Positions 1 to 64,000 of a DNA stretch of 64,000 nucleotides are shown here, piece after piece (position 1 is the first letter of the stretch; each line of letters opens with the position of its first letter). The position numbers and the translations under genes are program-made. Origin of the DNA: Sphingosinicella soli (lineage in GTDB: Bacteria; Pseudomonadota; Alphaproteobacteria; Sphingomonadales; Sphingomonadaceae); the NCBI RefSeq assembly GCF_014199685.1, contig NZ_JACHNZ010000018.1:1-64000 (forward strand), written 5' to 3'. The notes under the pieces are model-generated. The model worked only from the letters and a program-made list of their open reading frames with translations. It had not been told where the DNA came from and did not search any database.

Positions 1-30
1 CTGCTCTTCCGTAAACCTCAGTCGCTTCAT
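1..30 (-). CDS. IS3-family transposase OrfA, first 10 codons only (partial)
   Basis: Ten codons starting at the ATG at 28-30 read MKRLRFTEEQ. This matches the N-terminus of the helix-turn-helix OrfA protein of IS3-family elements, which binds the element's ends and is normally frameshift-fused to the OrfB integrase. An in-frame ATG at 43-45 is an alternative start. The gene is cut by the window edge, so nothing can be said about integrity. The family assignment rests on a very short but characteristic sequence plus the adjacent terminal repeat. Confidence 0.6.
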   Translation of the reverse strand, partial: MKRLRFTEEQ

Positions 31-89
31 CGTCCGTCCTTCCATCAGGGCCGGACTCTAATCACGCGTGGAGGAAAATCAGGGGGTCA
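1..89 (-). mobile_element. IS3-family insertion sequence, terminal fragment (runs off left edge)
   Basis: The minus strand from 89 to 1 reads TGACCCCCTGATTTTCCTCC at its outer end, a TG-starting terminal repeat typical of IS3-family elements. About 60 bases further in is an ATG-initiated frame MKRLRFTEEQ, the hallmark start of IS3-family (IS407-like) OrfA transposases. The terminus is inferred at 89 because the plus-strand acyltransferase frame takes on family-like sequence just after it. The rest of the element, including OrfB and the other terminal repeat, lies outside the window, so neither target duplication nor activity can be judged. Confidence 0.72.
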
Positions 90-853
90 CGTCAGTGAAG
101 GGAGAGGCTGTTTCAGGATATAGCGTTCCCTATTTTTTACAGTCTGTATTCCTCTTGCAGAACTGGGGCTTCTCTGACGGTCTCCAATGGAACGTGCCGG
201 CCTGGTCAATCTCTACCGAATTTTTTGCCTACCTGTGTTTCCCGCTGTTGGTTGCGCTGCTGAAAATCTGCAACTGGCCGACGTGGAGCCTCTGCATTTC
301 CCTGGGTTTTATAACTTTGGGGCTGCACTGGTATTTTCGTTCGCTCGGATTCAATTTTGCCGGGGGTATTGAAAAAACGGGGCTGCTGAGATGCGTCGCC
401 CAGTTTTTCATGGGCATGATTCTATGTGTCCTCTTTCTGAGGGACCACCGGGAAAACGTGTTGAAGATCGGCCTGCTGCTGATGGCGGCAGTGATTTTCA
501 TTTCCATGCGCATGATCGAAAAGCAGGCGCCGGTAATCCCTCTGATTTGGGTGACAATGATTCTCGGTTTCGCGCTTTGGCGCCGTGCCAACCCGCTTCT
601 TGCGCGGCCGTTGGTGTGGCTGGGCGATGTCTCTTACGCCACGTATCTTTGCCACTACTTGGCATTCATTGTTTTCAAGCTGGTGTTCGTAGGCCCTGAA
701 CAGACGCCTCTATGGTTGATCCTGGGCTTTTATGGCGGCGTTCTCGTCGCGTCTCACCTGCTTTACAGATATGTTGAGAAGCCCTCTCAACGATGGTTGA
801 CGCGGCAGTATGGCGTGTCTCGTATGGTGCGGGCAGAATCGGCAAACGGCTGA
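90..853 (+). pseudogene. Acyltransferase 3 (OafA/YrhL-like) family remnant, N-terminus removed by IS insertion
   Basis: The frame encodes about 255 residues of a polytopic membrane O-acyltransferase, with the family-like stretch NVPAWSISTEFFAYLCFPLL near its start and multiple hydrophobic helices, ending VEKPSQRW. Acyltransferase-3 proteins modify surface or exported sugars and usually have 350-400 residues; their catalytic histidine and arginine region sits in the first helices, which are absent here. The open frame continues back to a GTG at 68, but that codon lies inside the insertion sequence. Base composition is visibly less GC-rich than the neighbouring core genes, suggesting acquired DNA. 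The stop lies 10 bases from the convergent yciB stop. It is probably non-functional; a chimeric product started inside the IS cannot be excluded. Confidence 0.8.
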
Positions 854-862
854 CAACGGAAC

Positions 863-1474
863 TCAGTCTTGCCCCCCGCCGTCCTTCCCGTGCTTCATCA
901 GGATCGGCGCCTGTGATGCCGCGAAGATCATCGAGATCACCAGCACGCCCCACACCTTGAAGGCGACCCACTGGTCGAACGTCAGCCAGGCGCGCAGGGC
1001 TTCGTTCAGCATTGCCATGGCGAGGAAGAAGATCGCCCAGTTGCGGGTGAGTTTCTTCCAGCCGTCGTCGTCCATTTCGGGAAAACCGCTTTCCATCACC
1101 AGCTTCAGCAGCGGCCGCCCCGTGATGAGGCCGAAGAACAGGATCGCAGCAAACATCGCGTAGATGATCGTCGTCTTGATCTGGAAGAAGCTCTCGTCGC
1201 GCAGATAGATGGTCATGCCGCCGAACACCGCGACGACGATACCGGTGAACCACTGCATGGGGGCGATGCGCCCGGTTTTCAGCTTCGAGACGATCATGGC
1301 GATGCCGGTGGCGATCATGAAGGCCGTCGTCGCCCACACCGCCTGGTTCACATCGTCGCCGGGCGCGAGGCTGTTCACCGCGAAGAACACGAGCAGTGGG
1401 CCGAAATCCAGCGCCATGCGAAGGCCTGAACCCTTTGTCTCAGGCTTCGGCGTCTTGTCTTCCGTTTCGGCCAT
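863..1474 (-). CDS. yciB: YciB / intracellular septation protein A family (inner membrane)
   Basis: The 203-residue product has five to six hydrophobic helices and the family features DFGPLLVFF near the N-terminus, followed by conserved charged loops (YLRDESFFQIKTT, GWKKLTRNWAIFF). YciB/IspZ proteins are inner-membrane proteins linked to septation and envelope integrity; their molecular activity is not established. The ATG overlaps the stop codon of ftsY (TAATG), so it is the last gene of the minus-strand dapF-mtaB-ftsY-yciB unit. The first 17 residues are a hydrophilic tail. The family call is secure. Confidence 0.92.
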   Translation of the reverse strand: MAETEDKTPKPETKGSGLRMALDFGPLLVFFAVNSLAPGDDVNQAVWATTAFMIATGIAMIVSKLKTGRIAPMQWFTGIVVAVFGGMTIYLRDESFFQIKTTIIYAMFAAILFFGLITGRPLLKLVMESGFPEMDDDGWKKLTRNWAIFFLAMAMLNEALRAWLTFDQWVAFKVWGVLVISMIFAASQAPILMKHGKDGGGQD

Positions 1475-2439
1475 TACCCGTCCTTTTTCGCTTCGATGCC
1501 CGCGAGCGCGCGGGAGAATTCGCCCGGATCGAACGGGCGCAGGTCGTCGATCCGCTCGCCCACGCCGATCGCGTGAACCGGCAGCCTGCCGCGCTCCGCC
1601 GCCGCGACGAGCACGCCGCCGCGCGCGGTGCCGTCCAGCTTGGTCATGACGAGCCCGGTGACGCCCGCCACTTCCTTGAACACGTCGATCTGGCTCAGCG
1701 CGTTCTGCCCCGTCGTGGCGTCGAGCACGAGCACGACGTCGTGCGGCGCCGATTCCATCTGGCGTTTCAGCACGCGCTTGATCTTGGCAAGCTCGTCCAT
1801 CAGCCCGGCCTTGTTCTGCAGGCGTCCGGCGGTGTCGATGATGAGCACGTCGGCGCCTGCCGCGCGCGCCTTCGTCAGCGCCTCGAACGCCAGCGCGGCG
1901 GCGTCCCCGCCCACGGCGCCCGAAACGATCGGGATGTTCAGCCGCCCGCCCCAGATCGAAAGCTGCTCGATCGCGGCGGCGCGGAACGTGTCGCCCGCCG
2001 CCAGCATCACGGAATAGTCCTGCTCCTGAAACAGATGCGCGAGCTTGGCGATGGTGGTGGTCTTGCCCGATCCGTTGACGCCGACCACAAGGATCACGTG
2101 CGGGCGCGGGAAGGCGGTGACCTCGATGGGCTTCGCCACCTTCGTCAGCACCGCCTCGACCTCGGCGGCGACGGCGGCTTTCACGTCGTCGTCGGAAACC
2201 TGCCGGTCGAACTTGTCGGCGGAAAGTTTGGCGGTGATGCGCGCGGCGGTGGCGGGGCCGAGGTCGGAGGCGATCAGCGCCTCCTCGATCTCTTCCAGCA
2301 TCGCCTCGTCGAGCGGGCGCCTGGAAACGAGCCCCGCGAGATTGTCGCCGAGCTTGCCCGATGTGCGCTGCAGCCCGGCGCGGAGCCGCGCGAGCCAGCC
2401 TTTCGGTTCTGCCTGTTCTTCGCTCACATCCTTGGTCAC
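1474..2439 (-). CDS. ftsY: Signal recognition particle receptor FtsY
   Basis: FtsY is the membrane-associated GTPase that docks SRP-ribosome complexes at the Sec translocon. The 321-residue protein has an NG domain with GVNGSGKT at 120-127, DTAGR at 202-206 and TKLDG at 266-270. The acidic A region typical of E. coli is almost absent (about 40 residues), as is usual for alphaproteobacteria. The start is GTG, chosen because it overlaps the mtaB stop (GTGA) and because the N-domain helices begin right after it. Its partner gene ffh lies about 4 kb away on the other strand. Confidence 0.97.
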   Translation of the reverse strand: MTKDVSEEQAEPKGWLARLRAGLQRTSGKLGDNLAGLVSRRPLDEAMLEEIEEALIASDLGPATAARITAKLSADKFDRQVSDDDVKAAVAAEVEAVLTKVAKPIEVTAFPRPHVILVVGVNGSGKTTTIAKLAHLFQEQDYSVMLAAGDTFRAAAIEQLSIWGGRLNIPIVSGAVGGDAAALAFEALTKARAAGADVLIIDTAGRLQNKAGLMDELAKIKRVLKRQMESAPHDVVLVLDATTGQNALSQIDVFKEVAGVTGLVMTKLDGTARGGVLVAAAERGRLPVHAIGVGERIDDLRPFDPGEFSRALAGIEAKKDG

Positions 2440-3692
2440 GCGCGCGTCGCTAGCAGCCGCGCGGCGTCCGCGCCAGTCACGCGTGCGCGCACGATGCTGC
2501 CCGGCGCGGCGGGCTGATCGAGCGCGGCGGGCGTGAAATCGGCGGCGTGGCCGCTCTGCCCGTCCTTCTCCACGAGCATGTCGATCGTGCGGCCTGCCTG
2601 CGCGGCGAGATGGGCGGCGAGCCTCTGCGCGGCGGCCTCGCGCAGCCGCGCGGCGCGGGCCTTGCGGAGGGGCATGGGAAGCTGCGGCATGCGCGCGGCG
2701 GGGGTGCCGGCGCGCGCGGAGTAGGGGAAGATGTGGCCGAACACGATGTCGCAGTCGGCGATCAGGCGCAGCGAGTTTTCGAACATGGCGTCGGTCTCGG
2801 TCGGGAATCCGGCGATGATGTCGGCGCCGACGGCGATCTCGGGCCGCTTCGCCTTCACGGCTTCCACGAAGCGCACGGCGTCGGCGCGGCTGTGGCGGCG
2901 CTTCATGCGTTTCAGGATCATGTCGTCGCCCGATTGCAGCGAAAGGTGCAGGTGCGGCATCACGCGCGCCTCACCCGTGATCGCTTCGATGAGCGCCGGG
3001 TCGGCCTCGATCGAATCGATCGACGACAGGCGCAGGCGCTGTAGCGCGGGCACATGGCGCAGGATGCGCTGCACGAGGCTGCCGAGCGTCGGGCTCCCCG
3101 GCAGGTCGGGGCCGTATGACGTCAGGTCGACGCCCGTCAGCACCACCTCCTGCGCGCCGCCGTCCACCAGCCGCTTGATCCGGTCGATCACGAGCCCGGC
3201 GGGCACGCTGCGCGAATTGCCGCGTGCGTAGGGGATGATGCAGAAGGTGCAGCGGTGGTCGCAGCCGTTCTGCACCTCCACGAAGGCGCGCGTGTTGGCG
3301 GCGAAGCCATCGAGCAGGTGCGGCGCCGTTTCGCGCACCGCCATGATATCGCCGACGCGCACGCGCCCATCCTTGTCACCGGCCGCGCCGAGCAGCGCCG
3401 CGGCGTCCAGCTTCTCGGCATTGCCGACGACGCGGGAAACCTCGGGCATCGCCGCGAAGCTCGCCGCTTCCACCTGCGCCGCGCAGCCTGTCACGATCAC
3501 GCGCGCGTCGGGGCGCTCGCGCTTCAGGCGGCGGATCGTCTGCCGCGCCTGCCGCACCGCCTCGCCGGTCACGGCGCAGCTGTTGATGACGATGGTGTCC
3601 GCGTCCCCCGCGGCGGCGAGCGACTGGCGGATGATCTCGCCCTCATAGATATTCAGGCGGCAGCCGAAATTGATGACCTGGCGGTCGCTCAA
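2436..3692 (-). CDS. mtaB: tRNA t6A37 methylthiotransferase MtaB
   Basis: MtaB is a radical-SAM enzyme that converts N6-threonylcarbamoyladenosine-37 of tRNA into its 2-methylthio form. The 418-residue protein shows the N-terminal UPF0004 domain with cluster cysteines C11, C39 and C70, the radical-SAM motif C144-x3-C148-x2-C151 (CDHRCTFC), and a C-terminal TRAM-like region. The start is taken as TTG, overlapping the dapF stop (TTGA), because VINFGC must be at the extreme N-terminus of this family; upstream ATG codons in this frame lie deep within dapF. Translational coupling with dapF is likely. The substrate is functionally linked to TsaE, encoded at 30510. Confidence 0.94.
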   Translation of the reverse strand: MSDRQVINFGCRLNIYEGEIIRQSLAAAGDADTIVINSCAVTGEAVRQARQTIRRLKRERPDARVIVTGCAAQVEAASFAAMPEVSRVVGNAEKLDAAALLGAAGDKDGRVRVGDIMAVRETAPHLLDGFAANTRAFVEVQNGCDHRCTFCIIPYARGNSRSVPAGLVIDRIKRLVDGGAQEVVLTGVDLTSYGPDLPGSPTLGSLVQRILRHVPALQRLRLSSIDSIEADPALIEAITGEARVMPHLHLSLQSGDDMILKRMKRRHSRADAVRFVEAVKAKRPEIAVGADIIAGFPTETDAMFENSLRLIADCDIVFGHIFPYSARAGTPAARMPQLPMPLRKARAARLREAAAQRLAAHLAAQAGRTIDMLVEKDGQSGHAADFTPAALDQPAAPGSIVRARVTGADAARLLATRA

Positions 3693-4495
3693 GCGTAGGC
3701 CTCGAGGTCGATCTCGCCGGTGAAGGCGGTGGTTGCGGGGCCGGTCATCACGATGTGGTTGTCGTTGCGCCATGCGATCGAAAGGTCGCCGCCGGGCAGC
3801 GTCACCGTCACCGCGCGGTCCACCAGGCCCCGGCGCATCGCCGCGACGGCGGTGGCGCAGGCGCCGGTGCCGCAGGCGCGGGTCAGCCCGGCGCCGCGTT
3901 CCCACACCCGCAGGCGGATGTGCGCGCGCGAAACGATGCTTGCGACGTTCACATTGATCCGCGCGGGAAACAACGCGTCATGCTCGATGATCGGTCCCAG
4001 CCGGTCCAGCGCGACCGCATCGGTATCGGGCACGAAGAACACCGCATGCGGGTTGCCCACGTTCACCGCGACCGGGTTTTCGAGCGATTCCCAGCCCACC
4101 GGCATGTGCAGCGTGTCCATCGCGTAGGCGATCGGGATCTCGTCCCAGCCGAAGCGCGGCGCGCCCATGTCGATGCTGGCGCCGTCCGCCGTCGCCGTCC
4201 CCTCGATCACCCCGCCTGCGGTCTCGATGACGGCATTGGCGCCGATCACCTGCGCCACGCAGCGGGATGCGTTGCCGCACGCCTCCACCTCGCCGCCGTC
4301 CGCGTTCCAGATACGCATGCGCGCATCGGCGCGGTCGGACCCCTCGATGACGATCAGCTGGTCGCAGCCGACGCCGGTATGCCGGTTCGCGATCGCGCGC
4401 ACCTGCGCCGCCGTCAGCGCCAGGGGCGCGCGGCGCGCATCGAACACGACGAAGTCGTTGCCGAGGCCGTGCATCTTGAGAAACGGGCGAGTCAT
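3689..4495 (-). CDS. dapF: Diaminopimelate epimerase
   Basis: DapF interconverts LL- and meso-diaminopimelate, the last step before lysine and a precursor of peptidoglycan. The 268-residue protein has the two catalytic cysteines in their usual settings, C73 in EACGNASR and C208 in RACGTGAC, plus the N-terminal FLKMHGLGNDF signature. The ATG is the one directly before that signature, giving normal family length. It is the first gene of the minus-strand unit that continues through mtaB, ftsY and yciB with overlapping stop/start codons. The upstream region contains a perfect 20-bp palindrome. Confidence 0.97.
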   Translation of the reverse strand: MTRPFLKMHGLGNDFVVFDARRAPLALTAAQVRAIANRHTGVGCDQLIVIEGSDRADARMRIWNADGGEVEACGNASRCVAQVIGANAVIETAGGVIEGTATADGASIDMGAPRFGWDEIPIAYAMDTLHMPVGWESLENPVAVNVGNPHAVFFVPDTDAVALDRLGPIIEHDALFPARINVNVASIVSRAHIRLRVWERGAGLTRACGTGACATAVAAMRRGLVDRAVTVTLPGGDLSIAWRNDNHIVMTGPATTAFTGEIDLEAYA

Positions 4496-4530
4496 CGCGC
4501 AGCATTTAGGGATTGCGCGCTCCCAAGTCC

Positions 4531-4566
4531 ATGCGCGGGGCCCCGCGCATTGTCGGCGCATTGTCG
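4531..4566. repeat. Perfect 20-bp palindrome plus tandem 11-mer between dapF and a divergent gene
   Basis: Positions 4531-4550 read ATGCGCGGGGCCCCGCGCAT, a perfect palindrome. Its right end overlaps two consecutive copies of GCGCATTGTCG (4545-4555 and 4556-4566). It lies in the 102-bp gap between the divergent starts of dapF (4495) and the lipoprotein gene (4598). It could be a regulator site or an RNA hairpin in one of the leaders; nothing in the sequence decides which. Confidence 0.6.
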
Positions 4567-4597
4567 GCGCGGCCGGGTTCAGGGTAAACGGGGGAGA

Positions 4598-5305
4598 ATG
4601 AATCGTCGCTCCATTCTCCTGTGCGCCATTGTGTTGGCGGCGTGCAATGCGCCGCCGGCGCCCCCGCCGCCGCCCGGCGAGGACAGTTTTCCTTCCGTCG
4701 AGCGCCCCGTCGCCGAGATCGTCAGCGCGCAGTTTTCCGACGAGGAAAGTCGCGAGCAGGCCGGCGAAGCGCGCCGCGTGATGGATCTGATGGGTATTGC
4801 AGCGGGCGCCACGGTTGCGGATATCGGTGCGGGGCGCGGCTATTACACGGTCAACCTCTCGCGCCGCGTCGGCGCGGATGGCCGCATTTATGCCGAGGAT
4901 ATTTTCGCGAACACGGTGAACGACCTGCGCGGCCGCGTGCATGCGGAGGGGTTCAGCAACGTCTCGGTCGTGCTCGGCACGCCGGGGAATCCCAAGCTGC
5001 CGCCGCAAAGTCTCGATCGCGCGCTTCTCGTGCACATGTACCACGAGATCGAAAACCCTTACGAACTCCTCTGGAACCTGCGGACAAGCCTGAAACCCGG
5101 CGCGCTTCTGGGCATCGTGGATGCCGATCGGCCGACGCGGAACCACGGTACGCCGCCGTGGCTGCTGGAATGCGAGGTAACGGCGATCGGGTTCGAGCGG
5201 CAGGCGCTGCATGAACTCGACGGGAAATCCTATCTCGCGATCTACGCCGCGACGAAGCCCCGTCCGCGTCCCATCGATATCCAGCCCTGCCGGTCAGCGC
5301 CGTAG
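4598..5305 (+). CDS. Lipoprotein with class I SAM-dependent methyltransferase fold
   Basis: The 235-residue product starts with a lipoprotein signal peptide (MNRRSILLCAIVLAAC, lipobox LAAC, predicted lipidated Cys16) and a proline-rich linker. A Rossmann methyltransferase core follows: SAM motif VADIGAGRGYYTVNLS near 69-84, acidic YAEDIF after the second strand, and a post-motif region with ALLVHMYHEI. Family members act on small molecules or proteins, but no substrate is evident. Export of a SAM-binding fold is odd because SAM is cytoplasmic, so the domain may have another ligand, or the signal may act only as a membrane anchor. It is monocistronic, divergent from dapF, and ends in a strong terminator that overlaps its stop codon. 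Confidence 0.82.
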   Translation: MNRRSILLCAIVLAACNAPPAPPPPPGEDSFPSVERPVAEIVSAQFSDEESREQAGEARRVMDLMGIAAGATVADIGAGRGYYTVNLSRRVGADGRIYAEDIFANTVNDLRGRVHAEGFSNVSVVLGTPGNPKLPPQSLDRALLVHMYHEIENPYELLWNLRTSLKPGALLGIVDADRPTRNHGTPPWLLECEVTAIGFERQALHELDGKSYLAIYAATKPRPRPIDIQPCRSAP

Positions 5306-5332
5306 ACGCGCGGGGCGTCTACGGCGCTTTTT
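5297..5332 (+). terminator. Rho-independent terminator after the methyltransferase-like lipoprotein
   Basis: A perfect 12-bp stem (GCGCCGTAGACG at 5297-5308 and its complement at 5316-5327) with a 7-base loop is followed by five T residues. The left arm contains the TAG stop codon of the upstream gene. Confidence 0.9.
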
Positions 5333-5353
5333 AGACAGACTAGTTAGACGGGC

Positions 5354-5899
5354 CTAGAAGTGGAACACGACCGCCGCAGTCGGGCGGATGCTCTGGAACT
5401 CGTCGAACGTGTCGACGGCGAGGCGCAGGCGAACGCCGCTCTCACCCGTCACGCCGCCGAGCCCGATGTCCTTCGGGCCGACCTCGACACCGAAACCGTA
5501 GATTTCGTTGCGGTCGTCACCGATGTCGGTGTTGACCCACTGATAGCCGGCGCGGCCGAAGATCATGCCGCTTTCGCCGATGCGAAGGCCCAGATGGCCG
5601 GTGACGCCATATTCCCAGTCAATGTCGTTGAAACCCTTGGCGACATTGCCTTCGGCGCCGACGACGAACATGCCGAGCGGCACGTTCACGCCTGCGAAGC
5701 CGGTCACGAGGCCGCCCTTGGCGCTGCCCTGCGTTTGCAGCAGGCCTTTGTTGCCGGTGTCGAAATCATGCCAGCCGCCGCCGATGCCGATGTAGGGCTC
5801 GATGCCGAACGCGCGGCTGCCGTCGGGTGCCTCCTGGGCGTTTGCGGCGGCGAACGGAAGGGTGGCGGCGCAAAGCGCCGCGATCAGGGTGAGTTTCAT
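5354..5899 (-). CDS. Outer-membrane beta-barrel (opacity-like) protein
   Basis: The 181-residue product has a classical signal peptide (MKLTLIAALCAATLPFAAANA, cleavage after ANA), then glycine-rich alternating strands typical of eight-stranded porin-like barrels (YIGIGGGWHDF, FAGVNVPLGMFVVGAEGNV, GHLGLRIGESGMIFGRAGYQW). It ends in phenylalanine (VVFHF), the usual C-terminal signal for outer-membrane insertion. No ligand or function can be assigned. The gene is convergent with the methyltransferase-like lipoprotein and stands alone. The family call is by topology rather than a specific motif. Confidence 0.8.
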   Translation of the reverse strand: MKLTLIAALCAATLPFAAANAQEAPDGSRAFGIEPYIGIGGGWHDFDTGNKGLLQTQGSAKGGLVTGFAGVNVPLGMFVVGAEGNVAKGFNDIDWEYGVTGHLGLRIGESGMIFGRAGYQWVNTDIGDDRNEIYGFGVEVGPKDIGLGGVTGESGVRLRLAVDTFDEFQSIRPTAAVVFHF

Positions 5900-6235
5900 G
5901 GAAAATACCTCTTACGCTTGGGACGTGCGATGGGGTCGCACGCCGGGCTTGAACACGCGTCGCCGGACGAAAATGCCCCTAAGCCTGACCGGCGACAGTG
6001 GCATCAACAGGCGGGCGCGGCTCGGGTTGCACGCGCGGTTTCGATTGCCGCCACTGGTGTTGCCAAGCAGCAACAGGCCCCGCGCGCGCATTGACATCAG
6101 CGTGCCCCGCCCCTAGGGGAGCCGAGCTTTTCTTTGAAAGCGAGAGTACGAGACGCGTCCACGGATGCACGCCGGTCAGCGAAGATTCGCCCGCCGGCGC
6201 GTTTTGCGTTGGGGTGTTTCGCGAAAAGGATGTGA
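5900..6235. other. 336-bp intergenic region between divergent barrel gene and ffh
   Basis: No convincing gene is seen. It must hold the divergent promoters for the barrel protein and for ffh. A TTGACA at 6091-6096, 17 bp before TAGGGG (6114-6119), is a weak promoter candidate toward ffh. The conserved SRP RNA core (GGTCAGG followed by GGAAGCAGCC) was looked for here and not found. Confidence 0.5.
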
Positions 6236-7666
6236 ATGTTCGAAAGCCTTTCAGAGCGTCTTGGCAGCGTCTTCGAGCGCCTGCGCGGCCGCGGCGCGCT
6301 GAGCGAGATCGACGTGCGCGCAGCGATGCGCGAGGTGCGAGTCGCGCTTCTGGAAGCCGACGTCGCGCTGCCCGTCGCCAAGAGCTTTATCGACAAGGTC
6401 ACCGAACGCGCGGTCGGCGCCGAGGTCACGCGGTCGGTCACGCCGGGCCAGCAGGTCGTCAAGATCGTCCACGACGAGCTTGCCGCCATGCTCGGCGGCG
6501 ATGCCGAAGGGCTCGAACTCGATGTGACGCCGCCTGCGGTCATCATGATGGTCGGCCTCCAGGGGTCGGGCAAGACGACGACGACCGCGAAGATCGCCAA
6601 GCGCCTGAAGGAAAGGGACCGGAAGAAGGTTCTGATGGCGTCGCTCGACGTCAACCGTCCCGCCGCTCAGGAACAGCTCCGCATTCTCGGCGAGCAGACC
6701 GAGGTGACGACGCTGCCGGTCATCGCCGGCCAGCAGCCGGTCGATATCGCCCGCCGCGCCATGCAGGCCGCGAAACTTCAGGGCTTCGACGTGCTGATGC
6801 TCGATACGGCGGGGCGTCTTCACGTCGATGCCGCGCTGATGGCGGAGATGCAGAGCGTTGCGGGCGTCGCGACGCCGCAGGAAATCCTGCTCGTTGTCGA
6901 CGCGCTCACCGGCCAGGACGCGGTGAACGTCGCTGAAAACTTCTCGAAACAGGTCGATCTCACCGGCGTCGTGCTCACCCGCATGGACGGCGACGCGCGC
7001 GGCGGCGCCGCGCTTTCAATGCGGCATGTCACCGGCAAGCCGATCAAGTTCGTCGGCATCGGCGAAAAGCTCGATGCGCTCGATGTGTTCGATCCGCAGC
7101 GCGTCGCGGGTCGCATTCTCGGCATGGGCGACGTCGTCAGCCTGGTCGAGAAGGCCGCCGCGACGATCGAGCACGAAGACGCCGAGCGCATGGCGGCGAA
7201 GCTCGCCAAGGGTCAGTTCGACATGAACGACCTGCGCTCCCAGCTTCAGCAGATGAAGAAGATGGGCGGCATGGCCGGCCTCATCGGCATGCTGCCCGGC
7301 ATGGGCAAGCTCGCCGCGCAGGCCGAAAAGGCCGGCGCCGACGACAGGCTGCTCGGCCGCATGGAGGCGGTGATCCTGTCCATGACGCCCAAGGAGCGCG
7401 GCAAGCCCGAACTTTTGAACGCGAAGCGCAAGATCCGCATCGCGAACGGCGCGGGGACGACGGTGCAGGAGGTGAACAAGCTCCTGAAGATGCACCAGGA
7501 AATGTCCACGGCGATGAAGAAGATCCGGAAGATGGGCGGCATGAAGGGGCTTGCCGGTCTTATGGGGAAAATGGGCGGGGGCATCCCCGGCCTTGGTGGT
7601 CTCGGAGGATTGGGCGGGGGCGGCATGCCGCAGCTTCCGCCCGGCTTCGACAAGTTCAAACGATAA
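6236..7666 (+). CDS. ffh: Signal recognition particle protein Ffh
   Basis: Ffh binds signal sequences and SRP RNA and delivers nascent inner-membrane proteins to FtsY. The 476-residue protein has an N domain, a GTPase domain with GLQGSGKT at 107-114 and DTAGR near 202, and a methionine-rich M domain from about 300 (QQMKKMGGMAGLIGMLPGMGK). It ends in a Gly/Met-rich tail. The ATG lies 5 bases after an AAGGA-like site. It is the first gene of the ffh-rpsP-rimM-(vapBC)-trmD-rplS operon, with 27 bp to rpsP. Confidence 0.98.
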   Translation: MFESLSERLGSVFERLRGRGALSEIDVRAAMREVRVALLEADVALPVAKSFIDKVTERAVGAEVTRSVTPGQQVVKIVHDELAAMLGGDAEGLELDVTPPAVIMMVGLQGSGKTTTTAKIAKRLKERDRKKVLMASLDVNRPAAQEQLRILGEQTEVTTLPVIAGQQPVDIARRAMQAAKLQGFDVLMLDTAGRLHVDAALMAEMQSVAGVATPQEILLVVDALTGQDAVNVAENFSKQVDLTGVVLTRMDGDARGGAALSMRHVTGKPIKFVGIGEKLDALDVFDPQRVAGRILGMGDVVSLVEKAAATIEHEDAERMAAKLAKGQFDMNDLRSQLQQMKKMGGMAGLIGMLPGMGKLAAQAEKAGADDRLLGRMEAVILSMTPKERGKPELLNAKRKIRIANGAGTTVQEVNKLLKMHQEMSTAMKKIRKMGGMKGLAGLMGKMGGGIPGLGGLGGLGGGGMPQLPPGFDKFKR

Positions 7667-7693
7667 TCTCAATTCAAGCAAGGAAACGAAAAC

Positions 7694-8212
7694 ATGGCTA
7701 TTTCCATCCGTCTCGCGCGCGGCGGCGCCAAGAAGCGCCCCGTTTACCGCATCGTCGTCGCCGATTCGCGCAATCCGCGTGACGGCAAGTATCTGGAGCG
7801 CCTCGGCACCTACAATCCGCTGCTGCCGAAGGATTCGGGCGAGCGCGTGAAGCTGGATGCCGAGCGCGCTGCGCATTGGCTGAGCGTCGGCGCGCAGCCC
7901 TCCGACCGCGTTGCCCGCTTCCTTGATGCGGCCGGTCTGATGAAGCGCGCCGCGAAGAACAACCCGAAGAAAGCCGAGCCGGGCGAGAAGGCCAAGGAAC
8001 GCGCCGAGGAGCGTGCAACGAAGGCCGCCGAAGCCGAAGCCGCCGCGAATGCGCCCGCCGAAGAAGCGCCTGCTGAGGAAGCGCCTGCTGAAGAAGCCCC
8101 CGTCGAGGCCGCTCCCGCCGAAGTCGCCGCCGAAGCCCCGGCTGAAGCTCCGGCCGAAGCGGCTGCCGAGGACGCCGCGCCTGTGGCCGACGAAGCCCAG
8201 AAGGCCGAGTAA
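7694..8212 (+). CDS. rpsP: 30S ribosomal protein S16 with long acidic tail
   Basis: S16 binds 16S rRNA and is needed for 30S assembly. Residues 1-85 are a normal S16 ([20 protein letters not shown], then [14 protein letters not shown]). The protein then extends to 172 residues, about twice the typical 80-90. A basic [21 protein letters not shown] stretch is followed by alternating Ala/Glu/Pro repeats (EEAPA units). The tail codes cleanly to a stop at 8210-8212 and is in frame with the domain, so it is not a frameshift. A good Shine-Dalgarno (AAGGAAA) precedes the ATG. Such tails occur in sphingomonad S16 proteins; their role is unknown to me. Confidence 0.96.
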
Positions 8213-8215
8213 GAC

Positions 8216-8701
8216 ATGTCCACCCGCCGGGTCACGCTTGCGGCCGTCATCGGCGCGCACGGCGTGATCGGCGAGGTGCGATTGAAGCTCTTCACCGAGA
8301 GTTTCGAGAGTTTCCGCGCGTTCAAATCCTATCAGGGCGACGACCGGACACTGACGCTCAAGTCGGCGAAGCAAACGCCCAAGGGCGTCATCGCCCGTTT
8401 CGCGGAAGTCAACGATCGCAACGCCGCCGAGGCGCTGCGCGGCACCGAACTCACCATTGATCGCGATGCCCTGCCGCCGCCCGCCGAGGGGGAGGTCTAT
8501 GTCGCCGACCTGATCGGCCTTGCGGTCGTCACCACCGAAGGCGCGCCGGTCGGCGTCGTCGTCGCGGTCGAAAACTTCGGCGCCGGCGACATTCTCGAAA
8601 TCGAACAGCCCGGCGGCAAGCGCTTCATGGTGCCGTTCAACGCCGAAGCGGTGCCCGACGTGGCTGACAGCGTCATCCTTGATCCGGCCTATCTGCCGTA
8701 G
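8216..8701 (+). CDS. rimM: Ribosome maturation factor RimM
   Basis: RimM binds S19 and the 30S head and assists 16S rRNA processing. The 161-residue protein has the N-terminal RimM barrel (VTLAAVIGAHGVIGEVRLKLF), then the PRC-barrel-like C-terminal domain (VYVADLIGLAVV, MVPFNAEAVPDVAD). It starts 3 bases after the rpsP stop and stays in its normal position. The usual downstream neighbour trmD has been displaced by 675 bp through the toxin-antitoxin pair. Confidence 0.96.
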   Translation: MSTRRVTLAAVIGAHGVIGEVRLKLFTESFESFRAFKSYQGDDRTLTLKSAKQTPKGVIARFAEVNDRNAAEALRGTELTIDRDALPPPAEGEVYVADLIGLAVVTTEGAPVGVVVAVENFGAGDILEIEQPGGKRFMVPFNAEAVPDVADSVILDPAYLP

Positions 8702-8721
8702 TATATACATGGCGTATATAC
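8701..8721. promoter_or_regulatory. Paired GTATATAC operator upstream of vapB-like antitoxin
   Basis: Two copies of the self-complementary octamer GTATATAC occupy 8701-8708 and 8714-8721, separated by 5 bases. Together they form a perfect 21-bp dyad directly after the rimM stop and 11 bases before the antitoxin ATG. Antitoxins with an AbrB-type N-terminal domain commonly autoregulate by binding such dyads. The TATATA cores could also serve as a -10 element for a TA-specific promoter. Binding is inferred, not shown. Confidence 0.7.
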
Positions 8722-8731
8722 GGAGCATGTG

Positions 8732-9004
8732 ATGGGCAAGGAATACAGGGCGAAGGTCTTCAAGTCGGGCAACTCGGTGGCGCTGCGCCTGCCGAAGGAA
8801 CTCGGCCTGAAGGACGGCGACGTGATGGTGCTGCGCGAGGAGCAGGGCCATTTCGAATTCGAACCCGCACCGGCCAAGGCGGACAGGATCGATGTCAGCG
8901 GCTTCTGGGGCTCGATGCCCGGGCTTAAGCCGCTGTCGCCGGAAGACCGGCTGATCGAGCCGCGCGAACTCGATTGGGAAGGAAAGTTGCTCAAGCGTGG
9001 TTGA
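8732..9004 (+). CDS. VapB/MazE-type antitoxin (AbrB swapped-hairpin DNA-binding fold)
   Basis: The 90-residue protein has the AbrB/SpoVT fold at its N-terminus (KVFKSGNSVALRLPKELGLKDGD, about residues 7-30) and a C-terminal extension ([13 protein letters not shown]), the part that in VapB antitoxins wraps and inhibits the PIN toxin. The ATG at 8732 is preferred over the adjacent GTG at 8729 because GGAG at 8722-8725 gives better spacing. It overlaps the downstream toxin gene by 8 bases, the standard coupled TA arrangement. The pair sits inside the otherwise conserved rimM-trmD junction. Confidence 0.88.
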   Translation: MGKEYRAKVFKSGNSVALRLPKELGLKDGDVMVLREEQGHFEFEPAPAKADRIDVSGFWGSMPGLKPLSPEDRLIEPRELDWEGKLLKRG

Positions 9005-9380
9005 GCCTGCCTTCCTGCTCGATTCCAATACCTGTATCTATGTTCTCGAAGGCCTTTCATCGGTGCTTCGAGACCGGATCGAGGCGCGTAGCCCGGGTGA
9101 GATCGTCACGTCGGCCATCGTTTACGCGGAAGTCATGCGCGGGATCGATCCCGCGAACGATGTCGCGGTTGCAAAAGCAATGCTGCTGTTCGAAGCCTTT
9201 CCCGCCTTGCCGTTCGATGCCGAGGCTGCACGCGCTTACGCTCAGGTGCCGTTTCGGCGGGGGAAGTTCGATCGCTTGATCGGCGCCCATGCCTTGGCTG
9301 TGGGGCTCACCGTCGTCACCAGCAACGGCGCCGATTTCGCCGATATCCCCGGCCTCAAGGTCGAGAACTGGACGCTATGA
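8997..9380 (+). CDS. VapC-type PIN-domain ribonuclease toxin
   Basis: The 127-residue PIN protein has the acidic metal-binding residues in their usual places: Asp in LLDSNTC (residue 9), Glu in [10 protein letters not shown] (about 44), Asp in [13 protein letters not shown] (about 90) and Asp in NGADF. VapC toxins are RNases that often cleave tRNA or rRNA and are held in check by VapB. The start is a GTG overlapping the antitoxin end. The TGA stop overlaps the ATG of trmD (ATGA), so the toxin frame may be translationally coupled to an essential tRNA methyltransferase. All catalytic acids are present, so the toxin is probably active. Confidence 0.9.
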
Positions 9381-10117
9381 CCTTCGCCGCCGCCGTCCTC
9401 ACGCTCTACCCGGAGATGTTCCCCGGCCCGCTCGGTCACAGCCTTGCGGGCCGCGCGCTCGGGGACGGGCTGTGGTCGCTGGAAACCGTGCAGATTCGCG
9501 ACTTCGCGACCGACAGGCACCGCTCGGTCGATGACACGCCCGCGGGAGGCGGTGCGGGCATGGTGATGCGCGCGGACGTGTTGGCGCGCGCGGTCGATGA
9601 CGTCCTGTCGCGCCGGCCGGACGCGCCGATGCTTGCGATGACGCCGCGCGGGGCGCCGCTCACCCAGGCCCGTGTCCGCGCGCTCGCGGCCGGTCCGGGG
9701 GTCTCGATCCTCTGCGGCCGGTTCGAAGGCATCGACGAGCGCCTGTTCGAGGCGCGGCCGATCGAACAGGTCTCGATCGGGGACTATGTGCTTTCCGGCG
9801 GGGAAATGGCGGCATTGACGCTTCTGGACGCTTGCATTCGCCTCGTTCCCGGCGTAATGGGCGCCGCTTCGAGCGGGAACGAGGAGAGCTTCGAAAGCGG
9901 CCTCCTGGAATACCCGCAATATACCCGGCCCAATGATTGGGAAGGGCGCACGATCCCCGAAGTGCTGCGATCGGGGGATCATGCGCGGATCGGGGCCTGG
10001 CGCCAGCGTCAGGCGGAGACCGATACACGGCTAAGGCGGTCGGACCTGTGGGAGCGCTATGGTAGCGCTCGGGTCGGCGAGCCCTCTGGCGCGCGGCGTG
10101 AGAACAAGGACGAATGA
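9377..10117 (+). CDS. trmD: tRNA (guanine37-N1)-methyltransferase TrmD
   Basis: TrmD makes m1G37 in tRNA and prevents +1 frameshifting; it is usually essential. The 246-residue SPOUT protein shows [10 protein letters not shown] at the N-terminus, the trefoil-knot SAM site ([15 protein letters not shown], then [14 protein letters not shown]) and the C-terminal [16 protein letters not shown] signature. The ATG overlaps the vapC stop. In the usual order trmD follows rimM directly, so the overlap reflects the inserted TA pair. rplS starts 1 base after its stop. Confidence 0.97.
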
Positions 10118-10118
10118 G

Positions 10119-10493
10119 ATGAACCTCATCCAGCAGCTCGAAGCCGAGCAGATCGAAAAGCTTGCCGCAGGCAAGACCATTCCGGAATTCCGCCCGGGCG
10201 ACACGCTTCGTGTCGGCGTGCGCGTCGTCGAAGGCGAGCGCACCCGCATCCAGAACTTCGAAGGCGTCTGCATCGCCCGCTCGAACAAGGGCGTCAGCTC
10301 CAATTTCACCGTGCGCAAGGTGAGCTTCGGCGAGGGCGTCGAGCGCGTCTTCCCGATCTATTCGCCGAACGTCGATTCGATCGAGGTCGTGCGTCGCGGT
10401 ATCGTCCGCCGCGCGAAGCTCTATTACCTGCGCGGCCGCAGCGGTAAGTCGGCGCGTATCGCCGAGCGTCGCGACACCCGCGAAACCGCGTAA
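10119..10493 (+). CDS. rplS: 50S ribosomal protein L19
   Basis: L19 sits at the 30S-50S interface. The 124-residue protein has the standard [28 protein letters not shown] core and [21 protein letters not shown] end. The ATG follows GAATGAG and lies 1 base after the trmD stop. It is the last gene of the ffh operon, followed by a strong GNRA-loop hairpin. Confidence 0.98.
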
Positions 10494-10508
10494 GCGCACT
10501 GTATTCAG

Positions 10509-10548
10509 GAACGGCCGTCCCGGGAGACCGGGACGGCCGTTCGCGTTT
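10509..10548 (+). terminator. Terminator hairpin after rplS
   Basis: A 15-bp perfect stem (10509-10523 with 10528-10542) closes on a GAGA tetraloop and is followed by a short T-containing stretch (GCGTTT). It ends the ffh-rplS operon 15 bases after the rplS stop. Confidence 0.8.
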
Positions 10549-10592
10549 CGATGCCGTTGCGCTTTCGGCGATCATCGCCTAACTCCGCGCGC

Positions 10593-12014
10593 ATGGCACA
10601 GAACCCGCGCACGCTTTACGACAAGATCTGGGATGCCCATGTTGTTGCGGAGCGCGACGACGGCACGGCACTCCTGTTCATCGATCGCCACCTTATCCAC
10701 GAGGTGACGACGCCGCAGGCTTTCGAAGGGCTGCGCACGGCGGGACGCCGGCTGCGGCGGCCGGACCTGACGCTCGCGGTGCCGGATCACAACGTGCCCA
10801 CCAATCATCGCTTCGAGCCGATCACCGATCCCGAAAGCGCCGCGCAGCTTGATGCGCTCACGCGGAACTGCGCCGACTTCGGCGTCGAGCTGATCGAGAT
10901 GAACGACGCGCGCCAGGGCATCGTGCACGTGATCGGGCCGGAGCAAGGCTTCACGCTGCCCGGCACCACGGTCGTCTGCGGCGACAGCCACACGGCGACG
11001 CACGGCGCGTTCGGCGCGCTCGCCTTCGGCATCGGCACGTCGGAGATCGAGCATGTGTTCGCGACGCAGACACTGCTCTTGCGCCGCGCGAAGACCATGG
11101 AAGTCCGGGTCGAAGGCAGCCTCGGCCACGGCGTGACCCCGAAAGACGTCACGCTCGCGGTGATCGGCGAGACCGGCACGGGCGGCGGCACCGGCCACGT
11201 CATCGAATATCGCGGGCCGGTGATCGAGGCGATGTCGGTCGAAGGCCGCATGACCGTGTGCAACATGGCGATCGAAGGCGGCGCGCGCGCCGGCCTGATC
11301 GCGCCCGACGAGAAGACCTTCGCCTATTTCAAGGATCGCCCGCGCAGCCCGAAGGGCGCGAACTGGGAGAAGGCGGTCGCCTACTGGCGCACGCTCGTTT
11401 CCGATCCCGGCGCGCGCTTCGACAAGACCGTGATCATCGACGGCTCGAAGATCGCACCGCTCGTCACCTGGGGCACCAGCCCGGAGGATGTCGTGCCGAT
11501 CACCGGCGTCGTGCCCGCACCCGCGAGCTTCGCGGATCCCGGCAAGCAGGATGCCGCGCAGAAAAGCCTCGATTATATGGGCCTCGTGCCGGGAACGCGG
11601 CTTGAGGACGTCGAGGTGCAGAACATCTTCATCGGCAGTTGCACCAACAGCCGCATCGAAGACCTGCGCGCCGCCGCCGCCGTCGCGAAGGGCCGCCATG
11701 TCGCGGGCCATATCAGGCAGGCGCTGGTGGTGCCGGGCTCGGGTCTCGTCAAGCGGCAGGCCGAAGCCGAAGGGCTCGACCGCATCTTCATCGAGGCGGG
11801 CTTCGACTGGCGCGAGCCGGGCTGCTCGATGTGCCTGGGCATGAACCCGGACAAGGTGCCGCCGGGCGAGCGCTGCGCATCGACCTCCAACCGCAACTTC
11901 GTCGGTCGGCAGGGGCCGGGCGCGCGCACGCATCTGATGTCCCCCGCGATGGCCGCCGCCGCCGCCGTCACCGGCCGTCTCACCGACGTGCGCCAGCTGA
12001 TGGGAGCCGCCTGA
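10593..12014 (+). CDS. leuC: 3-isopropylmalate dehydratase large subunit
   Basis: LeuC with LeuD isomerises 2- to 3-isopropylmalate in leucine synthesis. The 473-residue aconitase-fold protein has the three [4Fe-4S] ligands Cys350 (GSCTNSRI), Cys411 and Cys414 ([11 protein letters not shown]), as well as [14 protein letters not shown]. The ATG is the one before [10 protein letters not shown], the usual N-terminus. Its stop overlaps the leuD start, so the two subunits are translationally coupled. Confidence 0.98.
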
Positions 12015-12613
12015 TGGATGCGTTCAAGACCCTCACCGGCATCGCCGTGCCGTTCGGCGCGAAGAACGTCGACACCGATGTCATCATCCCGGCGCGCTTC
12101 CTCAAGACCATCCAGCGCGCGGGCCTTGGCAGCGGCGCCTTTGCGGTGATCCGCGAAAACCCCGACAACATCTTCGATCAGCCGCGGCACAAGGGCGCGC
12201 CCGTGCTCATCGCGGGCGACAATTTCGGCTGCGGTTCCAGCCGCGAGCATGCGCCGTGGGCACTCACCGACATGGGCTTCCGCGCCGTGATCGCGCCGTC
12301 GTTCGCGGACATCTTCTCGGGCAACGCCTTCAAGAACGGCATGCTGCTGGTGGCGCTGCCGCAGGAGCAGGTCGACCGGCTGATGGAGGTCGCGCAGACC
12401 GACGAGATCACCATCGACCTTGAAAACCAGGTGGTGACGACCCCCTATCAGGACCGCTTCGCCTTCGAGATCGATCCGTTCCGCAAGCACTGCCTGCTGA
12501 ACGGCCTCGACGAGATCGGCCTGACGCAGGCGATGGACAAGGACATCGGGGCGTTCGAGGCAAAGCTCGCCGCCGACCAGCCGTGGATCGCCGGCGCCGC
12601 CAAGGCTGCCTGA
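12014..12613 (+). CDS. leuD: 3-isopropylmalate dehydratase small subunit
   Basis: LeuD supplies the swivelling domain of isopropylmalate isomerase. The 199-residue protein has the substrate-binding [15 protein letters not shown] signature and [14 protein letters not shown]-like N-terminus ([14 protein letters not shown]). The ATG overlaps the last base of the leuC stop (TGATG). leuB follows after 28 bp with a GAAAAAGGAT site upstream, so leuC-leuD-leuB form one unit. Confidence 0.98.
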
Positions 12614-12641
12614 AACAGCGCACGAAAAAGGATAGAGCCCG

Positions 12642-13697
12642 ATGACGAAATCCCTGCTTCTGCTTCCCGGCGATGGTATCGGGCCGGAGGTGATCGGGGA
12701 GGTGAAGCGCCTGATCGGGGCGCTTGCGCTCGACATCGCGGTTGAAGAGGCGCTGTTCGGCGGCGCCGCCATCGATGCCACCGGCCTGCCGATCACCGAC
12801 GAGACCGTGGCGCGCGCGTGCAGTTCCGATGCCGTGCTGATGGGCGCTGTCGGCGGCCCGAAGTGGGCGGGGCAGGCTTATGACAGGCGGCCCGAGGCGG
12901 GGCTGCTGCGCCTGCGCTCCGAAATGGGCGTCTACGCCAACCTGCGTCCGGCGCGCTGCTTCGCGGCGCTTGCCGATTCGTCCAGCCTGAAGCGCGAGTT
13001 CGTCGAAGGGCTCGACATATTGTTCGTGCGCGAACTCGTCGGCGGGGTCTATTTCGGCACGCCGCGTGGCATCGAGGATATCGGCGGCGGCGAGCGGCGC
13101 GGCGTCAATACGCAGGTCTACACCTCGTCGGAAATCCGCCGCGTGGCGCGCACGGCCTTCGAGCTTGCGCGCGGACGCTCCAACCGCGTCTGCTCGGCCG
13201 AAAAGTCGAACGTCATGGAATCGGGCCTGCTCTGGAAGGAGGAGGTGACCGCGCTCCACAAGGCGGAATACGCCGACGTGGAACTCACCCACATGCTCGC
13301 CGACAACATGGCGATGCAGCTTGTGAAAAACCCCAAGCAGTTCGACGTGATCGTCACCGACAATCTGTTCGGCGATCTGCTTTCGGACGAGGCGGCGATG
13401 CTCACCGGCTCGCTCGGCATGCTGCCGTCGGCGGCGATCGGCGAGGCCGGGAAGCCCGGCCTCTACGAGCCGATCCACGGCTCCGCGCCCGACATCGCGG
13501 GGCAGGGCCTCGCGAACCCGTGCGCGGCGATCCTCAGCTTCGCGATGGCGCTGCGTTTCAGCCTGGGGGAAACCGCTGCGGCCGACCGCGTGGAGGCAGC
13601 CGTCGACAAGGCGCTGACGGGCGGCGCGTGCACCCGCGACATCGGCGGCACGCTCTCGACAGAAGAGATGGGCACCGCGATAATCGCGGCATTATGA
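12642..13697 (+). CDS. leuB: 3-isopropylmalate dehydrogenase
   Basis: LeuB oxidatively decarboxylates 3-isopropylmalate to 2-oxoisocaproate using NAD. The 351-residue protein starts [12 protein letters not shown] and has the substrate loop [15 protein letters not shown], the metal-binding [16 protein letters not shown] and the NAD-binding [18 protein letters not shown]. It follows leuC-leuD. The stop overlaps the start of the DUF502 gene by ATGA. Confidence 0.98.
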
Positions 13698-14401
13698 TAC
13701 CCGCCCGTCACCTTCCCGAACCCCCTCGCCCGCCGTGGCGCGATGTGCTGGACCGGGTCTTCGCCCAGTTCCTCACGGGGCTGCTGTTCCTGCTGCCTTT
13801 CATCCTCACATTGATGATCCTCGATTGGCTGGTGCGGCAGGTCGCGGGGCTCTTCGGGGCCGATACGCTGCTCGGGTCGGCGCTGACGAGCGGCGGCGCG
13901 TTCATCTTCGGCGACGGTCTCATCGGCTTCTGGCTGCTGCTCATCTTCGTCGTCATTGGCATCTGGGCGGTCGGCTTCGCGTTTCAGGACCGGGCGCGGC
14001 GCGGCATCGAGCGGCGCCTTGATGCGATTATCGAACGCATACCCGTGCTGCGCGACGTGTACCGGCCCGTTTCGAAACTGGTCCGCATGCTCGGCACGAA
14101 GAACGAGAATGATCTTGCGGCGATGCGCGTCGTCGCCTGCCGTTTCGGGGAACGCGGCGCGGACGTGCTGGCGCTGCTCGCCTCGCCCGAGGTGATGATC
14201 GTGGGCGGCGAAGAGCGCATGCTCGTCTACCTGCCCTCGGCGCCGCTGCCGATGACCGGCGGGCTCGTGCTCGTGCCGCCGTCCTCGGTGGTCGAGGTCG
14301 CCGGCGTGACGGTCGACGACCTGCTCAAATGCTATATTTCGCTCGGCATGCTCGCGCCCGATGCGCTGCGCGGCAAGCCCGCGCCGCTCCCCGGACTGTA
14401 G
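13694..14401 (+). CDS. DUF502 family membrane protein
   Basis: The 235-residue protein has two strong membrane helices near the N-terminus ([20 protein letters not shown] and [19 protein letters not shown]), followed by a soluble domain with [21 protein letters not shown] and the proline-rich [19 protein letters not shown] end. These are typical of the DUF502 family, whose function is unknown. It overlaps leuB (ATGA), but the link to leucine synthesis is probably only positional. asd follows after 64 bp. Confidence 0.88.
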
Positions 14402-14465
14402 CAAACGCCTTGCAAGCGTCCGCCCGGGCGCGCAGAAGGCGGCTTCATTTTCAGGCAGGATACGC

Positions 14466-15494
14466 ATGATGGGGTACAGGGTTGCCGTTGTGGGCGCGAC
14501 CGGGAACGTCGGTCGCGAGATGCTGAACATTCTCGCCGAGCGTAAATTTCCGTTCGACGAGATCGCCGCGCTCGCCAGTTCGCGCTCCACAGGGGACATG
14601 ATCGCGCTGGGCGACACCGACCGCGAACTCAAGGTCCGCAACCTCGAACATTTCGATTTCACGGGCTGGGACATCGCGCTGTTCGCCGCCGGGTCGGGGC
14701 CGACCAAGATTTACGCGCCCAAGGCCGCCGCCGCCGGGTGTGTCGTCATCGACAACAGCTCGCTCTACCGCATGGAGCCGGACGTGCCGCTCATCGTGCC
14801 CGAGGTGAACCCGGACGCGATCGACGGATACACGAAGCGCAACATCATCGCGAACCCGAACTGCTCGACCGCGCAGATGGTCGTCGCGCTCAAGCCGCTC
14901 CACGATGCGGCCACGATCAAGCGCGTTGTCGTCTCGACCTACCAGTCGGTGTCGGGCGCGGGCAAGGAAGGCATGGACGAGCTTTTCGAGCAGACCCGCG
15001 CCATCTTCGTGAACGATCCCAAGGAAAGCCGGAGGTTCACCAAGCAGATCGCCTTCAACGTCATTCCGCACATCGACGCCTTCATGGAGGACGGCTCCAC
15101 GAAGGAGGAGTGGAAGATGGTCGTGGAGACGAACAAGATCCTCGATCCCGATATCCGCGTGACCGCGACCTGCGTGCGCGTGCCGGTGTTCGTCGGTCAT
15201 TCCGAATCGATCAACATCGAATTCGAAAGGCCGCTTTCGGTCGAGCAAGCGCACGAGATCCTGCGCGAGGCGCCGGGCATCATGCTCGTCGACAAGCGCG
15301 AGGACGGCGGCTACGTCACGCCCGTCGAGTGCGCCGGAGAATTCGCGACGTTCATCAGCCGCGTCCGCAAGGATCCCACGGTGAAGCACGGCCTCAACCT
15401 CTGGTGCGTCAGCGACAATCTGCGCAAGGGCGCGGCGCTCAATGCCGTGCAGATCGCCGAGCTGCTCGGCCGCCGGCATCTCAGGAAGGCGTGA
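14466..15494 (+). CDS. asd: Aspartate-semialdehyde dehydrogenase
   Basis: Asd reduces aspartyl phosphate to aspartate semialdehyde, the branch point to lysine/DAP, threonine and methionine. The 342-residue protein has the NADP motif VVGATGNVGREML, catalytic Cys133 in NPNCSTAQM and the HIDAF and GHSESINIEF active-site segments. Two adjacent ATG codons (14466, 14469) are possible; the first is given, after an AGGCAGGAT site. The DapF step of the same pathway lies at 3689-4495. Confidence 0.97.
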   Translation: MMGYRVAVVGATGNVGREMLNILAERKFPFDEIAALASSRSTGDMIALGDTDRELKVRNLEHFDFTGWDIALFAAGSGPTKIYAPKAAAAGCVVIDNSSLYRMEPDVPLIVPEVNPDAIDGYTKRNIIANPNCSTAQMVVALKPLHDAATIKRVVVSTYQSVSGAGKEGMDELFEQTRAIFVNDPKESRRFTKQIAFNVIPHIDAFMEDGSTKEEWKMVVETNKILDPDIRVTATCVRVPVFVGHSESINIEFERPLSVEQAHEILREAPGIMLVDKREDGGYVTPVECAGEFATFISRVRKDPTVKHGLNLWCVSDNLRKGAALNAVQIAELLGRRHLRKA

Positions 15495-15498
15495 TGCG

Positions 15499-17040
15499 TT
15501 AGCGGCCCTCTGCGGGACGCTTCAACAGCAGCACCAGCGGGATCGACAGCAGCGTCACGATCATCAGCAGATAGAAATCGTTGATGTAGCCGATCATCGT
15601 GGCCTGCCGCGTAATCTCCGCGTCGATCATCGAAAACAGGTTTGAACCGACGCCGCCGGCACTTTCGACAAGATGCGGGTTGAGCGGCGCCAGCGACGTT
15701 TCGGTAATGCTTGCCCCGATCAGTTCATGGCTCGTCTGCACGGTCCGCGCGAGCTGGGCCGTCACGATCGAGATGCCCACCGAGGCACCGACATTGCGCA
15801 TCAGGTAAAGCATGCTGGACGCGTCCGTGCGGTAGCGCGGCGGCAGCGTTGCAAACGCCGCGAGGTTGATCGAAGAGAAGATGAAGCCGAGGCCGAGGCC
15901 CTGCAGCACGCCGCTCCAGACCACCGGATTCCAGTCCATGTCGAGCGACCAGCGTGTCATCCACCACAGCGACGCTGCGGCAAGGGCCATGCCGCCCGCG
16001 ATCAGGATGCGGGGATCGACGCGCCCGGCGAGCTGCCCGGCGATGGCCATGCTGATGAGAACGCCGATGCCGCGCGGGGCCAGCATCAGCCCGGTGTCGA
16101 AGACCGGATAGCCGTAAACCGCCTGCAGCATCGGCGGCAGCAGCGCCATCGTCGCCATCATGAGCACGCCGATGTTGGCCATGAACACCAGGCCGATCAG
16201 GAAATTCCGGTTGGTCAGCATCTCGCGTTCGAACATCGGCCGGCGTCCGGTGGCCATGTGGACGAGGAACAGCCAGATGCCCACGATCGCGATGCCGAGC
16301 GTAATGCGGATTTCCCAGGATTGCAGCCAATCCTCCTGCTGGCCGCGGTCGAGCATCAGTTGCAGCGCGGCGAGGCCGATCGCCAGCATCGAGAAGCCGA
16401 ACAGGTCGAACGACCGCCGCCGCACCGGGCGTGACGGCAGCAGCGCGATCAGGATCGCGAGCGTGGCGATGCCGATCGGCACGTTGATGTAGAAAATCCA
16501 GCGCCAGCTGTAGTTGTCGGTGAGCCAGCCGCCGAGGATCGGCCCCATGATCGGGCCGACCATGATGCCCATGCCCCATATCGCCATCGCCTTGGCGTGC
16601 TGCTCGCGCGGCGTGATGTCGAGCATCACGGTCTGCGACAGCGGCCCGACGAACGCGGCGGATGCGCCTTGCAGAACGCGGAACAGCACCATCTCGGGAA
16701 GATTGACGGCGATCCCGCAGAGCATCGAGGTGATGATGAACCCCGCAACCGAGGCGATGAAGAGCCTGCGCGATCCGAAACGGTCCGAAAGCCAGCCGGT
16801 CAGCGGCATCGCGATGGCGGTGGCGAGGATGTAGCTCGTCAGCACCCAGGAAACGCTGTCGAAGGTGGCGCCGAGCGAAGCCTGCATGTGCGGCAGCGCG
16901 ACGTTGGCGATTGTCGAATCGAGCACCTGCATGATCATCGCCAGCATGACGCCGACGATCAGCAGCGCTTTGTTGCGGACTTCGACGACGGGCTGGCCGT
17001 GTGCCTCCTGGCCGTGTCCTTCTGCGGCGCTAGCGGGCAT
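15499..17040 (-). CDS. emrB: DHA2-family MFS drug exporter (EmrB type)
   Basis: The 513-residue protein has about 14 membrane helices and the DHA2 motifs QVLDSTIANVALPHMQ and WVLTSYILATAI, then GWLSDRFGSRR (motif A) and a GPIMGPILGGWLTDNYSWRWIF segment (motif C region). EmrB forms a tripartite pump with EmrA and an outer-membrane TolC-like channel, exporting hydrophobic compounds by proton antiport. It overlaps emrA by 11 bases. No outer-membrane partner gene is adjacent. The substrate is unknown. Confidence 0.93.
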   Translation of the reverse strand: MPASAAEGHGQEAHGQPVVEVRNKALLIVGVMLAMIMQVLDSTIANVALPHMQASLGATFDSVSWVLTSYILATAIAMPLTGWLSDRFGSRRLFIASVAGFIITSMLCGIAVNLPEMVLFRVLQGASAAFVGPLSQTVMLDITPREQHAKAMAIWGMGIMVGPIMGPILGGWLTDNYSWRWIFYINVPIGIATLAILIALLPSRPVRRRSFDLFGFSMLAIGLAALQLMLDRGQQEDWLQSWEIRITLGIAIVGIWLFLVHMATGRRPMFEREMLTNRNFLIGLVFMANIGVLMMATMALLPPMLQAVYGYPVFDTGLMLAPRGIGVLISMAIAGQLAGRVDPRILIAGGMALAAASLWWMTRWSLDMDWNPVVWSGVLQGLGLGFIFSSINLAAFATLPPRYRTDASSMLYLMRNVGASVGISIVTAQLARTVQTSHELIGASITETSLAPLNPHLVESAGGVGSNLFSMIDAEITRQATMIGYINDFYLLMIVTLLSIPLVLLLKRPAEGR

Positions 17041-18097
17041 CGGCGTTGGCGTCGGCGCGGACGTCGATCTTCACCTCGGCGCTCAGGCCCGCGATCAGGG
17101 GCCGATCGCTTTTCGAATCGATCGCGATGCGCACCGGCACGCGCTGCGTGACCTTCACCCAGTTGCCGTTGGCGTTCTGCGCGGGCAGCAGCGCGAACTC
17201 GCTGCCGGTGCCCGCACCGATGCTTTCGACATGGCCGCTCAGCGCCTTGCCGTAGGCGTCGATCGTCACCGTCGTCTTCTGGCCGGGGAGCACCTTGCGG
17301 AGCTGGGTTTCCTTGAAATTCGCCTCGATCCACGAATGGCCGTCGGCGACAAGGCTGAGCGTGGGCAGCCCGGCAGGCAGCATCGCGCCGACCTGCAGCC
17401 GCTCGGTCTGGCTGATGACGCCGCTCGCGGGCGCGCGGACCTCCGTGCGCGAAAGGTTGAGCACGGCCTCTTCGCGCGCTGCGAGCGCGGCTTCGACCGT
17501 GGCGGGCCGATCGGAAACCGCGCCGCCGCTGCCGAGCGCGACGCGCGCCTTGCGCGCTTCGGATGTGGCGGTGTTCATCTGCTCGCGGGTCTTGGCGAGC
17601 GCGAGCTGCGCCGCCTGATAGCGCGCCCGCGTCGTGAAGCCCCGGTCCAGCAGTTCCGATTGCCGATCGAATTCAGCCTTCGCGAACGCGATCTCGTCGC
17701 GCGCGGCGGCGATATCGACGTCGGCGACAGACACCTCGGCGCCAAGCCCGTCGACTTCGACACGCGCCTTCGCCAGCGCCGCATCCGCCTGGCGCAGCGC
17801 GATGCGGTAGGGATCGGGATCGATGCGGAACAGCAGCTGGCCTTCGCGGACGCGCACGTTCTCGCGGACCGCCACCTCGATCACGCGCCCGCCGACTTCG
17901 GGGGCGATGGAAACCTTGTCCTGCCGGACGTACGCGTTGTCCGTCGCTTCGTAGGCCTGCCCGGCAATATAGAGCCACACGCCGCCGGCAATCAGCAGCA
18001 GCGGCACGGACAGCATCAGGAGCGGGCGCAGCCAGCGCGGCAGGCGGGAGCGCGACAGCGCCGTGTCGTCGTTCACCTCGAATCCCAGATCAGCCAT
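17030..18097 (-). CDS. emrA: EmrA-type HlyD-family membrane fusion protein
   Basis: The 355-residue adaptor has one N-terminal membrane helix (LLMLSVPLLLIAGGVWLYIAG), then a biotinyl-lipoyl-like domain with DNAYVRQDKVSIAPEVGGRV, an alpha-helical hairpin rich in Ala/Arg, and a beta-barrel (VRAPASGVISQTERLQVGAML). It bridges EmrB to an outer-membrane channel across the periplasm. It overlaps marR by 8 bases upstream and emrB downstream, forming marR-emrA-emrB. Confidence 0.93.
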   Translation of the reverse strand: MADLGFEVNDDTALSRSRLPRWLRPLLMLSVPLLLIAGGVWLYIAGQAYEATDNAYVRQDKVSIAPEVGGRVIEVAVRENVRVREGQLLFRIDPDPYRIALRQADAALAKARVEVDGLGAEVSVADVDIAAARDEIAFAKAEFDRQSELLDRGFTTRARYQAAQLALAKTREQMNTATSEARKARVALGSGGAVSDRPATVEAALAAREEAVLNLSRTEVRAPASGVISQTERLQVGAMLPAGLPTLSLVADGHSWIEANFKETQLRKVLPGQKTTVTIDAYGKALSGHVESIGAGTGSEFALLPAQNANGNWVKVTQRVPVRIAIDSKSDRPLIAGLSAEVKIDVRADANADAR

Positions 18098-18533
18098 TGA
18101 TGGCCTCCTGTTCGTTACGCCGTGAAAGATTGGAGCGCATGCGGCTCAGATAGTCCGCGAATGCGGCCTGCTCCTCTGCGGAGAAGCCTTCCAGCGCGTC
18201 TTCGATCAACCGGTCGGCCAGTGGCAGCAGTTCCTCCAGCAATGTCTGGGAACGGGGCGTCAGAAACAGGCACCACGCGCGGCGATCCTGCGGGTTGGCG
18301 CGGCGTTCCACAAAGCCTGCCTCCTGCAGCCGGTCGACCATGCGGCCGACGGTGATCGCCTCGACTTCGAGCCGTTCAGCGAGGTCGCCCTGGTTGATGC
18401 CTTCGCACCGTTTCAGGATGGTGAGCACACGCCACTGCGGGCGGGTGATGCTCATCGGGCGCACGCGCGCGTCGAATTCGCGCCGCAGAAGGCGGGCGCT
18501 GTCCGTAAGGAGAAAGCCGAGGGGTTCGCTCAT
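18090..18533 (-). CDS. MarR-family transcriptional regulator of the emr operon
   Basis: The 147-residue winged-helix protein has the MarR core: ITRPQWRVLTILKRCEGINQGDLAERL, VGRMVDRLQEAGFVERR and the wing DRRAWCLFLT. Such proteins repress adjacent efflux genes until a phenolic or drug ligand binds. The start MSEPLGF is chosen because the frame upstream would run into the start of the divergent gene. As the first gene of marR-emrA-emrB it most likely controls its own operon through the AT-rich divergent region. Confidence 0.9.
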   Translation of the reverse strand: MSEPLGFLLTDSARLLRREFDARVRPMSITRPQWRVLTILKRCEGINQGDLAERLEVEAITVGRMVDRLQEAGFVERRANPQDRRAWCLFLTPRSQTLLEELLPLADRLIEDALEGFSAEEQAAFADYLSRMRSNLSRRNEQEAING

Positions 18534-18540
18534 AAGCGTA

Positions 18541-18568
18541 CACATAATAGCCATGCTTACTATATGCA
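18541..18568. promoter_or_regulatory. AT-rich divergent promoter/operator candidate for marR-emrAB
   Basis: In the 79-bp gap between marR and the divergent isomerase gene, an AT-rich stretch stands out in otherwise GC-rich DNA. It contains an imperfect dyad at 18545-18562 (TAATAGCCATGCTTACTA, 6 of 9 pairs matching). This is the size expected for a MarR site and it contains -10-like hexamers. The evidence is weak. Confidence 0.35.
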
Positions 18569-18612
18569 ATGACAGGATGGCGCGCGGTGGCGGGTGGTGT
18601 AGTTTGTCGCAC

Positions 18613-19263
18613 ATGCCGACACTTTCCGCCGACGTCTTCTGGTCGTTCCGTTCGCCCTATTCGTATCTGGCGACGCGCCGCTACCGCGCGTTGACGCAGG
18701 AATACGACCTCACCATCACGCTGCGCCCGGTCTATCCGCTCGCGATCCGCCGGCCGGATTTCTTCGAAACGAACCACCCGAACTGGCTGGGCTACACGAT
18801 GCGGGATTTCGTGCGCGTGGCGCAGTACCTCGGCATCCCCGTCGCGCCGCCACGGCCGGACCCGATCGCGCAGAACATGCTCACGCGCCAGATCGCCGCC
18901 GATCAGCCCTACATCTTCCGCCTGACGCGGCTGGGGCAGGCGGCGGCGCGGCGCGGCGCGGGGCTCGCATTCGCCGACGAGGTGTCGCGGCTCATCTGGG
19001 GCGGCACGGAAAACTGGCACGAAGGCGACCATCTGGCCGGGGCTGCAGCGCGCGCCGGGCTCGATTTCGCGCAGATCGAGGCCGAGGCTGCGACCGATGC
19101 CGAAGCGCTCGACGCCGAGATCGCCGCCAATCAGCAGGCCTTGGAAAAGGCCGGGCACTGGGGCGTGCCGACGCTGGTGTTCGACGGGGAACCGTTCTTC
19201 GGTCAGGATCGTATCGACCTCGCCGTCTGGCGCATGAAGCAGGCGGGGCTGGAATCGCGATGA
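18613..19263 (+). CDS. DsbA-fold oxidoreductase, 2-hydroxychromene-2-carboxylate isomerase family
   Basis: The 216-residue protein has the kappa-class GST/HCCA isomerase fold: FWSFRSPYSYLATRRY at residues 9-24 with serine where DsbA has CxxC, and WGVPTLVFDGEPFFGQDR with the cis-proline near the end. HCCA isomerases act on naphthalene-type ring-cleavage products with glutathione, but many homologues have no known substrate. It overlaps the next gene (ATGA) and is divergent from marR. The neighbouring GFA protein, also glutathione-linked by family, makes a glutathione-dependent role plausible. Confidence 0.82.
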   Translation: MPTLSADVFWSFRSPYSYLATRRYRALTQEYDLTITLRPVYPLAIRRPDFFETNHPNWLGYTMRDFVRVAQYLGIPVAPPRPDPIAQNMLTRQIAADQPYIFRLTRLGQAAARRGAGLAFADEVSRLIWGGTENWHEGDHLAGAAARAGLDFAQIEAEAATDAEALDAEIAANQQALEKAGHWGVPTLVFDGEPFFGQDRIDLAVWRMKQAGLESR

Positions 19264-19700
19264 CCAAGGTGACCGGCGGCTGCCAGTGCGGCCGCATCCG
19301 CTATGAGGCGGAGATCGAAAACTACGAGGCCTATCTCTGCCATTGCCGCTACTGCCAGCGCGCGACGGGGGGCGTTTCGATCGCGTTCAAGAACGTGGCG
19401 AAGGCGGCGGTGCGCTGGAGCCGGGAGCCGGACTGGTATGCGTCCTCGCCGATCGCGAAGCGGCCGTTTTGCGCGCACTGCGGCACACCGCTCGGCTTCG
19501 CGTTCCCGGACGGCGAAAACATGGACCTCACCGTGGGTTCGTTCGACGACCCCGCGCCGTTTTTTCCGACCTCCAATTTCGGCATCGAGAGCCGCCATGA
19601 TGCGTGGAGCGACACGTCCGCTCTTCCCGGCGCGCGCGCCGATGCGTACGAGGCGCTGAACAGAAGGTGGAAGGAAGCGGGTGTCTCTCCAGACGCGTGA
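19260..19700 (+). CDS. GFA-family (glutathione-dependent formaldehyde-activating-like) zinc protein
   Basis: The 146-residue protein has the GFA zinc-binding pattern: GGCQCGRIRYEAE near the start, CHCRYCQRATGG around 27-38 and FCAHCGTPLGF around 70-80. Proteins of this fold were first described as speeding the addition of glutathione to formaldehyde; most members are uncharacterised. The ATG overlaps the stop of the preceding isomerase, and the 3' end overlaps the hydrolase gene by 20 bases, so the three are co-transcribed. Confidence 0.88.
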   Translation: MTKVTGGCQCGRIRYEAEIENYEAYLCHCRYCQRATGGVSIAFKNVAKAAVRWSREPDWYASSPIAKRPFCAHCGTPLGFAFPDGENMDLTVGSFDDPAPFFPTSNFGIESRHDAWSDTSALPGARADAYEALNRRWKEAGVSPDA

Positions 19701-20445
19701 CAGGGATTTCGAAGCGCCCGACGGCGCGCGCATCGCATGGACGGAAGCCGGGCCTGAAGACGGACGCCCGCTCGTGCTGCTCCACGGCCTGTTCTCGAAC
19801 GCCCACATCAACTGGGTGAAGTTCGGCACGGCGGCGCGGATCGCCGAAGCGGGCCTGCGCCTCATCATGCCGGATTTTCGCGCGCACGGGAAAAGCGCCG
19901 GGCCGACGGATGCGGCATCCTATCCGCCCGATGTGCTGGCGGGCGACGTGCTTGCGCTGATCGATCATCTGGGCCTTACCGACTATGATCTCGGCGGCTA
20001 TTCGCTCGGCGGGCGGCAGACGCTGCGCGCGGTGATCCGGGGGGCAACGCCGCGCCGCATCGCCGTGATCGGCATGGGGCTCGGCGCGGTCGTGAAGGTC
20101 GCGCCCAGCACGAACTGGTTCATCGACACGGTTCGCAACGCCGATGCGCACGCGCGCGGCAGCGATGCGTATTTCGCGATCCAGTTCATGCGGACCAATG
20201 CGATCGATCCGCAGGCCGCGATCCATCTGCTGAACGCGCAGGTCGATTCCGCGCGCGCGGACATCGCGGCGATCACGCTGCCCGCGCTCGTGCTGTGCGG
20301 CGCGGAGGATCATTACAACGCAGAGGCGCACGCGCTCTCCGAAGTGCTGCCGAACGCGACGTGGCAGGAAATTCCGGGCACGCACATGTCGAGCGTCACG
20401 CGCCCCGAACTCGGTTCGTCGCTGGCCGCGTTCTTCACCGCTTGA
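19681..20445 (+). CDS. Alpha/beta-fold hydrolase
   Basis: The 254-residue protein has the canonical fold: LVLLHGLFSN (oxyanion loop), nucleophile elbow GGYSLGG with the serine near residue 107, acidic residue in LCGAEDHYN and the catalytic histidine in PGTHMSS near the C-terminus. It is cytoplasmic, with no signal peptide. The substrate is unknown; esterase, lactonase or haloperoxidase-like roles are all possible. The start is a GTG inside the GFA gene, chosen for the best N-terminal agreement. Confidence 0.85.
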   Translation: MSLQTRDRDFEAPDGARIAWTEAGPEDGRPLVLLHGLFSNAHINWVKFGTAARIAEAGLRLIMPDFRAHGKSAGPTDAASYPPDVLAGDVLALIDHLGLTDYDLGGYSLGGRQTLRAVIRGATPRRIAVIGMGLGAVVKVAPSTNWFIDTVRNADAHARGSDAYFAIQFMRTNAIDPQAAIHLLNAQVDSARADIAAITLPALVLCGAEDHYNAEAHALSEVLPNATWQEIPGTHMSSVTRPELGSSLAAFFTA

Positions 20446-20501
20446 CGCTCTGCCGCGCGGTTCTACCCTGATCCGATAACGGTTCAGGGGAGAGTCCGAC
20501 C

Positions 20502-22301
20502 ATGAAAAGCCTGACATCCGCGCTTGCGCTTGCCGCGATGCTGCTCGCGACCGGCGCGTCGCCCGCGCCGACGGCATCTGACGCCGAAACCTTCGTCGCG
20601 AAGGCCGAACAGGAGCTGGAAGAACTCGTCATCTTCGCCGCGCGCGCCGCGTGGGTGAACGCGACCTATATCACCGACGACACCGACATTCTCGCCGCGC
20701 GCACCGGCGCCGCCTATACCGAGGCGGCAGTGCGCTACGCGTCTGAAGCCGCGAAATATGCGTCGCTGCCCGGTCTTTCTTCCAGCACGAAGCGCAAGCT
20801 CGACATGCTGCGGCAGGGCCTGGTCGCCCCTGCGCCGAACACGCCGGGCGCGGCGGACAGGCTTGCGACGCTGCTCACCGGGCTGCAATCGGCCTACGGC
20901 AAGGGCAAGGGCACCTGGAAAGGCGAGGTGAAGAGCGGCAACGACCTTGAAGCGCTGATGGGCACCGAGCGCGATCCCGAAGTGCTGAAGGAAATGTGGG
21001 TGTCCTGGCACAAGGTCGGCGTACCGATGCGCAGCGACTATACGCAGTTCGTCGGCATCTCGAACGCGGGCTCGAGGGAACTGGGCTACGCCGATACCGG
21101 GGCGCAGTGGCGCGCGGGCTACGACATGGACCCCGATGCGTTCGCGAACCTCACCGACGATAGCTGGAAACAGGTGAAGCCGCTTTACGATCAGCTGCAC
21201 TGCTACACGCGCACGAAGCTCAACGAAAAATACGGCGACGCCGTGCAGCCGAAGACCGGCCCGATCCGCGCCGACCTGCTTGGCAACATGTGGGCGCAGG
21301 CGTGGGGGAACATCTACGACATCGTCGCGCCGCAGGGGGCGGGCGATGTCGGCTATGATCTGACCGCGCTGCTTGTTTCAAAGGGCAACACGCCCGAGAC
21401 GATCGTGAAGACGGGCGAGGCGTTCTTCTCCTCGCTCGGCTTCGCGCCGCTGCCGCAGACGTTCTGGGACCGCTCGATGATAACGGCCCCCCGCGACCGC
21501 GAGGTGGTCTGTCACGCAAGCGCCTGGAACATCGACAACAAGGACGACGTCCGCATCAAAATGTGCACCAAGGTGAACGGCGACGACTTCGTCACCGTCC
21601 ACCACGAACTCGGGCATAATTATTACCAGCGCGCCTACAACCAGCAGCCCTATCTTTACATGAACAGCGCGAACGACGGCTTCCACGAGGCGGTCGGCGA
21701 TTTCGTCGCACTCTCGGTCACGCCCGACTACTTGGTAAAGATCGGCCTGCTCGACGCCAAAGCGGTCCCGAGCGCGGACAAGGACATCGGCCTGCTGCTC
21801 AAGCAGGCGCTCGACAAGGTGGCGTTCCTGCCTTTCGGGCTCCTTGTCGACAAGTGGCGCTGGGGCGTTTTCTCCGGGCAGATCACCCCGAACACCTACA
21901 ACGCGGCGTGGAACGACCTGCGCCTCCAGTATCAGGGCATCGTGCCGCCGGTGCCGCGCAGCGAGGCGGATTTCGATCCGGGCGCCAAGTTCCACGTTCC
22001 CGGCAACACGCCCTACACACGCTATTTCCTCGCGCGCCTTCTGCAGTTCCAGTTCCATCAGGCGGCGTGCAAGCAGGCGGGCTGGAAGGGGCCGCTGCAC
22101 CGCTGCTCCATCTACGGCGACAAGAAGGTCGGCGAAAATCTGAACGCCATGCTGGCGATGGGCGCGTCCAAGCCATGGCCCGATGCGCTGGAGGCGTTCA
22201 CGGGCTCGCGGCAAATGGACGGCAAGGCGATGATCTCCTATTTCCAACCGCTGATGACGTGGCTCGAAACGCAGAACAAGGGCAAGACCTGCGGCTGGTG
22301 A
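20502..22301 (+). CDS. Peptidase M2 family dipeptidyl carboxypeptidase (ACE-like), exported
   Basis: The 599-residue protein has a signal peptide (MKSLTSALALAAMLLATGAS) and the M2 zinc site H368-E-L-G-H372 in VHHELGHNYY. The third ligand lies in FHEAVGDFVALS about 24 residues on, and FRSGxxP-like substrate-site segments follow. M2 enzymes, the family of angiotensin-converting enzyme, release C-terminal dipeptides. Here it presumably acts on periplasmic or environmental peptides. It is monocistronic, with AGGGGAGAG before the ATG. Length and motif spacing fit bacterial ACE homologues. Confidence 0.93.
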   Translation: MKSLTSALALAAMLLATGASPAPTASDAETFVAKAEQELEELVIFAARAAWVNATYITDDTDILAARTGAAYTEAAVRYASEAAKYASLPGLSSSTKRKLDMLRQGLVAPAPNTPGAADRLATLLTGLQSAYGKGKGTWKGEVKSGNDLEALMGTERDPEVLKEMWVSWHKVGVPMRSDYTQFVGISNAGSRELGYADTGAQWRAGYDMDPDAFANLTDDSWKQVKPLYDQLHCYTRTKLNEKYGDAVQPKTGPIRADLLGNMWAQAWGNIYDIVAPQGAGDVGYDLTALLVSKGNTPETIVKTGEAFFSSLGFAPLPQTFWDRSMITAPRDREVVCHASAWNIDNKDDVRIKMCTKVNGDDFVTVHHELGHNYYQRAYNQQPYLYMNSANDGFHEAVGDFVALSVTPDYLVKIGLLDAKAVPSADKDIGLLLKQALDKVAFLPFGLLVDKWRWGVFSGQITPNTYNAAWNDLRLQYQGIVPPVPRSEADFDPGAKFHVPGNTPYTRYFLARLLQFQFHQAACKQAGWKGPLHRCSIYGDKKVGENLNAMLAMGASKPWPDALEAFTGSRQMDGKAMISYFQPLMTWLETQNKGKTCGW

Positions 22302-22334
22302 GGTTTCCCGCGACCTGTAGGGCGCAGCTCTCCC

Positions 22335-22658
22335 TTACGCTTCGACTGCTTGTTTGAAGCGTGCGAGCCGGGCGGTTGCCGCTGCGGCGTGAGGCCCGAT
22401 CCAGCGATCGTGAATGTCCTGGATTGGTATGGCGTTCAGATGGTTCCAGCGCTCTCGCCCGCGGCGTTCGGCGATGATGAGGTCGGCCTCTTCCAGAACC
22501 TTCAAATGCTGCATCACCGTGCAGCGGTCGAGATCGGGGAAATGTCCGCATAGCACGCCCGTTGTCAGCGGCTGGTCCTTCAGGTCATCGAGAATCTGGC
22601 GACGAACCGAAGACGCCAGCGCCTTGAAAATCAGGTCGTGCTTTTCGTGAATTGACAT
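22335..22658 (-). CDS. ArsR-family transcriptional regulator
   Basis: The 107-residue winged-helix protein has the ArsR core: IFKALASSVRRQILDDLK, then LTTGVLCGHFPDLDRCTVMQHLKVLEEADLI as recognition helix and IAERRGRERWNHLN as wing. No cysteine metal-binding box is seen in the helix, so it is likely of the non-metal type often paired with SRPBCC/AHSA1 proteins. It is divergent from such a gene, and its start codon lies within a perfect 20-bp palindrome, suggesting autoregulation. Confidence 0.9.
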   Translation of the reverse strand: MSIHEKHDLIFKALASSVRRQILDDLKDQPLTTGVLCGHFPDLDRCTVMQHLKVLEEADLIIAERRGRERWNHLNAIPIQDIHDRWIGPHAAAATARLARFKQAVEA

Positions 22659-22676
22659 GTTATAAATTTATAACAT
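22657..22676. promoter_or_regulatory. Perfect 20-bp palindrome, operator for ArsR/SRPBCC divergent pair
   Basis: ATGTTATAAATTTATAACAT is fully self-complementary and AT-only in its core within a GC-rich genome. It overlaps the first two bases of the arsR start codon and lies 30 bp before the SRPBCC ATG. ArsR-family dimers bind such sites, and binding here would block arsR and the divergent gene together. Confidence 0.8.
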
Positions 22677-22706
22677 ATTTGGGCGCCATTCAACAGGAGA
22701 CTGTCA

Positions 22707-23189
22707 ATGGATCTGAAGTTCAGGGTGGCGGCGCGAATCGCGAAGCCGGTTCACGATGTGTTCGAAGCGGTGGTCGATCCAGCGCAACTTTCGGAATATT
22801 TCACCACAGGCGGTGCGAAGGGGCGTCTCGAGACAGGCGCCACGGTGACCTGGGATTTTCACGATTTCCCCGGCGCCTTTCCTGTCCACGTCATCGAAGT
22901 TGTGCCCGATACGCGCGTCGTTCTGGAATGGCAGGCAACCGAGGGGGAGGCGCCGAACGTTGACGGCGGCGCGATCGCCGAGGTCGATTACCGAACGCGC
23001 GTGACGATGAGTTTCCAGGCGCTCGACGATGGACGCACGCTTGTCGAAATCGCCGAAGAAGGCTGGCGCGAAAATCAGGGCGCACTCAGCGCCAGCTACG
23101 GCAACTGCCAGGGTTGGTCGCAGATGCTCTGCGCGCTCAAGATATGGATCGAGCACGGCATCAATCTGCGCGCGGACATGTATCGGTAA
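22707..23189 (+). CDS. SRPBCC-domain (AHSA1/CalC-like) protein
   Basis: The 160-residue protein follows the START/Bet v1-like pattern: RVAARIAKPVHDVFEAVVDPAQLSEYFTT at the N-terminus, TVTWDFHDFPG in the middle, TRVTMSFQ and the C-terminal GWSQMLCALKIWIEHG helix. The fold forms a hydrophobic cavity for lipids or polyketides; the specific ligand is unknown. Pairing with a divergent ArsR regulator is a frequent arrangement. A CAGGAGA site precedes the ATG. Confidence 0.88.
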   Translation: MDLKFRVAARIAKPVHDVFEAVVDPAQLSEYFTTGGAKGRLETGATVTWDFHDFPGAFPVHVIEVVPDTRVVLEWQATEGEAPNVDGGAIAEVDYRTRVTMSFQALDDGRTLVEIAEEGWRENQGALSASYGNCQGWSQMLCALKIWIEHGINLRADMYR

Positions 23190-23209
23190 GGCTGGACTCC
23201 GTACGGACT

Positions 23210-24649
23210 TTACCGAAACGCCGGTTCGTCGAAGGCGCGCAGCTTGCGGCTGTGGAGGCGTGAGCCTGCGGCGCGGAGCTGGTCGCAGGCGGCGATGCCG
23301 ATGCGGATGTGCTCGCGGATGGCGCGCTCGTAGAAGCGGTTCGCCTGTCCCGGCAGCTTCAGCTCGCCGTGCAGCGGCTTGTCGGACACGCAGAGCAGCG
23401 TGCCGTAGGGCACGCGGAAGCGGTAGCCCTGCGCCGCGATGGTCGCCGATTCCATGTCGATCGCGACCGCGCGCGACTGCGAGAAGCGCAGCGCGGAGAG
23501 TGAATAGCGCAGCTCCCAGTTGCGGTCGTCGGTGGTGACGACGGTACCGGTGCGCAGGCGCCGTTTCAGCGCGTCGGCGCTTTCGCCGGTAACGTCGAGC
23601 GCCGCCTGCTGGAGCGCCTGCTGCACCTCCGCGATGGCGGGGATGGGGATTTCGGGCGGCAGCACGGCATCGAGCACATGATCGTCGCGGAGATAGGCGT
23701 GCGCGAGCACATAGTCGCCGATCGTCTGCGTTGGGCGCAGGCCGCCGCAGTGGCCGATCATCAGCCACGCCTCGGGGCGCAGCACGGCGAGATGATCGGT
23801 GATCGTCTTGGCGTTCGACGGGCCGACGCCGATGTTGACGAGGCTGATGCCGGTGCCGTCCTCGGTCATCAGGTGCCACGCGGGCATCTGGTGGCGACGC
23901 CATGCGGCGTCCGAGGCCATGCGTTCCGGGTCGGCGTCGCCTGCTGTCATCACCACGCCGCCCGCGCCTGACAGTGCAATATAGCGGCTGTCGCCCTTCA
24001 ATTGCTCGCACGCCCAGCGCACGAACTCGTCGACGTAGCGGTGATAATTGGTGAACAGCACGTAACGCTGAACGTGCTCGGGCGGCGTGCCCGTGTAGTG
24101 GCGGAGCCGCGCGAGACTGAAATCGGTGCGCAGCGCATCGAACAGCGCAAGCGGCCGCGCCGGGCTGAGCGCCGGGTTCCAGAGACCGTCCGCCACCTCG
24201 TCGCCGATGTGCGCAAGCTCGGTGGCCGGGAACCAGCGCGCCAGCTCCTCGGCGCGCACCTCGCCGAGTTCGAGCCCGCCGGTGTCGAGCACATACGGGA
24301 ACGGAATTTCCTGATGGCCGGGCGCGGCGTCGAACGTCACGCCGTAGTCACGCGCGAGAAGGCTGATCTGTTCGACGAGATAGTCGCGGAACAGCGCGGG
24401 GCGTGTGATGCTGGTGGCGTAGGTGCCCGGCGCGGTGAGCCGCCCCCAGGCCTGGGATGCCGGGCGGGCGGCGCGCTCCCCGCTGTAGCTGAGGCGCAGC
24501 TCCGGATAGGCGAAGGCGCCCGCCCCGCGTGCCGCCGGGTCCGGGCGCGTGCCGTCTGCGATATAGGCTTGCAGGGCCGTCCGCAGCCGTTCGCGCGACG
24601 CCTCGTAGAGACGATCGAGGTCCGCGACGACGGCTGCGGCGTCCTGCAT
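23210..24649 (-). CDS. amn: AMP nucleosidase
   Basis: Amn hydrolyses AMP to adenine and ribose 5-phosphate and so affects adenylate pools. The 479-residue protein has the AMP-nucleosidase N-terminal domain (residues 1-170, with SITRPALFRDYLVEQISLL) and a purine-nucleoside-phosphorylase-like C-terminal domain with VNIGVGPSNAKTITDHLAVLRP, MIGHCGGLR and DMESATIAAQGYRFRVPYGTLLCVSDKPLHGE. The ATG at 24649 matches the family N-terminus; the frame is open further upstream into the peroxiredoxin gene. It starts 5 bases after the peroxiredoxin stop, so the two form one transcript. Confidence 0.94.
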   Translation of the reverse strand: MQDAAAVVADLDRLYEASRERLRTALQAYIADGTRPDPAARGAGAFAYPELRLSYSGERAARPASQAWGRLTAPGTYATSITRPALFRDYLVEQISLLARDYGVTFDAAPGHQEIPFPYVLDTGGLELGEVRAEELARWFPATELAHIGDEVADGLWNPALSPARPLALFDALRTDFSLARLRHYTGTPPEHVQRYVLFTNYHRYVDEFVRWACEQLKGDSRYIALSGAGGVVMTAGDADPERMASDAAWRRHQMPAWHLMTEDGTGISLVNIGVGPSNAKTITDHLAVLRPEAWLMIGHCGGLRPTQTIGDYVLAHAYLRDDHVLDAVLPPEIPIPAIAEVQQALQQAALDVTGESADALKRRLRTGTVVTTDDRNWELRYSLSALRFSQSRAVAIDMESATIAAQGYRFRVPYGTLLCVSDKPLHGELKLPGQANRFYERAIREHIRIGIAACDQLRAAGSRLHSRKLRAFDEPAFR

Positions 24650-24654
24650 TCGTG

Positions 24655-25140
24655 TCAGGCGAGCTGGCTCAGCAGATGCTCGGCGCTCGAAACGCGGAAG
24701 GCGCCCGGCTCTTCGATGTTGAGTTCGCTGACGACGCCGTCCTTCACCAGCACCGAGAAACGCTGGCCGCGCTTGCCCATGCCGAACTTGGACGCATCCA
24801 TCGTGAGGCCGAGGGCTTCCGAAAAGCTGCCGTTGCCGTCGGCGAGCATCGTCACCTTGCCGTCGGCGCCCGCGCCTTTGCCCCATGCGCCCATCACGAA
24901 CGCGTCGTTCACGGCGAGGCAGGCGATTTCGTCAACGCCTTTCGCTTTCAGATCGTCGGCGCTTTCGATGAAGCCCGGCAGGTGCTTGGCCGAGCAGGTC
25001 GGCGTGAATGCGCCGGGCACGGAGAACAGCGCGACGCTGCGACCGGCGAAGTATTCGTCCGTGTGAACCGGCTCGGGGCCGTTTTCCGTCATCGTCATCA
25101 GCGTTGCGCTCGGGATCTTGTCGCCTACCGAAATCGTCAT
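24655..25140 (-). CDS. Peroxiredoxin (Prx5/AhpE-like, hybrid type)
   Basis: The 161-residue thioredoxin-fold peroxidase has the active site VPGAFTPTCS with peroxidatic Cys49, and MLADGNGSFSEALGLTMD followed by KFGMGKRGQRFSVLVKDG, typical of the Prx5 subfamily. It reduces hydroperoxides using glutathione/glutaredoxin or thioredoxin. The ATG is preceded by AAGGAGCAAG. It is the first gene of the prx-amn unit. Confidence 0.95.
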   Translation of the reverse strand: MTISVGDKIPSATLMTMTENGPEPVHTDEYFAGRSVALFSVPGAFTPTCSAKHLPGFIESADDLKAKGVDEIACLAVNDAFVMGAWGKGAGADGKVTMLADGNGSFSEALGLTMDASKFGMGKRGQRFSVLVKDGVVSELNIEEPGAFRVSSAEHLLSQLA

Positions 25141-25249
25141 GTGTCTTGCTCCTTGGACGGGTGAAATCCGGACGCGCTTGGTAGCCGGTCCCCCGCCGAT
25201 CGCCAAGCGTCCGTTGGCATAAGGTCGCAGGATTGCCTATAGTTCCCCG

Positions 25250-25810
25250 ATGGACGTTGCGCCCTATCTTTCGGGACAGCTTTTGCTGTCCATGCCCGGC
25301 ATGGCCGATCCGCGATTCGAACGCGTGGTGATCGCGATGTGCGTTCACGATGCCGAGTCGGCGCTCGGGCTTGCGGTCAACAAGATTCGCGACGACATCG
25401 ATGTGCGCGGTCTGCTCGAACAGCTCGATGTCGATCCCGGTGTTGCGCCTGCCGTGCCGGTGTTCGATGGCGGCCCGGTCGAGCCCGGCAGGGGCTTTGT
25501 GCTGCACAGCCCGGAATACGAAGGGCAATCGACGCTCTCGGTGGGCGGGCGCTGGGCGCTGACCGCGACGCTGGATATCCTGCGCGACATCGCCGCCGGA
25601 AAGGGGCCGCAGCGCTGGCTGATTGCGCTGGGCTACGCGGGATGGGGCCCGGGTCAGCTCGACGATGAAATGACGCGCCACGGCTGGTTCGCGGCACCGG
25701 GAAACGCCGGATTGCTGTTCGACGCGCCGATCGACAGCAGGTGGACCTCCGCCTTCGCCGGCGCGGGCATCGACGTCGGCCTGCTCAGCGCCAGCGCCGG
25801 GCACGCATAG
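25250..25810 (+). CDS. YqgE/AlgH family protein (DUF179)
   Basis: The 186-residue protein shows the YqgE pattern: SGQLLLSMPGMADPRFERVVIAMC, GLAVNK, VFDGGPVEPGRGFVLHS, WLIALGYAGWGPGQLDDEM and the APIDSRW end. YqgE is a widespread protein of uncertain molecular role (AlgH was tied to alginate regulation in Pseudomonas). It stands alone between the divergent prx-amn unit and the next gene. Confidence 0.93.
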   Translation: MDVAPYLSGQLLLSMPGMADPRFERVVIAMCVHDAESALGLAVNKIRDDIDVRGLLEQLDVDPGVAPAVPVFDGGPVEPGRGFVLHSPEYEGQSTLSVGGRWALTATLDILRDIAAGKGPQRWLIALGYAGWGPGQLDDEMTRHGWFAAPGNAGLLFDAPIDSRWTSAFAGAGIDVGLLSASAGHA

Positions 25811-25930
25811 ACATTCGCACTTAATTGTTCGGCAACCGTTCCGTTTAAGCCCTGGTTTACGCGCGAGTCGCACTTTCGGTTTGCCGCCGGAGCAGGGGTG
25901 ATCCTCCGGCGTGTCAGCCGGGGTCATAAC

Positions 25931-26395
25931 ATGAAGACAAACTCGAAAATGGTGGTCTGCGGTGCGGCCGCGCTGCTGTCCGTGTCGCTTGCGGCGCCCG
26001 CCGCCGCGCAAAACTGCTGGAACGGCGCGGCGGTGAAGGCCGCCAAGGTTCGCGACATGCAGACGCTGCTGATGGTGGGCGCTCTGCAATGCCGTTCGAC
26101 GGCCCACGATGTGCTCGGGCACTACAACCGTTTTGTGAAGACGCACCGCGCGGCGATCTCCGCGCACAACGACATCCTGAAAACGCACTTTGTCCGCGCC
26201 GGCAAGGCGCGGGACTACGACCGCTTCGCGACAGCGATGGCAAACGGCCATTCGGCAGGCGCGGGGAATCCCGCGTTCTGCAAGGAAACCGCCGCGCTTG
26301 CCGAACAGGTCGCGGGTCTCAGCCGCAGCGAGGTCGAGGCGATCGCCGACAGGATGTTCACTGCGCCCAAAGGCGTTGGCCGCACCTGCTCCTGA
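25931..26395 (+). CDS. Secreted hypothetical protein
   Basis: I do not recognise the family. The 154-residue product has a clear signal peptide (MVVCGAAALLSVSLAAPAAAQ, cut after AAAQ or AAA) and a mainly helical mature domain of about 125 residues. This contains four cysteines (NCWNG, LQCRS, FCKET, RTCS), suggesting disulfides in the periplasm. AKVRDMQTLLMVGALQCR near the mature N-terminus and HDVLGHYNRFVKTHRAAI are the most conserved-looking segments. It is followed by a terminator, so it is monocistronic. Confidence 0.75.
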   Translation: MKTNSKMVVCGAAALLSVSLAAPAAAQNCWNGAAVKAAKVRDMQTLLMVGALQCRSTAHDVLGHYNRFVKTHRAAISAHNDILKTHFVRAGKARDYDRFATAMANGHSAGAGNPAFCKETAALAEQVAGLSRSEVEAIADRMFTAPKGVGRTCS

Positions 26396-26472
26396 CAGGG
26401 CGTGCCGGCAGATTCCCAGTCCGTTGCCGCTGTTTTCCTCCCCTTTTGCGGCGGCGGCGGACATCCTCCAGA

Positions 26473-26508
26473 GGCCGCGCGATGCCTTGTGCTCGCGCGG
26501 CCCTTTTC
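26473..26508 (+). terminator. Terminator after secreted hypothetical protein
   Basis: A 10-bp perfect stem (GGCCGCGCGA at 26473-26482 with 26493-26502) and a 10-base loop are followed by CTTTTCTTT. It separates the hypothetical gene from ahcY. Confidence 0.75.
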
Positions 26509-26515
26509 TTTCCGG

Positions 26516-26535
26516 ACATAAAGAGTTCTTTATAT
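26516..26535. promoter_or_regulatory. Dyad upstream of ahcY, possible SahR-type operator
   Basis: ACATAAAGAGTTCTTTATAT is a near-perfect palindrome (perfect from 26518 to 26533: ATAAAGA-GT-TCTTTAT) about 100 bp before the ahcY ATG. ArsR-family SahR/SamR regulators of methionine-cycle genes in Proteobacteria are known to use palindromes at this location. The match to a specific motif is from memory and should be treated as inference. Confidence 0.55.
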
Positions 26536-26634
26536 TCTCTCTTGCCTTGTTCCGGCGCCTCCCGTAACTCCGCCTGAATATCCGCGCGGCGACCCGCGCG
26601 CCCACTGACTGGATCAGGGACAGGAAACGAGACT

Positions 26635-28023
26635 ATGGCGCAGGATTATATCGTCCGGGACATCAGCCTTGCCGATTGGGGCCGCCGCGAGCTTCAGATC
26701 GCGGAAACCGAAATGCCCGGCCTCATGTCGCTGCGCGCGGAATATGGCGCCGCCCAGCCCCTGAAGGGTGCGCGCATCACGGGTTCGCTGCACATGACGA
26801 TCCAGACCGCGGCGCTGATCGAGACGCTGACGGCGCTCGGCGCCGAGGTGCGCTGGGCTTCGTGCAACATCTATTCGACACAGGATCATGCCGCTGCCGC
26901 CATTGCCGCGCAGGGCATCCCCGTGTTTGCGGTGAAGGGCGAGACGCTCGCCGAATACTGGGATTACATCGATCTCACCTTCCAGTGGCCGGGCGAGCCC
27001 GCCAACATGATTCTCGATGATGGCGGCGACGCCACCATGTTCATCCTCTGGGGCGCGCGGCTTGAGGCGGGCGAAAGCCTGCCCGCGCCGACCAACGAGG
27101 AGGAAGAGGAATTCCAGCGCGTCGTGAAGGCGCGCGCCGCCGCCTCGCCGGGCTTCTTCACGAAGACGCTGAAAAGCCTTCGCGGTGTCTCCGAGGAAAC
27201 GACGACGGGCGTTCACCGCCTCTACGAGCTGGCGAAGGCGGGCAAGCTGCCGTTCCCGGCGTTCAATGTGAACGACAGCGTCACCAAGTCGAAGTTCGAC
27301 AACAAGTACGGCTGCAAGGAAAGCCTCGTCGACGGCATCCGCCGCGGCACCGACGTGATGATGGCGGGCAAGGTCGCTGTCGTCGCGGGCTACGGCGACG
27401 TCGGCAAGGGGTCGGCCGCCTCGCTGCGCGGCGCGGGCGCGCGCGTGATGGTGACGGAGATCGATCCGATCTGCGCGCTGCAGGCGGCGATGGACGGTTT
27501 CCAGGTCGTCACGATGGAGACGGCGGCGCCGATCGCAGACATCTTCGTGACCGCGACCGGCAACAAGGACGTCATCACGATCGATCACATGCGCGCCATG
27601 AAAGACATGGCGATCGTGGGCAACATCGGCCACTTCGACAACGAGATCCAGGTCGGCGCGCTCAAGAATCTCAAGTGGACCGAGGTGAAGCCGCAGGTCG
27701 ACCTGATCGAATTCCCGGACGCCAAGCGCATCATCCTGCTGTCGCAGGGCCGCCTGCTCAACCTCGGCAACGCCACCGGCCACCCGAGCTTCGTGATGTC
27801 GGCGAGCTTTTCCAACCAGGTGCTGGCGCAGATCGAGCTGTTCACGCGCGGCGGCGACTACAAGAACGAAGTGTACGTGCTCCCCAAGCACCTCGACGAG
27901 AAGGTCGCGGCGCTGCACCTCGAAAAGCTCGGGGTGGAGCTTACGACGCTTTCCGCCGAGCAGTCGTCTTACCTCGGTATCGATGCCGCCGGCCCGTTCA
28001 AGACGGATCAGTACCGCTACTGA
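26635..28023 (+). CDS. ahcY: S-adenosylhomocysteine hydrolase
   Basis: AhcY splits SAH into adenosine and homocysteine, relieving product inhibition of methyltransferases. The 462-residue protein has the substrate site [16 protein letters not shown], the NAD-binding [17 protein letters not shown] and the C-terminal TDQYRY end typical of the long bacterial form. GACAGGAAACGAG precedes the ATG. It heads the conserved block that continues with divL, tsaE, amgK, murU, addB, addA and trxA. An upstream dyad may give regulation by SAH or SAM levels. Confidence 0.98.
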
Positions 28024-28074
28024 CGCGATCAACAGGGATTCAATCCTGCGGCGACTGCGTCTAAGGTCGTCGCC

Positions 28075-30513
28075 GTGACGCTTCGCCCATACGCCCTTCC
28101 AGCGCTTCTGCTGATGCTGCCCGCAGCGCCAGCGTCGGCGGCGGTGTCGCTGATGCAGCGCGGCTGGCCGGTGACGGCGACGGCGATCATCGGTGCGGCG
28201 TGGCTCGCCTTTGCGGTGTGGGCGGTGATTCGCTCGGCGCGCGCGCGCGTGCAGGCGGAAATGGCGAAGGAGTGGGGCCTGCGTCTGCGCGGTCTCCTCA
28301 CCACCACGCCGGGTGCCTATCTCGTTGTCGGCGAGGACGGCGCGGCATCGTGTTCGGACGGTCTCCGCTCGTGGCTCGGGCTCGACCGCAAGGTGGCGCG
28401 GCTGGAGGATCTGCTCGGCACCGGCGAAAGCGGCCTCTCGCCGGATGATTATTCGGCACTCAGCGCGGCGATCCAGGCGCTTGCCATTTCGGGCGCGCCG
28501 TTCCGCATTTCCGTTTCGGTGATCGGCGACCGGGTGCTCACCGCGGAAGGCAAGGCCGCGCCGCCTCAGCTTGCGGGCGATCACGGCATCGTCGTCTGGT
28601 TTTCGGATTCGAGCGGCGCGTATCGCAGAACGGAGGCGCTGGAAGCGGACCGCGACGGACTTCGCGCCACGCTCGACGCGTCGATGGCGGTGATCGACGC
28701 TGCGCCCGTCCCGATCTGGAGGCGCGGTCCCGATCAGCGGCTCGTTCAAGTGAACCGTGCCTATGCCCACGCAGTCGAGGCGGATAGCCCGGCGGCTGCC
28801 GTTCGGCTGGGCATCGAGCTTGTCTCCAACCCGCTTTCCGCAACGCCGCAATCGGCAGCGCGCATGGCGCTTGCAACGGGCGTGCCGCAGGTGCGCGAGG
28901 AACCGGCGATCGTCGGCGGCGAGCGGCGCATGATGAGGATCATCGACAAGGCGCTCGAGAACGGGGAGGTCGCGGGCTACGCGATCGACGTCAGCGAGCG
29001 CGACGAGGCGGTGAGCAAACTGGAACGCTTCGTCGCCGCGCAGACGGCGACCTTCGATCGCCTGTCCGCTGGTGTTGCCCGCTTCGGCGCGGACCGGGCG
29101 CTCGTGTTCTGGAACACGGCGTTCGCGGCGCTGTTCCGCCTCGACGCGCCGTTTCTCGATGAAGGCCCCGAGTTCGACCGTCTGTTCGAGCGGATGCAGG
29201 AGCAGCACCGTCTTCCTGAACAGCGTGATTTTCCAAGCTGGCGGCGTGCGCGCCGCGCCTGGTTCACCAGCCAGATGGATAATGCCGAGGAAACGTGGGT
29301 TCTGCCCGATTCGGCGGTGCTCCGCGTCATCGCGCAGCCGAGCCCGGACGGCGGGCTGCTGCTGATCTTCGAGGACCGCTCCGAGCAGCTTCGCCTCGCC
29401 AGCTCGCGCGATACGCTGCTGCGCGTGCAGGAGGCGACGCTCAATAACCTGCACGAAGCGGTCGCCGTGTTCGCAGCGGACGGCCGCGTGCAGCTCTACA
29501 ACAGCGTCTTCGCCGATCTCTGGAACATCGACGAGGGCCACCTCGCGGCGAAACCCCACGTCGACGAGCTTGCCGATCCGGCGGCGCCGCCGCGCGAGCA
29601 GCACGCGTATTTCGGCCTGCTGCGCGATCTCATCCAGGTGTCCACGATGGGGCGTCAGGCCAAGGGGGGGCGTGTCGATTTCATCGGCGCGCGCGTGCTA
29701 CAGTATGCGGCGGTGCCGCTGCCGGACGGCAACGCGCTCATCACCTTCCTCGACATCACCGATTCAACGCGCATCGAAAACGCGCTGCGCGAACGCAACG
29801 AGGCGCTGGAAGCGGCGGACCGGCAGAAGTCGGCGTTCGTCGAGAACATGTCCTATGAACTGCGCACGCCGCTCACGGCGATCAGCGGTTTTGCCGAGAT
29901 GCTGGCGCAGGGCTATGTGGGTGATCTGTCGCCGAAGCAGGAAGACTATGTCCGCTCGATCCTGATCTCGTCGGACCGGCTTCAGCTTCTCATCAACGAT
30001 ATTCTGGACCTTGCCGTCACCGAGGCGGGCGCGCTTGCGCTCGATATCCGCGCGGTGGGGGTGGCGGAACTTGTGGAAAGTGTCGCCACGATGACGCGCG
30101 GTTTCGCTGTGGATCGCGGCCTCGCATTCGAAGCGAACGTGCCGCCCGAAACCGGCGTCATCGACGGCGACCCCGTGCGCCTGAAGCAGGCGCTGTTCAA
30201 TCTCGTGAACAACGCGATCCGTTTCACGCCGTCGGGGGGCCGCGTGGGCGTCTATGTCGAAAGCTTGCCGGGCAATATCGTGATCCATGTCAGCGACAAC
30301 GGCATCGGCATCCCCGGCGACGAGCAGGAACTTGTCTTCGATCGCTTCCGCAAGGGATCGAACGCGACCGCCAGCCAGGGCGTCGGCCTCGGCCTGTCGC
30401 TGGTGCGCGACGTCATCGATCTGCACGGCGGCCGCGTCGTCCTCGATTCGCGGCTCGGCGAGGGCACGACGGTCAGCCTGCATATTCCGCGATGCCACGG
30501 AGACCGCGCGTGA
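28075..30513 (+). CDS. divL: DivL-type cell-cycle pseudo-histidine kinase
   Basis: The 812-residue protein has two N-terminal hydrophobic segments (about 5-22 and 33-52), several PAS-like domains (about 70-560), a HisKA-like helix and a HATPase domain with NLVNNAIRFTPSGG, SDNGIGIP and GVGLGLSLVRD. The H-box reads NMSYELRTPLTAI: Tyr594 replaces the phospho-acceptor histidine. This substitution, together with the position after ahcY and before tsaE, marks it as DivL. In Caulobacter DivL is polarly localised and controls the CckA-CtrA pathway. The start is GTG. The stop overlaps tsaE. Confidence 0.9.
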   Translation: MTLRPYALPALLLMLPAAPASAAVSLMQRGWPVTATAIIGAAWLAFAVWAVIRSARARVQAEMAKEWGLRLRGLLTTTPGAYLVVGEDGAASCSDGLRSWLGLDRKVARLEDLLGTGESGLSPDDYSALSAAIQALAISGAPFRISVSVIGDRVLTAEGKAAPPQLAGDHGIVVWFSDSSGAYRRTEALEADRDGLRATLDASMAVIDAAPVPIWRRGPDQRLVQVNRAYAHAVEADSPAAAVRLGIELVSNPLSATPQSAARMALATGVPQVREEPAIVGGERRMMRIIDKALENGEVAGYAIDVSERDEAVSKLERFVAAQTATFDRLSAGVARFGADRALVFWNTAFAALFRLDAPFLDEGPEFDRLFERMQEQHRLPEQRDFPSWRRARRAWFTSQMDNAEETWVLPDSAVLRVIAQPSPDGGLLLIFEDRSEQLRLASSRDTLLRVQEATLNNLHEAVAVFAADGRVQLYNSVFADLWNIDEGHLAAKPHVDELADPAAPPREQHAYFGLLRDLIQVSTMGRQAKGGRVDFIGARVLQYAAVPLPDGNALITFLDITDSTRIENALRERNEALEAADRQKSAFVENMSYELRTPLTAISGFAEMLAQGYVGDLSPKQEDYVRSILISSDRLQLLINDILDLAVTEAGALALDIRAVGVAELVESVATMTRGFAVDRGLAFEANVPPETGVIDGDPVRLKQALFNLVNNAIRFTPSGGRVGVYVESLPGNIVIHVSDNGIGIPGDEQELVFDRFRKGSNATASQGVGLGLSLVRDVIDLHGGRVVLDSRLGEGTTVSLHIPRCHGDRA

Positions 30514-30950
30514 TCGTGCTGGCCGACGAAGCGGCGACGACCGCCTTCGGCCACCGCCTCGCCCAGCGTCTCGCGCCCGGCGACGTGGTGCTGCTGTCGG
30601 GCGATCTCGGCGCAGGAAAAACGGCGCTCGCGCGCGGCATGCTTGCCGGCCTCGACCATGTGGGCGAAGTGCCGAGCCCCACCTTCACGCTCGTGCAGAG
30701 CTACGAGGTGCCGGGCGTGCGCCTCCCCGTCTGGCATGTCGATCTCTACCGCCTGAGCAATCCCGATGAGGTGGATGAACTCGGGCTCGACGAGATTCTT
30801 GCCGACGGTACGCTCATCATCGAATGGCCGGAACGCACGCAGGCGCGCTGGCCCGATGCGCTGCATCTGACGCTCACCGATACCGGCGAAGGCAGCCGCC
30901 GCTTGACAGCGCATGTGCCGCCCGCTTGGGAAGCGCGATGGCCGATCTGA
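30510..30950 (+). CDS. tsaE: tRNA t6A biosynthesis ATPase TsaE
   Basis: TsaE is the small P-loop ATPase of the TsaB-TsaD-TsaE complex that makes threonylcarbamoyladenosine-37 in tRNA. The 146-residue protein has Walker A SGDLGAGKTALARG, the switch SPTFTLVQSY, VWHVDLYRL and LIIEWPER. GTG at 30510 is chosen because it overlaps the divL stop (GTGA) and has GGAGA 7 bases upstream; an in-frame ATG at 30492 inside divL has no such site. MtaB at 2436 modifies the product nucleoside further. Confidence 0.94.
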   Translation: MIVLADEAATTAFGHRLAQRLAPGDVVLLSGDLGAGKTALARGMLAGLDHVGEVPSPTFTLVQSYEVPGVRLPVWHVDLYRLSNPDEVDELGLDEILADGTLIIEWPERTQARWPDALHLTLTDTGEGSRRLTAHVPPAWEARWPI

Positions 30951-31954
30951 ACTTGCCCGCCGGGGCGAAACCTTTCCTTGAGGCGCACGGATGGGGCGGG
31001 GCGGAAATCGCGCCGCTCGCCGGGGACGCGTCCTTCCGCCGCTATTTCCGCGTGCGCGACGGCGATCGCCGCGCCGTGCTGATGGATGCGCCGCCGCCCA
31101 ACGAGAACTGCGCTGCGTTCGTCGCGATCGACGCGTATCTCGCCGCGCGCGGCATCAGCGTGCCGCAGGTGTTCGCCTCGGACACGGCGCAGGGCCTCGC
31201 GCTTCTCGAAGACCTCGGCGATTCGATGTTCGTGCGCGCCATCGACGGCGGCGCCGACGAGGCGGAACTCTACCGTGCGGCGACCGACGTGCTCGCGCAT
31301 CTTCATGCCGATCCGATGGTGGAGACGGTAGGCGGTCATGCGGTCGGCCCTTATGCCGAAGAGCGCATGGCGCGCGAGGTCGCGCTGGTGCTGGATTGGC
31401 ACTGGCCGGAACTGAAGGGCGGCGCGGCGGACGATGCCCTGCGCGCGTCCTACGCGGCGGCATGGGCGGCGGTGTGGCCGCTGGCGCGTGCGCACGACGA
31501 CCGGCTGGTCCAGCTCGATTATCATTCGCCGAACCTGATGTGGCTGCCGGAGCGCGGCGGCCTTGCCCGCGTCGGCGTGCTCGATTTTCAGGATGCGATG
31601 CGTGGTCCCGCCGCGTACGATCTCGTCTCGCTGATCCAGGATCCCCGCCGCGACGTGCCGCCCGCGCTGGAGCCCGCGCTGATCGATCGCTATCTCGCCG
31701 CGTGCCCGGCGTTTGACCGCGAGGCCTTCGCGGCAAGCTACGCGGTGCTCGGCGCGCAGCGCGCGGCGCGAATTCTCGGCGTGTTCGTGCGGCTGTGGCG
31801 GCGCGACGGCAAGCCTGGGTATCTCAAGCACATCCCGCGCGTGTGGTCGCTGCTCGACCGCAACCTCGCGCACCCCGCGCTCGCGCCCGTCGCGCAGTGG
31901 TTCGACGCGAATCTGCCGCCCTCGGTGCGCCGCGATTTCACGGGCGCGGCATGA
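30938..31954 (+). CDS. amgK: N-acetylmuramate/N-acetylglucosamine kinase AmgK (APH family)
   Basis: The 338-residue aminoglycoside-phosphotransferase-fold kinase has LAGDASFRRYFRV at the N-terminus, the catalytic loop LVQLDYHSPNLMWL and metal-binding VGVLDFQDAMRGPAAYDL. AmgK phosphorylates the anomeric carbon of MurNAc and GlcNAc in peptidoglycan recycling. The assignment rests on fold plus immediate pairing with murU. It overlaps tsaE by 13 bases and murU by ATGA. Confidence 0.88.
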   Translation: MADLNLPAGAKPFLEAHGWGGAEIAPLAGDASFRRYFRVRDGDRRAVLMDAPPPNENCAAFVAIDAYLAARGISVPQVFASDTAQGLALLEDLGDSMFVRAIDGGADEAELYRAATDVLAHLHADPMVETVGGHAVGPYAEERMAREVALVLDWHWPELKGGAADDALRASYAAAWAAVWPLARAHDDRLVQLDYHSPNLMWLPERGGLARVGVLDFQDAMRGPAAYDLVSLIQDPRRDVPPALEPALIDRYLAACPAFDREAFAASYAVLGAQRAARILGVFVRLWRRDGKPGYLKHIPRVWSLLDRNLAHPALAPVAQWFDANLPPSVRRDFTGAA

Positions 31955-32712
31955 AAACGCACCGCGCGCCTCTGTCGCTCCGGCCCAATCCGGAGGGTCC
32001 GCTGCCTGCCGCCGCGATGGTGCTCGCCGCCGGGCTCGGCAAGCGGATGCGTCCGCTCACCGCGACGCGCCCCAAGCCGCTCGTGCGCGTGCAGGGCAAG
32101 ACCCTGCTCGACCACGCGCTCGACAACCTCCGCGCCTCCGGCGTGCGACGCGTCGTCGTCAACGTCCACTATCTCGCCGGGCAGGTGGAGGCGCACCTCG
32201 CGCGCAATGCCGCCGATCTCGATGTCGCGGTTTCAAACGAGCGCGATGCGCTGCTCGAAACCGGCGGCGGTGTCGCGAAGGCGCTGCCGCTGATCGGCGC
32301 CGACCCGTTCTTCGTCGTGAACAGCGACAATATGTGGGTGGACGGGCCGATCGATGCGCTGCGGCAGATGGCGCGGCGCTGGAACCCCGACATCATGGAT
32401 GCGCTGCTGCTCGTCGTCCCGCTCGCCCGCGCGCACGGCTATGAAGGGCGCGGCGATTTCCACATGACGGGCGAGGGCCTGCTTTCCCGGCGTCGCGGCG
32501 CGCGTGTGGCGCCGTTCGTGTTTTCGGGCGTGCAGCTGCTGAAAGCCTCGCTGTTCGATGATGTGCCCGAAGGCGCCTTCTCGCTCAATCTCATCTACGA
32601 CCGGCTCATTGAAAGCGGGCGTCTCTACGGCATCGCGCACACCGGCCAGTGGTTCCACGTCGGCACGCCGGAGGCCGTGAAGGAGACGGAGGCGCTGCTC
32701 GGCAATGGCTGA
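31951..32712 (+). CDS. murU: MurNAc-1-phosphate uridylyltransferase MurU
   Basis: MurU converts MurNAc-1-P to UDP-MurNAc, feeding recycled cell-wall sugar back to synthesis and bypassing the fosfomycin target MurA. The 253-residue nucleotidyltransferase has the signature AMVLAAGLGKRMRPLTATRP with KPLV following, the metal-binding FVVNSDNMW and the C-terminal QWFHVGTPEAV. An N-terminal extension of about 20 residues precedes the signature. ATGA overlaps link it to amgK, and addB begins inside its last codons. Confidence 0.9.
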   Translation: MKTHRAPLSLRPNPEGPLPAAAMVLAAGLGKRMRPLTATRPKPLVRVQGKTLLDHALDNLRASGVRRVVVNVHYLAGQVEAHLARNAADLDVAVSNERDALLETGGGVAKALPLIGADPFFVVNSDNMWVDGPIDALRQMARRWNPDIMDALLLVVPLARAHGYEGRGDFHMTGEGLLSRRRGARVAPFVFSGVQLLKASLFDDVPEGAFSLNLIYDRLIESGRLYGIAHTGQWFHVGTPEAVKETEALLGNG

Positions 32713-35602
32713 GCGCAAGGCCGTCTTCACGATCCCGGCGCACCGCGCCTTCGCCGATGCGCTCGCGGCAGGGATGCTCGGCCGCATCGGCAAGGACGAT
32801 CTTCCCCGCGCGCTCCTCCTCCTCCCCAATCGCCGCGCCGTGCGCGCAGTGACCGAAGCCTTCGTGCGCGCTTCGGGCGGCGCGCTGCTGCTGCCCCGGA
32901 TGCTGCCGATCGGCGACGTCGGCGAAAACGAAGCGCTCGGCCTCTTTGACGAGGCGATGGCGCTGGAGGCCGACGTTCAGCCCGCGATTGCGGCGTTTGA
33001 ACGCCGGATGCTGCTGATGCCGCTCGTCCATCGCTGGCAGCAGCTCAGCGGCCGCGCGCGCAGCAGTGTCGAAACGCTGCGCCTCGCCGATGCGCTCGCG
33101 CGGACGCTCGATCAGCTTCAGCTTGAAGGTATCGAACCTGCACGCCTGCACGAGACCATGGCCGAGCTTGGCGCGCACTGGGAAGCGACGCTGAATTTCC
33201 TGGAGGTGGTGGTGACGGCATGGCCGCCGCAGCTTGCCGCGCGGGGGCTGATGGACCGCGTGGCGCGGCGACAGATGCTGCTTGGCGCCATCGCCCGCCG
33301 CTGGCGCGCGTCCCCGCCCGCGCGCCCGATCGTGGCGGCGGGCATGGCGAGCGCCGATCCGGCGGTGGCCGATGTGCTCGCCGTCGTCGCGGGCCTGCCG
33401 CGCGGCGCGGTCGTGCTGCCCGGTCTCGATCTCCAGACCCCGGACTGGGACGACATTCGCGGCTTTCCGGCGCACCCCCAATGCGGCCTTCTGCATCTTC
33501 TGGAGGCGATGAGCATCGCGCGCGACGAGGTGCGCGTGTGGGAGGGGACGAGCGCGCTCGACGGACCGGAGGCGCGCGCCGGGGCGATCGGCGCGGCGCT
33601 CTCGCTTGCGGGCAGCACGGCGCACTGGCCGCCCGCCGGTCCGCTCGCCGACCTGCGCTTCGCCGAAGCGGCGAACCCGGCGGGGGAGGCGGGCATCATC
33701 GCGCTCGCCATGCGCCGCCAGCTCGATACGCCCGGCGCCACCGCCGCGCTCGTCACGCCCGATCGCGGCCTTGCCCGCCGCGTCGCCGCGCAGCTTCGGC
33801 GCTGGGACATCGAAGTGGACGATTCGGCAGGCACGCCGCTTGCCCGCGCGCCTTCGGGCACGCTGCTGCTCGCCGCGCTGGAGGCGGGCGCGCAGCGCTG
33901 CGCGCCCGGCGCACTGCTCGCGCTTCTGAAGCACCCGCTGACCGGGCCGGGTGAGGGAAGGGCGCGCCTCAACTGGCTCGACGATGTCCGCCGCCTCGAT
34001 CTCGCACTGCGCGGCGTGCGGCCCGCAGCGGGCCTGAAAGGCATAAGCGCGCGCGTCAAATCCCCGCCCAAAGGCGCGCTCCCTGAAACCGAACGCAGCC
34101 GGCTTGCGGAATGGTGGAAGGCGCTGCGTCCCCGGCTCGATGCGCTTGAAGCGCTGATGGCGAAGCCGCGCAGGCTCGGCGATTTCGCCGATGGCCTCCG
34201 CGCGTTTGCCGAGGCGATGTCGGAAGGCCGCGTGTGGGAAGGCGCCGCCGGACGCGCGGCGGCCGAGACGATCGCGGAAATGGTGCAGCACGGCGATATG
34301 GGGCTGCGTATCCCGCCCGCCGATCTTCCGGCGCTGCTGGGCGCGATGCTCGGCGATGTCGCCGTGCGGCCGCCCTTCGGCAAGCATCCGCGCCTCGCCA
34401 TCTACGGGCTTCTCGAAGCGCGGTTGCAGCGCGCCGATCTTATGATTCTCGGCGGGCTGAACGAGGGCGTCTGGCCCGGCGGCGATCCCTTCGATCCGTG
34501 GATACCGCCCGCGATCCGCCGCCGCCTCGGCCTGCCCGAAACCGAACGCGCCATCGGGCTTGCCGCGCACGATTTCGTGCTCGCCGCAGCGGCGCCGCAC
34601 GTGCTGCTGACCCGCGCGCGCCGCGACGCCTCGGCGCCCACAGTCGCCTCGCGCTTCTGGCTGCGGCTGCTTGCCTTCGCGGGCGATCACGCGGCGTGGG
34701 AAACAGAGCTTCCGCTGCTTGCCGCCGCGATCGACGCGCGCGGGGCGGTGCCGCCTGCGGAGCGCCCGCGCCCGTCACCGCCCGTTGCCGATCGGCCCAG
34801 GCAGATCAGCGTCACGCAGATCGATCGCCTGCTGATCGACCCCTATAGTTTTTATGCCGAAAAGATGCTGCGCCTGCGCCCGCTCGATCCGCTCGATGCC
34901 GATCTTTCGGCGGCGGAGCGCGGCACCATCGTCCACGCCGTTATCGAAACGCTGATCGCGGCGGGCACGCTGCACGATCCGGCCGGGCGCGCCGCCGCGA
35001 TCGACGCGGCGATCGCCGCACATGCCGACCAGCCGCTCGTCGCCGCGCTGTGGCGCCCGCGCATCGTGCGGATGCTGGACTGGGTGGCGGAACTGATGCG
35101 CGCGCGCGCCGCCGGGGGCTGGGGCGCGGTGCGATCGGAGGTGGAAGGCCGGGTCGAAATCTCCGGCGTCACGCTGAAGGGCAAGGCCGATATCGTGCAG
35201 GCGGGCCCCGAAGGCGTGCTGATCGCCGACTTCAAGACCGGGAAGGTTCCCGGGCAGGCCTCGCTCGCCGACGGATTCGCCTCGCAGCTCGGCCTGCTCG
35301 CATGGCTTGCCGAGGAAGGCGCGCTCGACGGCCCCGCATCGCGCGTCGTCGAGGTTGCCTACTGGAAGCTCTCGGGCGGCAAGGACGCCGGAGAAGAGAA
35401 GACGAGCGCGCGCCACTACAAAAAGGCATGGAGTGATCTCCCCGCCTTCATCGACATCTGCCGCGCCGCATTCCGCGAGGCGGTGAGCGACTATCTCGCG
35501 GGCAGCCGCCCGTTCGAGGCGAAGGTGAAGCCGGAATATGCGGTTCACCTGCAGGACTACGATCACCTCGCGCGGCTCGCCGAATGGTGGGGCCGCAAAT
35601 GA
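32705..35602 (+). CDS. addB: Double-strand break repair protein AddB
   Basis: AddB is the inactivated-helicase/nuclease partner of AddA in the AddAB machine that resects DNA ends and reads Chi-like sites. The 965-residue protein begins with a degenerate helicase region lacking an intact Walker A (LLLPNRRAVRAVTEAF), and ends in a RecB-type nuclease domain with AERGTIVHAVIE and VLIADFKTGKVPG. It holds only three cysteines in all, and the usual iron-sulfur CP motif reads IDPYSFY, so it probably lacks the [4Fe-4S] cluster of Bacillus AddB. It overlaps murU and addA. Confidence 0.93.
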   Translation: MAERKAVFTIPAHRAFADALAAGMLGRIGKDDLPRALLLLPNRRAVRAVTEAFVRASGGALLLPRMLPIGDVGENEALGLFDEAMALEADVQPAIAAFERRMLLMPLVHRWQQLSGRARSSVETLRLADALARTLDQLQLEGIEPARLHETMAELGAHWEATLNFLEVVVTAWPPQLAARGLMDRVARRQMLLGAIARRWRASPPARPIVAAGMASADPAVADVLAVVAGLPRGAVVLPGLDLQTPDWDDIRGFPAHPQCGLLHLLEAMSIARDEVRVWEGTSALDGPEARAGAIGAALSLAGSTAHWPPAGPLADLRFAEAANPAGEAGIIALAMRRQLDTPGATAALVTPDRGLARRVAAQLRRWDIEVDDSAGTPLARAPSGTLLLAALEAGAQRCAPGALLALLKHPLTGPGEGRARLNWLDDVRRLDLALRGVRPAAGLKGISARVKSPPKGALPETERSRLAEWWKALRPRLDALEALMAKPRRLGDFADGLRAFAEAMSEGRVWEGAAGRAAAETIAEMVQHGDMGLRIPPADLPALLGAMLGDVAVRPPFGKHPRLAIYGLLEARLQRADLMILGGLNEGVWPGGDPFDPWIPPAIRRRLGLPETERAIGLAAHDFVLAAAAPHVLLTRARRDASAPTVASRFWLRLLAFAGDHAAWETELPLLAAAIDARGAVPPAERPRPSPPVADRPRQISVTQIDRLLIDPYSFYAEKMLRLRPLDPLDADLSAAERGTIVHAVIETLIAAGTLHDPAGRAAAIDAAIAAHADQPLVAALWRPRIVRMLDWVAELMRARAAGGWGAVRSEVEGRVEISGVTLKGKADIVQAGPEGVLIADFKTGKVPGQASLADGFASQLGLLAWLAEEGALDGPASRVVEVAYWKLSGGKDAGEEKTSARHYKKAWSDLPAFIDICRAAFREAVSDYLAGSRPFEAKVKPEYAVHLQDYDHLARLAEWWGRK

Positions 35603-38600
35603 GCATCCGGCCGCTGCTGCCTGAACAGAAACGCGCCGCCGATCCCGGCCTCAGCGCGTGGGTTTCCGCCTCTGCGGGGACGGGAAAGACGCAGGTGCTG
35701 ACCGCGCGCGTGCTGCGGCTGCTGCTTGCGGGCGCGCGGCCGGACGGGCTCCTCGCGCTCACCTTCACCAAGGCGGCGGCAGCGGAGATGCAGACGCGCA
35801 TTTTCGAAACGCTGTCCCGCTGGGTGCGCGCGGACGATGAAACGCTTGCCGCCGAACTCGCCGCGATCGGCGCGCCCGCCGATGCCGATACGGGCCGCCG
35901 CGCCCGCGCGCTTTTCGCCGAGGCGCTGGAGACGCGCGGCGGCTTGAAGGTGCAGACGCTGCACAGCTTCGCAAGTTCCCTGCTCGCCGCCTTCCCGCTC
36001 GAAGCGGGAATCGCGCCCGGCTATGAAACGCTCGACGACCGAAGCGCGCTTCGCATCCATGCCGAAACGCTCGCCGAGCGGATCGGCAGCGGCGACGCCG
36101 CGCTGCTCGCCGACCTTGCCGATCTCTCCGTGCTCGGCGGAGAGGCGCGCGTGCAGGAGGTGATCGCGAAGCTGCTCGCCACGCGGAACGTGTTCGAGGA
36201 TGTCTACAACAAGGCCGTCGACTGGCGCGGCCTCGTGCGGCGCGGGCTCGGCCTTCCCGGCAGCGGAAGCCGCGACGAGGTGCTCGCCGCCGCACTCGCC
36301 GACGATGCGTTCGATTGGGAAACCGTGCGCGAATATGCGGGGGCAATGGCGGCGTGGGGCACCAAGACGGGCCTCGACGCTGCCGATGTGCTGGCGTGTG
36401 TAATCTGTGCGTCGCCGGAGGTGCGACACGATTTTCTGGACGATCTCGTCGGTGCGGCTTTCCGCAAGGACGGCGAGCGCCGGGCCGCGCCGAAGGGACT
36501 GAGTGACCTCCACGACCGTTTCTGCATCGTCGTCGGCGCGGTGCGCGATCTCGCCGCCGGGCTCGATCTTGCCGAGACGGCGGCGCTGCATCTGCGCGTC
36601 GGCCATGCGCTCGCCGCCGCCTATGAAACGCGCAAGGAAGCCGCAGGCGCGCTCGATTATGCCGACCTCATCGTCAAGGCCGCGCGGCTGCTCTCCACGC
36701 TCGCAGCGCCCTTCGTGCTCTACAAGCTCGATCAGCGCATCGACCATATTCTCGTCGACGAGGGGCAGGATACGAATGCCGCGCAGTGGGCGATCGTGGA
36801 GGCGATCGCCGACGAATTTTTCTCCGGCGAAGGCACGCGCGACGAGGCCGAAACGGGCACGCGCACGCAGTTCGCGGTCGGCGACTACAAGCAGGCGATC
36901 TTCGGCTTTCAGGGCACGGACCCGCGCGCCTTCGAAGCCGCGCGCACCTCCGCCGAGCGCCGGGCGCTGAGCGCGGACAAGCCCTTCGAAACCATCGACC
37001 TCGCGCTCAGCTTCCGCTCCGCGCCCGCCGTGCTCGATGTCGTCGATACCGTTGTGGAAACCGCCGGTTCCGCCGCGTTCGGGATCGACGGCGAGATTTC
37101 GCGCCATGCCGCGCACCGCGCCGATGCCGCCGGGGAGGTGGTACTGTGGCCGCCCGTCACCGGCGCGCTCGACGAGGAGGACGCGGCCGAAGACGCCGTA
37201 CCCGAAGACGCCGAGCGCACACTCGCGGCGAACATCGCGCGGCAGGTTTCCGGCTGGCTGGAGCGCGGCGAATTGCTGGCGTCCAAAGGTCGGCCCATCG
37301 CGGCGGGCGACATCATGCTGCTGGTGCGTTCGCGCGGCAGCCTCGTCCCCGCGCTCGTTTCCGCGCTGATGGCCGCGCGCGTGCCCGTGGCGGGCGCAGA
37401 TCGGCTGCGGCTCACCCAGCCGCTCGCGGTGCAGGATCTGCTCGCGCTCGTCCGCTTCGCGCTGCAGCCGGGCGACGATCTTTCGCTCGCGGCGCTGCTC
37501 GTCTCGCCGTTTCTCGGCTGGACGCAGGACGATCTCTACGGCCTCGCGTTCAACCGGCGCGGCACGCTGTGGCGCACGCTGCGCGACCGCATGGACGACA
37601 AGGCCCGCGCCGCCGAAGCGTGGCTCGGCAAGGTGCTCGCGCGCGCCGACTATATGGCGCCGTTCGAATTCCTCGAATACGTGCTGTCGGGCGAACCGCA
37701 GGGGCGGCTGCGCCTGCTCGCGCGGCTCGGCGAGGAAGCGCGCGATCCGATCGAGGAACTGCTGAACCAGGCGCTTGCCTATGAAGGCGCGAACACACCG
37801 TCGTTGCAGGGCTTCCTGTCGTGGATCGAGGCGGACGACGTGGAGGTGAAGCGCGACGCCGAAGCCGCGCACGATGCCGTGCGCATCATGACGGTGCACG
37901 GCTCGAAGGGCTTGCAGGCGCCGATCATCATTCTGGCGGATGCGGCCTCCGCCGTGCCGAAAAGCGCAAAGCCGCCGCTGTCGCTCGATCTGCCCGGCCT
38001 CGGCCCCGCGCCGCTGTTCTTCGGATCGGCGAAGACGCTCGTGGGCCCGGCGCGCATCGCTCACGAGGCGGAGACGCGCGCGGCGGGCGAGGAGCACATG
38101 CGCCTGCTCTATGTCGCGCTGACGCGCGCGGAGGACCGGCTTTATGTCGGCGGCGCGCTCGGCAAGAAACCCTCGAAGGCGAAAAGCTGGCACGGCCATG
38201 TCGCCGAAGCGCTTGCGGCGTCGGCCGCGCAGACCGTTGACGACCCCGTGTGGGGCGCTGTGCTGCGTCATGCGAGCGGAACGCCCGCCCCCGCCGCCGC
38301 CGAAGCGAAAGCCTCACCGCAGGATGCGCCCGCGATCCCCGCATGGGCGCTCGCGATGCCGCCGCAGGAAGAGCGCCCGCCGCGCCCGCTCGCCCCCTCC
38401 GCGCCGCAGGACGACGATCCCGCGCAGCCTCCGCCCGGCCCGGCCCTGCGCGACGCCGCGCGCCGGGGGCAGGTGCTGCACCAGCTCTTCGAGCGGATCG
38501 GCGGCATCGCACCGGCAAACCGCGAGGCCGCGATGCGCGCGTGGCTGCGCCGCAACGCGCCCGATCTGGATGCGGACGCGATCACCGCCGAGGTCGCGGG

Positions 38601-38910
38601 CGCGCTCGCCGATCCGGGGCTGGCGCCGTGGTTCGCGGAGGGCGCTTATGCCGAAGCGCCGCTTTCGGCGGTCGTCGAGGATGTGGTCATCACCGGCACG
38701 ATCGACCGGCTGATCGTGGGGGAAGGCCTTGTCCGCGCGCTCGATTTCAAGACCGGACGGAGCCCGCCGCGCGACCTTGCGGGCGTGCCGCAGGCGCACC
38801 TGCGCCAGATGCGCGCCTACCGCGATGCGCTCGCGCGCATCTTCCCGGGGCGGCGCGTCGAGACCGCGCTGTTCTACACGGCGGCGCTGCGCCTTATCCG
38901 CGTCGATTGA
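35599..38910 (+). CDS. addA: Double-strand break repair helicase-nuclease AddA
   Basis: AddA is the UvrD-type 3'-5' helicase with a C-terminal RecB-family nuclease. The 1103-residue protein has Walker A SASAGTGKT at 23-31, motif II DEGQDTNAAQW, motif III-like FAVGDYKQAIFGFQG, motif V MTVHGSKGLQAPI and VALTRAEDRLYVGG. The nuclease motif is ALDFKTGRSPP. An acidic/proline linker separates the helicase and nuclease parts. The ATG at 35599 overlaps the addB stop (ATGA) and lies just before the first helicase segment; a GTG 15 bases earlier is also in frame. Confidence 0.95.
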   Translation: MSIRPLLPEQKRAADPGLSAWVSASAGTGKTQVLTARVLRLLLAGARPDGLLALTFTKAAAAEMQTRIFETLSRWVRADDETLAAELAAIGAPADADTGRRARALFAEALETRGGLKVQTLHSFASSLLAAFPLEAGIAPGYETLDDRSALRIHAETLAERIGSGDAALLADLADLSVLGGEARVQEVIAKLLATRNVFEDVYNKAVDWRGLVRRGLGLPGSGSRDEVLAAALADDAFDWETVREYAGAMAAWGTKTGLDAADVLACVICASPEVRHDFLDDLVGAAFRKDGERRAAPKGLSDLHDRFCIVVGAVRDLAAGLDLAETAALHLRVGHALAAAYETRKEAAGALDYADLIVKAARLLSTLAAPFVLYKLDQRIDHILVDEGQDTNAAQWAIVEAIADEFFSGEGTRDEAETGTRTQFAVGDYKQAIFGFQGTDPRAFEAARTSAERRALSADKPFETIDLALSFRSAPAVLDVVDTVVETAGSAAFGIDGEISRHAAHRADAAGEVVLWPPVTGALDEEDAAEDAVPEDAERTLAANIARQVSGWLERGELLASKGRPIAAGDIMLLVRSRGSLVPALVSALMAARVPVAGADRLRLTQPLAVQDLLALVRFALQPGDDLSLAALLVSPFLGWTQDDLYGLAFNRRGTLWRTLRDRMDDKARAAEAWLGKVLARADYMAPFEFLEYVLSGEPQGRLRLLARLGEEARDPIEELLNQALAYEGANTPSLQGFLSWIEADDVEVKRDAEAAHDAVRIMTVHGSKGLQAPIIILADAASAVPKSAKPPLSLDLPGLGPAPLFFGSAKTLVGPARIAHEAETRAAGEEHMRLLYVALTRAEDRLYVGGALGKKPSKAKSWHGHVAEALAASAAQTVDDPVWGAVLRHASGTPAPAAAEAKASPQDAPAIPAWALAMPPQEERPPRPLAPSAPQDDDPAQPPPGPALRDAARRGQVLHQLFERIGGIAPANREAAMRAWLRRNAPDLDADAITAEVAGALADPGLAPWFAEGAYAEAPLSAVVEDVVITGTIDRLIVGEGLVRALDFKTGRSPPRDLAGVPQAHLRQMRAYRDALARIFPGRRVETALFYTAALRLIRVD

Positions 38911-39022
38911 TCTGAAAGCCCGGCTTTCCGCGCTGTCAGAAAAGCCTTGGGATATTTGGCCTTGAAGCGGTGCGGTTCAGTCTCCAGATTGCGGCGTAAG
39001 TTGTCGTTTATGGAGACGTGCC

Positions 39023-39346
39023 ATGGGTTCCACCGCCATTACGCCTGAAAATTTCGAGGCCGAGGTCGCAAATGCCGGGAAACCGGTTCTCGTCGACTTC
39101 TGGGCGCCCTGGTGCGGCCCGTGCCGCCAGATCGCGCCCGCGCTCGAGGAGCTTTCCGAAGAACTCGGCGATCAGGTGACGATCGCCAAGCTCAACACCG
39201 ACGATCACCCCGAGCTTGCCTCGCAGTTCGGCATTCGGGGTATCCCGACGATGATCCTGTTCAAGGACGGCAAACCCGCCGCCACCAAGGTGGGCGCGCA
39301 GCCGAAATCGTCGATCAAGGACTGGCTCGTCGGCGAACTCGCCTGA
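39023..39346 (+). CDS. trxA: Thioredoxin
   Basis: The 107-residue thioredoxin has the redox motif [13 protein letters not shown] with Cys31 and Cys34, the cis-Pro loop [14 protein letters not shown] and [14 protein letters not shown] at the end. It serves as general disulfide reductant in the cytoplasm, for ribonucleotide reductase and peroxiredoxins among others. It lies 112 bp after addA and may have its own promoter. This gene conventionally closes the ahcY-trxA block. Confidence 0.97.
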
Positions 39347-39355
39347 GCAGGTAAA

Positions 39356-39379
39356 GGCGGAGGCTAAGCGGCCTCCGCC
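39356..39379. terminator. Hairpin between convergent trxA and MFS gene
   Basis: A 9-bp perfect stem GGCGGAGGC / GCCTCCGCC (39356-39364 with 39371-39379) surrounds the MFS stop codon. T residues are few on either side (TTTAC on the minus strand), so termination is plausible but not strong. Confidence 0.45.
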
Positions 39380-40575
39380 AACGCTGCGCGGCGGCTGACG
39401 AACGCCGCCAGCAGCGCGCCCGCCGCCAGCACGCCCGACGCGATCAGAAAGCTGATCCCCGGCGCATCGCCCACGGTCATTTCGTACATCCAGCCGAAGA
39501 ACAGCGGCGAGGCGATGCCCGCGATGCTGCCCACGCTCATGTTCGCGCCCTGAAGCTGGCCCTGCTCGCTCTCGGAGACGCGGCGCGTCATCAGCGATTG
39601 CAGCGTCGGCATCGCGAGCGCCCAGAGCGCGTTGGGGAATAGCGCGAGCGTGAAGAGAAATCCGGTCGGCGCAAGCCCCATGCCCGCAAGGCCGAGGCTT
39701 CCCATGATGAGCCCGGCGACCATCGTGCGCCGGTCCCCCCAGCGCTTTACCGCCGGGCCGACGAGCACCGCCTGCACGATCATTTCAAGCCCGCCCGCGA
39801 GCGCCAGCGCGAAGCCGAGATACATCGGGGTCCAGCCGTGCGTGTGCGCGGCGTAGAGCACGAACACCACCGAGAACACGTGGTGCGCGAAGTAGAGCAG
39901 GAAGTTCACGATCGCGAGCCCCGACAGCTCCGGGTGCGAGCGCAGCAGCTTCAGCGCGCCGAAGGGGTTCGCGCGCGTCCACGAAAACGCCATGCGCCGC
40001 TCGGGCGGCAGCGATTCGGGCAGGATGACCAGCCCGTAGAGGAACGTGATGCCCGAGAGTACCGCCGCCGCCCAGAACGGCGCGCGCGGGCTGATCTCGC
40101 CGAGCACGCCGCCGATCAGCGGCCCGGCGATGAACCCGGCGCTGAACGCCGCGCCGACAAGGCCGTAGCCGCGCGCGCGCTCTTCGGGCGCGGTGATGTC
40201 GGCCATGTAGGCGAACACCGCGGTGAAGCTGGAGGAGGTGATGCCCCCGATCATGCGGCCGACGGCAAGCCACCACAGGTCGGGCGCCAGCGCCATCAGT
40301 ATCCAGTCGAGCGTCAGGCCTGCGGTGGAAATCAGGATCGTCGGGCGCCGTCCGTAGCGGTCGGAAATCGATCCGATGATCGGCGAGCAGAGGAACTGCA
40401 TCCCCGCCCAGATCGCCACCATGATGCCGTTCCAGTATCCGGCGGAAGCCTCCGACCCCACGAAACCCTCGATAAGCGCGGGAAGCACGGGGATGACGAG
40501 CCCCATGGCCATGACGTCGAGCACGGCGACGGCAAGGATGAAGGCGATTGCAGGGCGGGATGACGCGGACGACAT
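39364..40575 (-). CDS. MFS transporter, TetA/DHA1-like
   Basis: The 403-residue protein has 12 predicted helices and DHA1 features: DVMAMGLVIPVLPALIEGF in helix 1, motif A GSISDRYGRRPTIL and motif C-like GAAFSAGFIAGPLIGGVLGE in helix 5. This resembles the tetracycline/proton antiporter group, but that group includes many exporters of unknown substrate. No regulator is adjacent. It is convergent with trxA. I would not call tetracycline resistance from sequence alone. Confidence 0.88.
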   Translation of the reverse strand: MSSASSRPAIAFILAVAVLDVMAMGLVIPVLPALIEGFVGSEASAGYWNGIMVAIWAGMQFLCSPIIGSISDRYGRRPTILISTAGLTLDWILMALAPDLWWLAVGRMIGGITSSSFTAVFAYMADITAPEERARGYGLVGAAFSAGFIAGPLIGGVLGEISPRAPFWAAAVLSGITFLYGLVILPESLPPERRMAFSWTRANPFGALKLLRSHPELSGLAIVNFLLYFAHHVFSVVFVLYAAHTHGWTPMYLGFALALAGGLEMIVQAVLVGPAVKRWGDRRTMVAGLIMGSLGLAGMGLAPTGFLFTLALFPNALWALAMPTLQSLMTRRVSESEQGQLQGANMSVGSIAGIASPLFFGWMYEMTVGDAPGISFLIASGVLAAGALLAAFVSRRAALAEAA

Positions 40576-40636
40576 GACCGCGCGGTCATAGCCGGACGCA
40601 GGCGCGGCGTCACGCGCCTAAGATGTTAAATCAGAC

Positions 40637-40718
40637 TGTCATGCAGAACTTGTTTCAGCATCCATGCGGCCGTGCCGCTGAACCGCCGTATGGACCCTGA
40701 AACAAGTTCAGGGTGACG
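40637..40718. repeat. REP-like palindromic intergenic repeat
   Basis: An 82-bp imperfect inverted repeat: GAACTTGTTTCAG at 40646-40658 is the exact complement of CTGAAACAAGTTC at 40697-40709, and CCATGCGGC pairs with GCCGTATGG with one mismatch further in. The overall TGTCAT...GGGTGACG frame is the type of dispersed palindromic repeat common between genes in sphingomonads. It lies between the divergent-facing MFS gene and the argJ 3' end and contains no ORF. Confidence 0.75.
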
Positions 40719-40749
40719 TTTTGGTGAGCTCTGAACCGCCGTGCGCCGG

Positions 40750-41988
40750 TCAGCTCCGATAGTCGGCGTTGATCGAGATGTAGCCGTGCGTCAGGTCGCA
40801 GGTCCATACCGTCGCGCGGCCTTGCCCGAGGCCGATGTTCACACCGATCTCGATCTCCTGCCCCTTGAGGTGCGCCGCGACGGGCGCCTCGTCGTAGCCG
40901 TCGACGACCATGCCCTCTTTCGCCACCACCGTATCGCCGAAGCGCACCGAAAGCCTGTCGCGGTCCGCAGGTTCGCCCGCCTTGCCCACCGCCATCACGA
41001 CGCGGCCCCAGTTGGCGTCCTCGCCCGCCACTGCGGTCTTCACCAGCGGCGAGTTGGCGATCGAAAGCGCGATGCGCTTTGCCGAGGCGTCGTCGGTTGC
41101 GCCTTCCACGTTCACGGCGATCAGCTTCTGCGCGCCCTCGCCGTCGCGCACCACCTGCTGCGCGAGATCGCGGCAGACCTGCGTGAGCGCGGCCTGGAGA
41201 GCGTCGGCGCCGGGCGAGTCGGGCCCGGTGATTTCGGCGTTCTTCGCCGCGCCGGTCGCGAACGCGAGCAGCGTGTCGCTGGTGGAGGTGTCGCTGTCCA
41301 CGGTGATCGCGTGGAAGCTGAGGTCGGCTGCCGCCGCGAGCATCGTCTTCAGGTACGCAGGCGAGACGGCGGCGTCGGTGAACACGAACGCGAGCATCGT
41401 CGCCATGTCCGGCGCGATCATGCCCGAGCCCTTGGCGATCCCGACGACCGCGACGGTGCGGTCGCCGACGACGGCGGTGGCGCCCGCGCCCTTCGCGAAC
41501 GTATCGGTCGTCATGATCGTGGAGGCGGCGTGCAGCCAGCTTGCGTCGGAGCCCACGGAGAGCTTGCTGAACGCCTGCCGCAGCCCGTCCTTCGCCTTGT
41601 CTTCGGGGAGCGGCACGCCGATCACGCCCGTCGAGGCGAGGAAGATCTCTTCGCGCGCGACGCCGAGTTCACCGGCGACCGCATCGAGGATCGCCTCGCA
41701 CGCCGCCTGGCCGCGCCGTCCGGTGAAGGCGTTCGAGTTGCCTGCGTTCACCACGAGCGCGCGGGCCTTGCCCCCGGCAAGCGCGGCGCGGCACCATTCG
41801 ACTTCGGGCGAGGGGCACTTCGATGTCGTCGTCAGCCCCGCGACCACCGTGCCTTCGGAGAATTCGCCGAGCAGCAGGTCGGCCCGGTCCCAGCTCTTGT
41901 ACTGCGCGCGCGCCGTGGCGAGGCGGACGCCTTCGATATCGGGCAGTTTGGGGAATTTTTCGGGGGCCAGCGGCGAACGGTCGTGCAT
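40750..41988 (-). CDS. argJ: Bifunctional glutamate N-acetyltransferase / amino-acid acetyltransferase ArgJ
   Basis: ArgJ transfers the acetyl group from N-acetylornithine to glutamate in arginine synthesis (cyclic pathway). The 412-residue precursor has the self-cleavage site in GSGMIAPDMATMLAFVFTDA, with the Thr of ATML as new N-terminus, as well as VVNAGNSNAFTG. The ATG at 41988 is chosen over the adjacent ATG at 41991 for spacing to GAGGA. The frame remains open far upstream on this strand through the Anbu cluster, but that extension is coding shadow. Divergent from the ATP-grasp gene. Confidence 0.96.
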   Translation of the reverse strand: MHDRSPLAPEKFPKLPDIEGVRLATARAQYKSWDRADLLLGEFSEGTVVAGLTTTSKCPSPEVEWCRAALAGGKARALVVNAGNSNAFTGRRGQAACEAILDAVAGELGVAREEIFLASTGVIGVPLPEDKAKDGLRQAFSKLSVGSDASWLHAASTIMTTDTFAKGAGATAVVGDRTVAVVGIAKGSGMIAPDMATMLAFVFTDAAVSPAYLKTMLAAAADLSFHAITVDSDTSTSDTLLAFATGAAKNAEITGPDSPGADALQAALTQVCRDLAQQVVRDGEGAQKLIAVNVEGATDDASAKRIALSIANSPLVKTAVAGEDANWGRVVMAVGKAGEPADRDRLSVRFGDTVVAKEGMVVDGYDEAPVAAHLKGQEIEIGVNIGLGQGRATVWTCDLTHGYISINADYRS

Positions 41989-42174
41989 CATCGTCCTCGT
42001 GAATGGAATTGCCGCCGGTTTAGGCCACTGCGGCGTTTTGGTCGAGCCGCAAGAGGGGACTCGCCAAGGGGATTCCACCACGTTAGGCTCGCGGGCAACG
42101 ATAATAACCCAGCGGCGAGCAGAGACGAAGGAGCGCAGGTTCAAAAGGGGAAACGCATTTCGACGTTCAACGAA

Positions 42175-43566
42175 ATGTACGACGGGGAAACGGTTCGCGC
42201 GCCCTATCTCGACCTGGCCGGTTGGGTATCGGACATGCCGCCGGACCTCCTCGATCTGAAGCGCGCCGAGGCTGACGCTTTGTTCCGCCGCATCGGCATC
42301 ACCTTCGCGGTTTACGGCGAAGGCGGTGATCCAGAGCGGCTGATTCCTTTCGACATTTTTCCGCGCGTGTTCACTGCGCACGAATGGCGGCGGCTGGAAC
42401 GCGGCGTGAAGCAGCGCGCGCAGGCGCTGAACGCCTTTCTCCGCGATGTCTACGGCCGCGCCGAGATCGTTCGCGCCGGGCGCATTCCCGCAGAGCGTAT
42501 CTTTCAGAATGCCGCCTATGAGCCTGCGGTGGTGGGCATCCAGCCGCCGCGCGGCATCTACAGCCACATCGTCGGCGTCGATATCGTGCGCACCGGTCCC
42601 ACGGATTTCTTCGTTCTGGAAGACAATTGCCGCACGCCGTCGGGCGTTTCCTACATGCTGGAAAACCGCGAGATCATGATGCGCATGTTCCCGGACCTGT
42701 TTCAGCGCAACCGCGTCGAACCCGTGGACGATTATCCGAACCAGCTGCGCCGTACCTTGATGAGCGTCGCACCCGAAAGCTGCAAGGGCGGGCCGACCGT
42801 CGTGCTGCTCACCCCCGGATCGCTCAACAGCGCGTATTATGAACACTCCTTCCTTGCCGACCAGATGGGCGTCGAACTCGTGGAGGGGCAGGATCTCTTC
42901 GTCGACGGCGACCATGTCTACATGCGCACGACGATGGGGCCCAAGCGCGTCGATGTGATCTACCGCCGCATCGACGACGATTTCCTCGATCCGCTCTGCT
43001 TCCGCCCCGATTCGATGCTGGGCGTGCCGGGGCTGCTCAACGTGTACCGCGCCGGCAACGTCGCGATCGCATCCGCCCCCGGCGCGGGCGTGGCGGACGA
43101 CAAGGCGATCTATACCTACGTGCCGGAGATGATCCGCTTCTACCTCGGCGAGGAGCCCGTGCTGGCGAACGTGCCGACGTGGCAGTGCGGCAATCCCGAC
43201 GATCTCGCCTATGTGCTCGGCAACCTCTCCGACCTCGTCGTCAAGGAGGTGCATGGTTCGGGCGGGTACGGCATGCTCGTGGGGCCTGCCGCGACACGCG
43301 AGGAGGTGGAGGCGTACGCCCGGCGCATCAGGGCCAATCCTTCCGAGTTCATCGCGCAGCCGACGCTCTCGCTGTCGACGACGCCGACCTATGTGGAATC
43401 GGGCCTCGCGCCGCGCCATGTCGACCTTCGGCCTTATTGCCTGGTGGGGGAGCGCATCCATCTGTGCGCGGGCGGGCTGACGCGCGTGGCGCTTCGCGAA
43501 GGTTCGCTCGTCGTCAATTCCTCTCAGGGCGGCGGCGTGAAGGATACGTGGGTGCTGGCGGACTGA
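42175..43566 (+). CDS. Circularly permuted ATP-grasp protein of the Anbu cluster
   Basis: The 463-residue protein belongs to the circularly permuted ATP-grasp type 2 family (formerly DUF404/DUF407), with FNEMYDGE-like start, PFDIFPRVFTAHEW, VLEDNCRTPSGVSYMLENR and VVKEVHGSGGYGMLVGP. It ends KDTWVLAD, typical of this family. ATP-grasp enzymes form amide or peptide bonds through acyl phosphates; the predicted role is peptide synthesis or tagging. The ATG at 42175 is the first in frame; the upstream frame (KRISTFNE) looks coding-like, so a non-ATG start (ATT near 42157) is possible. The alpha-E gene begins 1 base after the stop. Confidence 0.88.
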   Translation: MYDGETVRAPYLDLAGWVSDMPPDLLDLKRAEADALFRRIGITFAVYGEGGDPERLIPFDIFPRVFTAHEWRRLERGVKQRAQALNAFLRDVYGRAEIVRAGRIPAERIFQNAAYEPAVVGIQPPRGIYSHIVGVDIVRTGPTDFFVLEDNCRTPSGVSYMLENREIMMRMFPDLFQRNRVEPVDDYPNQLRRTLMSVAPESCKGGPTVVLLTPGSLNSAYYEHSFLADQMGVELVEGQDLFVDGDHVYMRTTMGPKRVDVIYRRIDDDFLDPLCFRPDSMLGVPGLLNVYRAGNVAIASAPGAGVADDKAIYTYVPEMIRFYLGEEPVLANVPTWQCGNPDDLAYVLGNLSDLVVKEVHGSGGYGMLVGPAATREEVEAYARRIRANPSEFIAQPTLSLSTTPTYVESGLAPRHVDLRPYCLVGERIHLCAGGLTRVALREGSLVVNSSQGGGVKDTWVLAD

Positions 43567-43567
43567 G

Positions 43568-44524
43568 ATGACGATGCTGAGCCGCACTGCCGAAAACCTG
43601 TTCTGGATGACGCGCTACATGGAGCGCGCCGAGACGATGGCGCGCCTGCTGGAGGTCGGCTACCGCATCGCGCTGATGCCGTCGGCGGGGGCGGGGCACC
43701 AGAACGACTGGGCATCCATTCTGGCGGCAGCGGGCGGTGCGGCGGCGTTCGCCTCGCGCTACGGCGAGACCACGCCCGCCACGGTGGAGTCGTTTCTGTT
43801 CTTCGACCGCGAGAACACATCCTCGGTCGCGAACTGCATCTCCCGCGCGCGCGACAATGCGCGCGTCGTGCGCACCGCCGTGACCAGCGAAGTGTGGGAC
43901 GCGCTGAACGGCGCGTTTCAGGATATGAAGGCGTTCGAGCGGCGCGGACCGGGCCGCGCCGACCTGATGACGCTGTGCGACTGGACCAAGCGGCAGACGG
44001 CGCTGCTGCGCGGCGCCATCGAAAACACGCAGCTGCAGCAGGACGGCTACGATTTCATGAACCTCGGCTATTACATCGAGCGCGCCGACAACACCGCGCG
44101 GATGCTCGATGTGAAATATTATGTGCTGCTGCCGGTGACGGACCGGGTCGGCGGCGGCATCGACAATTACCAGTGGACGACGCTGCTGCGCGCCATGTCG
44201 GTGTTCCGCGCGTTCCACTGGGCCTACGGCGGCGATTACACGCCGGGGAAGATCGCGCACTTCCTCATCCTCAACAAATCCTGCCCGCGTTCGCTCATCC
44301 ACTGCGCAGAGCAGGCGAACTACCATCTCGCGCGCCTCTCCCGCGCCTACGGCCAGCGTACGAAGCCGCACCAGACCGCGCGCACCATGCTCGCCGAACT
44401 TGCCGATGCCGACATCGACGCCATCGTCCTCTCGGGGCTCCACGAGTTCCTGACCGATCACATCCGGCGCACCGCGAAGCTCGGCAGCGAGATTGCGGAT
44501 ACCTATTTGTTCGGGGGCGGGTGA
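43568..44524 (+). CDS. Alpha-E domain protein (DUF403)
   Basis: The 318-residue all-helical protein starts MLSRTAENLFWMTRYMERAETMARLLEV and has FMNLGYYIERADNTARMLDVKY and FLILNKSCPRSLIHCAEQ, the hallmarks of the alpha-E family. Its biochemical role is unknown. It is almost always encoded with the circularly permuted ATP-grasp protein and a transglutaminase-like protease, as here. The stop overlaps the transglutaminase gene region (ends at its ATG). Confidence 0.9.
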   Translation: MTMLSRTAENLFWMTRYMERAETMARLLEVGYRIALMPSAGAGHQNDWASILAAAGGAAAFASRYGETTPATVESFLFFDRENTSSVANCISRARDNARVVRTAVTSEVWDALNGAFQDMKAFERRGPGRADLMTLCDWTKRQTALLRGAIENTQLQQDGYDFMNLGYYIERADNTARMLDVKYYVLLPVTDRVGGGIDNYQWTTLLRAMSVFRAFHWAYGGDYTPGKIAHFLILNKSCPRSLIHCAEQANYHLARLSRAYGQRTKPHQTARTMLAELADADIDAIVLSGLHEFLTDHIRRTAKLGSEIADTYLFGGG

Positions 44525-45342
44525 TGCGCCTTACGGTCTCGCACGTCACCCGTTACCGCTATGCCACGCCGATCCGGCAGGTGGTGCAAAGCCATCGCCT
44601 CACGCCGTCGCGCTTCGCGGGGCAGCGCACGCTCGACTGGAAGGTGGAGGTGGAAGGCGGCCGCTTCTCGCAGCCGTTCACCGACGGCGCGGGGGACACG
44701 ATCCGCACCATGTCGATGCACGGGGCGGTCGAGGCTGTTGATATTCACGTGACAGGCACGGTCGACACCGTCGATCTCGTCGGCGTGCTCAAGGATCACC
44801 GCGAGTGCATCGCGCCGGGCGTCTATCTTCGCACCACGCGCGCGACGCGGCCCGATGCCGCGCTCCGCAAGCTGGCGGCCAAGGCGGTTTCCGGCATTCC
44901 CGAGACGGCGCGGCTCGACCGCGCGCACGCCATGGCCGCCGCCGTCGCCGACGGCATCGTGTATGCGCCGGGCGAAACACACGCGCACACCACGGCGGCC
45001 GAAGCGCTCGCGCTTGCGCTGGGCGTCTGCCAGGATCACACGCACGCGCTCATCGCCTGCGCGGTTTCAGTCGGCATTCCGGGGCGCTATGTGTCGGGCT
45101 ATCTGTTCGCGAGCGCCGACGGCGTTGCGCACGAGGCGAGCCACGCCTGGGCGGAGCTTCATATCGAGGGGCTCGGCTGGGTGGGGTTCGACGCCGCCAA
45201 CCGCTGCTCGCCGGACGAACGCTATATCCGGCTCGGCTCCGGCATCGATTCCGTGGCGGCGGCGCCGATCCGGGGCGTTTCTTTCGGCCGTGCGAACGAA
45301 GATCTCGATGTGACCGTTGCGGTTACCGCGGTGCAGCAATAA
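44524..45342 (+). CDS. Transglutaminase-like cysteine protease of the Anbu cluster
   Basis: The 272-residue protein has the bacterial transglutaminase N-terminal domain (LTVSHVTRYRYATPIRQVVQSHRLTPS) and a papain-like catalytic domain with triad Cys169 (ALGVCQDHTH), His207 (EASHAWAEL) and Asp223 (GFDAAN). Such proteins hydrolyse or form peptide/amide bonds. No signal peptide is seen, so it is cytoplasmic. In this cluster it is predicted to act on products of the ATP-grasp ligase. The Anbu gene begins 13 bp downstream. Confidence 0.9.
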   Translation: MRLTVSHVTRYRYATPIRQVVQSHRLTPSRFAGQRTLDWKVEVEGGRFSQPFTDGAGDTIRTMSMHGAVEAVDIHVTGTVDTVDLVGVLKDHRECIAPGVYLRTTRATRPDAALRKLAAKAVSGIPETARLDRAHAMAAAVADGIVYAPGETHAHTTAAEALALALGVCQDHTHALIACAVSVGIPGRYVSGYLFASADGVAHEASHAWAELHIEGLGWVGFDAANRCSPDERYIRLGSGIDSVAAAPIRGVSFGRANEDLDVTVAVTAVQQ

Positions 45343-45355
45343 AGGTTGCAGCATC

Positions 45356-46081
45356 ATGACATATTGCGTCGGCGTCCTTCTCAATGATGGCATCGTGCTC
45401 CTTTCGGACACGCGCACCAATGCCGGTTTCGATAATATCGCCAGCTACAAGAAGATGTTCGTCTTCCAGGAGCCGGGCGAGCGCGTGATCGCGCTGATGA
45501 CGGCGGGCAGCCTTTCGGTGACGCAAACCGTGATCGCGCGCCTGCGCGACGCGATCGACGATCCGGACCAGACCGAAACGCCGTCGATCATGAAGGCCTC
45601 CACGATGCTGGAGGTGGCGCATATCATCGGCGACACGCTCTCGCGCGTCACCTCGGAGGTTTCGGAAAAGCTCGAGCGGATGAAGCAGGGCGCGACCGCG
45701 TCGATGATCCTCGCCGGGCAGCGCAGGGGCGGCGGCCCGCGCATGTTCCTGATCTATCCGGAGGGCAATTTCATCGAGGCCACGGAAGATACGCCCTTCC
45801 TCCAGATCGGCGAGCACAAGTACGGCAAGCCGATTCTCGACCGGGTGGTCCGCAAGAGCATGCCGATCGAGGATGCGCGCAAGGCGCTGCTGCTTTCGAT
45901 GGATTCGACGCTGCGCTCGAACCTGTCGGTCGGGATGCCGCTCGATCTCGCCGTCATCCGCAAGGATGAACTCGGCTTTTCCGAAACGCGCCGGTTCGAG
46001 CCGGGCGATCCGTCGTTCTCCGCGATGTCGGACGCATGGAGCCGCACGCTGCGCGAGGGGTTCTCGCGGATCGAGATCTGA
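45356..46081 (+). CDS. Anbu, proteasome-related Ntn hydrolase
   Basis: The 241-residue protein starts MTYCVGVLLNDGIVLLSDTR. After removal of Met, Thr1, Asp17 and a Lys at 31/32 match the proteasome beta-type catalytic set, and MTAGSLSVTQTVIARLRD and STLRSNLSVGMPLDLAVI fit the Anbu (ancestral beta subunit) family. Anbu proteins assemble into open helical or ring-like oligomers. The physiological substrate is not firmly known. Co-occurrence with ATP-grasp, alpha-E and transglutaminase genes is the standard Anbu neighbourhood. Confidence 0.93.
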   Translation: MTYCVGVLLNDGIVLLSDTRTNAGFDNIASYKKMFVFQEPGERVIALMTAGSLSVTQTVIARLRDAIDDPDQTETPSIMKASTMLEVAHIIGDTLSRVTSEVSEKLERMKQGATASMILAGQRRGGGPRMFLIYPEGNFIEATEDTPFLQIGEHKYGKPILDRVVRKSMPIEDARKALLLSMDSTLRSNLSVGMPLDLAVIRKDELGFSETRRFEPGDPSFSAMSDAWSRTLREGFSRIEI

Positions 46082-46084
46082 CGA

Positions 46085-46486
46085 TCAGGGCTTGCCGAAA
46101 AAGCGGTCGATCACGCTTTGTGTCAGCCGCGCCGGACGAAGCGTTTCGGCGGCCACGCAGCACCAGCTCGATTTCACCTCGGCAAGCACCTCCTCGCCGC
46201 GCCTGATGACGGTCTCGTAAAACGCGCGCGCGCCGTGCACCTTTTCAAGGAGCACGGTGGCGAACACCTCGTCTTCCAGAAACGTCGGCCGCCGGTAGGT
46301 GATCTCGTGCTTCAGCGCGACCCACATGTGCGCGGCGACCGCTTCGGCGGGGGCGAAGCGCTGCCAGTGGCTGAGCACGGCATCCTGCACCCATTTCAGG
46401 TAGCTGGCGTTGTTCACGTGCCCCATGAAATCGATATCGGCGGGGCTGATTTCGATCGCGTAGCTGAAGGGGGCGGGGCCGGACAT
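46085..46486 (-). CDS. Acyl-CoA thioesterase, 4HBT family
   Basis: The 133-residue hot-dog-fold protein has the 4HBT active-site signature DIDFMGHVNNASYLKW with Asp19 and the HVNN turn, then ITYRRPTFLEDEV. These enzymes cleave acyl-CoA thioesters; chain-length and CoA-partner specificity cannot be read from the sequence. It is convergent with the Anbu gene, with 3 bases between stops. No strong terminator lies between them. Confidence 0.9.
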   Translation of the reverse strand: MSGPAPFSYAIEISPADIDFMGHVNNASYLKWVQDAVLSHWQRFAPAEAVAAHMWVALKHEITYRRPTFLEDEVFATVLLEKVHGARAFYETVIRRGEEVLAEVKSSWCCVAAETLRPARLTQSVIDRFFGKP

Positions 46487-46523
46487 GCGCAGAGGATAGC
46501 AGGCCGCGCCGCCCATACAAACG

Positions 46524-46555
46524 AAAAGCCCCGCCGGAGAGAACTCCGGCGGGGC
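46524..46555 (-). terminator. Terminator for the PEP-CTERM gene
   Basis: A perfect 12-bp stem GCCCCGCCGGAG / CTCCGGCGGGGC (46528-46539 and 46544-46555) with AGAA loop is followed on the minus strand by TTTTCG. It lies 24 bases after the PEP-CTERM stop. Confidence 0.85.
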
Positions 46556-46578
46556 CTTTGCGTGACGAAAGCTGTGGC

Positions 46579-47169
46579 TTACGCGGCCTTGCGGCGACGC
46601 GCGGCGGCGAGGCCGACGAGGCCCAGGCCGAAGAGCGCGAGCGCAGCCGGTTCCGGCACATCGACGATGTTCACGGCGGTGACCGTGGCCTTCACCTTGG
46701 TCGGCGAACCGAAATCGATACCGGCGAGGTTCTGGAACGACACGGTGAAGATGGACCCGTCGTCGGCGATGATCGGCGCGATCGCATTCCACGTCAGTGC
46801 GCCGCCGCTGATGGCGCCGAACGCGGTCAGGAACCAGCCCGATCCGCCCGTGGACGCCGAGCCGGCGATCGGCGCGTCGAACGCGAGCGTGGCGGTGAAG
46901 TCCACATCGCCGCCGCCGAGGCCGCCGAGATAGAGGTTCGCGAAGTTGAACGAGACGCTCTCGCCCTCTTCAAGATCGAACGAGAAATCGTTGCCGAACG
47001 CGAGGCCCGCATTCGCGGTGCATGTCGGCAGAAGGTAGCAATCGAGATCCGCTACGGTGATGCTCGAACCGCCATGATCGACGTCGAAGGTCAGGCCGGC
47101 GAGCGCGGGCGCGGAGAACGTGGCGGCACCGACAAATGCAGCGGCAACGGCGAATGATTTCATGGTCAT
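46579..47169 (-). CDS. PEP-CTERM sorting-domain secreted protein
   Basis: The 196-residue protein has a signal peptide (MTMKSFAVAAAFVGAATFSAPALA) and a glycine- and aspartate-rich beta domain. It ends in a classical PEP-CTERM signal: VPEP, a hydrophobic helix (ALALFGLGLVGLAAA) and RRRK. Exosortase cleaves such proteins at the PEP region; they are usually linked to exopolysaccharide or biofilm. No exosortase gene is in the window. The start ATG at 47169 is favoured over 47163 because of the upstream AGGAAG site. Confidence 0.88.
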   Translation of the reverse strand: MTMKSFAVAAAFVGAATFSAPALAGLTFDVDHGGSSITVADLDCYLLPTCTANAGLAFGNDFSFDLEEGESVSFNFANLYLGGLGGGDVDFTATLAFDAPIAGSASTGGSGWFLTAFGAISGGALTWNAIAPIIADDGSIFTVSFQNLAGIDFGSPTKVKATVTAVNIVDVPEPAALALFGLGLVGLAAARRRKAA

Positions 47170-47325
47170 GGAGGGGAGCTTCCTTTCAGCAAAGCAACAC
47201 AAACGGTCGCTACTGGATGCAATGATCGTGCCACCCTCGAAATGATTGAAAACAGGGTTAATGTTAAATTTACCGTCACCGAACTGTAAAAAATTCCGAC
47301 GGTTTTCGCGCCCCGGCCGCCGCTG

Positions 47326-48276
47326 TCAGAACCAGGCGCGGACGCCGACCAGCCAGCGAAGCGTATCCGTGTCTTCGCCCGCGATGCGCGCGTAATCTGC
47401 GGTGTCGCCGATTTTGCCGTGCCATTCGACGCCGATGTAGGGCCGCATCCGGGGCGTGATCTCATAGCCGAGCCGCGCGCCCGCCTCGATCGCCGAAAGT
47501 CCTGCGCCGATCCCGTATTCGGGGATGTCCTGCGCGGAAAACTCGACTTCGAGGCGCGGCTGCAGGATCAGTCGCTGCGTCAGGCGCTGATCGTATTCGG
47601 CCTCGATGCGCGCGGTCACGTCCCCCTTCGTGGAGATGAAGGCGGCGGCGTCCACCTCGAACTTGTAGGGAGAGAGGCCCTGGATGCCGATCACCGCGTG
47701 GGCGCGGTCCGGCTCCGGGCGGATGTCGTAGCGCACGCCCGCCTGCAGATCGAAGAACGGCCCGATCGCGCGGCTCCACAGCGCCTGCACCTCGGCGGAT
47801 TCAAGCGCGCCGCCGAACGCGCCTTCGCCTTCGGTCTTCCACCAGAACTTGTCGATGTCGCGGCCGATCCAGCCCTGCACGTCCCACAGATAGGTCTCGT
47901 GGCCTTGGCCCAAGCCCGTTTCGAGCCGGTCGATGATGGTCTTGTTCACCGTCATGCCGCCCGTTTCCTTGTACAGCGCGGCGCGCGCGGCGGCCATTGT
48001 CTCGGCGCCGAACACGGCATCGGCGGCATGGACCGCGCCGGAGGTCGCCGCGGCGGGCGGCGGGCCTTTGGGGATGGCAGGGCCTGAAGGCGCGGCGCCG
48101 TGCCCGGCGTACGGGTCGGCCGATGGCATGACATGGCCTGCGTGCGGGTCAGCGGCCGGCGGCGGCATCACGTGCCCCGCGTGCGGATCGGCGGCGGGCA
48201 TCTGGTGGTGCGAATGGTCCTGCGCGAACGCCGGGCCCGCCGCGCCGATCAGGAGGAGTGCAAGACGCCGCGTCAT
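47326..48276 (-). CDS. copB: Copper resistance protein B (outer membrane)
   Basis: The 316-residue protein has a signal peptide (LALLLIGAAGPAFA) and a His/Met-rich mature N-terminus with repeats of DPHAGHVMP and SADPYAGHG, metal-binding in character. It then has the CopB barrel domain with DVQGWIGRDIDKFWWKTEGE, ILQPRLEVEFSAQDIPEYGIG and PYIGVEWHGKIG. PcoB/CopB is a predicted outer-membrane protein of the copper resistance system. It overlaps copA by ATGA, so it is made together with the oxidase. Confidence 0.93.
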   Translation of the reverse strand: MTRRLALLLIGAAGPAFAQDHSHHQMPAADPHAGHVMPPPAADPHAGHVMPSADPYAGHGAAPSGPAIPKGPPPAAATSGAVHAADAVFGAETMAAARAALYKETGGMTVNKTIIDRLETGLGQGHETYLWDVQGWIGRDIDKFWWKTEGEGAFGGALESAEVQALWSRAIGPFFDLQAGVRYDIRPEPDRAHAVIGIQGLSPYKFEVDAAAFISTKGDVTARIEAEYDQRLTQRLILQPRLEVEFSAQDIPEYGIGAGLSAIEAGARLGYEITPRMRPYIGVEWHGKIGDTADYARIAGEDTDTLRWLVGVRAWF

Positions 48277-49958
48277 GCCGCGTCTCCTTCGCTATCGAGA
48301 GGCCGCACCGTCACCACGTTGAACATGCCGAGGTGCATGTGCATCAGCAGGTGGCAGTGGAACGCCCAGTCGCCGGGCGCGTCGGCGGTGAAGTCGAAGG
48401 CGACCTTGCCGCCCGGCAGCACGTTCACCGTGTGCTTGCGCGGGTGGTGGCCCTCGTGGCCGTTCACGACCTCGAAGAAATGCCCGTGCAGGTGGATGGG
48501 GTGCGCCATCATCGTGTCGTTCACCAGCGTCACGCGCACGCGCTCGTTGCGTTCGAAGCGGAACGGCTCTGTCACCGGGCTGAACTGCTCGCCGTTCAGC
48601 GACCACATGTAGCGTTCCATGTTGCTCGTCAGGTGGATTTCGAGATTGCGCGAGGGCGGGCGCGGGTCCGGGTTCGGCGCCAGCGCGACGAGATCGGTGT
48701 AGACGAGCACGCGGTGCGTCTCGTCCTCAAGGCCGAGCCCCCGGTCGCCGACGCGGTCCACCGGCATCGGCGCGATCATGTCGACGCCGGGGCTCAGCTT
48801 CACGCCCGCGCGCGCGGCGTTCTGCGGGTCGCGCATTTTCATGGAATGGCCCATCGCGGCATGGTCACCGCCGCTGCCGTGCCCCATGTCCTTCATCGAA
48901 AGCGTCGGGCGTTCGCGCAGCTTGGGCACCGGCGCGCTCATGCCCATCCGGGGCGCCAGCGTCGCGCGCGCCATGCCGGAGCGGTCGACGCTCTCGGCGG
49001 CGAGCGTGTACGCGCCGTCCCCCGGCGTCACGATCACGTCGTAGGTCTCCGCGACGCTGATCTGGAGTTCGTCCGTCTCCACCGGCCGCACGTTCTCGCC
49101 GTCCGCGTTCACCACGGTCATGGGGAGGCCGGGGATGCGGACGTTGAAGATGGTCATGGCCGACGCATTGATGATACGCAGCCGCACGCGCTCGCCCGGC
49201 GTGAAGAGCCCGGTCCAGTTCTCCGCCGGGCCGTGTCCGTTCACGAGATAGGTGTAGGTCGCGCCGGTCACATCCGAAATGTCGGCGGGGCTCATCCGCA
49301 TGCCGCCCCATTCCAGCCGATCCTTCAGGCTCTGGCCCTTGCCCGCCAGCAGCTCGGCAAGGTTCGGATTGTCGCGGCGGAAGAACTCGGGATCCTGCTT
49401 CAGCGTCTTCATGATCGCGTGCGGATGCATGAAGCTCCAGTCGGACAGCACGATCACGTGCTCGCGGTCGTAGGCGACGGGGTCCGACGCGGCGGGATCG
49501 ATGACGAGAGGGCCGTAATGCCCCATGGCTTCCTGCAGGTTCGAATGGCTGTGATACCAATAGGTGCCGGCCTGAATGACCGGGAATTCGTAGGTGAAGC
49601 TGGAATGCGGCGCGATGCCGGGGAAGCTGATGCCCGGCACGCCGTCCATCTGGAACGGCAGCAGCAGCCCGTGCCAGTGGATCGATGTGTCTTCGTCAAG
49701 ATGGTTGGCGACGATCAGCCGCGCGTTCTGGCCTTCCTTCAAACGGATAAGCGGCGCGGGCAGCGTGCCGTTCACCGTGATCGCATGGCCGGTGCGCCCG
49801 CCGACGGTGAAGGGCGTGTGCCCGACGTTCAGCCGAATCTCGGGGCCGGAAAGCGCGGCGCCGATGCCGGGCGTGCCGCTGCGCGCCCATGCGGGGAAAA
49901 GTGCCGTGGCACCAAGGCCGCCGATCAACGCGCGGCGCGAGAGGGGAAGTGTGTTCAT
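48273..49958 (-). CDS. copA: Multicopper oxidase CopA
   Basis: CopA oxidises Cu(I) in the periplasm. The 561-residue protein starts with a twin-arginine-type signal (LSRRALIGGLGATALFPAWA) and has the four copper-site motifs: SIHWHGLLLP, YWYHSHS, HPIHLHGHFFEV and AFHCHLLMHMHLGM. A Met/His-rich insert (MKDMGHGSGGDHAAMGHSM) near residue 360-380 is typical of CopA/PcoA. The ATG chosen gives a normal Tat signal; a longer frame upstream adds only an Arg-rich stretch. A regulated promoter between it and cueR controls both. Confidence 0.95.
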   Translation of the reverse strand: MNTLPLSRRALIGGLGATALFPAWARSGTPGIGAALSGPEIRLNVGHTPFTVGGRTGHAITVNGTLPAPLIRLKEGQNARLIVANHLDEDTSIHWHGLLLPFQMDGVPGISFPGIAPHSSFTYEFPVIQAGTYWYHSHSNLQEAMGHYGPLVIDPAASDPVAYDREHVIVLSDWSFMHPHAIMKTLKQDPEFFRRDNPNLAELLAGKGQSLKDRLEWGGMRMSPADISDVTGATYTYLVNGHGPAENWTGLFTPGERVRLRIINASAMTIFNVRIPGLPMTVVNADGENVRPVETDELQISVAETYDVIVTPGDGAYTLAAESVDRSGMARATLAPRMGMSAPVPKLRERPTLSMKDMGHGSGGDHAAMGHSMKMRDPQNAARAGVKLSPGVDMIAPMPVDRVGDRGLGLEDETHRVLVYTDLVALAPNPDPRPPSRNLEIHLTSNMERYMWSLNGEQFSPVTEPFRFERNERVRVTLVNDTMMAHPIHLHGHFFEVVNGHEGHHPRKHTVNVLPGGKVAFDFTADAPGDWAFHCHLLMHMHLGMFNVVTVRPLDSEGDAA

Positions 49959-49973
49959 GCGGCGCCTTCTGCA

Positions 49974-49998
49974 CCTTGACATTATGTCAGGGTCAAGG
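49974..49998. promoter_or_regulatory. CueR-type dyad operator between copA and cueR
   Basis: CCTTGAC at 49974-49980 and its complement GTCAAGG at 49992-49998 are separated by 11 bases, a 25-bp dyad of the kind MerR-family activators bind within a stretched promoter spacer. It is centred in the 77-bp gap between divergent copA and cueR. TTGAC cores may serve as -35 elements on both strands. Good -10 hexamers are not obvious. Confidence 0.65.
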
Positions 49999-50035
49999 GT
50001 CTGTTTGGACGATTTTCGAATCCGGGGGTGAAACT

Positions 50036-50431
50036 ATGAACATCGGCGAGGCATCGAAGAAAAGCGGCGTCAGCCAGCGCATGATCCGGCACTACGAGGG
50101 CATCGGCCTCATCCCGCTGCCGCCGCGCCGCGACTCCGGCTACCGCGACTACGGCGAGGCCGATGTCCACCGCCTGCGGTTCATCGCCAATGCGCGCGAT
50201 CTCGGCTTCGGCATCGATGAAATCCGCACGCTGCTGGCGCTCTGGTCCGACCGGGAGCGCAGCAGCGCAGACGTGAAGCGCCTCGCGCTCCAGCAGGCCG
50301 AAGCGCTCGGCGAGAAGGCGAAGGCGATTGAGGCGATGCGCCGCACGCTTATCCATCTGGCCAAGGGTTGCCAGGGCGATTCGCGCCCCGAATGCCCGAT
50401 CATCGACGCGCTCGCGACCCGCATTCATTGA
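50036..50431 (+). CDS. cueR: Copper-responsive MerR-family regulator CueR
   Basis: The 131-residue protein has the MerR helix-turn-helix [25 protein letters not shown], a wing [20 protein letters not shown] and a dimerisation helix. Metal-binding Cys112 and Cys120 occur in [12 protein letters not shown], the same residue numbers as in E. coli CueR. It activates copper export and oxidation genes on Cu(I). It is divergent from copA-copB. Confidence 0.94.
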
Positions 50432-50513
50432 CTATAAAGCGCGCCGTTCCTATGTCGGCGGCGATGTTGGGGGCGCGCCTGTGCGGCCCCGCCCTTTGCG
50501 CACAAGGTCCTTC

Positions 50514-53216
<2,703 letters not shown>

Positions 53217-53619
53217 CCGCCGCGCCGGACTCTGCGCGATTCGTGTCACGAGTCGGGCGGGGCGTGCCCGCGAATGTTCCTTTCGTCATGCGGGGCGGAG
53301 ACAGCGTGAAAGATGCGCGCCGGGCGCGTCGCCGAAGACCCGCAGAGAACCGTCACGAAAGCCGTTGACCTTGGGGGGGCGCACGCATATAAGCCGCGCC
53401 CGTACTCGCGGGCTGGTGGTAGGCGTTCGTCCTAGACGCTGTCCTGGAACGGGTTTTTAGAGCTGATAGGCCGCAAGGCCGCGAAATAAGGGTCCGGGTG
53501 GGGCCGTTAAGGTGCCCGCCGGGGCCGTTTGCATTTGTCCGCGAATCGATCGCGGATGTTTTGCGCGCGGCTGGTCACGGATGCTCGCATGGATTTGGAA
53601 ACAAGAGGCTGAAGCGTTA
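53217..53619 (+). other. 403-bp secA-rpsL intergenic region with long str-operon leader
   Basis: No gene is seen. It holds the rpsL promoter (53365-53393) and, if transcription begins just after the -10, an untranslated leader of about 220 bases. The leader has a T-tract at 53453-53457 (GGGTTTTTAG) after a GC-rich segment, and several short inverted repeats in 53470-53580 (for example GGCCGCAAGGCC at 53469-53480). This could allow attenuation or autoregulation by S7, but no known motif is recognised. Confidence 0.5.
53365..53393 (+). promoter_or_regulatory. Sigma70-type promoter of the str operon
   Basis: TTGACC at 53365-53370 and TATAAG at 53388-53393 are separated by 17 bp, the ideal spacing for housekeeping sigma factors. 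It is the best promoter match found in the window, as expected for a highly expressed ribosomal operon. Confidence 0.8.
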
Positions 53620-53991
53620 ATGCCGACGATCAACCAGCTGGTCCGCAAGGGTCGAAACCCGCAGAAGGCGCGCAACAAGGTGCCGGCGCTTGAGGCGAAT
53701 CCGCAGAAGCGCGGCGTTTGCACGCGCGTCTATACGACGACCCCGAAGAAGCCGAACTCGGCGCTCCGCAAGGTCGCCAAGATTCGCCTGACCAACGGTT
53801 TCGAGGTGATCGGCTACATCCCGGGTGAAGGCCACAACCTTCAGGAACACTCGGTGGTGCTCATTCGCGGCGGCCGCGTGAAGGATTTGCCGGGTGTGCG
53901 CTATCACGTGCTCCGCGGCGTGCTTGACACCCAGGGCGTCAAGGACCGCAAGCAGAGCCGTTCGAAATACGGCGCCAAGCGGCCGAAGTAA
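53620..53991 (+). CDS. rpsL: 30S ribosomal protein S12
   Basis: S12 lies at the decoding centre and controls accuracy. The 123-residue protein is canonical: [31 protein letters not shown] with the lysine pair at 43-44, and [17 protein letters not shown]. Those streptomycin-associated lysines are the wild-type (sensitive) residues. It opens the rpsL-rpsG-fusA-tuf operon; an AAGAGGCTGAAG stretch lies upstream of the ATG. Confidence 0.98.
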
Positions 53992-54003
53992 GGAAACGAA
54001 GAA

Positions 54004-54474
54004 ATGGCTCGTCGTCGTCGTCCGGAGAAGCGCGAAATTCTCCCCGATCCCCGCTTCGGGGACATCACGCTCACGAAATTCATGAATCTCGTGATGTATG
54101 AGGGCAAGAAGTCGATCGCTGAAACGATCGTCTACACTGCGCTCGACAGCATCGAATCGAAGATGAAGAAGGATCCTGTCGGGATCTTTCACGACGCGCT
54201 GAACAACGTGAAGCCGGGCATCGAGGTCCGCAGCCGCCGCGTCGGCGGTGCGACCTATCAGGTGCCCGTCGAGGTGCGTCCGGAGCGTTCGCAGGCGCTG
54301 GCGATCCGCTGGCTGATCGCGTCGGCCCGCAACCGCAGCGAGAACACGATGTCGGCGCGCCTTTCGGGCGAGCTGATGGATGCCTCGCAGAACCGCGGCA
54401 CCGCCGTGAAGAAGCGCGAAGACACACACCGTATGGCCGAGGCGAACCGCGCCTTCGCGCACTACCGCTGGTAA
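54004..54474 (+). CDS. rpsG: 30S ribosomal protein S7
   Basis: S7 nucleates the 3' domain of 16S rRNA and in enterics represses the str operon. The 156-residue protein has [38 protein letters not shown] and the [20 protein letters not shown] signature. It follows rpsL after 12 bases with AAGGAAACGAAGAA as binding site. Confidence 0.98.
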
Positions 54475-54493
54475 AGAGTAAGGACTGACCGTC

Positions 54494-56569
<2,076 letters not shown>

Positions 56570-56622
56570 TTTTGGGTTGGCCGACGAGGCCTGGGACAGC
56601 AGAAGACAAGAGGGTTTAAGAG

Positions 56623-57813
<1,191 letters not shown>

Positions 57814-57827
57814 GCGAAAGCATATCG

Positions 57828-57866
57828 CCGGTCCGGCACGAAAACGTGCCGGACCGGTTTGCTTTT
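57828..57866 (+). terminator. Terminator after tuf
   Basis: A perfect 13-bp stem CCGGTCCGGCACG (57828-57840) with its complement at 57845-57857 and an AAAA loop is followed by TTTGCTTTT. It separates the str operon from the S10 cluster, so rpsJ needs its own promoter in the remaining 60 bases or read-through. Confidence 0.9.
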
Positions 57867-57927
57867 GCCGGTTGGTTTGAGAAGGCCGAAATTGGTCGGC
57901 CGAATAAAGGTTTGAACGGGTACCCGC

Positions 57928-58242
<315 letters not shown>

Positions 58243-58260
58243 CCTGATTTTTTAACTCAA

Positions 58261-58280
58261 GCCCGCTGCACGCAGCGGGC
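58261..58280. repeat. Short hairpin between rpsJ and rplC
   Basis: GCCCGCTGC and its complement GCAGCGGGC flank two bases (58261-58280) in the 62-bp gap. No T-run follows on the plus strand, while a run of T precedes it, so it is not a plus-strand terminator. It may tune expression between rpsJ and rplC or stabilise processed RNA. Confidence 0.4.
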
Positions 58281-58304
58281 CTCTGAATAGGAAGGGACAA
58301 GATC

Positions 58305-59066
58305 ATGCGCACTGGCGTGATCGCAAAGAAGGTGGGAATGACCCGGCTGTTCAAGGATGACGGCCGGCACGTTCCTGTGACGGTCCTCAGCCTCGAAGGC
58401 TGTCAGGTCGTTGCGCAGCGCACTGCGGATCGTGACGGTTATGTCGCGCTTCAGCTCGGTGCCGGCACCGCGAAGGTTAAGAACGTCGCCAAGCCGCAGC
58501 GCGGTCACTTCGGCAAGGCCGAAGTCGAACCGAAGGCGCAGGTTGTCGAATTCCGCGTCTCCGAAGATGCGCTCGTCGATGTGGGTGCCGAACTTTCGGC
58601 CGACCATTTCGTTGCGGGTCAGTATGTCGACATCACGGGTTCCACGCAGGGCAAAGGCTTCGCCGGCGCCATGAAGCGTTGGGGTTTCAGCGGTCTGCGT
58701 GCAACGCACGGCGTGTCGGTGTCGCACCGTTCGCATGGTTCGACCGGACAGCGTCAGGATCCCGGCAAGGTCTTCAAGAACAAGAAGATGGCCGGCCACA
58801 TGGGCGCCCGCAATCGCACCCAGCAGAACCTGGAAATCGTGGGCACCGATACCGCGCGCGGTCTCATCTTCGTCAAGGGTTCGGTTCCCGGTCACAAGGG
58901 CGGCTGGCTCGAAGTTCGCGACGCCGTGAAGGTCGCGCGTCCGGGCGAAGCGCCGTATCCGGCCTCTGTCCGCAGCGCCAACAACAATGAAGCGGCGCCC
59001 GCCGAGGTTCCGGCGGAAACGCCGGCCGAGACGGTCGAAACCGCCACCGACGGCCAGGAGGGCTGA
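58305..59066 (+). CDS. rplC: 50S ribosomal protein L3 with extended acidic tail
   Basis: L3 is an early assembly protein near the peptidyl-transferase centre. The 253-residue protein has [20 protein letters not shown], the [21 protein letters not shown] loop and [22 protein letters not shown]. Beyond the normal end (about residue 225) it carries an Ala/Glu/Pro/Thr-rich tail ([19 protein letters not shown]). A similar tail is on S16. Confidence 0.97.
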
Positions 59067-59068
59067 AC

Positions 59069-59692
59069 ATGAAGGTCAAAGTACAGACCCTCGACGGCAA
59101 AACCGGTTCCGATGATGTCGAACTGAACGACGAGATCTTCGGTCTCGAACTTCGCGCCGACATTCTGCACCGCGTCGTCAACTGGCAGCTCGCCAACCGT
59201 CGCGGCTATGCCCGCGCGGCGCGCGAGCGCAGCGATGTCGCGCGCACCGGCAAGAAGTTCGGTCGCCAGAAGGGCGGCGGCACGGCCCGTCACGGCAACC
59301 GTCGCGCGCCGATCTTCATCGGCGGCGGCAAGGCCCACGGTCCGCGCGCGCGCTCGTTCGAGCAGAGCCTCAACAAGAAGATCCGCGTGCTCGGTCTCAA
59401 GACCGCGCTTTCGGTGAAGGCCCGCGAAGGCAAGCTCATCGTCGTCAAGGATCTCGAGCTGAAGGATGCAAAGACGAAGGCGCTGCGCGAACAGCTCGGC
59501 AAGCTTGGCATCACCAGCGGTCTTTTCATCGACGGCGATACGCCCGCGAACTTCCGCCTGGCCTGCGCGAACCTCTACAAGGTGGACGTGCTCCCGGTGA
59601 TCGGCGCGAACGTCTACGACATCCTCAATCACGACACGCTCGTCCTCACGACATCGGCGGTCGAAAAGCTGGAGGCGCGCTTCAATGGCTAA
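59069..59692 (+). CDS. rplD: 50S ribosomal protein L4
   Basis: L4 lines the exit tunnel. The 207-residue protein has [19 protein letters not shown], then [22 protein letters not shown] (tunnel loop) and the C-terminal [22 protein letters not shown]. It starts 2 bases after the rplC stop and overlaps rplW by 8 bases. Confidence 0.98.
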
Positions 59693-60002
59693 GGCTGCGA
59701 AGAAGGCCGAGATCGCGCTGGAGCACTACGACGTGATCCTGGCGCCGATTATCACCGAAAAGTCGACGCAGGTGTCGGAATACAACCAGGTTGTGTTCCA
59801 CGTCGCGAAGACCGCGACCAAGCCTGACATCAAGGCAGCGGTCGAAGCGCTGTTCGATGTCAAGGTGAAGGGCGTGAACACGCTCATCGCCAAGGGCAAG
59901 ACGAAGCGCTGGAAGGGTCAGCGCTACATCCGCTCCGATGCGAAAAAAGCCGTCGTGACGCTCGCCGAAGGCGAGTCGATCGACGTGACCACGGGAATCT
60001 AG
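59685..60002 (+). CDS. rplW: 50S ribosomal protein L23
   Basis: L23 sits at the exit of the tunnel and docks SRP (Ffh) and trigger factor. The 105-residue protein has [25 protein letters not shown] and the [24 protein letters not shown] segment. The ATG overlaps the end of rplD. Confidence 0.98.
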
Positions 60003-60005
60003 GCC

Positions 60006-60845
60006 ATGGCGCTCAAATCCTATAATCCGACCAGCCCGGCGCGGCGTGGTCTCATCCTTGTCGACAAGTCGCAGCTCTTCAAGGGCAAGCCCGTAAAGGG
60101 CCTGACCGAAGGCCTGCACAAGTCCGGCGGCCGCAACAACCAGGGCCACGCCACCGCGCGCGGCATCGGCGGCGGTCACAAGCGTCGTTATCGCATCGTC
60201 GATTTCAAGCGTCGCAAGTGGGACATGACTGCGGTTGTGGAGCGGATCGAATACGATCCCAACCGCACCGCGTTCATCGCGCTCGTGAAGTACGAGGATG
60301 GCGAAATCACGTACATTCTCGCGCCGCAGCGTCTTGCCGTCGGCGACAGCATCGTCGCGGGCAAGAAGACGGACGTGAAGCCGGGCAACGCGATGGAAAT
60401 CGGCCAGATGCCGGTGGGCACGATCGTCCACAATGTCGAGATGAAGCCCCGCAAGGGCGGTCAGATCGCACGCAGCGCCGGCACCTATGTGCAGGTGGTG
60501 GGTCGTGATCGCGGCATGGCGATCGTTCGTCTGGGTTCGGGTGAGCAGCGTTACGTCCCCGCCGATTGCATGGCGACGGTCGGTGCGGTGTCGAACCCCG
60601 ACAATTCGAACCAGAACCTCGCGAAGGCCGGCCGCAACCGCTGGCTCGGCAAGCGTCCGCTGACACGCGGTGTCGCGAAGAACCCGGTCGATCACCCGCA
60701 CGGCGGCGGCGAAGGCCGCACCTCGGGCGGCCGTCATCCGGTGACGCCGTGGGGCAAGCCGACCAAGGGCGCGAAGACGCGCAACCGCAAGAAAGCGTCG
60801 AACGCGATGATCATCCGGTCGCGTCACGCGAAGAAGAAGAGGTAA
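60006..60845 (+). CDS. rplB: 50S ribosomal protein L2
   Basis: L2 is needed for subunit joining and peptidyl transfer. The 279-residue protein has [35 protein letters not shown] and the [34 protein letters not shown] signature containing the essential histidine. Normal length; 3 bases after rplW. Confidence 0.98.
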
Positions 60846-60848
60846 GCC

Positions 60849-61124
60849 ATGGCGCGTTCCGTCTGGAAGGGTCCGTTCGTCGACCTGCACCTTCTGAAGA
60901 AGGCCGAGACCGCCCAGGATTCCGGTGCGCGTGCGCCGATCAAGACCTGGTCGCGCCGCTCGACGATCCTGCCGCAGTTCGTCGGTCTCACCTTCAATGT
61001 CTACAACGGCAAGAAGTTCGTACCGGTGACGGTCAACGAGGATATGGTGGGCATGAAGCTCGGCGAGTTCGCGCCGACGCGCACCTTTTTCGGCCACACC
61101 GCCGACAAGAAGGCGAAGAGGTAA
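60849..61124 (+). CDS. rpsS: 30S ribosomal protein S19
   Basis: S19 forms a head complex with S13 and is the RimM contact. The 91-residue protein starts [20 protein letters not shown] and contains [23 protein letters not shown] and [14 protein letters not shown]. It is 3 bases after rplB. Confidence 0.98.
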
Positions 61125-61127
61125 GCG

Positions 61128-61514
61128 ATGAGCAAGGCTGCAAACCCACGCCGTGTCGGCGAGCGCGAAGCGCTCGCGGTGGCGACGACCGTTCGCGGTT
61201 CGGCTTACAAGCTGAACCTCGTCGCCGGTCTCATTCGCGGCAAGAAAGCCGGCGAAGCGCTCAACATCCTCACCTTCTCCACGAAGGCGATGGCGGTTGA
61301 CGTTCGCAAGGTTCTCGCCTCGGCGATCGCGAACGCTGAAAACAACCACAACCTCGACGTCGATGCGCTCGTGGTGAAGGAAGCCAGTGTCGGCAAATCG
61401 ATCACGATGAAGCGCTGGACGCCCCGTGCGCGCGGTCGCTCGGCGAAGATCATGAAGCCGATCAGCCGCATCCGCATCATTGTGCGCGAAGCGGACGAAG
61501 AGGCAGGAGCGTAA
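61128..61514 (+). CDS. rplV: 50S ribosomal protein L22
   Basis: L22 reaches into the exit tunnel. The 128-residue protein has [42 protein letters not shown] and the [19 protein letters not shown] tunnel hairpin. It precedes rpsC by 1 base. Confidence 0.98.
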
Positions 61515-61515
61515 T

Positions 61516-62211
61516 ATGGGTCACAAGACTTCCCCCATCGGTCTGCGGCTGCAGATCAACCGCACCTGGGACTCGCGCTGGTTCGCGGACGGCGACGATT
61601 ACGGCCGCATGCTTCTCGAGGATCTCAAGATCCGCAACTTCGTGATGAAGACGCTGCCGCAGGCTGCGATCTCGAAGGTGGTGATCGAGCGTCCCGCCAA
61701 GCTGTGCCGCGTGTCGGTCTATGCGGCGCGTCCGGGTGTCATCATCGGCAAGAAGGGCGCGGACATCGACAAGCTGCGCAAGCAGATCGCTGCGATGACG
61801 TCGAGCGAGGTGTCGCTCAACATCGTCGAGATCCGCAAGCCGGAGGTTGATTCCAAGCTCGTAGCGCAGTCGGTCGCCGATCAGCTCGTGCGCCGCGTTG
61901 CGTTCCGCCGCGCCATGAAGCGGGCCGTTCAGTCGGCGCTGCGTCTCGGCGCGGAGGGCATCAGGATCACCTGCTCGGGTCGTCTCGGCGGTGCCGAAAT
62001 CGCACGGACGGAATGGTACCGTGAAGGCCGCGTTCCGCTGCACACGCTGCGCGCGAACGTGGACTACGCGGAAGCTCAGGCTCACACGGCTTACGGCGTT
62101 TGCGGGGTAAAGGTCTGGATCTTCAAGGGTGAGATCCTCGACCACGACCCGCTCGCTCAGGACCGGATCATGATGGATGCACAGACGTCGGGAGTTCGGC
62201 CGGCGCGGTAA
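61516..62211 (+). CDS. rpsC: 30S ribosomal protein S3
   Basis: S3 has mRNA-helicase activity at the entry tunnel. The 231-residue protein starts [23 protein letters not shown] and contains the KH-domain [20 protein letters not shown] and [31 protein letters not shown]. The ATG at 61516 gives the family N-terminus; a longer frame reaching back into rplV is not used. Confidence 0.98.
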
Positions 62212-62274
62212 GGTCGAAAGACCATACCTGCGTCGCCTGATCGAGGACCGATTCCTGTCAGAAGGCGATAAAAG

Positions 62275-62694
62275 ATGCTGCAACCAAAACGCACCAAGTT
62301 CCGCAAGGCCCACAAGGGTCGCATTCACGGCAATGCCAAGGGTGGCACCGAACTCAACTTCGGCGCCTACGGCCTGAAGGCGCTCGAGCCGGAGCGTGTC
62401 ACCGCGCGCCAGATCGAATCCGCGCGCCGTGCGATCACGCGCCATATCAAGCGCCAGGGCCGTCTCTGGATCCGTATCTTCCCGGACGTTCCGGTCTCCC
62501 GCAAGCCTGCCGAAGTCCGCATGGGCTCGGGCAAGGGCGCGCCGGAATACTGGGTCGCCCGCGTGAAGCCGGGCCGCGTGATGTTCGAGCTTGACGGCGT
62601 CAGCTACGAGGTCGCCGCCGGCGCCTTCGAGCGCGCCGCCGCGAAGCTCCCGATCAAGACGAAGCTGATCGCTCGTCTTGGCGACCAGCACTAA
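62275..62694 (+). CDS. rplP: 50S ribosomal protein L16
   Basis: L16 organises the A-site of the 50S subunit. The 139-residue protein starts [19 protein letters not shown] and has [41 protein letters not shown] 63-bp gap separates it from rpsC. Confidence 0.98.
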
Positions 62695-62709
62695 GGAGGG
62701 GATGCAGCC

Positions 62710-62919
62710 ATGAAGCACGCAGACCTCAAGACGAAGACCGACGACCAGCTTTCTGCCGATCTTGCGCAGCTGAAGAAGGAGCAGTTCAACCTGCGCTTCC
62801 AGGCAGCGACCGGCCAGCTGGAAAAGGCGAGCCGTGTGCGCGAGGTGCGCCGCACCATCGCGCGTATTCGGACGCTGCAGAACGAACGCGGTCGCGCCAG
62901 CGCCGCTGCCGAAGCCTGA
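62710..62919 (+). CDS. rpmC: 50S ribosomal protein L29
   Basis: L29 is a helical-hairpin protein near the tunnel exit beside L23. The 69-residue protein has [21 protein letters not shown] and [13 protein letters not shown]. It is preceded by GGAGGGGATGCAGCC. Confidence 0.97.
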
Positions 62920-62930
62920 AGGGAATAACG

Positions 62931-63167
62931 ATGCCGAAACGCGTCCTCGTCGGGCAGGTAGTCTCCGACAAGACCGACAAGACGGTGGTTGTGAAGGTCG
63001 AACGCCGGGTTCAGCACCCGCTGTACGGCAAGATCATCCGCCGCTCGAAGAAATATCACGCGCACGATGAAGCCAATGCCTTCAAGGCCGGCGACACCGT
63101 GCGGATCGAAGAATGTGCGCCGATCTCCAAGCTGAAGACGTGGCGCGTCACGGAAAAGGTGAGCTGA
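62931..63167 (+). CDS. rpsQ: 30S ribosomal protein S17
   Basis: S17 binds the 5' domain of 16S rRNA. The 78-residue protein has [47 protein letters not shown] and ends EKVS. It lies 11 bases after rpmC. Confidence 0.98.
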
Positions 63168-63168
63168 C

Positions 63169-63537
63169 ATGATCCAGATGCAGACGAACCTCGAGGTCGC
63201 GGACAACAGCGGCGCGAAAAGGGTGCAGTGCATCAAGGTGCTCGGCGGCTCGAAGCGCCGTTTCGCAACCGTCGGCGACGTGATCGTCGTCTCGGTGAAG
63301 GAAGCGACGCCGCGCGGCCGCGTGAAGAAGGGTGACGTGCACCGCGCCGTCATCGTTCGCACCGCGAAAGACATCCGCCGCGCCGACGGCACCGTGATCC
63401 GCTTCGATTCGAACGCGGCCGTGCTCATCAACAAGAGCGAGGAGCCGATCGGCACCCGCATCTTCGGGCCGGTGGTGCGCGAACTGCGTGCCAAGAAGCA
63501 CATGAAGATCATCAGCCTTGCGCCGGAGGTCCTCTAA
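63169..63537 (+). CDS. rplN: 50S ribosomal protein L14
   Basis: L14 forms the B8 bridge with 16S rRNA and is bound by RsfS. The 122-residue protein has [27 protein letters not shown] and the [28 protein letters not shown] end. It overlaps nothing but starts 1 base after rpsQ; rplX follows immediately. Confidence 0.98.
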
Positions 63538-63861
63538 ATGTCGGCAGCGAAGATCAAGAAGGGTGACCGCGTCGTGGTCCTGTCCGGCAAGGACAAGGGC
63601 AAGCACGGCGATGTCGTGAAGTCGCTTCCCAAGGACGGCAAGCTCGTCGTGTCGGGCATCAACATGATGGTCCGCCACGTGAAGCCGAGCCAGTCCAATC
63701 CGCAGGGCGGGCTGGAGCGTCGCGAGGCGCCGATCCACGCGTCCAAGGTGGCGCTGGAAGACCCGAAGACCGGCAAGCCGACGCGTGTCGGTTTCCGTAT
63801 CGAGAAAGACGGCAGCAAGGTGCGTGTCGCCAAGCGGTCGGGTGAGGTGATCAATGGCTAA
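63538..63861 (+). CDS. rplX: 50S ribosomal protein L24
   Basis: L24 initiates 50S assembly. The 107-residue protein has [23 protein letters not shown] (KOW motif), [30 protein letters not shown] and [22 protein letters not shown]. The stop overlaps the rplE start by 8 bases. Confidence 0.98.
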
Positions 63862-64000
63862 GGCAGAACGCGTGCAGCCGCGCCTTAAGAAGGTGTATGA
63901 AGACAAGGTGCGCGCCGAGCTCACCGAGCGCTTCGGCTACAAGAACGGCATGGAAGTGCCGGGCATCGAGAAGATCGTGCTCAACATGGGCGTGGGCGAT
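63854..64000 (+). CDS. rplE: 50S ribosomal protein L5, N-terminal part (runs off right edge)
   Basis: The 49 visible codons read [19 protein letters not shown]... and end [15 protein letters not shown], the conserved L5 N-terminus. L5 binds 5S rRNA. The gene overlaps rplX and continues beyond the window in the expected S10/spc order. Confidence 0.95.

Follow-up and report, generated by a model that had tools for sequence, protein, structure and literature searches.

A repeated IS end at the left edge of the window

The window covers the first 64,000 bases of a 74,920-bp contig (C18) in a draft genome of 3.76 Mb and 95 contigs. It opens with one end of an insertion sequence (IS), followed by the C-terminal part of a broken acyltransferase-3 (AT3) gene and, convergent with it, yciB. 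The IS end, which is the orfA side of an ISSpma3-like element of the IS3 family, occupies positions 1-94 on the minus strand. It contains the first 10 codons of orfA (MKRLRFTEEQ; minus strand, 30-1), recognized from the sequence and from alignment with the start of ISSpma3 orfA, and an outer terminal repeat, TGACGTGACCCCCTG, at 80-94 (minus strand, read outward from 94 to 80), whose 15 bases also begin the opposite IS end. An earlier note on this DNA had described the outward TG-terminal repeat and the start of OrfA, and both are present. The note was also right that an IS end lies here, but its boundary at 89 was rejected, as ten copies are identical up to 94.

The sequence at 1-94 recurs, 100% identical over 91-95 bp, at one end of nine further contigs in this genome, giving ten left ends (C18, C14, C70, C56, C29, C26, C25, the end of C7, C54, and C73). 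Ten right ends of 93-95 bp also close contigs (C16, the start of C7, C4, C3, C77, C61, C51, C48, C74, and C60). All 20 read ...GGGGGTCACGTCA, with divergence directly after, and the outer ~45 bp of the left and right ends are 86-87% alike. Since the left end closes ten contigs and the opposite end another ten, the assembly broke inside a repeated IS at base 1 of the window, which is not a biological boundary. More distant matches are on C15, to the left end (73%), and on C27, to the right end (90% over 50 bp).

Several other ends have features of their own. C58 closes (L056:1501-1628) with 36 bp left of a right IS end and then 92 bp of different sequence; a second mobile element may have inserted into the IS here. 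At the start of C7 (L017, from base 96), the right IS end adjoins a frame that by eye resembles a tyrosine-recombinase integrase. At the C14 end (L015:7072-8055), another copy of the IS interrupts a frame that looks by eye like an MFS/POT transporter; about 328 codons precede the cut, compared with open frames of 472-493 codons in relatives from the genus. The remainder of the C14 frame did not appear at any of the ten right ends or on C58 among the tblastx matches listed for three query proteins, of which only the query from genus genome G004 was in the right frame.

The closest annotated relative in the plasmid collection was ISSpma3, an IS3-family element of Sphingopyxis macrogoltabida 203 (NZ_CP009430.1:134349-135617; L105:1327-2595, 1,269 bp). 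Both of its ends are ~91% identical to those of our element over 94-95 bp (left, 90.5%; right, 91.6%), and it shares the TGACGTGACCCCC termini and the corresponding start position of orfA. Three plasmid records scored higher (up to 93.6%) and carried no IS3 annotation under the match; in the two of these that we inspected, the left end alone matched over its length. A literature search for ISSpma3 found no paper. Whereas ISSpma3 is complete, our element is known from its ends, with the interior unassembled, and the likeness therefore refers to the ends and not to overall identity. The interior was absent from the loci compared in this genome, including the 18 smallest contigs (C78-C95). Searches of the genome with the HTH_Tnp_1 and rve profiles gave seven places each; of those compared with ISSpma3 (blastn), the C27 and C61 loci alone matched, and within the IS ends only.

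The termini agree with the IS3 family: both ends read TGACGTGACCCCC inward, as TG-starting terminal inverted repeats. Of the orfA and orfB genes in overlapping frames, the contigs of this genome contain only the first 10 codons of orfA, and the full-length relative ISSpma3 has both: its orfA matches HTH_Tnp_1, and its orfB matches rve (the DDE integrase core) and scores above the cut-off of the NCBIfam IS3 transposase model.

Two complementary pieces of an acyltransferase gene

The broken acyltransferase gene follows the IS directly, with its C-terminal 252 codons at 95-853 (plus strand). The open frame at 68-853 matches PF01757 at profile positions 104-325 of 326 (E 1.4e-15; 57.6 bits, cut-off 31), and therefore about the first third of the protein is absent. 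The earlier note had likewise described the frame as lacking its N-terminal catalytic helices; the frame in the flank starts at 95, however, rather than at about 90. The missing beginning lies on C16, against the opposite IS end. There, PF01757 positions 3-63 are matched at C16:291-124 (minus strand, 35.3 bits), adjoining the right IS end, in a frame that starts with an ATG at C16:321 and runs for 75 codons and then for two codons inside the IS to a stop. The earlier expectations that an IS3-family element interrupts an acyltransferase-3 gene, and that its first part should be sought elsewhere, are thus borne out by two complementary pieces against opposite IS ends. The note had named an acyltransferase N-terminus encoded by what it called IS sequence as the finding that would refute it. 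This was rejected: the full-length IS relative encodes the orfA/orfB transposase, on the opposite strand.

An intact homologue of 358 aa is present in Sphingosinicella microcystinivorans DSM 19791 (NZ_RBWX01000007.1, L091:7668-8744; contig C1 of genus genome G004). It occupies the same place after a gene we call lyB, is likewise convergent with yciB, and is 67-74% identical over the two pieces: the N-terminal piece (C16:321-96) is 74% identical to residues 8-76 and the C-terminal piece 70% identical to residues 119-350. C16 is collinear with the S. microcystinivorans locus up to L091:7871, and C18 from L091:8034. Unlike the intact S. microcystinivorans gene, the gene here is split by the IS and lacks about 34 codons. 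A search of the genome with the intact homologue (E up to 10) returned these two pieces only. Two other places matched PF01757, one a frame of 424 codons on C45 (72.6 bits) and one, below threshold, on C26; because the homologue search matched neither, they were rejected as copies of the gene. The intact protein had no PDB match by sequence.

To locate two motifs described for AT3 domains, R-X10-H and RXXR (PMC9833829), the two pieces were aligned against 33 rows, made up of the homologue and 32 loci (at most 32 genes, as the homologue appears twice). All 31 rows that cover R-X10-H carry it; here, this motif, assigned to TMH1, is on the N-terminal piece on C16 only, outside the window. The 31 rows covering the segment between the pieces have 31-41 residues there (median 34), all absent from both pieces; both arginines of RXXR, in TMH3, fall within this segment in all 31. 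RXXR is accordingly on neither piece, although each exceeds the PF01757 cut-off. The pieces are remnants of an AT3 gene and would not form a working AT3.

Thus ~100 bp of the target, encoding about 34 codons including RXXR, are missing from the assembly. The missing middle was not found in the homologue search of the genome or in the loci compared, including C78-C95. A 22-residue match on C7 was rejected as the middle (E 0.41, chance).

Origin of the split

We compared the 4 bases flanking all left and right IS ends. In target orientation, five of the ten left ends share their flank with a right end (TCGT, CACA, CACC, ACAT, and CCCC), against 0.48 pairings expected; at least five arose in 1 of 20,000 simulations. 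In controls, 0 to 2 of 10 left ends matched at 12 shifted positions, and none matched at 5 bp. From this excess it follows that the ISSpma3-like element makes 4-bp target duplications, short duplications being a further IS3-family feature. One of the five, CACC (C54), would also fit the truncated IS end on C58. The ISSpma3 copy on NZ_CP009430.1 differs in having 4-bp flanks that do not match each other.

The acyltransferase site has no such duplication. Its first four flanking bases in the window, GTGA (95-98, plus strand), match the flank at none of the ten opposite ends, and AGCC, the flank on C16, also has no partner among opposite IS ends. The duplication that the earlier note suggested looking for is therefore lacking between the halves (GTGA versus AGCC), and about 34 codons are missing between them. 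Four other left and four other right ends are also unpaired; since this makes half of the ten left ends, an absent partner is nothing special to the acyltransferase site.

We conclude that, very probably, an ISSpma3-like IS3 element inserted into an AT3 acyltransferase gene between lyB and yciB and left its halves on C16 and C18, most likely with an adjacent deletion. The element, represented by at least 10 left and at least 10 right ends, would have inserted into the gene for this membrane protein, and a deletion beside it would have removed the codons of the middle, including RXXR, and left no target duplication. The simplest and most likely reading is deletion next to a single IS copy, and we place roughly even confidence in it as the cause of both the missing middle and the absent duplication. 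On this view, C16 and C18 would still be joined through one IS copy and the middle would have been deleted rather than left unassembled; the acyltransferase activity has presumably been lost. Neither gene piece contains a stop, and the IS ends do not differ between copies, which suggests a recent event.

Events of this kind are documented in evolved E. coli. Among 83 IS events in three populations of the E. coli long-term experiment, 14 came with deletions, whose sizes ranged from 14 to 48,894 bp; every one of the 14 involved IS150, an IS3-family element, none had a target duplication, and the authors explain them all as insertion followed by adjacent deletion (PMC11708052). The IS150 events resemble ours in the family of the element, the missing target bases, and the lack of a duplication, but they were called from reads over time, whereas our event is reconstructed from a draft assembly compared with a single intact relative.

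An unlikely but real possibility is that two IS copies lie ~100 bp apart in the gene, both still present, with the middle left unassembled. Two copies would account for the two unrelated 4-bp flanks, and a short piece between repeats would be absent from our data, in which the smallest contig searched is 1,007 bp. As shorter contigs and the IS interior are outside these data, a second copy and the ~100-bp middle could exist undetected, and the failure of the genome search and of the comparison with C78-C95 to reveal the middle, which might count against two copies, is expected anyway if that piece was dropped. This explanation, however, requires the gene to have been hit twice, independently, within ~100 bp.

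Two same-orientation insertions may instead have been followed by recombination that deleted the middle and left one IS. The E. coli study names recombination between identical ISs as a cause of missing duplications (PMC11708052), and this sequence of events would account for the missing ~100 bp as well as the unmatched flanks; as it takes two insertions and a recombination, more steps than an adjacent deletion, we regard it as rather unlikely.

C16 and C18 need not be neighbors today. Recombination between IS copies could have rearranged the chromosome and moved the halves apart, with at least 10 copies as substrates and an assembly that leaves the contigs unjoined. Rearrangement by itself, however, would leave the two halves with matching flanking duplications and with their ~100 bp intact; it could therefore have acted only on top of another event, and we consider it improbable.

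A working chimeric protein, which the earlier note thought conceivable, is extremely improbable: the frame is indeed open from a GTG at 68 inside the IS (in-frame extension at 68-94, plus strand) to 853, but the product would lack both R-X10-H and RXXR, each present in 31 of 31 covering relatives, and no sigma-70-like promoter was found in window positions 1-1000 (0.4 expected by chance).

An adjacent deletion remains our preferred reading, and the split is an ordinary case of gene decay, in which a gene is inactivated by an IS through a kind of event already known. It would add one probable example, again from the IS3 family, of target bases missing beside the element without a duplication of the target, a pattern documented in evolved E. 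coli (PMC11708052). For this Sphingosinicella-type bacterium, the predicted consequence would be that a membrane acyltransferase, encoded by a gene that overlaps lyB, has been lost. Beyond this routine inactivation by a multicopy IS, the left edge of the window serves as a warning of an assembly break. That this IS lineage makes adjacent deletions unusually often is doubtful; the basis for such a reading is the five unpaired left ends of ten and the ~100 bp missing at the only site for which an intact relative was compared.

Neighborhood and distribution of the gene

The acyltransferase remnant, ending at 853, is separated from yciB (septation protein A; 863-1474, minus strand; PF04279, E 9.8e-54; syntenic in the genus) by 9 bases, so the adjacency noted earlier holds, with a gap of 9 rather than 10. 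Its lower GC content, also noted earlier, is confirmed (52.7%, versus 61.1% for yciB and 69.1% for the measured part of ftsY), and in both carriers the gene is AT-richer than its neighbors (52-53% versus 60-69% GC). S. microcystinivorans has the gene order sigma-54 regulator, sodB, lyA, lyB, acyltransferase, yciB, and ftsY (lyA and lyB are working names), and C16 and C18 together have the same order. In both carriers lyB and the acyltransferase gene share a 4-bp start-stop overlap, which is ATGA here and GTGA in S. microcystinivorans.

In three other genomes of the genus (G001, G002, and G003), a lyB-like gene adjoins yciB directly (tblastn matches 22, 66, and 19 bases apart) with no acyltransferase gene between them. 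A fifth relative, G005, was left out of this comparison because its contig ends inside yciB. The acyltransferase piece had no match in G001, G002, G003, or G005 (E up to 0.001). With carriers in two of the five genus genomes with a readable locus and three relatives in which lyB and yciB are adjacent without it, the gene is patchily distributed. In a small tree of four neighboring proteins, G004 groups with G003 (support 0.93) and the genome of the window joins G002/G005 (support 0.26); the two carriers are thus not sisters, on a poorly supported key branch, and one gain with losses is indistinguishable from two gains. The earlier description of the gene as acquired fits its AT-richness and patchiness, but with two carriers in five and a weak tree branch acquisition is possible rather than established.

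The earlier proposal of a junction here between an accessory surface-sugar region and core chromosome was not supported. The order from the sigma-54 regulator to ftsY is kept in the genus. Because the neighbors on both sides are syntenic and the flanking genes are adjacent in three relatives, we rejected an accessory island starting at this point.

The genes preceding the acyltransferase, lyA and lyB, encode two adjacent paralogous proteins (L013:318-2087 and L013:2142-4202 on C16, minus strand; relatives at L091:5905-7671 and L091:3798-5807). Neither has a Pfam match; in NCBIfam, lyB had no match and lyA a single one of 20.7 bits (cut-off 3000). By sequence, lyB had no PDB match, and the AlphaFold model of a lyB relative was too poor for a fold search (mean pLDDT 43.5). 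The paralogues are 57% identical in S. microcystinivorans, one has a long Thr-Pro repeat, and by eye their N-termini resemble those of exported proteins.
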